35,259 nucleotides of DNA from a virus: IMG/VR virus record IMGVR_UViG_3300017727_000059, positions 1 to 35,259 of that record; one strand, given 5' to 3'. Below are positions 1 through 35,259 of the stretch, piece by piece. A program made the translations under genes and the position numbers. The notes beneath the pieces are model-generated. The model worked only from the letters and a program-made list of their open reading frames with translations, was not told the DNA's origin and searched no databases. Numbering within the stretch: the first letter of the stretch is position 1; every line of letters starts with the position of its first letter.

Positions 1-96
1 GCTGGAGCAGAACAAGCAATAGATGCTTCTATTGAACATTATTCTAAAAAGCTAGAGTTTACCAAAGGACCGAAAGTAGTTAAAACCTTCGAGTAA
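1..96 (+). CDS. C-terminal end of an unidentified upstream gene (5' truncated)
   Basis: Frame 1 is open from the first base and ends at TAA 94-96, giving the last 31 residues of a protein that starts outside the window. The tail is charged and looks helical (the segment IDASIEHYSKKLEF is visible) and has no motif I can assign. It sits 33 nt upstream of groEL on the same strand, so it is probably co-transcribed. That it is a real coding end is inferred from the open frame and amino-acid-like composition; its function is unknown. Confidence 0.5.
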   Translation, partial: AGAEQAIDASIEHYSKKLEFTKGPKVVKTFE

Positions 97-129
97 ATAT
101 TCAAAATCAATCATATCAAATTAAATTAA

Positions 130-1674
130 ATGCAAGAATTAAAGTTAGTTAAAAATCTGGCTTTTGGTGATAGTGCCAGAAGTCAGATATTAACTGGGGT
201 TGAGAAACTTACTAATGCAGTAGGATCAACTTTAGGAGCAAGTGGTAAATGTGTTATACTAGAAGATAGTAATGGTGCACCACAAATAACAAAAGATGGG
301 GTAACGGTTGCTAATAGCATAACGTTGCAAGATCCATTAGAGAACATCGGAGCTACCCTAATTAAGCAAGCGGCTCAAAGAACAGTATCAGATGCTGGTG
401 ATGGTACAACTACAGCCACCGTGCTAGCTAAGGCCATATTAGATCAAGCTAATGAGCATTCACTATTAGATGATACTAGAGCCATGAAAAATGGCATTGA
501 GTCAGGTGTTAAGAAAGTTATAAAATATTTAGAAAAAAAGTCCAGGAAAGTAACTGGCAAAAAAATTGATCAAGTAGCTACTATATCTGCTAACAATGAT
601 AAAGAGTTAGGCAAAGTTATAGGTGAAGCATTTAGATTAGTAGATGAGACAGGTGTTGTTATGATGGAGACAAATGAACAACCTGAAACTGTAGTAGATT
701 TAATAGAGGGTGTTCAGTACGACCAATCATTAAAGAACAACCATTTTATTACTAACAAAGAGAAAGGAACGGCTGAGCTAGATAATCCTTTAGTTTTAAT
801 AGTTGAATCAGTTGTACCTAACGTTAGAAAGATACAATCAGTTCTTGAACACGTTATTAAAAGTGGTAAGAGTTTACTTATCATTGCAGATGTTGACCAA
901 CAGGTGGTTTCCGCGCTGGCCATGAACAAATCTAAAGGCAATATAAAAGTCAACATCATAGATGCACCAGTATACGGAATCAGCAAAAAAGACGTATTAT
1001 CCGATCTATGTGCTGTGACTGGTGCTACACTTATTAACGAAGACCTAGGTGATGATATGGACATTATACAACCCGAACATTTGGGTTCATGTATTAAATC
1101 TGTAACTAACCACGAGGAAACAATCTTGCAAGTTGATTTAACTAAAAATACAGAAGTTAAAGAAACTATTGCTTTGTTAGAAAAGAATATAAAAGAAACT
1201 AAAAACCCTAATATTATTATTAGACTAGAAAAACGATTAGCTAAATTAAAAGCTAAAGTTGCTACAGTTAAAGTTGGGGCTAACTCTGAGATAGAATTAA
1301 AAGAGAAGAGGGATAGAGTTGAAGATGCTATTTGCGCTACAAAAGCCGCGATTAAAGAAGGTATAGTGCCAGGTGGTGGTATAGCTTTATTAAATGCTAG
1401 TTTTAATTTAAAACCTACTTGTATAGGTGAGGAAGTATTGTACCAAGCTATAAGAAAACCTCATGAATTAATATTAAAAAATGCAGGTATTGAAGAATTA
1501 AAAAAGCTTGAAGAAGGTAAAGGATTAGACGTGGTTACAGGAAGTACGGTGGATATGGTAAAAGCCGGAATTATAGATCCTTTGTTAGTTACTAAAAGTG
1601 CATTAGCTAACGCGGCTTCAGTAGCTACAACTATATTATCAACTGATTGTGTAATAAATAACGTAAGAGCATGA
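130..1674 (+). CDS. groL: Phage chaperonin GroEL (Hsp60, 60 kDa chaperonin)
   Basis: ATP-driven group I chaperonin subunit, expected to form a double ring that folds proteins with GroES. The family landmarks are visible: TKDGVTVANSI (res. 54-64), the nucleotide-binding GDGTTTATVLA (90-100, D91 equivalent to E. coli D87), ATISANND (150-157), an apical domain around EGVQYDQS (193-200), KEKRDRVEDA (391-400, D399 equivalent to the catalytic D398), EGIVPGGG (410-417) and GIIDPLLVTKSAL (480-492). At 514 aa it is shorter than the ~548 aa bacterial protein because it stops right after the last core strand and has no GGM-repeat tail. The conserved LGPKGR near the nucleotide site is here LGASGK, a divergence also pointing to a phage form. 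The start follows an A/T-only leader without a Shine-Dalgarno. The stop overlaps the groES start by 4 nt (ATGA). Substrates are unknown; the capsid or tail proteins encoded downstream are natural candidates. Confidence 0.97.
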   Translation: MQELKLVKNLAFGDSARSQILTGVEKLTNAVGSTLGASGKCVILEDSNGAPQITKDGVTVANSITLQDPLENIGATLIKQAAQRTVSDAGDGTTTATVLAKAILDQANEHSLLDDTRAMKNGIESGVKKVIKYLEKKSRKVTGKKIDQVATISANNDKELGKVIGEAFRLVDETGVVMMETNEQPETVVDLIEGVQYDQSLKNNHFITNKEKGTAELDNPLVLIVESVVPNVRKIQSVLEHVIKSGKSLLIIADVDQQVVSALAMNKSKGNIKVNIIDAPVYGISKKDVLSDLCAVTGATLINEDLGDDMDIIQPEHLGSCIKSVTNHEETILQVDLTKNTEVKETIALLEKNIKETKNPNIIIRLEKRLAKLKAKVATVKVGANSEIELKEKRDRVEDAICATKAAIKEGIVPGGGIALLNASFNLKPTCIGEEVLYQAIRKPHELILKNAGIEELKKLEEGKGLDVVTGSTVDMVKAGIIDPLLVTKSALANAASVATTILSTDCVINNVRA

Positions 1675-1931
1675 AAGCAGTAGGTAAGTTTATAGTTATA
1701 GATCCTATTAAAGAAGTTGATACAACTACAAAAGGAGGTTTAATTCTAGCTGAAAAGCAAAGAGAGGATATAAGATACAGAAGAGCTAAGGTTATAGAAT
1801 CTGGCTCTGAAGTGTTGGTGTTAAAAAAAGGTGATGAAGTCTATTACGATAAAGCAGCTGGTTTTAATATTGAAATAAACAAAGAAGAATACAAAGTTAT
1901 TAAAGAGTTTGATGTAGTTATTGTGTTATGA
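1671..1931 (+). CDS. groS: Co-chaperonin GroES (10 kDa chaperonin)
   Basis: Lid of the chaperonin chamber, an 86-aa protein close to the usual ~97 aa. Hallmarks are the opening GKFIVIDPIKE (res. 5-15), the mobile loop with DTTTKGGLILAE (17-28), in which LIL matches the hydrophobic IVL tripeptide that docks on GroEL, then GDEVYYDKAAG (54-64) and the closing EEYKVIKEFDVVIVL (72-86), matching bacterial EEYLILKESDILAVI. The gene overlaps groEL by 4 nt and the next gene by 4 nt, so translation is probably coupled. In bacteria groES normally precedes groEL, so the order here is reversed. The mobile loop and barrel ends are intact, so a functional partner for the upstream GroEL is expected. Confidence 0.95.
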   Translation: MKAVGKFIVIDPIKEVDTTTKGGLILAEKQREDIRYRRAKVIESGSEVLVLKKGDEVYYDKAAGFNIEINKEEYKVIKEFDVVIVL

Positions 1932-2203
1932 GAAAACTAAGTTCTAGTGATTTAAAAGAGTTAGGCTTACTTAAGCATTATAGAATAATTAGAAAGTGGG
2001 CTTGTAAAACTAATGACTTAAATGACGCAGATTTAGAACTATTAATATATCTTGATGCTATAGATATGTTTACTAAAGATGATTTTATAAAAGGTACGTA
2101 CTCATTTAGCTGGGATAACAGGCGCTGGAACAGATTATTGAAACAAGGGTGGATCGTAGTGTGGAGAAAAAGAAACCACACCACCCAAAAATATCATATA
2201 TAA
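1928..2203 (+). CDS. Putative winged-helix DNA-binding protein, truncated by an in-frame TAA
   Basis: The 91-aa product starts in a 4-nt ATGA overlap with groES. Residues about 36-75 look like the helices of a small winged-helix domain (LNDADLELLIYLDAID, then a charged region and RRWNRLLKQGWIVVWRKRN), and GWIVVWRKRN followed by TTQKYHI resembles the wing hairpin. No family can be named with certainty. The stop TAA at 2201-2203 falls in the second wing strand, and the same frame stays open and protein-like for 52 more codons to 2362, so this product is probably truncated. A one-base change (TAT to TAA) would explain it. If functional, it could be a regulator or a phage DNA-binding protein. Confidence 0.6.
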   Translation: MRKLSSSDLKELGLLKHYRIIRKWACKTNDLNDADLELLIYLDAIDMFTKDDFIKGTYSFSWDNRRWNRLLKQGWIVVWRKRNHTTQKYHI

Positions 2204-2362
2204 AAAGTTTCCTTCAAGTGCAAACAGCTAATAAGTCGCATGTACCGTATTATGTTGGGCGAAGAAGATATGCCTACAACTAAATTAGAAAAAAGTAATA
2301 GATATAGCTTTAAAGTAATTACTAAGTCTATAGACTATGTTAATAAAGATAAAACAAGATAA
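2204..2362 (+). pseudogene. In-frame C-terminal remainder of the winged-helix gene beyond the internal stop
   Basis: Continuing in the frame of the preceding gene after its TAA, 52 codons run to TAA 2360-2362. They encode a credible protein segment beginning KVSFKCKQLISRMYRIMLG and ending YVNKDKTR. The composition matches neighbouring genes, and the next gene starts only 2 nt after the second stop, which is the spacing expected if the true gene end were 2362. Seen directly: same frame, one stop, coding-like continuation. Inferred: a nonsense mutation, a sequencing or assembly error, or readthrough. Confidence 0.55.
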
Positions 2363-2363
2363 T

Positions 2364-2690
2364 ATGAATAAATATGAAACGCCTATTAATATGGGCATTG
2401 TAGAAAATACTCCTCAGCCAAATGTTAACCCTATAACTGGCCAGATAGAGTATGCAGAATCTATGCCAAACAGAGCCGCTGCACCAAATAGATCAATTAA
2501 TGATCTTACAGCAATCAACTCTAGTTATCCATTAGATCCAAACAAAATACCAGCATCACAAGGAACTATAACTGCTAAATTTGGTTCAATAGCTAAATAT
2601 ATGGATGATCCAATTAAAAAAATGGATCCCAATTATAACGGTGTACCAGGTGTGCAAAAAGAAGATTTTGAACAATTTAAAAATAAATAA
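2364..2690 (+). CDS. Hypothetical protein, 108 aa, Pro/Asn-rich
   Basis: The frame is open from 2337, but the better start is ATG 2364, just after the stop of the interrupted upstream frame; a 2337 start would overlap that frame. The product begins MNKYETPINMGIVENT and is rich in Pro, Asn and Ala with few hydrophobic stretches (NPITGQIEYAESMPNRAAAPNRS broken into short runs), suggesting an extended or disordered protein. There is no signal peptide, membrane segment or motif I recognise. It begins the block of small proteins around the lysis genes. Function unknown. Confidence 0.6.
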   Translation: MNKYETPINMGIVENTPQPNVNPITGQIEYAESMPNRAAAPNRSINDLTAINSSYPLDPNKIPASQGTITAKFGSIAKYMDDPIKKMDPNYNGVPGVQKEDFEQFKNK

Positions 2691-2692
2691 TT

Positions 2693-2860
2693 ATGCCAAG
2701 TTACGGAGAAAAACAAAAATCAGCAGGCGTAGACATTAGTAAAGCTATAAAGCCTGTAGGTGAAAGAAAAATGGTTTCTAAAGATATGACCATTAAAACT
2801 ACATTAAAAATTGACAATTGCGAGTACAAAGGAAACCCAGTATTAAACGCGAACAAATAA
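2693..2860 (+). CDS. Small hypothetical protein, 55 aa, lysine-rich
   Basis: A short frame from ATG 2693, 2 nt after the preceding stop, to TAA 2858-2860. The product begins MPSYGEKQKSAGVDISKA and ends NCEYKGNPVLNANK, with no membrane segment and one cysteine. Support comes from its tight fit between neighbours (2 nt gap upstream, 5 nt gap before the next ATG) and a composition like the other tiny basic proteins here. Function unknown. Confidence 0.5.
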   Translation: MPSYGEKQKSAGVDISKAIKPVGERKMVSKDMTIKTTLKIDNCEYKGNPVLNANK

Positions 2861-2865
2861 TAAGT

Positions 2866-3018
2866 ATGGAAGATTTGAAGTTGTATTTGCTAAATGCTTC
2901 TTCATTTGCTTTAGCCACTTTAAACTGGGTTGAGCCAATGTTAGAAATACTATTATTAAGTTTGACAATAGGTTATACTGTACACAAGTGGTCACTACTA
3001 CATAAGAAAAAGAAATGA
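2866..3018 (+). CDS. Small membrane protein, possible holin or lysis accessory protein
   Basis: The 50-aa product starts at ATG 2866. An in-frame TTG at 2818 would overlap the previous gene and is less likely. Hydrophobic stretches at about res. 6-20 and 23-39 (PMLEILLLSLTIGYTV) are followed by a lysine cluster HKKKK at the C-terminus, the layout of a small inner-membrane protein with a cytoplasmic basic tail. Its stop overlaps the amidase start by 4 nt (ATGA), so the two are likely translated together, which favours a lysis role. A clearer holin is encoded at 5686-6135, so this could be a second holin, an antiholin or an unrelated membrane peptide. Confidence 0.55.
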   Translation: MEDLKLYLLNASSFALATLNWVEPMLEILLLSLTIGYTVHKWSLLHKKKK

Positions 3019-3428
3019 GAAGTATAAATGAAATTATAATACATTGCTCTGCTACTAGAGAAGGTCAAGACATACCAGTAGAAACTATTAAAAAATGGCA
3101 TACTGAAGGTAGAGGCTGGACAGACATAGGCTACCATTTTTATGTAGAACTCGACGGCACCATTAAAAAAGGTAGAGATATAGATAAAACAGGAGCTCAT
3201 TGTAAGGGGCACAATAGAAATTCAATAGGGGTGTGTTATTGCGGAGGCGTAGAGGCTGATGGTAAGACGCCAAAGGATACTAGAACAGAAGTACAAAAAG
3301 AAAGCTTGTTACACGTCCTTAAAACGTTAATGGCGATGTATCCGCTTGCTACTATTTATTCACATAATGAGTTTGCTAATAAAGCATGCCCATCATTTGA
3401 CGCGACTAAAGAATATGAAAATCTCTGA
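3015..3428 (+). CDS. N-acetylmuramoyl-L-alanine amidase, T7 lysozyme-like endolysin
   Basis: Zn-dependent amidase (Amidase_2 / T7 lysozyme family) cutting the bond between muramic acid and L-alanine in peptidoglycan at lysis. The 137-aa protein is one compact catalytic domain. IIIHCSAT (res. 7-14) gives zinc ligand H10; DIGYHFYV (37-44) gives Y40; RNSIGVCYCGG (68-78) matches the T7 core; and SHNEFANKACPSFD (116-129) supplies ligands H117 and C125 and the catalytic-type K123. These correspond to T7 lysozyme H17, Y46, H122, K128 and C130. There is no signal peptide or cell-wall-binding domain, so it needs a holin. T7 lysozyme also inhibits T7 RNA polymerase; whether this protein has such a second role cannot be read from the sequence. 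The end overlaps the spanin-like gene by 14 nt. Confidence 0.95.
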   Translation: MRSINEIIIHCSATREGQDIPVETIKKWHTEGRGWTDIGYHFYVELDGTIKKGRDIDKTGAHCKGHNRNSIGVCYCGGVEADGKTPKDTRTEVQKESLLHVLKTLMAMYPLATIYSHNEFANKACPSFDATKEYENL

Positions 3429-3822
3429 AAACACTGAGTTTAAAATTGATATAAAAACTGTAATTGGAATAATAATGTTTACTACCACAATAGTAGGTAT
3501 GTATTATACATTACAAGAAGATATAGCAGAAGCTAAAACTTTGCCACCTGTAGAAGTTACTCGTTTAGAGTATGAGTTAAAAGAACAGTGGAACGAAAAA
3601 ATGATCATGCAGTTGAAAGATCAAGTAGATATGCTAGAACAAACTCAAGACATATTAAAAGAAGAAGTTAGCATAACAGCTAGTATGATTAAAGATGGTA
3701 CAGAAGCTGATGGTAAATTAGAAGAACTTAATAGACAATTAGAAGAATTACAAAACAAAAAACCTAGCACTAGAGTTATAGTAAAAGAGATTAAAGTAGA
3801 TAAAAAAGGTAGAAAATTATAA
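3415..3822 (+). CDS. Inner-membrane coiled-coil protein, i-spanin (Rz-like) candidate
   Basis: The 135-aa product starts at ATG 3415 inside the amidase end. An upstream in-frame ATG at 3346 would add 23 residues read out of frame from the amidase catalytic motif, so 3415 is preferred. Residues about 12-32 (TVIGIIMFTTTIVGMYY) form one N-terminal membrane segment. A long, strongly charged coiled-coil follows (about 44-120, e.g. LEELNRQLEELQNKK) and then a basic tail. This topology and the position directly after the endolysin fit an i-spanin, which bridges to an outer-membrane partner during Gram-negative lysis. No lipoprotein-type o-spanin is evident nearby. The call is by topology and context, since spanins lack conserved sequence. 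Confidence 0.6.
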   Translation: MKISENTEFKIDIKTVIGIIMFTTTIVGMYYTLQEDIAEAKTLPPVEVTRLEYELKEQWNEKMIMQLKDQVDMLEQTQDILKEEVSITASMIKDGTEADGKLEELNRQLEELQNKKPSTRVIVKEIKVDKKGRKL

Positions 3823-3825
3823 ATT

Positions 3826-3954
3826 ATGGCAACTAAAAGAAAATCAAAGAAAAAAAATCCTTGTTGGAAAGGTTATGAAGCTATAGGTATGAAGAAAAAA
3901 AATGGTAAAAAAGTGCCTAACTGTGTACCTGTTAAAGGAAAAAAGAAAAAATAA
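3826..3954 (+). CDS. Tiny basic protein with CWKGY...PNC motif, 42 aa
   Basis: A short frame from ATG 3826 to TAA 3952-3954, sharing one base with the next start (TAATG). The product is almost half lysine or arginine and contains PCWKGYEAIGMKKKNGKKV followed by PNCVPVK. A CWKGY/GMKKK/PNC segment of this type recurs in marine phage proteins, to my recollection; I cannot search to confirm it. The two cysteines 20 residues apart and the positive charge suggest nucleic-acid or anionic-surface binding, but no function is established. Confidence 0.6.
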   Translation: MATKRKSKKKNPCWKGYEAIGMKKKNGKKVPNCVPVKGKKKK

Positions 3955-4214
3955 TGGCAATAAGAAAAACTACAAAAGGTAAAGGTCGTAATTTTAGAAG
4001 CACAAAAGAAGGTGCAGGTATGACTGCTAAAGGTGTTAAAGAATATAGAAAGAAAAACCCTGGCAGCAAATTAAAAACAGCCGTAACCAAATGTGATGTT
4101 AAAGTGGGCACTAAAGCTTATAAAAGACAAAAAGCATTTTGTAGCAGATCAAAAAGCTGGGATGGCGAAAGAGGTAGAGCAGCTAGAAAAAGATGGTGTT
4201 GTTCTAGATTTTAA
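3954..4214 (+). CDS. DUF6321-type small basic phage protein
   Basis: The 86-aa protein starts at ATG 3954 in a TAATG junction. It carries the pattern I associate with DUF6321 of marine phages: KGRNFRSTKEGAGMTAKGV (res. 10-28), then KNPGSKLKTAVT (34-45), a KVGTKAYKRQKAFCSRSKS segment (50-68) and an ending AARKRWCCSRF. It is very basic with four cysteines (res. 48, 63, 82, 83) that might bind a metal. It has no membrane segment. The family's function is unknown; small size, charge and recurrence in phages suggest a virion-associated or nucleic-acid-binding role, which is inference. Confidence 0.7.
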   Translation: MAIRKTTKGKGRNFRSTKEGAGMTAKGVKEYRKKNPGSKLKTAVTKCDVKVGTKAYKRQKAFCSRSKSWDGERGRAARKRWCCSRF

Positions 4215-4224
4215 ATTTATTATT

Positions 4225-4383
4225 ATGAAAGACAAAGGATTAGGAGATACAATAGCTAGATTTACAAAAGCTTCAGGTATAAAAAAATTAGCTGATTCAA
4301 TACCAGGTGGCTGTGGATGCAAAAATAGGCAAAACATATTAAACGATTATTTTCCATATAAGCAAGAAAAAGATGGCGTTTAA
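4225..4383 (+). CDS. Small Cys-rich conserved phage protein, 52 aa
   Basis: The frame is open further upstream (4093) but that part is a shadow of the DUF6321 gene. The real start is probably ATG 4225, preceded by an AT-only leader. The product reads GLGDTIARFTKASGIKKLAD, then PGGCGCKNRQNILNDYFPYK. The helix-GCGC-helix-FPYK pattern is one I associate with small marine phage proteins of unknown function. The CxC pair could bind metal or form a disulfide. Its end overlaps the next start by 11 nt. Confidence 0.6.
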   Translation: MKDKGLGDTIARFTKASGIKKLADSIPGGCGCKNRQNILNDYFPYKQEKDGV

Positions 4384-4741
4384 GTTAAAAGCACCTTATA
4401 AAACTAATATAACTCCGGTTTATCATGTAGACGAGGAAGAAGGCGTTTTAGGGAGAGCCAATAATAATGGTACTATAACTGTCAATAACAAAGTTAAAAA
4501 TCCTGAACAACTTAAAGAAATTATAAGTCATGAAGAAGTTCATGTCGAACAGTTTAAAAAATTTGAAAAATCTAAAGGAAAAAAAGGTTTAGATTATAAT
4601 GACAAATACATTACGTGGAACGGTAATAAATACCCACGTAAAAACGGAAAAATAAAATATAATGGTAAGTGGATTGCTGAAGGATCTAAAAATTTTCCTT
4701 GGGAGAAAGAAGCTTACTCAAAAGAAAATAAACAAAAATAA
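4373..4741 (+). CDS. Small HExxH zincin-like protein, 122 aa
   Basis: The central motif ISHEEVHVEQF (res. 51-61) contains HEEVH (53-57), the zinc-binding HExxH of metallopeptidases. Downstream PWEKEAY (109-115) has glutamates E111 and E113, about 55 residues later, that could give the third ligand as in gluzincin-type folds. It has no signal peptide or membrane segment. The start overlaps the preceding gene by 11 nt. Small phage HExxH proteins of this size could be scaffold or virion proteases or peptidoglycan hydrolases. Activity is inferred from the motif only. It shares the opening MAFK with the protein at 5021-5686. Confidence 0.65.
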   Translation: MAFKLKAPYKTNITPVYHVDEEEGVLGRANNNGTITVNNKVKNPEQLKEIISHEEVHVEQFKKFEKSKGKKGLDYNDKYITWNGNKYPRKNGKIKYNGKWIAEGSKNFPWEKEAYSKENKQK

Positions 4742-4751
4742 AACAAATATT

Positions 4752-5021
4752 ATGCCTTATCCAAAAAAAGCACCAACAGCAAAAATGAAAGATAATCAAG
4801 ATGGTGGAGGAAATCAACCTGCCGCTGGAAAACAACTAATGGACAACCAAGCTGCGGCAATGAAAAGAGGTCCTATTTATAAAACAGACGCTCGTGTAGC
4901 TAGAGACTACGCTGCTAATGCTGCTTACGATGCTGAGCATGGTTATAAAAAAGAAGCTAAGTTTGAAAAGAAAAAATTAATGCACGTTGTAAATAGAATT
5001 GCTTGCCAAAGAAGTAAATAA
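4752..5021 (+). CDS. Hypothetical protein, 89 aa
   Basis: The frame is open from 4662, but the first ATG clear of the HExxH gene is 4752, preceded by an A/T-only leader, giving MPYPKKAPTAKMKDNQDGG. The N-terminal third is low complexity (Gly, Asn, Gln, Ala); the C-terminal half is charged and helix-prone (RDYAANAAYDAEHGYKKEAK, then a lysine-rich stretch and HVVNRIACQRSK). It is joined to the next gene by a TAATG junction at 5021. No family recognised. Confidence 0.6.
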   Translation: MPYPKKAPTAKMKDNQDGGGNQPAAGKQLMDNQAAAMKRGPIYKTDARVARDYAANAAYDAEHGYKKEAKFEKKKLMHVVNRIACQRSK

Positions 5022-5686
5022 TGGCATTTAAAATGAGTCCAATAGGTAAAAAGAAATGTTCTTATAGTCCTATGCAGAAAAAAGGTTTAATATCACCTAT
5101 AGCTTTAAAGACTAAATATTACGGTGAACCGGGTGAAAACACTAAGGTTACTGTGACTAAAACGCCAACAGCTACTGGCTTTAATGAAGAAACCAAAGAG
5201 GTTAAAACTGTAGTTCCTTTTGCTAATAAGCCTAAAGTTTCTATGCAGGAAGCTTATAAAAATCGTGACATGAACGCTTATGGTAACTTGAGTTTTCCAG
5301 AATACGAAAAAGAAGCTTTATCACAGTTGAAACCAAAAGTTACTACCAATGTTACTAATAGAGTTGTTGACAACAAACAGGAAGAACAACCTAATACAAA
5401 GCAAGAAGTAGATTACTCTTATTTAGATGGACTTGCTCAAACTCATGGTTATAAAGCTGGAGATGGTTTACAGTACGGTACTCAAATAAGTTCTACAGTT
5501 GGAAGTACTTTAAGAGGTAGTGAAGATCCAATGTCAAGAGAAATGACTCAATTAGAAGCTGATTATCTTAATAAGAAAGCTGGTAAAATAATATATGGAG
5601 GGCCAATGTCTAATTTGAACAAAAACAAAACAAAGAAAAATACTGCAAAACCTATAGTTAACAGGGTTATTAGAGCTTCATTTTAA
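5021..5686 (+). CDS. Hypothetical protein, 221 aa, hydrophilic
   Basis: Starts in a TAATG junction and opens MAFKMSPIGKKKCSYSPMQK, a short basic leader like that of the HExxH protein (MAFK). The rest is hydrophilic, rich in Thr, Lys, Asn and Pro, with a middle section (TKVTVTKTPTATGF, EVKTVVPFANKPK) that may be extended and a YLDGLAQTHGYKAGDGLQYG segment near res. 145-165. The C-terminus is basic. There is no membrane segment or enzyme motif. Located between small basic proteins and the holin; possibly a virion or scaffold-associated protein, but no function can be assigned. Confidence 0.65.
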   Translation: MAFKMSPIGKKKCSYSPMQKKGLISPIALKTKYYGEPGENTKVTVTKTPTATGFNEETKEVKTVVPFANKPKVSMQEAYKNRDMNAYGNLSFPEYEKEALSQLKPKVTTNVTNRVVDNKQEEQPNTKQEVDYSYLDGLAQTHGYKAGDGLQYGTQISSTVGSTLRGSEDPMSREMTQLEADYLNKKAGKIIYGGPMSNLNKNKTKKNTAKPIVNRVIRASF

Positions 5687-6135
5687 TGGAAAAGAAAACT
5701 TTTAAAGAAACAAAAATAGGAGCCTTTTTATCAAGTAAGGCTCCTAAGGTATTACAAGCTCTTGGAGACGTACTACCTAATCAAGGCACGCTAGGTGTAG
5801 TAAAAAATCTTATAACAAGTGATAATAAGATTAAGGCGGTTGATAAAGAGCAAGCTATGAAACTTATAGAACAAGATATAGCTGAAATGAAAGAAGTATC
5901 TAGTAGGTGGAGAGCTGATATGAAGTCTGATTCGTGGTTAAGTAAAAACACAAGACCGCTAGCTTTAGTATTTCTAACAGCATCAGCTGTTTTTATGATG
6001 GCTGTAGATTCTTTTCATTTGCAATTTGACGTGGATGACGCTTGGATAAACTTATTAAAAACTTTACTGGTAACAGTATATGTAGCGTACTTTGGTTCTA
6101 GGGGCGCAGAAAAAATAACAAAAATAAATAAATAA
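5686..6135 (+). CDS. Holin of the 3-TM / GTA-holin type
   Basis: Pore-forming inner-membrane protein expected to time lysis and release the amidase. The diagnostic segment is RWRADMKSDSWLSKNTRPL (res. 74-92), the charged helix and W-L-S-[RK]-N-x-R-P-L motif of the GTA holin family, followed by a hydrophobic segment (about 91-109), DSFHLQF, a second hydrophobic segment (about 119-138) and the closing FGSRGAEKI. Length 149 aa is usual for the family. An N-terminal helical part (res. 10-45) precedes it. The start is in a TAATG junction and the next gene begins 2 nt after the stop. This is the best holin candidate in the window. Confidence 0.85.
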   Translation: MEKKTFKETKIGAFLSSKAPKVLQALGDVLPNQGTLGVVKNLITSDNKIKAVDKEQAMKLIEQDIAEMKEVSSRWRADMKSDSWLSKNTRPLALVFLTASAVFMMAVDSFHLQFDVDDAWINLLKTLLVTVYVAYFGSRGAEKITKINK

Positions 6136-6137
6136 AA

Positions 6138-6524
6138 ATGGCAACATATAATGTTTACGAATATGACATAGCTGGTGCTGTAGGTCAAATGCAAGCTGAG
6201 CCAAGAGTTTTTGCTCACAGTGCTAAGTCAGTAACTATACCTACCGGAGCAACGGCTGAAGAAAAAATATTCACTAGTGATAATGTTCCAGCTCCACTTC
6301 CGTCTGGTGACGATGTACAGTACACTACAATAAAAAGAGGAGCTTGCTTATATGTAGGCAACACTGGAAATGTTAAAGTAAGAATGGAAAGTGGTGATGT
6401 AGTTACTTTTTATGGTGTAGTTTCGGGATCGTTTTTACCTGTATTAGTTTTAGGTATATTTGGAGAAAATGAGAATACAGAAACAGACGGCACTTCGGCT
6501 ACTAATATATTAGCACTGTATTAA
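6138..6524 (+). CDS. Small beta-rich putative virion protein (head decoration or appendage), 128 aa
   Basis: The product has alternating hydrophobic/polar strands (KSVTIPTGATAEEKIFTSDN, CLYVGNTGNVKVRMESGDVV, VTFYGVVSGSFLPVLVLGIF) and ends TSATNILALY. Plain beta proteins ending in a VSxGSFLP...DILALY-like tail are, to my recollection, common next to structural genes of marine phages. It has no cysteine-rich or catalytic motif. It directly precedes a LamG-like gene through a TAATG junction, so the two may form an appendage on the head or tail. The role is inferred from fold impression and context. Confidence 0.55.
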   Translation: MATYNVYEYDIAGAVGQMQAEPRVFAHSAKSVTIPTGATAEEKIFTSDNVPAPLPSGDDVQYTTIKRGACLYVGNTGNVKVRMESGDVVTFYGVVSGSFLPVLVLGIFGENENTETDGTSATNILALY

Positions 6525-7384
6525 TGTTTATTGGAAGCATTAATACCATTCCAAGTATTGTAAACCTACCAGGACAAAGCAAAAGCCCTATAGATTTTAC
6601 AGATGAATTTGCTTTTAGATTTGGCGCTAATCCTAATGCAGAATTTTTTACAGTTGGACCAACAAGTGAATTTGACTTATTGTCTACTGTAACTGTTTCT
6701 TTTTGGTTTACTGTAGATAACAGTCTTTGGAGTTCAACCGCTAATGAAACACGTGGGATGGTAGATAAACTTAATTCTACCAAAAATGCTGGATGGGGTG
6801 TATATTTTCAAAACTTTTCTATTCAAGGTGTAAGAGTACCTTTTATTTGTGCAACTACAGGAAATTCAGGAGTAGGCCTTACCAGTAGAAGATTACGATA
6901 CGAAGTGCCAGCTGCTGATACAGCTTATCATTACGCTTTTACTTATAACTCTATAACAGGTGAATATAAAAGCTATATTAATGGACAAGCTATTTTCAAC
7001 ACCGGTAACAACACGGGAGAAATAACACTTACTTCTATTCCAGCTCCTATAAGTAATACTTCAGCTGATTTAGTTGTAGGAAAAGATACTACTACTGCTA
7101 CTCAATCAGGAGAATTTAAAGGTAAAATGGATGAAATATCTATATGGAATACAGATTTAAGTTATCAGTCTATTAATAATATTTACAATTTCAGCGTTAA
7201 CGGTAATTTAAATCAAAATGCTAATGTAAGTAATTTAGTAGCTTGGTATAGATGCGGTGAAAATTCAACATGGAGTGGTAATGAATGGCAAATGCCTAAT
7301 TCAAGATTAGGAGCTACAAGTGCTACAGATGTTGCTTCTGCTGGTTTAATTGAAGCAGATAGAGTGCCAGGTATAATAGTATAA
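6524..7384 (+). CDS. LamG / concanavalin A-like lectin domain protein
   Basis: The 286-aa product shows the jelly-roll pattern of LamG_3-type domains: DEFAFRFGANPN (about res. 26-37), VTVSFWFTVDN (68-78) as the opening strand pair, AYHYAFTYNSITGEYKSYIN with the G-x-x-x-x-Y-x-N-G strand, then GKMDEISIWNTDLSYQSINN, the classic FxGxIDEVRIWNxALS signature. A trailing segment with LVAWYRCGENSTW follows. It has no signal peptide. Such domains bind glycans and occur in phage fibres and decoration proteins, so host-surface or polysaccharide binding is likely. Inferred from the fold signature; ligand unknown. Confidence 0.8.
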   Translation: MFIGSINTIPSIVNLPGQSKSPIDFTDEFAFRFGANPNAEFFTVGPTSEFDLLSTVTVSFWFTVDNSLWSSTANETRGMVDKLNSTKNAGWGVYFQNFSIQGVRVPFICATTGNSGVGLTSRRLRYEVPAADTAYHYAFTYNSITGEYKSYINGQAIFNTGNNTGEITLTSIPAPISNTSADLVVGKDTTTATQSGEFKGKMDEISIWNTDLSYQSINNIYNFSVNGNLNQNANVSNLVAWYRCGENSTWSGNEWQMPNSRLGATSATDVASAGLIEADRVPGIIV

Positions 7385-7400
7385 TATATAATTAAATAAA

Positions 7401-7634
7401 ATGAAATCAAAAAAAATAACAAAAAAAGAACTAGAGGAAGTTTCTGAAATAACTAGAAGAGTAAGCAACATAACTCAAGAGATAGGGTCAATAGAGATAA
7501 CTAAACTAGAATATGTAGAATTACTTAAAAATGCTAAATCTGAAGAAGTTATAATTAAAAATGCACTAGAAGAAAAATATGGTAGTGTTAATATAAATAT
7601 AAACACAGGTGAAATATCAGAAATAGAAAATTAA
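7401..7634 (+). CDS. Small coiled-coil protein, paralogue A of a tandem pair (77 aa)
   Basis: Helical, heptad-like protein (ELEEVSEITRRVSNITQEIG, LEYVELLKNAKSEEVI) ending in a short beta signature EKYGSVNININTGEISEIE. The next gene has the same plan and the same ending (EAEYGSINIDLETGEY), so the two are paralogues. The start follows an A/T-only leader. The long helical hairpin resembles small prefoldin-like or chaperone-like phage proteins, but no function is known. Confidence 0.65.
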   Translation: MKSKKITKKELEEVSEITRRVSNITQEIGSIEITKLEYVELLKNAKSEEVIIKNALEEKYGSVNININTGEISEIEN

Positions 7635-7644
7635 ATTAAATAAA

Positions 7645-7890
7645 ATGAAAATTAAAGAAGAAGAATTAAAACTAATTAAAGAGCAACAAAAAAATCTTAG
7701 TAAATTAGTTAATGAAATAGGTTTAGTAGAAACTCAAAAACATGGGTTACTTCACGAAATAGCTGTTGTAAATAAAGACATAAGAGATTATAAAGAAGTA
7801 TTAGAGGCAGAGTATGGGTCTATAAATATAGATCTTGAAACTGGAGAATATACAAATGTTGAAAAAGATGTCGAAGATAAGAAAGATTAG
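7645..7890 (+). CDS. Small coiled-coil protein, paralogue B of a tandem pair (81 aa)
   Basis: Same architecture as the preceding gene: a helical first 55 residues (LKLIKEQQKNLSKLVNEIG, then LLHEIAVVNKDIRDYKEVL) and the shared tail EAEYGSINIDLETGEYTNVE, with an extra acidic/basic extension DVEDKKD. It ends with TAG at 7888-7890, one of the few TAG stops here and direct evidence that TAG terminates in this genome. It overlaps the next gene by 23 nt. Function unknown. Confidence 0.65.
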   Translation: MKIKEEELKLIKEQQKNLSKLVNEIGLVETQKHGLLHEIAVVNKDIRDYKEVLEAEYGSINIDLETGEYTNVEKDVEDKKD

Positions 7891-8092
7891 TATAGGCGCT
7901 GATTATAAAAATGAAGCTATGCATTACTCCACAGGCCAAGAGGTTTATGGAGGACACGTAATTAGTGATATTCTTTTTAAAAATGAAGATAATTCTTATA
8001 ATATTTTTATAAAAAAAAATAACGAAATACTTCCTTGGAAAAAGTTTAACTCTAATATGGCAGTTTCTGTAGAGTACGATCTTAAATACTAA
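7868..8092 (+). CDS. Hypothetical protein, 74 aa
   Basis: In-frame ATGs lie at 7835, 7856 and 7868; 7868 is chosen because it overlaps the upstream gene least (23 nt) and gives MSKIRKISIGADYKNEAMHY. The product looks like a small beta-rich protein (GQEVYGGHVISDILFKNED, SYNIFIKKNNEILPWKKF, MAVSVEYDLKY). A small, basic, nonmembrane protein with no recognised motif. It joins the co-chaperonin-like gene through a TAATG junction at 8092, so the two are probably co-translated. Confidence 0.6.
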   Translation: MSKIRKISIGADYKNEAMHYSTGQEVYGGHVISDILFKNEDNSYNIFIKKNNEILPWKKFNSNMAVSVEYDLKY

Positions 8093-8685
8093 TGAAAAGT
8101 TTATACCATTTTATCATTAAGCCATTAGATAAAAGATATGAAAATATAAAAAAGGTTGATGATAAAGAATTAATTATTAATTCAAGTATAGAAAATCATA
8201 TTTTTGTAAGCAAAAAAGCAGTTGTAGTTTCAACTCCAGCTGCTTATAAAACAAAAATTAAAACTGGTGATGAAGTTTACATTCATCATAATATCCTGCG
8301 TAGGTACTACAATCAAAAAGGCGTAGAAACAAATAGTGGAACTTATTTTAAAGAAGACTTATATTTTTGTTCTGCTGAGCAAATTTACATGTATAATTTA
8401 AAACCACATTTAAATTATTGTTTTATAAAACCATTAAAAAACCAAAGCTTCTTAGAGAGTAGAAAAGAACAACCTAATGTTGGTATAGTAAAATATACTA
8501 ACGACTCCTTAGAAGCTATAGGAATAACACCTGGAACACTTATTACGTTCACACCTAACTCAGAGTTTGAGTTTATAATAAATGGTGAACGACTTTATTG
8601 TATGAAATCTAATGATATAGCTTTAACTCATGAATACCAAGGAAACGAAAAAGAAAATAATCCAAGCTGGGCAAAAAGCAATTGA
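8092..8685 (+). CDS. GroES-like co-chaperonin candidate with two tandem barrel halves
   Basis: The 197-aa product appears to be an internal duplication of a GroES-like beta barrel. Half 1 (res. ~5-103) has FIIKPL (7-12), VVVSTP (44-49), IKTGDEVYIHHN (56-67), EDLYFCSAEQIY (88-99). Half 2 (~108-178) has the matching CFIKPL (110-115), VGIVKYT (130-136), ITPGTLITFTPN (145-156), NGERLYCMKSNDIAL (164-178). These parallel GroES elements: the opening R-P-L strand, the G-x-V-x-x-x-G/P turn, V-x-x-G-D-x-V and the closing E-E-V-L-I-M-x-E-S-D-I-L-A. No clear GroEL-binding IVL mobile loop is visible. The last ~20 residues overlap the next gene by 56 nt. It might be a gp31-like capsid-folding cofactor. Not a sure call: a tandem GroES-fold protein with another function remains possible. 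Confidence 0.6.
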   Translation: MKSLYHFIIKPLDKRYENIKKVDDKELIINSSIENHIFVSKKAVVVSTPAAYKTKIKTGDEVYIHHNILRRYYNQKGVETNSGTYFKEDLYFCSAEQIYMYNLKPHLNYCFIKPLKNQSFLESRKEQPNVGIVKYTNDSLEAIGITPGTLITFTPNSEFEFIINGERLYCMKSNDIALTHEYQGNEKENNPSWAKSN

Positions 8686-8905
8686 GGAATTAATTAAGGT
8701 AGCAAAAGAAAAGATTGTTGACTCAGACGACGACGTAAGCGCTGATAGATTAAAGAACGCTGCCGCTACTAAAAAGCTAGCCATAATGGATGCTTTTGAA
8801 ATATTAACTAAAATACAAACAGAAGAAGAAATGTTGAATGAAAAACCTAAAGAAGTAAAAGAACAAAAAACTTTTAGAGGTTTTGCAGAAGGGAGAAGTA
8901 AGTGA
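8630..8905 (+). CDS. Putative small terminase subunit (TerS), 91 aa
   Basis: A short, helical, highly charged protein (AGQKAIEELIKVAKEKIV, DSDDDVSADRLKNAAATKK, LAIMDAFEILTKIQTEEE) ending FRGFAEGRSK and directly upstream of the large terminase, with which it overlaps by 4 nt (GTGA). Position, size and coiled helical character fit a TerS, which recognises phage DNA and feeds it to TerL. No HTH is clear. It starts 56 nt inside the preceding gene. TerS proteins share little sequence, so the call is mostly contextual. Confidence 0.55.
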   Translation: MNTKETKKKIIQAGQKAIEELIKVAKEKIVDSDDDVSADRLKNAAATKKLAIMDAFEILTKIQTEEEMLNEKPKEVKEQKTFRGFAEGRSK

Positions 8906-11127
8906 GTTATCAACAATCTCTTTGGAAAGAAATTAAGGACGTTGTAAATCCTAAGATATTAGCTAAAAACAATAGGTTTAAAAAATGGGAGTATGGTTAT
9001 AACTCTGATTATGATTTTATAGTAATAAGTAAAACTGGAAAAATTGGACAAATCATTGAAATACAGAATCTCAGGATTGCTCTACCAACAGCAAGTGAAC
9101 CGTTTAAACGAAGCGAAAAAAAAGCGGAGCAACGCTGGGAAAGACAAGAGTACCCAAAAGAATTAAGTAGAATTAAAAGTAGGTTCGACTGGGAGGAATA
9201 TCCAGCTGATTTTAAAGAAAAGTGGTATGATTATATCGACGAAGAATTCAAAAGAAGAGAACAAGGTTACTGGTTTTATAATAACAATATTCCTACTTAT
9301 ATTACTGGTACACATTACATGTACCTCCAATGGTCAAAGATCGACGTTGGAGCCCCTGATTTTAGAGAAGCAAATAGATTATTCTTTATATTTTGGGAAG
9401 CATGCAAGGCAGATACTAGATGTTACGGGATGTGCTACCTTAAAAACCGACGATCTGGATTTTCATTTATGTCCTCGGCAGAACTTGTTAACCAAGCAAC
9501 AATATCTAGTGATGCCAGATTTGGTATACTCTCTAAATCTGGATCAGATGCTAAAAAAATGTTTACAGATAAAGTCGTACCAATATCCGTTAACTATCCG
9601 TTTTTCTTCAAACCGATCCAAGACGGTATGGATCGTCCTAAAACAGAACTCGCATACAGAGTTCCAGCTTCAAAGCTTACTAGAAGGAAGCTTGAGAGCA
9701 ATGAACAATTAAGAGAGCTAGACGGACTTGATACAACTATTGACTGGAAAAACACAGGCGACAACTCTTACGATGGTGAGAAATTAAAATTATTAGCACA
9801 CGACGAAAGCGGAAAATGGGAAAGACCGGACAACATATTAAACAACTGGCGAGTTACAAAAACAACACTAAGGCTAGGATCAAGAATCGTAGGCAAGTGT
9901 ATGATGGGCTCAACTTCAAACGCATTAGATAAAGGTGGAAACAATTTCAAAAAGTTATACTATAATTCAGACGTTACAAAAAGAAATAGAAACGGACAAA
10001 CTTCTTCTGGACTCTATTCTCTGTTCATCCCTATGGAGTGGAACTACGAAGGATTCATGGATTCTTACGGATCACCTGTTTTCATTAGAGAAGAAAATCC
10101 AGTCAAAGGAGTTGACGGTTTTGAAATTACAACAGGCGTTATTGAACACTGGGAGAACGAAGTTGAAGGCTTAAAAAATGATCAAGATAGCTTAAATGAA
10201 TATTACAGACAATTTCCAAGAACTGAAATGCATGCTTTTAGAGATGAGTCAAAGCAAAGTTTATTTAATTTAACTAAAATATACGAACAAATAGATTATA
10301 ATTTAGAAATTAATAATATAAATAGCGTTACTACTGGCAGTTTTCAGTGGGTTAGAGGAGTTAAAGACACTAAAGTGGAGTTTTATCCTAACAAAAATGG
10401 AAGATTTAAAATATCATGGGTACCACCTGTTAATTTACAAAATAGATTAATATTAAAAAATGGAACTAAATATCCAGGCAATGAGCATATTGGAGCTTTT
10501 GGTTGTGATAGCTATGATATTAGTGGAACTGTTGATGGTAAAGGATCTAATGGTTCATTACACGGTTTAACTAAGTTTTCTATGGAAGATGCACCGCCTA
10601 ATCACTTCTTTTTAGAATATATAGCAAGACCGCAAACAGCTGAAATATTTTTTGAAGATGTTCTTATGGCATGTGTGTTTTATGGTATGCCAATATTAGC
10701 AGAAAACAATAAGCCTAGGTTGTTATATTATTTTAAACGAAGAGGTTATAGAGGGTTTTCAATGAATCGTCCTGATAAAATTTGGAACAAGCTGTCTACA
10801 ACAGAAAAAGAAATTGGTGGAATACCTAACTCAAGCGAAGACATTAAGCAAGCTCACGCCGCTGCTATAGAGTCTTATATAGAAGAATATGTAGGTATTA
10901 CAAAAGAAGGTTTTGGAGATATGTATCATCAAAAAACATTAGAAGATTGGGGTGTTTTCAATATTAATAATAGAACAAAGCACGATGCTACAATAAGCTC
11001 TGGCTTAGCTATAATGGCATGTAACAAAAATAGATACAGGCCAAATCCTGAAAAAAAATATCAACCTATAAAATTAGGTATTAAAAAATACAGTAATGAT
11101 GGGGTAATTTCAAAAATAATAAAATAA
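8902..11127 (+). CDS. terL: Large terminase subunit (packaging ATPase-nuclease)
   Basis: Motor that pumps DNA into the prohead and cuts concatemers. The 741-aa protein starts at GTG 8902, overlapping the upstream TGA. Res. 125-145 (FYNNNIPTYITGTHYMYLQW) form the adenine-side region. Res. 180-188 LKNRRSGFS is a deviant Walker A lacking the GK[ST] lysine, with K181 placed early as in lambda terminase (KSARVGYS). LKLLAHDES (295-303; D301, E302) is Walker B. MGSTSN (335-340) is the coupling motif. The RNase H-like nuclease follows, with likely acidic metal ligands D536 (FGCDSYD), E601 (ILAENN) and D695 (TKHDATISS). Length and the YITGTHYMYLQW block resemble crAss-like/Cellulophaga phage terminases more than T7 (~590 aa). 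The first ~1280 nt are richer in C-ending codons than the rest. Confidence 0.93.
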   Translation: MSYQQSLWKEIKDVVNPKILAKNNRFKKWEYGYNSDYDFIVISKTGKIGQIIEIQNLRIALPTASEPFKRSEKKAEQRWERQEYPKELSRIKSRFDWEEYPADFKEKWYDYIDEEFKRREQGYWFYNNNIPTYITGTHYMYLQWSKIDVGAPDFREANRLFFIFWEACKADTRCYGMCYLKNRRSGFSFMSSAELVNQATISSDARFGILSKSGSDAKKMFTDKVVPISVNYPFFFKPIQDGMDRPKTELAYRVPASKLTRRKLESNEQLRELDGLDTTIDWKNTGDNSYDGEKLKLLAHDESGKWERPDNILNNWRVTKTTLRLGSRIVGKCMMGSTSNALDKGGNNFKKLYYNSDVTKRNRNGQTSSGLYSLFIPMEWNYEGFMDSYGSPVFIREENPVKGVDGFEITTGVIEHWENEVEGLKNDQDSLNEYYRQFPRTEMHAFRDESKQSLFNLTKIYEQIDYNLEINNINSVTTGSFQWVRGVKDTKVEFYPNKNGRFKISWVPPVNLQNRLILKNGTKYPGNEHIGAFGCDSYDISGTVDGKGSNGSLHGLTKFSMEDAPPNHFFLEYIARPQTAEIFFEDVLMACVFYGMPILAENNKPRLLYYFKRRGYRGFSMNRPDKIWNKLSTTEKEIGGIPNSSEDIKQAHAAAIESYIEEYVGITKEGFGDMYHQKTLEDWGVFNINNRTKHDATISSGLAIMACNKNRYRPNPEKKYQPIKLGIKKYSNDGVISKIIK

Positions 11128-11131
11128 ATAA

Positions 11132-13552
11132 ATGAATCAAATTACTTACGATAACAATAGTTCATTTCCAAGTCAGGTAGTACCTGACGCTGAGAAAGCT
11201 ACTTTAGAATACGGTCTTGCTGTTGGTAGAGCTATAGAGGGTGAATGGTTTAGAAACTATAGAAGTGGAGCTAATTTAAACAGCTACGCTACTAATTTTA
11301 CTAACTACCATAATTTAAGATTATATGCTAGAGGTGAACAAAGTGTTCAAAAATACAAAGATGAGTTAGCTATAAATGGCGATTTGTCATATCTTAATTT
11401 AGACTGGAAACCAGTTCCTGTAATATCTAAATTTGTTGATATAGTTGTAAATGGTATGTCTCAAAGAAACTATGAAATAAAAGCTTTTGCTGTAGATCCT
11501 TTTTCTACAAAAGCTAGAACAAAGTACGCAGAGGATCTATTAAGAGATGTTCAAGAGAGAGAGTTAATGCAACAAATAAACCAAGCTACAGGTTTAGATT
11601 TAACGTCTCCACAATATAAAAGATTACAATTAGAGTCTGAAGAAGAAATAAAATTACATTTACAACTAGACTACAAGCAGTCTGTAGAAATAGCAGAAGA
11701 AGAAGTAATAAATGATGTATTAAATAAGAATAAATACGAACTAACTAAAAGAAGATTTTGTGAAGATTTAACAATACTAGGTATTGGCGCAGTGAAAACA
11801 AACTGGAACAGAGCTGAAGGTGTTGTAGTGGAATATGTTGATCCAGCTAGTTTAGTTTATTCCTATACTGAAGATCCTAACTTTGAAGACATATACTATG
11901 TAGGTGAAGTTAAAGCTATAAGCTTGCCAGATTTAAAAATGCAATTTCCAAACATTACAGACGAGGAAATGATACAAATACAAAAGTATCCTGGAAATAC
12001 AGAGTATTTAAGAAACTGGAGTGGAAGAAGTGACAACCAAACTGTTCAAGTAATTTATTTTGAATACAAAACTTATTCAGATCAAGTTTTTAAAATTAAA
12101 GAAACATCTACTGGATTAGAAAAAGCTTTAGAAAAAACAGATATGTTTAACCCACCGCCTAATGATGGGTTTGAAAGAGTTTCTAGAACTATAGAAACAC
12201 TTTATAGTGGGGCAAAAATACTAGGGCACCCTATGATGTTAAAATGGGGTTTATCTGAAAATATAACTAGACCTATAGCAGATACAACTAAAGCTAAAAT
12301 GAATTACAACATATGCGCTCCTAGAATGTATAAAGGACGTATAGATTCAATAGTTAATAGAATAACTGGTTTTGCCGACATGATTCAATTAACTCATCTT
12401 AAAATACAGCAAGTATTATCCAGAGTGGTTCCAGATGGTGTATTCTTAGATATGGATGGCTTAGCAGAAGTTGATTTAGGCAATGGAACTAGTTACAATC
12501 CGGCAGAAGCTTTAAATATGTATTTTCAAACTGGGTCTGTAGTAGGTAGAAGTTTAACACAAGATGGAGACCCTAATAGAGGTAAGGTTCCAATACAAGA
12601 GTTACAGACTGGATCTGGTGGTGCTAAAATACAAAGTCTTATACAAACTTATCAGTATTACTTGCAAATGATAAGAGATGTTACCGGGCTTAACGAGGCT
12701 AGAGATGGCAGTAAACCTGATAAAAACGCTTTAGTAGGCTTGCAAAAACTAGCTGCAGCTAACTCTAACACAGCAACAAGGCATTTACTACAAGCAATGT
12801 TATACTTAACGTCAAGAACTTGTGAAAATATAGCTTTAAGAATATCAGACTCATTGCAATTTCCTTTTACTAGAACAGCTCTAGAACAAAGTATATCAAG
12901 ATACAATGTTTCAACATTAGATGAATTATCAGAATTAAATATACATGATTTTGGTATATTTTTAAATTTAATGCCTGATGAAGAGGAGAAAGCAGTATTA
13001 GAACAAAATATACAAATAGCTTTAAAAACACAAGCTATAAACCTAGAAGACGCTATAGACCTTAGAGAAGTTAGCAATATAAAGCTTGCTAATCAAATGC
13101 TTAAAGAAAGAAGAAAAAGAAAAGAAGCGAATGATCAAAGAAAGCAACAAGCTAATATACAAGCTCAAGCTAAAGCAAACGCTGAGACTGCTGAAAAAGC
13201 CACTTTAGCAGAAATGCAAAAACAACAAGCACTAGCGGAAACTGAGGTAAAAATAGAACAAGCTAAGTCTCAGTTTGAGATTAACAAAATGCAACAAAAA
13301 GCTGAGATAGATAAGCAACTGCTTCAAATGAAGTATGGTTTTGATATTCAATTAAAAGAAATGGACGTTAGACAAGCGTCTAATAAAGAAAAAATGATTG
13401 AAGATCGTAAAGATAATAGAACAAAGTTAGAAGGAACACAGCAAAGTGCTATGATAGATCAAAGAAAAAAAGATCTAGCTCCTATTGATTTTGAAAGTCC
13501 ACAAGTAGAGAATACTCTAAATACTGGAGATAGTGCTGAGATGCCTATGTAA
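11132..13552 (+). CDS. Portal protein
   Basis: Dodecameric head vertex channel through which DNA is packaged and ejected. The 806-aa size is typical of crAss-like/P22-like portals with a long C-terminal barrel. Characteristic blocks are NFTNYHNLRLYARGEQSVQK (res. 55-74), SYLNLDWKPVPVISKFVDIV (86-105) and a TGLNEARDGSKPD region (~521-533), followed by an all-helical stretch. Res. ~655-780 are a Gln/Lys/Glu/Ala-rich coiled-coil (RKRKEANDQRKQQANIQAQA and onward) that would form the barrel. It begins 4 nt after the terminase stop behind an A/T leader and precedes the scaffold gene, the standard TerL-portal-scaffold-MCP order. Confidence 0.88.
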   Translation: MNQITYDNNSSFPSQVVPDAEKATLEYGLAVGRAIEGEWFRNYRSGANLNSYATNFTNYHNLRLYARGEQSVQKYKDELAINGDLSYLNLDWKPVPVISKFVDIVVNGMSQRNYEIKAFAVDPFSTKARTKYAEDLLRDVQERELMQQINQATGLDLTSPQYKRLQLESEEEIKLHLQLDYKQSVEIAEEEVINDVLNKNKYELTKRRFCEDLTILGIGAVKTNWNRAEGVVVEYVDPASLVYSYTEDPNFEDIYYVGEVKAISLPDLKMQFPNITDEEMIQIQKYPGNTEYLRNWSGRSDNQTVQVIYFEYKTYSDQVFKIKETSTGLEKALEKTDMFNPPPNDGFERVSRTIETLYSGAKILGHPMMLKWGLSENITRPIADTTKAKMNYNICAPRMYKGRIDSIVNRITGFADMIQLTHLKIQQVLSRVVPDGVFLDMDGLAEVDLGNGTSYNPAEALNMYFQTGSVVGRSLTQDGDPNRGKVPIQELQTGSGGAKIQSLIQTYQYYLQMIRDVTGLNEARDGSKPDKNALVGLQKLAAANSNTATRHLLQAMLYLTSRTCENIALRISDSLQFPFTRTALEQSISRYNVSTLDELSELNIHDFGIFLNLMPDEEEKAVLEQNIQIALKTQAINLEDAIDLREVSNIKLANQMLKERRKRKEANDQRKQQANIQAQAKANAETAEKATLAEMQKQQALAETEVKIEQAKSQFEINKMQQKAEIDKQLLQMKYGFDIQLKEMDVRQASNKEKMIEDRKDNRTKLEGTQQSAMIDQRKKDLAPIDFESPQVENTLNTGDSAEMPM

Positions 13553-13559
13553 AAATAAC

Positions 13560-13576
13560 AATTATTATATTATATT
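13560..13576 (+). promoter_or_regulatory. A/T-only leader repeated before the 17327 gene
   Basis: The 17 bases before the scaffold ATG read AATTATTATATTATATT, and nearly the same string, with one extra ATATT unit, precedes the gene at 17327. There is no Shine-Dalgarno in either. Two copies of an identical leader in unrelated genes suggest a shared translational or promoter element. Seen directly: the repeat. Function inferred. Confidence 0.35.
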
Positions 13577-14716
13577 ATGTCAGAAACAATTCAAGATAAA
13601 GAGAAGGCACCTCTTAAAGTTAAAAAACCAAAAAAATTAAGTAAAAAAACACAAGAAACTATTAAAGTTGACTTAAGTAAAAAACAAGAAGATGCCATTC
13701 AAACACAGAAGACAGATGATAGCGATGCTGTTGTCGAAGAAAAGAAAGACGAGGCAAGTGGCAAAGAAGTGGTTGAAGAAGTACGGGCCACCAAAGAAGA
13801 AGTAGAAACACCTGTTATAGAAGAAATAAAAGAAGAGGTAGAAGAAGCTACTAAAGAATTAAAAGAAGCTATAAGAGACGAAAAGGTCGTTGGAAAACAA
13901 TTACCTGAAAACATCGAAAAACTAGTAACTTTCATGGAAGAAACTGGTGGTAACGTAGAAGACTATGTTAGATTAAACGCTGATTACTCTAAGTTAACAG
14001 ACGATGCTTTGCTTAATGAATATTACAAAAGAACTAAACCACATCTAAACTCAGAAGAAATTAACTTTATGCTAGAAGATAATTTTACATGGGATGAAGA
14101 AGTGGAAGAAGAGCGAGATATAAGAAAAAAGAAACTTGCTCTAAAAGAAGAAATTGCAAAAGCCAAAAACTTTTTGGAAGATACTAAGAGTAAATATTAC
14201 GACGAGATCAAGTTGAGACCGGGCGTTACTCAAGAGCAACAAAAAGCTATGGATTTTTTCAATAGATACAACAAAGAACAACAAATAGCAGAACAACATC
14301 ACGAGTCATTTAAAAATAAAACTAATAATCTTTTCACTAACGAATTCAAAGGTTTTGAATTTAATTTAGGAGAAAAAAAATTTAGATATAAAGTTTCAAA
14401 TACTAGCGATGTTGCAGAAAGACAGTCTAACTTAAATACATTTGTTAAGAAGTTCTTAAACAAAGATGGTGAAGTTGTTGATACTGTAGGTTATCACAAA
14501 GCTATTTACGCTGCTGAAAATGTAGATACTATTGCTAATCATTTTTACGAGCAAGGCAAGGCCGATGCTGTTAAAGATGTAATGGCTAAATCTAAAAACA
14601 TAAACACAGAAAGTAGGCCACAAGCCAATGGAGACATGTTTATTAATGGATTAAAAGTAACTGCTGTTAATGGCGTTGATGCTTCTAAGTTGAAATTTAA
14701 AAGTAAAAAACAATAA
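13577..14716 (+). CDS. Capsid scaffolding protein
   Basis: The 379-aa product lies between portal and major capsid genes. Res. 1-110 are extremely charged and repetitive (EEKKDEASGKEVVEEVRATK, EEIKEEVEEATKELKEAIRD), followed by coiled-coil segments (EERDIRKKKLALKEEIAKAK; QEQQKAMDFFNRYNKEQQIA) and a basic C-terminus (LKFKSKKQ) that could contact capsid subunits. This acidic helical plan is usual for scaffolds that organise procapsid assembly and are then removed. There is no serine protease motif, so it is not a fused protease. The candidate proteases in the window are zincin-like. Confidence comes from position and composition. Confidence 0.75.
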   Translation: MSETIQDKEKAPLKVKKPKKLSKKTQETIKVDLSKKQEDAIQTQKTDDSDAVVEEKKDEASGKEVVEEVRATKEEVETPVIEEIKEEVEEATKELKEAIRDEKVVGKQLPENIEKLVTFMEETGGNVEDYVRLNADYSKLTDDALLNEYYKRTKPHLNSEEINFMLEDNFTWDEEVEEERDIRKKKLALKEEIAKAKNFLEDTKSKYYDEIKLRPGVTQEQQKAMDFFNRYNKEQQIAEQHHESFKNKTNNLFTNEFKGFEFNLGEKKFRYKVSNTSDVAERQSNLNTFVKKFLNKDGEVVDTVGYHKAIYAAENVDTIANHFYEQGKADAVKDVMAKSKNINTESRPQANGDMFINGLKVTAVNGVDASKLKFKSKKQ

Positions 14717-14735
14717 CAACTAAAAAAATAAAACT

Positions 14736-16250
14736 ATGAGTTTATCTGGTGGGGCAATCCCCCCAAGTTTAGTTCCTTCGCAAAAAAGAATGACATTAAG
14801 AGAAAATTATTTAACTTTTGATGGAGCTGGAGGAACATTCGCACAACAATATCTACCTGAGCTTTACGAAGCAGAAGTAGAAAGATACGGAAACCGAACA
14901 ATTGGTGGTTTCTTGAGAATGGTAGGCGCTGAAATGCCTATGACATCTGATCAAGTAATTTGGTCTGAACAAAATAGATTACACATTGCTTATAACACTG
15001 CAGCTGGAGCTAACGCTACAGGCATAGGTAATGCTAACGCTACTGTAACCATTGATCTAGACGGAACAAGCACTACTACTGCTGCTGTAAGAGTTGGTCA
15101 AACAGTTTTGATTTCTGATGCTGCTACTGGTTTAGTTACTGCAAAAGGTTTAGTACAAGGTTTAAATGATGCTACTGTAGGTGGAAATGATTACAAAAAG
15201 AATGTACTTGAAGTTGCTATTTATGGTAGTGTAGGAGCTAATCCTCTACCAGCGGCATTACAAGGAGCTGTTAAGCTTTTTGTATATGGTTCTGATTTTG
15301 GAAAAGGTACTGTAGGTATGGAAGGTTCTATTGAGCCATCTTTTACTCAATACCAAAACTCTCCAATAATCATAAAAGATAACTTTCAAATCAACGGATC
15401 TGACGCTGCTCAAATTGGTTGGGTTGAAGTTGCTACTGAAGACGGAACATCTGGTTATTTATGGTATTTAAAATCTGAGTCTGAAACAAGATTAAGATTT
15501 GAAGATTACTTAGAAATGGCAATGGTTGAAGGTAAGTTTATGAACCCTGCAAACATTAATGATTCTGGAGTTCCTTTCGATTTTGGTGGTTCTGCTACTA
15601 ACACAACTCAAGATGTTAAAGGTACTGAAGGTTTATTTGCCGCTATCGAAGATAGAGGTAATATATATTCTGGATTTGCTGGTGCTGCTGCTCCTGGATC
15701 AGGTGCAATTGCAGACTTTGATGAGATCTTAAAAAATCTAGACAAGCAAGGAGCTATTGAAGAAAACATGTTATTCTTATCAAGATCTACGGCTCTTGAT
15801 TTTGACGATATGATTGCTGCTCAAGCTGGTGGAGGTTTTGCTTCTACTCAAGCCGCTTCTTACGGTTTGTTTGACAACGATGGAGATATGGCATTAAATT
15901 TTGGATTTTCAGGTTTTAGAAGAGGTTCTTATGACTTCTACAAAACTGATTGGAAATACTTAAATGATGCTTCTACTAGAGGATTATCTAACGAGATTGA
16001 TGGTGTAATGGTTCCTGCTGGAACAACTACAGTGTACGATCAAATGTTAGGATCTAATATTAGACGTCCATTCTTACATGTAAGATATAGAGCTTCTGAA
16101 ACTGAAGATCGAAGAATGAAGTCTTGGATCACAGGTTCTGTAGGCGGTGCTTACACTGACACTTTAGATGCTATGACTGTAAGTTTCTTATCTGAAAGAT
16201 GTTTAGTAACACAAGCTGCTAACAATTTTGTATTGTTTAAAGGAGCTTAA
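14736..16250 (+). CDS. Major capsid protein (HK97-type)
   Basis: Main shell subunit. The 504-aa product has an N-terminal block FAQQYLPELYEAEVERYGNR (res. 35-54) followed by GGFLRMVGAEMPMTSDQVIW (57-76), resembling capsid proteins of crAss-like and Cellulophaga podoviruses, and C-terminal blocks with RRPFLHVRYRASETEDRRMK and SFLSERCLVTQAANNFVLF. Codon use is less extreme than in neighbours (many GCT/GGT, tidy codons) and the gene is followed by a strong terminator, both fitting very high expression. Res. ~100-180 (GTSTTTAAVRVGQTVLISDA) look like a beta insertion exposed on the surface. No obvious N-terminal prodomain is visible. Confidence 0.88.
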   Translation: MSLSGGAIPPSLVPSQKRMTLRENYLTFDGAGGTFAQQYLPELYEAEVERYGNRTIGGFLRMVGAEMPMTSDQVIWSEQNRLHIAYNTAAGANATGIGNANATVTIDLDGTSTTTAAVRVGQTVLISDAATGLVTAKGLVQGLNDATVGGNDYKKNVLEVAIYGSVGANPLPAALQGAVKLFVYGSDFGKGTVGMEGSIEPSFTQYQNSPIIIKDNFQINGSDAAQIGWVEVATEDGTSGYLWYLKSESETRLRFEDYLEMAMVEGKFMNPANINDSGVPFDFGGSATNTTQDVKGTEGLFAAIEDRGNIYSGFAGAAAPGSGAIADFDEILKNLDKQGAIEENMLFLSRSTALDFDDMIAAQAGGGFASTQAASYGLFDNDGDMALNFGFSGFRRGSYDFYKTDWKYLNDASTRGLSNEIDGVMVPAGTTTVYDQMLGSNIRRPFLHVRYRASETEDRRMKSWITGSVGGAYTDTLDAMTVSFLSERCLVTQAANNFVLFKGA

Positions 16251-16262
16251 TTAATATATAAC

Positions 16263-16286
16263 GTGGGGAGAAATCCCCACTTTATT
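16263..16286 (+). terminator. Intrinsic terminator after the major capsid gene
   Basis: A perfect 7-bp stem GTGGGGA/TCCCCAC closed by a GAAA tetraloop (16263-16280), followed by TTTATT. It sits 12 nt after the capsid stop. The T-run is interrupted by one A, so it may be partly leaky, letting some transcripts reach the next gene. Confidence 0.85.
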
Positions 16287-16308
16287 AATCTTTTAAATAA
16301 TAAAAATT

Positions 16309-16635
16309 ATGGCAACATTAAGATTTCCTTACGAAGCTGGTGGTTTTATGACTGTTAAGGTTGATCGAGTTATTGATGTAGTGGCTGTTTCAGGTGCCGC
16401 AAAAAAAATCGATCTTTTAACAGACTTACCAATGGCTTCCGGGCAAGAAATGAAAATTACATTAGAATACAAAACAGCTGAACCAACCGCTACTGATCTA
16501 GTTCTTTTACAAGAAGCGATCGTTGAAGCTGCTCAAACTCCTGCTAGTTCTGAGATTTTTAGATTAACCGAAGATGATAAAACTGCAGGTTATGCTTTAG
16601 TGAAAACTAACGGCACGCTTGTAACATCTGCTTAA
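16309..16635 (+). CDS. Small hypothetical virion protein, 108 aa
   Basis: Lies directly after the capsid terminator. Its alternating strand pattern (GGFMTVKVDRVIDVVAVSG, EMKITLEYKTAEPT) and helix-like DLVLLQEAIVEAAQT suggest an alpha/beta protein. No motif is recognised. The position between the major capsid gene and the 208-aa gene and the codon style match head proteins, so a head decoration or completion protein is plausible. Its 10-nt gap to the next gene suggests co-transcription. Confidence 0.6.
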   Translation: MATLRFPYEAGGFMTVKVDRVIDVVAVSGAAKKIDLLTDLPMASGQEMKITLEYKTAEPTATDLVLLQEAIVEAAQTPASSEIFRLTEDDKTAGYALVKTNGTLVTSA

Positions 16636-16645
16636 ATATAGAATT

Positions 16646-17272
16646 ATGAGTAATTATATACAAATACAAGTAGGTGTAGAAGATGTCTACGATCTACCTT
16701 TAAAATCTGGAGCTATTCCATTAACACCTTCAGACATATCAACTGTTACCTGGGTAGCAGATGGTGATACAACTGATTTAACTATTGAAGGTGCTACTCA
16801 AGGAACAGGAGCTGCTGGTACAGTTACCATTGGTGGAGGTGCTGGTGGACCTCTTACAGTAGCTTTAGTTATAGGATCTACTTCTGGTGATGGTGGAAAC
16901 GATTATAAAGTCGGTGACACTGTTTCTGTAATAGATAATGCTGGTTTAAAATTTACTGGCTCTATAACTTTTGTGGTTACAGAAGCAATGCTTATTACTC
17001 CTCCAGCTGATGATATAGCTTTAATAGATGCTGATCAAGTAGTGGCTGTTAAGTGTCCTAGTGATGGTGATTTAACTGTTGAGTTATTTACTAACGAATA
17101 CAATGGATCTGCTGTATCTAAGTACACTTGCTCTTTTGAGTTAGACAACATTACTATACAAGAAATAGCAGTAAATATATCAGAAGCATTTAGAAAAGCT
17201 GAACAAGCGGAAAACTCTCAACCATTTGTTGAGTTGGCTGACGCTGAATGTTTAGGCGTTACATTTGCTTAA
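16646..17272 (+). CDS. Hypothetical head protein with an internal glycine-rich GxxYxVGD beta module
   Basis: The 208-aa product appears to be two arms around an insertion. The arms are res. 1-46 (MSNYIQIQVGVEDVYDLPLK and on) and 119-208 (DDIALIDADQVVAVKCPSDG; ISEAFRKAEQAENSQPFVEL). The middle (~50-115) is glycine/threonine-rich and contains NDYKVGDTVSV (res. 85-95), matching modules in the 18165 and 20471 gene products. It is followed by a terminator, so with its neighbour it forms a short transcription unit. Likely a virion (head or neck) protein; exact role unknown. Confidence 0.6.
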   Translation: MSNYIQIQVGVEDVYDLPLKSGAIPLTPSDISTVTWVADGDTTDLTIEGATQGTGAAGTVTIGGGAGGPLTVALVIGSTSGDGGNDYKVGDTVSVIDNAGLKFTGSITFVVTEAMLITPPADDIALIDADQVVAVKCPSDGDLTVELFTNEYNGSAVSKYTCSFELDNITIQEIAVNISEAFRKAEQAENSQPFVELADAECLGVTFA

Positions 17273-17278
17273 AACTAT

Positions 17279-17304
17279 GACCCCGTTAATTCGGGGTCTT
17301 TTTT
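17279..17304 (+). terminator. Intrinsic terminator after the 208-aa gene
   Basis: A perfect 7-bp stem GACCCCG/CGGGGTC with a 6-nt loop (TTAATT), followed directly by six T. It begins 7 nt after the stop and ends 22 nt before the next ATG, leaving only the A/T leader between. Confidence 0.9.
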
Positions 17305-17326
17305 AATTATTATATTATATTATATT
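17305..17326 (+). promoter_or_regulatory. Second copy of the A/T-only leader
   Basis: Between the terminator and ATG 17327 the DNA is only A and T, with ATATT-type units repeated, nearly the same as 13560-13576. Because a terminator immediately precedes it, any promoter for the next gene would have to overlap the terminator or lie upstream. It may alternatively be a translation leader. Seen: the repeat; function inferred. Confidence 0.35.
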
Positions 17327-18109
17327 ATGGAAACAAAAGAAAAAAAAGCTCCTGCTCCCAAGCAAGAGGTTAAAAAAGACACTTGGGAATATAAAGATAG
17401 AAATTACTACTTAATGAAAGGTGAACCTTTAACGTATACCTTACCAAGTAGACACTCTGCAAGATACCCACTAGTCTGGTTTGATCCAGAGGCTGGGTAT
17501 GAAAGAGAGTTAAGATATGCAACTAACCACAAGTCTGTTTTTGTAGACGAGCAAAAAGGTTCAGTTACATTAAAACATATTATTTTTGAAAAAGGCCATT
17601 TAAGAGTTCCTAAAGAAAAAAGAAACTTACAAGAATTCTTAATAAAACATCCTCATAAAGATTTAATATTTAAAGAGCACGATCATGTTGTTGAAGCTGA
17701 AGATCATTATGATTATCTAGAGCTTGAGATAGCAGCTTTAAATATAGCTTATGACATGGATATTGACAAAGCTGAAGCAATATTAAGAGTAGAAAAAGGG
17801 TCTTCTGTATCTCAATTAAGTTCTAAAGAATTAAAAAGAGATTTATTAATATTTGCTAAAAAGAACCCTAAGTTACTTATTGACTTATCTGAAGATGAAA
17901 ATATAGAATTAAGAAACTTTGCTATAAGAGCTGTTGAAGCTAAAATAATAAGTTTAGATTCAGATCAAAAAACATTTAAGTGGACTAGTAATGGACGTAA
18001 ATTAATGACAGTACCTTTTGAAGAAAATCCATATTCAGCTATGGCTTCTTGGTTTAAAACTGACGAAGGACTTGAAGTTTATAAGTCTGTACAGAAAAAA
18101 CTAAAATAA
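17327..18109 (+). CDS. Putative head-tail or neck protein, 260 aa
   Basis: The product has a compact N-terminal domain (YKDRNYYLMKGEPLTYTLPS; LVWFDPEAGYERELRYATNH; GSVTLKHIIFEKGHLRVPKE, about res. 24-105), a charged linker (HDHVVEAEDHYDYLELE) and a helical C-terminal part ending SWFKTDEGLEVYKSVQKK. The RYATN...E-x-x-G region looks conserved in marine phage relatives, as I recall. It stands alone between two terminators and before the ring genes, so it is probably a neck or head-completion protein with its own dosage. There are no catalytic motifs. Confidence 0.65.
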   Translation: METKEKKAPAPKQEVKKDTWEYKDRNYYLMKGEPLTYTLPSRHSARYPLVWFDPEAGYERELRYATNHKSVFVDEQKGSVTLKHIIFEKGHLRVPKEKRNLQEFLIKHPHKDLIFKEHDHVVEAEDHYDYLELEIAALNIAYDMDIDKAEAILRVEKGSSVSQLSSKELKRDLLIFAKKNPKLLIDLSEDENIELRNFAIRAVEAKIISLDSDQKTFKWTSNGRKLMTVPFEENPYSAMASWFKTDEGLEVYKSVQKKLK

Positions 18110-18124
18110 CAAGTGATTATAAAT

Positions 18125-18150
18125 AAGGGTGGTTTATTCCACCCTTTTTT
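18125..18150 (+). terminator. Intrinsic terminator after the 260-aa gene
   Basis: Perfect 8-bp stem AAGGGTGG/CCACCCTT with a TTTATT loop followed by four more T. It lies 16 nt after the stop and 15 nt before the next ATG, making this the third hairpin terminator in 1.9 kb. Confidence 0.9.
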
Positions 18151-18164
18151 AAAAAAATATTAAA

Positions 18165-19247
18165 ATGGCAATAAACGTAAACACGGTATATACAACAGTA
18201 TTAAGTATATTAAACAAAGAGCAGCGAGGATATTTAACTCCTGATGAGTTTAATAAAATAGCTACTCAAGTACAGTTAGAGATATTTGAAAAGTTTTTTG
18301 AAGACTATAACCAGTATTTACGAATGCCTAAAACAGATGTTGAATTTGCATCTAGAGTTGATCACATTTTGCAAGAGTTTCAAGTATTTGAAGAAACAGA
18401 AAACGCGTCTGATCAAACAGGCAATGTTTATACTCAGCCAACTGGATTACATAGATTTGGATCTGCTTCATGGAATAAAGGTATTAATTCACCACCTATA
18501 GAAATTCTAAGCAATAGAGATTACAACGAATTAAAACTATCCCCACTAACGCAACCAACAAATAATTTTCCTGTTGCTAAATATCAAAAAGATAAATTAA
18601 CTGTATTTCCAAGTGAATTAGCCTCTGATAAATCAGATGTTACATTTAACTATATTAGAAAACCTAAAGACCCTAAATGGGGTTTTACAGTAGGTTCACT
18701 AGGTCAATATATCTATGACCCAAATCCTGTAATAACTTTTACTGGTATTCTTAACACAAATCAAGACTTATTTAACACAACTGTTGGAGTACAAAATGGT
18801 TTAGTAAACTGTGCAGTTGCTAGTGGAAGTTCTACTATTCCAAATACTGATATAACTTCTTTTGTAACCGTTGCACCAACGGGTGGCACAGGAGCTGCTG
18901 CTGATTTTACTGTAGACATAGATCCTAATACTGGAAAAGGACCACTTAAGTCTTTTACTATAACAAGTGGAGGAACCGGATTTAATATAGGTGATCAAAT
19001 AGCGCTAGGTGATGCCAATTCGTTTGCTGGAAGTGCCAGCGGCGTTACAGTTTTTACATTACAAGCATCTAACTTTGTGCCAGTTGTTCCGTCTGCAGGA
19101 TCTGTTGATTTTGAAATAAGTGATAGCCAACAAAACGAAGTTATATTAGAAATACTAAAATATGCTGGTGTTGTAATAAGAGACCCAAGCATAATACAAG
19201 CTGCATCACAAGAACTTGCTCAAGAAGAAAACAATAATAAAAGATAA
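18165..19247 (+). CDS. Ring / tail-adaptor protein with inserted GxGFxIGD module, 360 aa
   Basis: The first 190 residues begin LNKEQRGYLTPDEFNKIATQ (16-35) and are followed by IATQVQLEIFEKFFEDYNQY, and the last ~50 residues (DSQQNEVILEILKYAGVVIR, QAASQELAQEENNNKR) resemble an adaptor/ring protein of crAss-like and marine podoviruses. Between them, res. ~195-305 are a Gly/Thr-rich beta insertion with SGGTGFNIGDQIAL (268-281), related to insertions in two other virion proteins here. Followed by the tail-tube protein gene, matching an adaptor-tail tube order. Function is from context and pattern. Confidence 0.7.
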   Translation: MAINVNTVYTTVLSILNKEQRGYLTPDEFNKIATQVQLEIFEKFFEDYNQYLRMPKTDVEFASRVDHILQEFQVFEETENASDQTGNVYTQPTGLHRFGSASWNKGINSPPIEILSNRDYNELKLSPLTQPTNNFPVAKYQKDKLTVFPSELASDKSDVTFNYIRKPKDPKWGFTVGSLGQYIYDPNPVITFTGILNTNQDLFNTTVGVQNGLVNCAVASGSSTIPNTDITSFVTVAPTGGTGAAADFTVDIDPNTGKGPLKSFTITSGGTGFNIGDQIALGDANSFAGSASGVTVFTLQASNFVPVVPSAGSVDFEISDSQQNEVILEILKYAGVVIRDPSIIQAASQELAQEENNNKR

Positions 19248-19250
19248 TAA

Positions 19251-20468
19251 ATGGCACTAATAAAACAAAACTCTTCTCAATATTACACGGGTAGCCAGTC
19301 ATATACACCTGATGGAACTAATTCTAATGAATTAACTTGGCCCAGTGTAATGACCCCACTTATATGGGATGCTACTGCAACGGCAACTTCTTTTAATAAC
19401 TACAAAGTATTTATAGACAATGTAGAGCAATACCCAACTTTATCTCCATACTATATAAATCAATCACTTGATACAACTATAGTAGATGGTGTTCAAACTC
19501 AGAAATTAACTTTAACTTCTACTGCAGATCCTAATACAGGTGTAATAACACCTATCCCTACTAATGCTATACTAACTGTAAAATTAACAAATCCATCTCT
19601 TTGGGATAATTATAAAAGTTATCAATATGTTAATTTAAAAGATATAGTAAATAACTTTATGGTTGCTTATGTAGGTGTTGACAAAATTATACCTAGAGTA
19701 AAAAGATCTGACGTAATATTTCACGCTAAAAGAGGTTTACAAGAATTTAGCTATGATACTTTAAGAAGTGTTAAATCACAAGAATTAACTATACCACCTA
19801 GTCTTTCGCTGGTGCTACCACAAGATTATGTTAACTATGTTCAGTTATCATGGATAGATGGTTTAGGTGTTAAACATGTTATATACCCAACTACTTTAAC
19901 AAGTAATCCAAATCAAGTACCACTTCAAGACAACAACGGATTACCAATGCAAGACATTTATGGTAACCTTGCTCAATCTACTCAGTCTTTAACTAATGAT
20001 AGATGGAGAAGCGCTGATCAAACAGCTTTAGACGGCCAGCTAAATGTTAATAATTTTACTAATGCTAATGTTTACGATTGGGGATGGTGGAAAATGGCTT
20101 ATGGTCAAAGATATGGATTAAATCCAGAAGTTTCACAAAAAAATGGATGGTTTACTATAGATGAAAGAAGAGGAGTTTTAGCATTTAGTAGTGATTTAGC
20201 TAATCAATTAATCATCTTAGAATACGTATCTGACGGTTTAGCATACGATGAAGATACTCACGTTCCTAAACTAGCTGAGGATGCTTTATATACGCACATA
20301 ATGTACAGTATATTATCTACTAAGGCTAATTTTCCAGAGTACATCGTGCAGAGATATAAGAAGGAAAGATCAGCTAAATTGAGAAATGCTAAAATAAGAT
20401 TAAGTAATATTAAACTTGAAGAATTTACTCAAGTAATGAGAGGTAAATCTAAATGGATTAAACATTAA
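19251..20468 (+). CDS. Tail tubular protein, P22 gp4-like / T7 gp11-like (405 aa)
   Basis: Short-tail ring protein attached to the portal-adaptor. Visible blocks are RVKRSDVIFHAKRGLQEFSY (res. ~154-173), LSLVLPQDYVNYVQLSWIDG, LIILEYVSDGLAYDEDTHVP (~318-337) and the C-terminal KERSAKLRNAKIRLSNIKLE. The helical RSDV-x-F-H-A-x-R-G-L-Q-E and LP-x-DYV-x-Y-V-x-L patterns fit the gp4-like tail tubular proteins annotated in crAss-like phages. N-terminal res. 1-120 look like an immunoglobulin-like or beta domain. It is 3 nt downstream of the 360-aa ring gene and 2 nt upstream of the nozzle gene, so the three form one unit. Confidence 0.72.
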   Translation: MALIKQNSSQYYTGSQSYTPDGTNSNELTWPSVMTPLIWDATATATSFNNYKVFIDNVEQYPTLSPYYINQSLDTTIVDGVQTQKLTLTSTADPNTGVITPIPTNAILTVKLTNPSLWDNYKSYQYVNLKDIVNNFMVAYVGVDKIIPRVKRSDVIFHAKRGLQEFSYDTLRSVKSQELTIPPSLSLVLPQDYVNYVQLSWIDGLGVKHVIYPTTLTSNPNQVPLQDNNGLPMQDIYGNLAQSTQSLTNDRWRSADQTALDGQLNVNNFTNANVYDWGWWKMAYGQRYGLNPEVSQKNGWFTIDERRGVLAFSSDLANQLIILEYVSDGLAYDEDTHVPKLAEDALYTHIMYSILSTKANFPEYIVQRYKKERSAKLRNAKIRLSNIKLEEFTQVMRGKSKWIKH

Positions 20469-20470
20469 CA

Positions 20471-23400
20471 ATGGCAGAAGTAAGGAATACTTTTATAAAG
20501 TCTAAAATGAATAAAGACCTTGACGCAAGAATATTGCCGGCAGGGGAATACAGAGACGCAGTAAACGTTACAGTTAGTACTTCAGAAGGCGCAGATGTAG
20601 GTGCTTTAGAAAATATATTAGGAAATAAACTTTTACCAAATTTTGGCATAAGCAGCGACGACGTTGGTGTTGAATTAATAGGTGTTAAAGAAGAACCTGG
20701 AAAAAATAGAGTATTTGCTTTTTTTACTAATTATGTGGATGCTTCTGATGATAACTTAAGCACTCAAGCTCCTAAAAATGCTCATTGTTCTATAGTTGTT
20801 TATGACATAACAACTGGTAATCAAGTGTCTTTAGTTGCGGGTAGTTTTTTAAATTTGTCTAAAACACATCCTATATTTGGTATAAATATAATAGAAGACT
20901 TGCTGTTTTGGACTGACAACAGAAACCAACCAAGACAAATAAACATAGAGCTAGCTACTGCAAATCCTTCAAACAACGCAAATCCTTATTATACTATAGA
21001 AGAAAATATTTCTGTTGCTAAGTATTATCCTTTTGAAACGCCTACTGTTTACAGTGAGGAAACTATAACAGTAAGTGTATCAACTACAGCTACAGCTTGG
21101 GGTTCAGTTGCTACTCCTACAAATTACCCTCAAATGCTTTTTGAAAGTACTTGCACTATAACTAGTGGAACACCTACCATGAAATTACACCCTGGTTTAA
21201 AATTTGAATTAGTTTCAACGGTTGAAGATCCTAATTATCCAGATCCAGTTAATCCAAGTCTTAATTATCCTTACCAAAACGAAATTAAAAAATACTTATT
21301 TCAACCCTTTATTCAAAATAATCCATCATCGTCAAACATATCTGGCTTAGGCCATTCTGAACCTCTTTGGTTTGTAAACCCATGGAATAGTACTGATCAA
21401 CCTAGCTATAATCCACCTAATCCATTAAAGTTCATAAGTAATATACCTTTTCATTACATAGACGGAAGTGGAGTTCAACAACCATGGAATGGTACTGCAA
21501 CAATAAAACTAATTGAACAAGATGCTGTAAACGTTACTGAAAAATGGTTAAAACCTACTTATAGATTTGTTTTTTCAAGTTATGCAAAAGCAAACACTGT
21601 ATCAAGTCCTGATAATTTAACAAGCCAAGGAAAAGCAGGCTTAGCTCAAAACCACAATCTTCCTGTGCCTTTTATGTGGCCTGGTGGAAATCCCCCAACA
21701 GATCAAGACGCAGAAGATTATCAAAAATCTATAAGTTGCAGAGCTTTAAATTTAACTACAAATTCTGTAAATGCTTATGGAGTTGGCAATACTTCTAGTG
21801 ATTATTATTACAGAAGTTATTTTATTAACTATTTACAGCCAGGCATGAAAATAAGTTGGCCTGGAATGTTGGAAGATGATAACGATTATATTATAGATCA
21901 AATATTCGCAAGTAACGGAGGAACAACTGGTGTTCCACCTGGTTCAGGAAATCCACTTGATAATGCTAGTCTAGCTATAAGCGTTAGAAAAATTGATAAA
22001 AATGGAAAACCTATTACAGAGTGGAATTGGCCTCAGTTTAATGGCGTTGGCGAGCCAAGCGGCTTTGTTGAAGGAGGAGCAGTTCCTTTATTAAGTTTTT
22101 CTTTTAAAAATCCTTACTATGAAGAAGAGTTTGGAGGAAATGAAACTTTTTTTGAAGAAAAATTTTGCAGATTAGCATATAGATTTATATACGACAGTAA
22201 TGAGACATCTTTAATATCCCCTTTTACTCAATCATTATTTAAACCAAAACAAGAAGGTTTTTATTTATATAGTGACAACTATGCTGGTTTTCAAGAAATA
22301 GGAGATGTAGCATTTGTGACGGCGGGAACACCACCTGAAACTGACGCTAATAGAGTAGGTATAAGTACTAGTAATTATTTATATGAAAACTCTATTAATA
22401 AAATAAATGTAAACATACCCATGCCTGTTGTTAATAACAATACGCTTCAAGTAGGTGAAATAAATAGTGTTTTAAAAATAAAACAAATAGATATAATATA
22501 CGAAGATTCTGCATCAACAAACTTATTAGTTTTAAAAAGCATTTCAGTTGATGATCCATCTATTGTAGGAAATACTGATACTAGTTATACATATAAATGG
22601 GAGGGTGATAAACCTTTTAAAGTATTACCAACTTCAGAAGCTACAAGAGCATCTGATAAAGTACCTATAAGAGCTTTAGGACAAGAGGTTTCAGGAAACA
22701 GAATAATATATGGTAACTTTGTTAATAGACATACTTCTCCTGAATTTTTAGATTATAGTGTTGGTATTAGTGGAAAATATACGGTTCAACAGAAGTTTTC
22801 TGAAAAGTCTGGTGTAGAATACCCTAACCATACTTTAAAACAGAATAGAATATATCAAGTAGGGGTTGTGCTTTCAGATAAGTACGGTAGACAGTCTGAT
22901 GTTATACTAGCTCCACCTATATTTTCTACAGACGTAGAAGACAATAGTATATTTAGTGGAGACACTTTCTTTTCCAGATATTTTAAAAGAAGTGAAGTTA
23001 GTGGACTAGTAACTTCTAGCTCAAGTAATATAGTCAACTGGATAGGTAGTAGTTTAAAAATGCTTTGGAACTCTACTATACCTAAATCAATTCCTGGACT
23101 ACAAGGTTATCCAGGTTTATACACTTTATTAGGTAGTGTTAATAGTTTTGATAGTTCTGTTTCAAATCTTAATGCTGGTTATAAAACTTCAAAAAATGTT
23201 ACTACAACAAATACATTAGGTTCTGGTTCTGGATTAACTGTTGATATAATTGCAACTCCAATAAGTGCTGGCCCTTCTGGTGGGCAAATAACAAGTGTTA
23301 ATATAAATAACTCAGGTATGGGTTATGAAGTAGGTGACACTTTAACTATTGATGGTGGTTTAGTTTTAACTCAGCTAACAATAACTGGAGTTAATGAAGC

Positions 23401-25198
23401 TAATGACTTAGGGTGGTATAGTTTTAAAGTTGTTGTTAAGCAACAACAACAACAGTACTACAACATATACATGCCTACTATTATAAACGGTGAGCCATTA
23501 CTTCCTAATCAAGGCGCGGTAACAGATCAAATTTCTGGGATAGCTCCTAGCACAAACAATTTAGCCTCTTTTTCTTTAATAGGTGATAATATTAATAAAA
23601 TACCAACAGTAGTAACGGAATCTAATTCTCAAATAGCTTATTCTTCTAGTGAAATTAAGTTATATCCTAGAGTTTCACAGTTTGGAAAATTATACTACGA
23701 TTCTGATCAAAGTGATCCCGGTTGGAAAAATTCTGATACTGGGATAGGTACTGGAGTTGTTGATTTAGGCAATAATTATGATAGTGTTGTATACGTTGGT
23801 AATATTCAAGATTTATACAATGAAAAAGGTAGGCAAGATATAAATACATCTGTAGGTGGTTCCACAGCCATAATTAATACAGTTTACACTACCGCTTTAT
23901 TCAAGCAGCCAGATAATCCATATAGTGTAGTATCTGAAAATGCAACTTCAAGAAGTCCTTTTACTTATTTTGATATAGACTCTTTAAGAAGACCAATTGG
24001 TGGAGGAACAACACCAGGGCCACCGTACGCAGCTGTAAGTGATTTTTATGGATACAACGTTAATACGGGTATGGGAATAAATATTTACCACAGTCAAATA
24101 AATTATACTGAAGGTCTTTTTAATGGTAGTTATTTAGCTCCTAATAATATATCTGTAGTAGAAGTAGAAGCTTTTGAATCAGATTTAGAAATATTTTGGG
24201 AAACCTCCACTGCGGGATTAATTGATAGATTAAATTATTTAATTGAAAACAACAAAGATGAAGGTCTTCCTGCTAGTCTTTTAAGACAAGATAATGATTT
24301 TACAGAATCTTCTCCAACTACTTTATTTGAAGGTTATTGGTTAGCTGGCGGAACTATTCCTGTTAACAATCTAGTGCCAACAGCTACAATAGATCCATAT
24401 ATAATATCTTTAATACCTATAAACGCAATAAACCAACAAGTTCCTTTAAATAGAATATCATCAGTTGTTATGACAGTCATAGACGGCAACGGAACAGATG
24501 TTAGTAGTGAGTTTTTAATATCTAACGATGCTAATGCGTCTATAGCTCAATATAAAATATACTTATTAAATAATCCTCAAACTTTTCTTGAAGAATCTTC
24601 TATAAGAAATTTCACTTGTTCAATTACAATAACATCGACACCTGCCTTTACAGGAGATACTCCTGCTGTAACTATTTTTTCTGAAACATTAACACTTCAA
24701 AACGAAATACCTCAACGTGTTAGTTCTGGAAGCAACACAGGTATAGTTACTATTGTTAGTGGTGTTGGTGGAACTTTCTGGGGTAATGATGGCACTTCTG
24801 CAACTACTAATGCTAGTAGCCCAGGATATAGAAATGGAGGATATATAAATCAAAGCGCTGGAACTGTTGATGGTTACCTTTCAAGAGGAGCGTCTATTGA
24901 AGTTACTAAAGAATTAAAATGGAGTTTTGTTAGTTGCATAGAAACAACCACAGGTGCTGATATTTCTAGTTCATTGTCCTTAGGCTATGGAGTTGATGGA
25001 AACGTAATAGATTTAAACGCAGGCGTTGGTGGTGCCATACCTCTTTATACTAATCAAAATTATTTTGTTGTAGATGCTAACGCTGCTGCTGGTCAATATG
25101 AGCTTATATATAGAGTTACAGATGCTAATGGCACTGGCATGGCTTACGAGTATCCAACAAGCGAGAATTTAACAAGCTTAATATTCAATATAGCATAA
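20471..25198 (+). CDS. Tail nozzle / stabilisation protein, N-terminal part (1575 aa)
   Basis: Distal tail component, probably a muzzle/nozzle like P22 gp10, T7 gp12 or the crAss muzzle. The diagnostic start is NTFIKSKMNKDLDARILPAG then EYRDAVNVTVSTSEGADVGA (res. 6-45), the MNKDxDxRxLPxGEYxxAxN pattern of these proteins. A large beta-rich body follows with WTDNRNQPRQINIE (an ADNRN/P-type blade motif) and repeated VSGNRIIYGNFVNRH. Res. ~905-980 hold a glycine-rich module with SGMGYEVGDTLTI (~947-959) also seen in two other virion proteins. The last ~350 residues look like Ig-like/lectin-like domains (LIPINAINQQVPLNRISSVV; RGASIEVTKELKWSF). The gene 34 nt downstream seems to carry the complementary part. 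Confidence 0.78.
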   Translation: MAEVRNTFIKSKMNKDLDARILPAGEYRDAVNVTVSTSEGADVGALENILGNKLLPNFGISSDDVGVELIGVKEEPGKNRVFAFFTNYVDASDDNLSTQAPKNAHCSIVVYDITTGNQVSLVAGSFLNLSKTHPIFGINIIEDLLFWTDNRNQPRQINIELATANPSNNANPYYTIEENISVAKYYPFETPTVYSEETITVSVSTTATAWGSVATPTNYPQMLFESTCTITSGTPTMKLHPGLKFELVSTVEDPNYPDPVNPSLNYPYQNEIKKYLFQPFIQNNPSSSNISGLGHSEPLWFVNPWNSTDQPSYNPPNPLKFISNIPFHYIDGSGVQQPWNGTATIKLIEQDAVNVTEKWLKPTYRFVFSSYAKANTVSSPDNLTSQGKAGLAQNHNLPVPFMWPGGNPPTDQDAEDYQKSISCRALNLTTNSVNAYGVGNTSSDYYYRSYFINYLQPGMKISWPGMLEDDNDYIIDQIFASNGGTTGVPPGSGNPLDNASLAISVRKIDKNGKPITEWNWPQFNGVGEPSGFVEGGAVPLLSFSFKNPYYEEEFGGNETFFEEKFCRLAYRFIYDSNETSLISPFTQSLFKPKQEGFYLYSDNYAGFQEIGDVAFVTAGTPPETDANRVGISTSNYLYENSINKINVNIPMPVVNNNTLQVGEINSVLKIKQIDIIYEDSASTNLLVLKSISVDDPSIVGNTDTSYTYKWEGDKPFKVLPTSEATRASDKVPIRALGQEVSGNRIIYGNFVNRHTSPEFLDYSVGISGKYTVQQKFSEKSGVEYPNHTLKQNRIYQVGVVLSDKYGRQSDVILAPPIFSTDVEDNSIFSGDTFFSRYFKRSEVSGLVTSSSSNIVNWIGSSLKMLWNSTIPKSIPGLQGYPGLYTLLGSVNSFDSSVSNLNAGYKTSKNVTTTNTLGSGSGLTVDIIATPISAGPSGGQITSVNINNSGMGYEVGDTLTIDGGLVLTQLTITGVNEANDLGWYSFKVVVKQQQQQYYNIYMPTIINGEPLLPNQGAVTDQISGIAPSTNNLASFSLIGDNINKIPTVVTESNSQIAYSSSEIKLYPRVSQFGKLYYDSDQSDPGWKNSDTGIGTGVVDLGNNYDSVVYVGNIQDLYNEKGRQDINTSVGGSTAIINTVYTTALFKQPDNPYSVVSENATSRSPFTYFDIDSLRRPIGGGTTPGPPYAAVSDFYGYNVNTGMGINIYHSQINYTEGLFNGSYLAPNNISVVEVEAFESDLEIFWETSTAGLIDRLNYLIENNKDEGLPASLLRQDNDFTESSPTTLFEGYWLAGGTIPVNNLVPTATIDPYIISLIPINAINQQVPLNRISSVVMTVIDGNGTDVSSEFLISNDANASIAQYKIYLLNNPQTFLEESSIRNFTCSITITSTPAFTGDTPAVTIFSETLTLQNEIPQRVSSGSNTGIVTIVSGVGGTFWGNDGTSATTNASSPGYRNGGYINQSAGTVDGYLSRGASIEVTKELKWSFVSCIETTTGADISSSLSLGYGVDGNVIDLNAGVGGAIPLYTNQNYFVVDANAAAGQYELIYRVTDANGTGMAYEYPTSENLTSLIFNIA

Positions 25199-25232
25199 CT
25201 CGTAAAAAACAATAAAACTAAGTAATAATTAT

Positions 25233-27080
25233 ATGGGAGCGATATTAGAAATTAAATACTTTAACGCGTTTTGGACTAAAAAACTTAAAACAGGAATACC
25301 ATATGTTGGTGATTCAAGCAGTGGAACAAACCCAGGTCCCGTTCAATTTGGTGATGCAGTACAAGGTTTAGGCAATCAAGGTTTAAATGGTACTACTGGA
25401 ACATATTTTTACCAAGACTTTAGTAACATAGCAGCTGACACTTTAAGATATAATTATTATATAGAAGACTCTACTATAAGAGGCGGTTATGGAAACACTA
25501 GCGTCGATTATGGCGTAAGAGCTTATTTAGATGAAGAAAATCCTATTCAAGAAGTAAGGTTTAATTCTTTAATATATTCTGGTGTTTATAACTCTAGAAC
25601 ATCTGTTAATAATACTAATATTTTTTCTATAGCAGAAAACATTACTAGATCTTTAGATCCAGCAAGTGGAGCTATACAGAAGCTTTATGCTGAAGACACT
25701 AATTTAATTATATTTCAAGAAAATAAAGTTAACAGAGCTTTAATAGATAAAGATACAATATATACAACCGAGGGTGGTACAAGTACATTACCTCCAGGTG
25801 TTGTTATTGGTCAGATAGTTCCTTACTTAGGTGAGTTTGGTATAAGCCAAAACCCTGAGTCTTTTGCGGTATACGGCTTTCAAAAATATTTTGCAGATAA
25901 AGATAGAAGTACAATTTTAAGATTATCTAGAGATGGTATTACGCCAATAAGTAAATATGGCATGACTAGCTTTTTTAGAGATGAGCTAAAGAAGATAGAT
26001 AATAATTTTAAAGATTACTATATTTTTGCTAGTAGATCTAAAAACACCAGCGGAGCTTTTAAAAGCATTAATATAACCACTTCCAGTATACAAGGCTCAA
26101 ATGGAGAAACAGGAAATATACAGATAGGTAGTGGGTTTCAATATTCAAATAATGGGGTAAATTTCTTACCAGATCCAACTGATCTTTATATAGTAGATAT
26201 ACAAACCCCAGCAGTAGGTGTGCCAAATGATACAACTATAACCTTAAATAAAAAAATAAATCTAACTACTGAAACTAAATTTAGATTTACAACTCCTGAT
26301 AGAGGTAGAATACAAGGTGGTTACGATGTTCACTCTTTAGATTATTTAATTTCTTTACAGCAAAATTCTGCTTTTATAAGTAATGATGTTTCAACTTACC
26401 AAACACTAAACTTTAATGAAAGTATAAATGGTTGGACAAGTAGATTTTCATTTAAACCTACTAGAATATTTAGTGTAGAAAATACATTTTTTACTGTCAA
26501 TATAAAAGATCTTTATATTCACTATGATGAAACAACAGCTAACAATAGAGGTTTTTGGTATACACAACCTTACAATTCATCTAGTGTAACTTTTATATTC
26601 AACAAAGAACCTTTAGCTAGTAAAAACTTTAATACCGTAAGTTACGAAGGTGCTAGTGGTTGGTCTATAAATTCTTTTGATGGTGATTTTGAAGGTGAAG
26701 ACTTTATGAAAACTATAAATAGTCAAAACTTATATGAAAGTTTTCAAGATAAAACAGATGTAGTTTACAGCTATTTAGAAGGTAGATACGAGTCTTATGC
26801 ACCTAACAACACTGGTATTTTAGCTACACAGCCTCCTTATGAGTATGCTGGCTTTAATAGAAAAGAAAATAAGTATGTTGCTGCTTTGGTACAGAAGCAA
26901 ACAGACACGTCAGATACATCGACTTATCCACCTAGACCAGGAGAAGTGATATTTGGAAATCAAATGAGTGGTATAAAAGGTTATTTTGCAACTGTTCAAA
27001 TGTCAACAGATACAATTACACAACCCGGTGGTGAAAAAGAAATATTCTCTGTAGCATCAAATGTTATCAGAACATCTTAA
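25233..27080 (+). CDS. Second nozzle / stabilisation protein gene (615 aa)
   Basis: Beta-propeller-like tail protein. Key blocks are LIYSGVYNSRTSVNNTNIFS, IAENITRSLDPASGAIQKLY, AEDTNLIIFQENKVNRALID and EFGISQNPESFAVYGFQKYF, then RDGITPISKYGMTSFFRDEL (about res. 108-250). These match the propeller half of the marine-phage stabilisation proteins, as I recall. The upstream 1575-aa gene carries the other half and the two are separated by 34 nt, in different frames, so the nozzle seems to be encoded in two polypeptides. The C-terminal 350 residues are beta-rich and end FSVASNVIRTS. No signal peptide. Confidence 0.7.
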   Translation: MGAILEIKYFNAFWTKKLKTGIPYVGDSSSGTNPGPVQFGDAVQGLGNQGLNGTTGTYFYQDFSNIAADTLRYNYYIEDSTIRGGYGNTSVDYGVRAYLDEENPIQEVRFNSLIYSGVYNSRTSVNNTNIFSIAENITRSLDPASGAIQKLYAEDTNLIIFQENKVNRALIDKDTIYTTEGGTSTLPPGVVIGQIVPYLGEFGISQNPESFAVYGFQKYFADKDRSTILRLSRDGITPISKYGMTSFFRDELKKIDNNFKDYYIFASRSKNTSGAFKSINITTSSIQGSNGETGNIQIGSGFQYSNNGVNFLPDPTDLYIVDIQTPAVGVPNDTTITLNKKINLTTETKFRFTTPDRGRIQGGYDVHSLDYLISLQQNSAFISNDVSTYQTLNFNESINGWTSRFSFKPTRIFSVENTFFTVNIKDLYIHYDETTANNRGFWYTQPYNSSSVTFIFNKEPLASKNFNTVSYEGASGWSINSFDGDFEGEDFMKTINSQNLYESFQDKTDVVYSYLEGRYESYAPNNTGILATQPPYEYAGFNRKENKYVAALVQKQTDTSDTSTYPPRPGEVIFGNQMSGIKGYFATVQMSTDTITQPGGEKEIFSVASNVIRTS

Positions 27081-27121
27081 AATTAAAATATGTTATTAAA
27101 AAATCTTAAAATAAAAAAATT

Positions 27122-27958
27122 ATGGCTATAGGAATTACTTTAATGGCTATAGGTGCAGGAGCTCAAGTTATAAATGGGTTAATTGCTACTAAAAAAGCCA
27201 ATGATATGTCTTCAGATAATGAAGCTCTTTTACAAAATATAGAAGACTTTGAAAGACAGCCTATAACAAATCCATATAGTGATGTACAAGCTTATGAATT
27301 TGAAGATCTTTCTGACACATTTAATAATCCATATAACAATTTAAAAGTAGCAACTCAAGCTGCTGATTTTCAAGCTCAACAAACTGATCAAGCTTTAGCA
27401 AATACTTTAGATACACTAAGATCTGGTGGTATGGGAGCTGGTGGAGCTACAGCTTTAGCTCAAGCAGCTGCACAAAGTAAACAAGGTATATCAGCTAGCA
27501 TAGAGCAACAAGAAGTTCAAAACCAAAAATTAAGAGCACAAGGAGAAGAAATGCTACAACAAAGGATTGTGGCTGAAAAATCAAGAGTTCAAGCAGGTGA
27601 AGCTGCTGAAGCTGGTAGAGTTCAGCAATTAGTAGGTAGAGGAAAAGAGCTAATGTTTAACGCTCAAGAAGATAGAGATAATATAGAACTAGATAGAATG
27701 CAAGGGTTGTATGACAATGCTCAAGCTCAGCAACAACAATATAGAAATAATGCAGCGCAAGCATTTACTGGTGCAATTAGTTCTTTAGGTAATATTGGTG
27801 GAGCCATGATGGCGCAAGATCAGTTTAATGCTCAACTTGATGCTGGAATGTTCAATACCCCTGTTAACAATACGACAAACTTTCAGTTTGGTAATAATAA
27901 TTATGGTGGTTATAGACCTCCTCTTGGATCTACATCAAAACTTTTAAATCCGAAATAA
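27122..27958 (+). CDS. Internal virion protein A (T7 gp14-like role), 278 aa
   Basis: Starts with an amphipathic/hydrophobic N-terminal helix (MAIGITLMAIGAGAQVINGL), followed by NPYNNLKVATQAADFQAQQT, GGMGAGGATALAQAAAQSKQ, a long Gln/Glu/Ala coiled-coil (EQQEVQNQKLRAQGEEMLQQ and onward) and a Gly/Asn tail. This resembles small ejection-type core proteins that precede two larger ones in T7-like phages (gp14, gp15, gp16). The two following genes fit that series. No catalytic motif. Role inferred from composition and order. Confidence 0.7.
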   Translation: MAIGITLMAIGAGAQVINGLIATKKANDMSSDNEALLQNIEDFERQPITNPYSDVQAYEFEDLSDTFNNPYNNLKVATQAADFQAQQTDQALANTLDTLRSGGMGAGGATALAQAAAQSKQGISASIEQQEVQNQKLRAQGEEMLQQRIVAEKSRVQAGEAAEAGRVQQLVGRGKELMFNAQEDRDNIELDRMQGLYDNAQAQQQQYRNNAAQAFTGAISSLGNIGGAMMAQDQFNAQLDAGMFNTPVNNTTNFQFGNNNYGGYRPPLGSTSKLLNPK

Positions 27959-27959
27959 T

Positions 27960-29852
27960 ATGGGAACTTATAGACAACCAGGACTAGTACTAGACAAGAC
28001 ACATGAAATTGTTAATCAAGGCATAGATGAAACTGTAAAAGGCTTAGCTAAAGGCATGGAGCTTAATAGGCAAAACGCTTTAAAGCAAAGAAAAGAGGCA
28101 GAAAAAAGAAGAATAAAAGACAGAAAGTTACAATTAAAAGGTGAAAAAGAAGTTCTTGAAGCTAGAACTAGTATTGACCAAATGGGTAACGTTTTTACTG
28201 GAGATAGACAAAAGACCCCTAAAGGACAAGTTTTTGCTCTTGATGTTAATACTGGTAAAGCAGGTTTAACTAATAAAAAAGAGTTAACAAACCCTGAGAG
28301 TCCATACTATTTAGGTGCATATATGGAAAACCAACATTTAAATGACGAGGAGTTGGAAAAGCTGGCTGATAATTACGTTGGAGAAGGTGGTATAGAGTGG
28401 TCCATGAAAACTGATTTGACTTTTGCTGTAGATCAAATGGCAAAACACCCTTATGAGTCTCCATCGAGAGACTATTATAGATCATTGGTCAAACAAATGA
28501 CTGAAGAAATGCCAATACTCACTGGTGTTATAAATAATGAAGCTCAATCAAGCATTAAAGCTTATAAGTTTAATGGTGAAATATTACCTAATGTGGCTGG
28601 TCAAGAAGGATTACTCCTATACGATGGTAAGCCTAATTGGGATTTAAGAGCTAAAATGGATAAAGATGTAGCTTTTAGCACAAACCCAGGTAGATTTACA
28701 TCTATAATGCCTAATGATTTAACAGGTGATGGTACTACATCTATTAGATATACAAACAATGGTCAATCTTTAGATATATCTTACAAAGAATATAAAGAAT
28801 TATTAGAACAAGGTGGTACTTTAATGGGTGTTACTAAAAGAAAGCCTTACACGGAAATGATAAAGCTTGTGTGGAATGAAAACATTAAAGCTGGTTATGG
28901 AAGTATTAAAACATACGACAGTAAAGCGGTAAATAAAGATGGTTCTAAGGTTACTACAAAGCAAACTGTAACGAGCTATGAACAAGCTAATGAAAATGCT
29001 AAAGAACAAATATCAAACTGGATAGAAGCTGGAGGTATTGAAAATACTAGAGGTAGTATACCAGGTTATAACTATGCTCAAAATAACTGGCAAATGATGG
29101 GTGGGCCAAATGATGATCCAAAAATGCGATTATGGACTGGAAGTGACGAACAAAAAGCTAGAGCTAAAGAATTAATGTGGGAAGATACTAAAAGACAATT
29201 TGGTAAAGAAACTTCAATAACTAATTATGGTATTAATGAAGCTGAGTATAAAGAAGCTAAATTAACAAAACCTGAACAAGATCTGTTAAGTGTAGCTGAG
29301 CAAAATGGTATAAATCTTTATCCTTTTCCAGTAAAAGATAAAGACATGAGAGCTGGTATGAAAAAATATAATCTTAAAGTTATTAATAAAGCTTTAGGTT
29401 TGCCAGAAGATAATCAAAAAGTTGATTTGAAAACAATAAAAGCTAACTATTCAAAGCTTGAGGGAGCTGATAAAGAGAATTTATTAGCTATAAACTTATT
29501 AAACGCAATGAACTCTTCTCCTGATCAAAGTACAAAGCTTTATTACCAAGGCACTGAGATAGCTTCGTTATTTCCAGGAACTGAAATAGATGATTCAGAA
29601 GCGTATTATAGAAAAGAAGGATCTGCAGCAACACCTACTTTCGCACCTATAAGTTTTCCTAATGGTTACGACTCTTTTGAAAAAGAATTACTACGAGCTA
29701 TGGCTCTTTCTAAACAATATAGATCTTTTAAACAAAGTGATGTACAAAAGATAACAGGTCCATACGATTTAGGATCTGTAGATAAATTAAACGAAATAGA
29801 TTTTTCAAATCCAGAAGCTTTAAGAAGCTATTATCAATCTAATCAAACATAA
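27960..29852 (+). CDS. Internal virion protein B, 630 aa
   Basis: Second of three genes after the nozzle. The N-terminus is coiled and basic (GLAKGMELNRQNALKQRKEA, EKRRIKDRKLQLKGEKEVLE, res. ~30-69), followed by an alpha/beta body with no enzyme motif (FAVDQMAKHPYESPSRDYYR, NAKEQISNWIEAGGIENTRG, LLAINLLNAMNSSPDQSTKL). Placement between the small Gln-rich protein and the giant protein parallels T7 gp15. It starts 1 nt after the upstream stop. Probably packaged and ejected; not recognised by sequence. Confidence 0.6.
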   Translation: MGTYRQPGLVLDKTHEIVNQGIDETVKGLAKGMELNRQNALKQRKEAEKRRIKDRKLQLKGEKEVLEARTSIDQMGNVFTGDRQKTPKGQVFALDVNTGKAGLTNKKELTNPESPYYLGAYMENQHLNDEELEKLADNYVGEGGIEWSMKTDLTFAVDQMAKHPYESPSRDYYRSLVKQMTEEMPILTGVINNEAQSSIKAYKFNGEILPNVAGQEGLLLYDGKPNWDLRAKMDKDVAFSTNPGRFTSIMPNDLTGDGTTSIRYTNNGQSLDISYKEYKELLEQGGTLMGVTKRKPYTEMIKLVWNENIKAGYGSIKTYDSKAVNKDGSKVTTKQTVTSYEQANENAKEQISNWIEAGGIENTRGSIPGYNYAQNNWQMMGGPNDDPKMRLWTGSDEQKARAKELMWEDTKRQFGKETSITNYGINEAEYKEAKLTKPEQDLLSVAEQNGINLYPFPVKDKDMRAGMKKYNLKVINKALGLPEDNQKVDLKTIKANYSKLEGADKENLLAINLLNAMNSSPDQSTKLYYQGTEIASLFPGTEIDDSEAYYRKEGSAATPTFAPISFPNGYDSFEKELLRAMALSKQYRSFKQSDVQKITGPYDLGSVDKLNEIDFSNPEALRSYYQSNQT

Positions 29853-29854
29853 GA

Positions 29855-32800
29855 ATGACCCAACAAGAATATGCTAATGATTTATTAAGACAAGGAGTAT
29901 CAGAAGATGAGTTTGTTTTAAAAATGCAAGAATATAAACCTGAAGACAATTTTGTTGTTGAAGAGGAAGAAGTTGTTGATGTAGACGAGAAGACTAAAAA
30001 GGAAAAAAGAAAAGAAAAAAGAAAAAATAAAAAGCTAGAAGTAGAAGAAATTATACAACCAACACCAACTGGTTTTGATGCTTATGAAATAGAAACTGTT
30101 GAAGATGCTACGGGTAAAACTATGCTTAATATTTTAGACATAACTCCCCCACCAACCACCACAATTGTAGACGGTCAAGAAATAGGAAATTTAGAAGAGG
30201 TTGATAAATTTAATAATATTAAAGATTTTGTAAAAAGGTCTGACTCTCTTGATAAAATGCTAGGTCACAAAAAAAGACCTGAGCTAATAGAATCAACTTA
30301 TGGTACTTTAGACGCTTCTGGTGATGATTTAAAAGACTCTGAGGACACTTTTGAAGATTTTATGTTTAGTACTATAGAAGCTAATAAAACTTCAACAGAC
30401 GCTGAATTAGTAAAAATAATTTCAGATCAACTAAATAGAAAAAATCTAGGTGATTATCAATTTCTTAGAAAAGAATTTAATTCTATTGATAAAAACAAAG
30501 AGCAAGTAGCAAAGGGCATTTTAAGAAGCTACAAAATAGACAAAGGTGGATATAAATTAAGTAAAATAGCCCAAATAAAAACAAAAAATCCTATTGCAAA
30601 AGTAGAGGTTAGTGATGAAGACTCTAAAGAGTTAGGCATTTATAATAAACCTACTAAATATAAAGAAACTATAATAAAAATTGATCCAGGTGTAATGGTT
30701 CCTAAGGGACTTCAAAAAACAGCTAAAGAAAATGAGTATAAGATAAAGCAAATAGTACCACAAGAAGAAGCTAAACAATATGTCAATCAATATATTAATG
30801 AAGAGGGTGATATTATTGTAGGTGAGCCATACGTATTAAACACCAATTTAAAAGAGGTTAATAAATTTTTACAAGGAGATAGAGCTATATCAGCTGAACA
30901 AGCTGAAGTAGATATAATTCAATCTCAATCATTTTACAATAATAAATTAGAAGATTTAAACTCTAAGTTAGAAGCTGCTACAAATAAAGAAGAAGAAAAT
31001 AAAATACAAGAAGCTATTAATCAAACTCAAGAAAATCAAAATTCAGCCTTGGTTGAGTATAATACTTTAGTTAACACTTTGGGGATGACTAGAGCGGGTG
31101 AGTTATCACGTGAAGATTTTTTTGAGCTAATTAACCAGTTTCAAGGTAGAGTAGGAGATGCGTATAAAGATCAAAATTGGTATAGTAACAACTGGAATAA
31201 TGCAGGAGCAGGTTTTGCAAATAAAACCTTTAAAAAGAAAATACAAAGTTTAAATGATAATTTTTCTGCTTATGGATTTGGTTTTGAATATTCTAATAGA
31301 AATTTTTCGTCAGGTAGAAAGAACAGCACTAGAGTTGGTGACAGTATAATAGCAGTTAAAGATCCACTTTACTTAGATGGTAAAATTGACTTTGTTGAAA
31401 CAGCAAAAGCACTTGGATACAAAGATGAAAAAGGTTCTTCAATTAATAGAGAAGGTAGAGCTTTAGACTGGTTAAGTCAAAATAACTTTTTAAAAGCTGT
31501 AGAAGTAGACAAAGGTATAGGTAGTGTTTTTAGACACTTAAATAACGATCCTGATTCTTATATACTTGGTGAAGACCCGTCTAGAACTAGAGATGAAGTT
31601 ATAGACATGATGAATTGGGTTAATAAAAATAAAGGTGAATATAGTACAGAGGTAAAAGCTTCTCCTAATTCTTCTGGTATAGTATCAGAAAGAAATGCAT
31701 CAGCTACAGGTCTTGCTCAGCAAAAAGAAACTAATGCTACAAAATCACTTATTGTTAAAGCTCTTAAAAACACAGCTAAAAATCTTCCTAACACTGTTAA
31801 CAAGTTACAAAAAATACAACAAACTATAAGCGAAAAACAAGAAGGTATAAAAGGTTTAGAAATTGATGTTGAAAACAGAAAGTTAAATTTAAAAACTACC
31901 GCGGGTAATATTAAAAAAACAACCGCATCTTTAGAAGCTGATTCAAAAACAATAGAAAGTGAATTTTTACAAAAAGAATCTTTAATTAGAGATGAAATAA
32001 AAGAATTACAAAACTCTTATCAAAATTTAATAGATAAAGCTAAAACTGAAACTGAACAAAAAATACTAATTGGAGAGTTCAATTCTAAACAACAACAGAT
32101 TGTTGACAATTTTGAACCAGAATACAAAGATTATTTATCTAAAATAAAAGATTGGGAGCAAAGAAGAGAAGTTGTTGCTGAAGAATATGAAAACTATAAA
32201 GTTCAATTTGCAGAAGACGAAGTTGAATTTAACAAATTAAACGAAAAGTATAAAGATTTAAACGTATCTATAGCTGATTTTAAAAATACAAGATTAACTC
32301 TTTTAAACATGTTCGATAATATAGAAGCTAATCAGTTAGCCGCTTCTATACTTAATACAAGAACTATGTTTGATTTAGATCAGCAAGCTAAATCTATGGA
32401 AAAAGCAGAAGGCTCTGGTAATTGGTTTAAAGCCATAAGAAACTCTTTTATAAATGACTTTATGACAACAACCGCTGGTAGAGTAATTGGTTGGGGTAAT
32501 GTTGCTTCTTATTTTTTAGAAGCAGAAAAAGCTATTAAAAAATCTTTTAACGCTTGGGATGATGCAGATCAAAAATCTTATGACTATTACAATAGTAATA
32601 TAAAATTCTCACAGGCGCAAGCTAATAGAGATGGTAAGGCAATAGCTGAAATATTCTCAAGTAAAGACATAGACGATAACTATACTCAAGCCTTTGCTGA
32701 AAGCACTATGGGAGGTATAGCCAATACTATAGTTACAATGTTTGCATCTACGATGGCTCAAGGTGGTAGATCAGGTATAAATCCATTTTCAAAAGGATGG

Positions 32801-35259
32801 GCTGGAGCTAGTAAATTGTCTGCTAGTTTTTTAGGTAGAGGTTTTTATAATTTAAATATGTCTAACAGTTTAGACAAACTAGAAACTGCTAAATCAAGCT
32901 TTGTAGACGGTAGAGCTAATAAATATATACAACAAGGTTATGATGCTAATAAAGCTAAACAACTTGCATTAAAAGAGTATAACGAAAAAGATACTAATAT
33001 GTCAAGACAAGTGTACTTGACAACGCAAGCAACTGTTGAAGGTGCTCTTGAATATGTAGGAGCTAGAATACTAGGAGGAGGATTAAAAATAAGTGGAAGA
33101 GCTGCTAAGAAAGTTACTGACTACGTAATGAAAGTGCTTCCTAAAGGCAAGTACACAGCAAAAACTTTAAGAGCTGAGATTATAAAAGTTCTTGGTCCAA
33201 AACTTACTTCTTATATATACTCAGCAGGTTTAACAGCAGGTATGGGTATTGATGAAACTACTACAGAATTTTTACAAGAGTTTTCTAGTATAGGTTTAGA
33301 TAATGCTTATGATCACATAACTGGTATAGAAATGGAAACTCCAGATATTACTAGTGATGAGTTCAGGGATGATATGATACACTTGGCAAAGGTTTCTTTT
33401 GGCTCTGCAGTTATTTTAGGTGGTTACAGTGCAGTTGGGCAAGGTCAAAACATGCGAATAGATTTAAAAAATAATCTAAAAGATGCTTACGCAACTGAGT
33501 TAAGAGCAAGAGACATGTCTAACATGATGCGTAATGAAAAAATGGTTAATACAGCTAAACAAAACCTTCAAAACCAATTAAATGACGAAGCTAACCCTAT
33601 GGATATTAACGAGTATCAAAGGCAGTTAACTAATCTTAATAATACGGTAGAGGCTTTTAAATCTATTGAACCAGGTTTTAACGGTGTTTCTACTGTTCAA
33701 ATGGCAAACATTCAATTAGACATTAATAATTTAAAAACAGAGTCAAAGCAAGAGACAATTTCAGCTGCCAGAAAAAATGAAATTAAAGAAGAAATTAAAA
33801 CTTTAGAAGCTCAGCAAATAGAAATTCACAACAATCCTAATAGTAAAGCTGAAATAAAAGATAGAGGAAAAGCTTACGAGTATAATGTAGAAACAGCTAA
33901 AGTTATAGCTGATAAAACAGGTGCTGATGTTATAGTTGCTAAGTCAATTGAAGAATTTACAGACAAGACCTTGGAGATGGGTGAAGATTTAAGAGTCGTT
34001 GATAAAGATGGTAAAACAAAATCTTACGAAGGTGGTCAGTTGTCTGATGGTTTATTTCTAACTGATGGAAAGACTATAATAATAAATGAAGAAGTAGCTA
34101 AAAATCTAGGTAGTATATCCGCTGGTACTCACGAAGTTCTTCACTTTATAACTCAACAAGCTTTTCAAGGTAACACTAAAGATAAGTCTTCTATAATTGA
34201 AGAGTTTAAAAATAATCTTTCAGACAATGAATTTGCTATAGTTGAGGCAAGAATAGAAAAAAATTATTCAGGAGAAGATTCTAATACTGAAGAATGGTTT
34301 AATGCTTTTCACGATGCTGTAGTTAGTGGAGATATAAAATTTAAAGACAATGTATTTACTAAAATAGGAGGTTTTTTAAGTGATAAAGTATTCTCTCCTT
34401 TAGGTTTAAAAAGTGGATTTGGATCTGGAAAACAAGCTTACAACTTTATAAAAGACTATAGTGTAGAAACTAGAGAAATTATAGAAGGTAAAAGAAAGCC
34501 AGGTGAATTTAGTGAAAAGGTAACTAAAGTTATAGATAAACTTCCTAAAGCAGAAACAGGTAAAGCAACTAAAAAAGTAGCAAAATCTTCTACTATAAGA
34601 ACTACATTAGATGAATTAGTTCAAAATCCTGACGGAAGTAGAAAGTTTAATAATAAAAACGAATTTCAAACTAGTGAAGAGTTTGGCAAGATGTGGGAAG
34701 AAATAGGTAGAAAAGGTACTGAAGAAAGTCCTAACATATTTGAAGGAACAATAAGATCTATAGGTAAAAATTCTGGAGTTCCTGATATAGCTATAAATGA
34801 TTTTGTAACTAAAGTAAAGCAAAGACTTCAAGAAAAGTCTATGGGTGCTACTGAAAAAGGTGGTTTTGACCCAAGTAAAAACGAAAGTCTATTTGGTTAT
34901 TTCTTTGGTAAAAACAGATCAGGACAAACCCTAGTTCAGTTGGCCACTGGAGATGTTGCTAACACTTATAAAAAGCAGCCGAAGGGTGTTTCAATGGATC
35001 AGACTAATCAAGATGGAAAAACATTTGAGTTTGAAGATACAACTATTGATTTAATTAAAGACATAGATGACGGTAATACACAAGCTCCTAAGTCTAAGCT
35101 TCGTAGAAACCTTAAGTTACCAGGCAACAAAAAAATTGGTGAACAAGAGATTAGTGAATTAGAAATAATAGCAGATCAGGTTTTAAAAGATCCATCTCTT
35201 CCAGACCCTAGTGATAAAACTTATAAGAAAACTTTTGATAAAATAGCAGGTAAAAAAGC
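29855..35259 (+). CDS. Giant internal virion protein with HExxH zincin motif (3' truncated, at least 1801 aa)
   Basis: Open from ATG 29855, 2 nt after the previous stop, to the window edge without a stop. Order: an acidic N-terminus then a lysine cluster (res. ~40-65); a long region without motifs; coiled-coil ~640-810 (LQKIQQTISEKQEGIKGLEI); helical hydrophobic segments near 953-968 (GIANTIVTMFASTMA) and ~1120-1144 (SYIYSAGLTAGMGIDETTTE) and ~1181-1195, a layout of giant ejected proteins that contact the inner membrane; then a second coiled region. At res. 1423-1434 AGTHEVLHFITQ has the metallopeptidase HEVLH (1426-1430), with E1479/E1480 in EEWFNAF about 50 residues later as third ligand candidates. 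Third gene of the likely ejection series, comparable to T7 gp16. Protease or other hydrolase activity is inferred from the motif only. Confidence 0.75.
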   Translation, partial: MTQQEYANDLLRQGVSEDEFVLKMQEYKPEDNFVVEEEEVVDVDEKTKKEKRKEKRKNKKLEVEEIIQPTPTGFDAYEIETVEDATGKTMLNILDITPPPTTTIVDGQEIGNLEEVDKFNNIKDFVKRSDSLDKMLGHKKRPELIESTYGTLDASGDDLKDSEDTFEDFMFSTIEANKTSTDAELVKIISDQLNRKNLGDYQFLRKEFNSIDKNKEQVAKGILRSYKIDKGGYKLSKIAQIKTKNPIAKVEVSDEDSKELGIYNKPTKYKETIIKIDPGVMVPKGLQKTAKENEYKIKQIVPQEEAKQYVNQYINEEGDIIVGEPYVLNTNLKEVNKFLQGDRAISAEQAEVDIIQSQSFYNNKLEDLNSKLEAATNKEEENKIQEAINQTQENQNSALVEYNTLVNTLGMTRAGELSREDFFELINQFQGRVGDAYKDQNWYSNNWNNAGAGFANKTFKKKIQSLNDNFSAYGFGFEYSNRNFSSGRKNSTRVGDSIIAVKDPLYLDGKIDFVETAKALGYKDEKGSSINREGRALDWLSQNNFLKAVEVDKGIGSVFRHLNNDPDSYILGEDPSRTRDEVIDMMNWVNKNKGEYSTEVKASPNSSGIVSERNASATGLAQQKETNATKSLIVKALKNTAKNLPNTVNKLQKIQQTISEKQEGIKGLEIDVENRKLNLKTTAGNIKKTTASLEADSKTIESEFLQKESLIRDEIKELQNSYQNLIDKAKTETEQKILIGEFNSKQQQIVDNFEPEYKDYLSKIKDWEQRREVVAEEYENYKVQFAEDEVEFNKLNEKYKDLNVSIADFKNTRLTLLNMFDNIEANQLAASILNTRTMFDLDQQAKSMEKAEGSGNWFKAIRNSFINDFMTTTAGRVIGWGNVASYFLEAEKAIKKSFNAWDDADQKSYDYYNSNIKFSQAQANRDGKAIAEIFSSKDIDDNYTQAFAESTMGGIANTIVTMFASTMAQGGRSGINPFSKGWAGASKLSASFLGRGFYNLNMSNSLDKLETAKSSFVDGRANKYIQQGYDANKAKQLALKEYNEKDTNMSRQVYLTTQATVEGALEYVGARILGGGLKISGRAAKKVTDYVMKVLPKGKYTAKTLRAEIIKVLGPKLTSYIYSAGLTAGMGIDETTTEFLQEFSSIGLDNAYDHITGIEMETPDITSDEFRDDMIHLAKVSFGSAVILGGYSAVGQGQNMRIDLKNNLKDAYATELRARDMSNMMRNEKMVNTAKQNLQNQLNDEANPMDINEYQRQLTNLNNTVEAFKSIEPGFNGVSTVQMANIQLDINNLKTESKQETISAARKNEIKEEIKTLEAQQIEIHNNPNSKAEIKDRGKAYEYNVETAKVIADKTGADVIVAKSIEEFTDKTLEMGEDLRVVDKDGKTKSYEGGQLSDGLFLTDGKTIIINEEVAKNLGSISAGTHEVLHFITQQAFQGNTKDKSSIIEEFKNNLSDNEFAIVEARIEKNYSGEDSNTEEWFNAFHDAVVSGDIKFKDNVFTKIGGFLSDKVFSPLGLKSGFGSGKQAYNFIKDYSVETREIIEGKRKPGEFSEKVTKVIDKLPKAETGKATKKVAKSSTIRTTLDELVQNPDGSRKFNNKNEFQTSEEFGKMWEEIGRKGTEESPNIFEGTIRSIGKNSGVPDIAINDFVTKVKQRLQEKSMGATEKGGFDPSKNESLFGYFFGKNRSGQTLVQLATGDVANTYKKQPKGVSMDQTNQDGKTFEFEDTTIDLIKDIDDGNTQAPKSKLRRNLKLPGNKKIGEQEISELEIIADQVLKDPSLPDPSDKTYKKTFDKIAGKK

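Follow-up and report, generated by a model that had tools for sequence, protein, structure and literature searches.

What is a protein of 122 residues with the elements of a zinc peptidase doing among the lysis genes of a phage? The question is raised by a gene at 4373-4741 of the window, by which we mean the whole stretch of DNA that was analysed, a 35-kb virus record of 35,259 nucleotides. A sequence-only reading had described the gene product as a small HExxH protein with SHEEVHVEQF and PWEKEAY, a minimal zinc peptidase, and had offered two roles for it: maturation protease of the head or peptidoglycan endopeptidase. Translation of 4373-4741 on the plus strand confirms the description, with both strings present in the 122-aa product. 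The gene, its motifs and the neighbours that bear on its role are these:

3015-3428, plus strand: N-acetylmuramoyl-L-alanine amidase (endolysin; Pfam Amidase_2 4.2e-15, phrog_822 E 2.6e-58)
4373-4741, plus strand: very probable stand-alone gluzincin-type zinc peptidase, 122 aa (ORF translation, family searches and model)
4373-4390, plus strand: the N-terminal 'tag' shared with other proteins, here MAFKLK and in the family at large M[AG]FK[LM] (sequence comparison)
4529-4543, plus strand: HEEVH (H53, E54, H57), the predicted two zinc ligands and general base (HExxH in 208 of 208 domains)
4697-4705, plus strand: PWE (P109, W110, E111), with E111 the predicted third zinc ligand (conservation; last helix of the model)
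5021-5686, plus strand: 221-aa neighbour with the same N-terminus as the peptidase (MAFKMSPIGKKKCSYSPMQKK)
5686-6135, plus strand: holin (phrog_3427 E 3.8e-20)
29855-35259, plus strand: giant ORF, 1801 aa seen, running off the window end (a fused giant occupies the equivalent position in contig G009)

The peptidase gene is flanked by the amidase and the holin, and its earlier placement among lysis genes is correct for this window. The 221-aa neighbour at 5021 gave a best PHROG match of E 0.92 and was without a tblastn match in phages. The surroundings also include GroEL-like (130-1931) and GroES-like genes, recognised from sequence and annotated relatives; a DUF6321 protein at 3954-4214 (Pfam 1.9e-8), a domain for which no mention was found in the literature searched; and a further protein weakly similar to Cpn10 at 8092-8685 (Pfam E 0.04), the same place being annotated as a co-chaperonin in Panino.

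The ORF at 4373-4741 is genuine and evolves under purifying selection. Chance does not explain it, since relatives were recovered in 133 of 146 candidate stretches from the viral collection and, using an alignment query with search patterns that exclude the active site, at least 573 among 599 stretches. The first and second stretch sets overlap, with 24 of the 74 in the second lying on contigs of the first, and some of the ORFs counted as tagged or as peptidases may have been created by the greedy gene caller used. The peptidase family is thus common in uncultured phage contigs. An ungapped, codon-by-codon estimate of dN/dS fell between 0.09 and 0.19 in all seven pairs tried, and the minus strand across the gene is interrupted by stop codons.

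Direct homologues of the window peptidase were absent from cultured phages by tblastn, and none of 92 pattern-matching stretches from bacterial genomes encodes a relative. Searching the PDB by sequence gave three chance-level matches and nothing significant, while no Pfam family reached cut-off, with just YlaC and PhiKZ_VTX appearing up to E 10. In BFVD a single 301-aa protein from an uncultured virus matched below 1e-3, with SprT-like and phiM12 proteins among the weaker matches. One relative, L402, has two Pfam matches, both sub-threshold: Peptidase_M78 (E 0.018) and DUF6782, a family of putative metallopeptidases (E 0.00086).

Conservation across the family is concentrated where a zinc peptidase would need it. 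HExxH is retained in all 208 distinct domains recovered from the IMG/VR loci with a family profile that itself includes the motif (four short or partial domains were set aside; the 38 loci L243-L280 were included), and homologues lacking the H-E-H residues, named by the sequence-only reading as an observation that would count against it, were not found in this set. A WE follows HExxH in 199 of the 208, the exceptions being three with PHE, five with YE and one cut by its contig end. The later glutamate, usually within PWE and equivalent to E111, is kept in 207 of 207 complete domains when the sequences are read by eye, and P, W and E are each invariant across 62 aligned family sequences. A catalytically dead relic was considered and dropped, because active-site residues are kept across the family.

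An AlphaFold model of the window peptidase, built on the 62-sequence alignment (pLDDT 82.8, pTM 0.69), runs from three short strands through a long HExxH helix (residues 44-66) and more strands to a last helix (109-120) that bears E111. Its top VIA-align matches were IrrE/PprI structures (Z 6.5, 6.3 and 6.2; IrrE 3dti reaches 6.5 over 84 residues at 3.1 A), with 6mdx (titled protease dependent DPC repair) at 5.3, Wss1 at 4.6, ArdC at 4.5 and abylysin at 4.4. The combination of sheet, active-site helix and Glu helix that characterises gluzincins is therefore present, with moderate agreement (Z about 4-6.5). Every Z value is below 8, a range that VIA-align warns may reflect a common arrangement, and the case therefore rests on the fold taken together with three conserved ligand positions. 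Foldseek of the model against the PDB gave no E below 1. An ArdC-like anti-restriction function was dropped, its Z being no better than for other gluzincins.

Conservation and the model make it very probable that the window protein is a gluzincin-type zinc protease, and the family and active site assignment is well supported. The structure prediction and profile search that had been proposed as checks returned a gluzincin-like model and a family with HExxH and the later Glu, and from these the description as a minimal zinc peptidase holds. A single zinc ion would be bound through H53, H57 and E111, and E54 is the predicted general base.

Several known systems resemble this enzyme in part. Minigluzincins/selecases, IrrE/PprI and Wss1 (4jiu, 4qhf, 3dti, 5xbn, 6mdx) have a similar small gluzincin core, with Z about 4-6.5 over 68-85 residues, but there is no significant sequence match to them and Foldseek E values exceed 1. 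The window peptidase does match phrog_16532 (E 6.7e-7), and proteins of the Caulobacter phage Cr30, the Xanthomonas phage XacN1 and the Tenacibaculum phage pT24 match the same profiles (phrog_16532 and phrog_10499); HExxH and PWE are common to both groups, but the Cr30, XacN1 and pT24 proteins are without the M[AG]FK[LM] N-terminus and have another gene context. Metallopeptidase domains occur in phage polyvalent proteins and are described, in the available text of Iyer et al. 2017 (PMC5512222), as having HExxH and a Glu on the next helix, as occupying C-terminal positions among others and as falling into 12 clades. The window family is like them in carrying HExxH on one helix and Glu on a later one, and in serving, in six giants (8 of 53 loci), as the C-terminal domain of a phage protein of very large size, with the window copy standing alone. 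It is unlike them in being mostly stand-alone, at about 100-145 aa and with its own N-terminal motif, and in reaching no Pfam family above cut-off. Sequence and model together indicate that the family is a real, conserved and probably active small zinc peptidase, and probably the stand-alone tagged form of a polyvalent-like gluzincin.

The phage to which the window belongs has both named and uncultured relatives. Its TerL is 64.8% identical to that of the uncultured podovirus MW202828 and 46% to those of Flavobacterium elemo phages; the TerL matches listed further include Maribacter, Cellulophaga and Tenacibaculum phages, and end with uncultured cr273_1 and cr272_1 (E 6e-6), which we take to be crAss-like phages. 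Among 155 stretches, the window included, the peptidase cluster is found in 148, the holin/6138-type in 153, the GroES-like 8092 type in 121, TerL in 115, GroES in 95 and GroEL in 88, and in sampled loci the peptidase sits in a module between GroEL/GroES and TerL. The peptidase family profile matches none of eight named TerL relatives over their whole genomes (elemoF, MW202828, Panino, phi38:1, Calle_1, Gundel_1, phi13:2 and phi18:3); in a control run covering three of these eight negatives, it recovered the gene from every one of the 11 uncultured records known to carry it.

This distribution bears directly on the idea that the peptidase matures the head by cutting scaffold or capsid. The idea had been raised on the grounds that no serine prohead protease is visible elsewhere, and we likewise found none when window proteins were compared with PHROGs, a scan of all but GroEL, GroES and the short ORFs at 2337, 2693, 2818, 3826 and 7835, with 8092 searched by Pfam alone and the giant ORF incomplete. 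A separate 379-aa gene between the portal and capsid genes, a scaffold by position, also speaks for it. Nevertheless, the capsid proteins of MW202828, Panino and elemoF are 50, 46 and 40% identical to that of the window, and the peptidase is absent from all three of these named genomes, so that its presence wherever a homologous head is made fails as a rule. A protease needed for this head should not be missing from those phages, which makes head maturation unlikely. Further against it, the portal of MW202828 is annotated as P22-like, and a P22-type head is not known to need a maturation protease; large phages, phiM12 and Cr30 among them, encode remote homologues of the peptidase and are presumably T4-like, with a gp21-type protease of their own. 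The peptidase has no Pfam or PHROG match to prohead-protease (assemblin-like serine) families and carries a zincin motif instead. We regard this role as unsupported and highly improbable.

Little also supports a peptidoglycan endopeptidase, whether it would aid lysis or cell-wall penetration at entry. The adjoining amidase and holin favour such an enzyme, as do the wall-degrading domains that polyvalent proteins may bear according to the available text of PMC5512222. Set against these are structural matches to protein-cutting gluzincins, the lack of any Pfam match up to E 10 to the peptidoglycan peptidases M15, M23 and NlpC/P60, the apparent lack of a signal peptide or transmembrane segment (judged by eye), the C-terminal position of the domain in six giants, and its place outside the lysis region in G009. 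The amidase is moreover a separate gene, whose cluster occurs in just 31 of the 155 stretches against 148 for the peptidase cluster, these stretches being of limited length. We give the endopeptidase a low probability, and consider the lysis and head-maturation readings unlikely.

The fusions themselves came from a scan seeded with L058, in which 8 of 53 loci have the peptidase at the very C-terminal end of a giant ORF (2054-2629 aa). Merging two near-identical pairs (98.8% and 97.6% over the giant) leaves six distinct fused giants. HExxH is intact in all eight fused domains and PWE in the seven that are not cut by a contig end (giant L312 runs off its contig); each of the eight records has a single family match and no second peptidase copy, and in a ninth record the only copy is frame-broken. 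Because the several hundred residues preceding the peptidase are homologous among the fused giants, one ancestral fusion is possible, and the six may all descend from it. In G009, the genes from GroEL through GroES, holin, cpn10, TerL, portal, scaffold and MCP and onward into the virion-protein block follow the order of the window; the stand-alone peptidase is gone, and the fused giant occupies the place of the window's own giant ORF. Other contigs encode the giant core with no peptidase attached, and it ends there in either a short basic tail or a Cys-rich segment; in giants L193, L209, L212, L172, L264 and L265 the peptidase slot holds a Cys-rich segment of the CTAIKSNGKRCKNKTENKNKKCYAHQ type.

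Part of the giant core profile matches gp74 of the Tenacibaculum phage Gundel_1 (E 3.6e-11, hhalign probability 94.6, 161 columns), a protein annotated as structural and reported in a paper whose text does not contain the term 'mass spectrometry'. In phi18:3 the final giant gene, gp123, bears a virion structural protein label from MS/MS and is a positional equivalent only: the core profile matches neither it nor elemoF gp88, and the virion labels of these two proteins therefore carry over by position only. Pfam gave nothing below E 0.01 for fused giants L305, L306, L308, L309 and L314 or for the window giant, and DUF3293 for elemoF gp88. A 985-aa part of the L058 giant had no tblastn match in cultured phages, and an AlphaFold model of the core (pLDDT 57.8) was too poor for a structure search. 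The window giant ORF carries a zincin motif of its own, HEVLH at 34130-34144, and elemoF gp88 (HEIFH) and Gundel_1 gp74 likewise contain HExxH.

The giant fusions, together with the published polyvalent metallopeptidases and the large cargo proteins that crassviruses possess (available text of PMC5512222 and PMC10172136, respectively), hint that the peptidase travels inside the virus particle instead of lysing the cell or maturing the shell. Some polyvalent metallopeptidases are tied to head packaging, with examples both packaged unprocessed and processed before packaging (PMC5512222, same text). The peptidase would work like these domains, carried in the virion as one of two cargo forms: a small separate protein with M[AG]FK[LM] or, in other contigs, the C-terminal domain of the giant protein encoded in the virion-protein block. 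It would then cut a protein substrate either in the particle, as co-packaged cargo, or just after injection, as a host protein. We put the chances that the peptidase is such a polyvalent-like gluzincin, with a virion location and a cargo or host substrate that we infer, at about even. The remote homologues in Cr30, XacN1 and pT24 count against virion cargo, having mostly hypothetical neighbours and no clear virion block; that of pT24 lies ~2.4 kb before a gene annotated as head completion. No virion proteomics of a carrier phage was found in the literature searched, which did not target every carrier; in the available text on Baltic Flavobacterium phages (PMC7077304) 'proteom' occurs just within a reference. 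Portions of PMC10136315 (crassvirus cargo), PMC8776804 (North Sea flavophages) and PMC4559962 (Wss1) were also part of the background literature.

Alternatively, the peptidase could be expressed late and act on a host protein within the cell, never being packaged, either by cleaving a regulator in the manner of IrrE/ImmA or by removing DNA-bound proteins in the manner of Wss1/SPRTN. The nearest folds are indeed IrrE/PprI and Wss1-type proteases, the Pfam matches of L402 point the same way, and in both Cr30 and pT24 a DNA ligase gene is found ~2 kb from the remote homologue. Its C-terminal fusion in six distinct giants and its location between GroEL/GroES and TerL in sampled loci both argue against an enzyme confined to the cell, which we consider unlikely while granting it some weight.

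Returning to virion cargo, the shared N-terminus deserves the closest attention of all. Of 1768 distinct ORF products from the peptidase-selected stretches, 176 start with M[AGS][FYW]K[ML], and the same string begins at just 5 of 6134 internal Met. The 176 comprise 85 peptidases, out of 105 distinct ones, and a further 91 proteins that fall into 28 BLAST clusters; the latter are mostly short, richer in Lys (17.6% vs 11.1%) and poorer in hydrophobics (23.0% vs 32.1%). A DNA-pattern scan for M[AG][FY]KMKG starts found at least 120 stretches; the 80 contigs listed contain 102 open frames, none below 20 aa and with a median of 120. The peptidase is present in 71 of these 80 records, or 56 of 65 when counting contigs with a non-peptidase tagged protein; in the other nine (records of 7.6-120 kb) there is none. 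Tag copies lie within 7.5 kb of the peptidase in 52 of 76 cases, against 20.1 expected if uniform, the rest being farther off; this count takes contigs as linear, draws mostly on records chosen for the tag and leaves out six of the 35 records of one set, five without and one with a partial peptidase. In the window, one other tagged ORF accompanies the peptidase, and among the eight relatives that are cultured or named, two have a single MGFKI start each. Comparing another tagged protein with cultured phages gave one chance-level match, and no mention of MAFKMKG was found in the literature searched.

Copies of the tag occur 7-16 residues inside proteins without a preceding Met (for example L042, L047, L054, L135, L143 and L147), and its codons vary synonymously; on both grounds it looks like a protein motif and not merely a start-site motif. 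In L164, a DUF6321-like domain of the same kind as that at 3954-4214 of the window, recognised by eye, comes after the tag, which suggests that the tag is modular.

The capsid targeting sequence of T4 is N-terminal. The T4 internal proteins are diverse, and common to them is just a conserved targeting sequence (available text of PMC3012670); the tagged proteins likewise share an N-terminus despite their diversity, a resemblance known here from sequence alone, and their tag has another sequence. By this analogy, M[AG]FKMKG might be a virion-loading address, unrelated to that of T4, with which uncultured marine flavophages load dozens of unrelated, fast-evolving, Lys-rich small proteins together with an identically marked zinc peptidase. 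A tag would be needless where the peptidase is fused to a giant and, consistent with this, none of the nine fused or frame-broken records has a tagged start (by a pattern covering Met and the Leu codon CTG). The proposal is a tentative one, and rather doubtful as it stands. The tag may instead be only a lineage habit, arising from paralogy or translation context and having no targeting role, a possibility that falls somewhat short of an even chance and is not exclusive with the other readings. Among 80 TerL relatives returned, the 23 nearest with enough upstream sequence include 18 with the peptidase; another tagged product occurs in just two of the 18, one of them doubtful (MSWKL), and 16 have none in the stretch. 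The peptidase therefore does not need the tagged set, in keeping with a habit of the lineage, and BLAST clustering does split some paralogues, clusters 18 and 53 being near-identical over their first 20 residues. On the other side, the 102 tagged proteins still form 53 clusters after removal of their first 14 residues, and a mere habit does not sit well with internal copies lacking Met or with synonymous codon variation.

If the virion-cargo reading is true, an uncharacterised family widespread in marine phage contigs gains a concrete mechanism, apart from lysis and head maturation, and the timing of phage metallopeptidase action, before packaging or after injection, becomes testable on an enzyme of 122 aa instead of 2500. 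If the tag is indeed an address, the N-terminal motif could be looked for in uncultured phages as a simple sequence handle on virion cargo and on proteins with a possible counter-defence role.

Other sequence features recur in these proteins. In the 89 non-peptidase tagged proteins, SP[hydrophobic]K occurs 31 times, compared with a mean of 1.7 in shuffles, and DGRxxS six times, compared with 0.17. A longer form, DGRxxS(S)xFQ, recurs in tagged ORFs such as L186, L196, L231, L238 and L241; the peptidase L062 also has a motif of this type, and ends in DGRAQSAAFQKK. In L368, L375, L376, L378 and L395 the peptidase has a tail of ~270-370 aa, seemingly of low complexity and with no Pfam match above cut-off. 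In L146, L148 and L154 it is followed by a PAP2 phosphatase-like domain within one ORF of ~287 aa; in L146 this domain matches Pfam PAP2 at E 5e-9, and in the other two it is recognised by resemblance.
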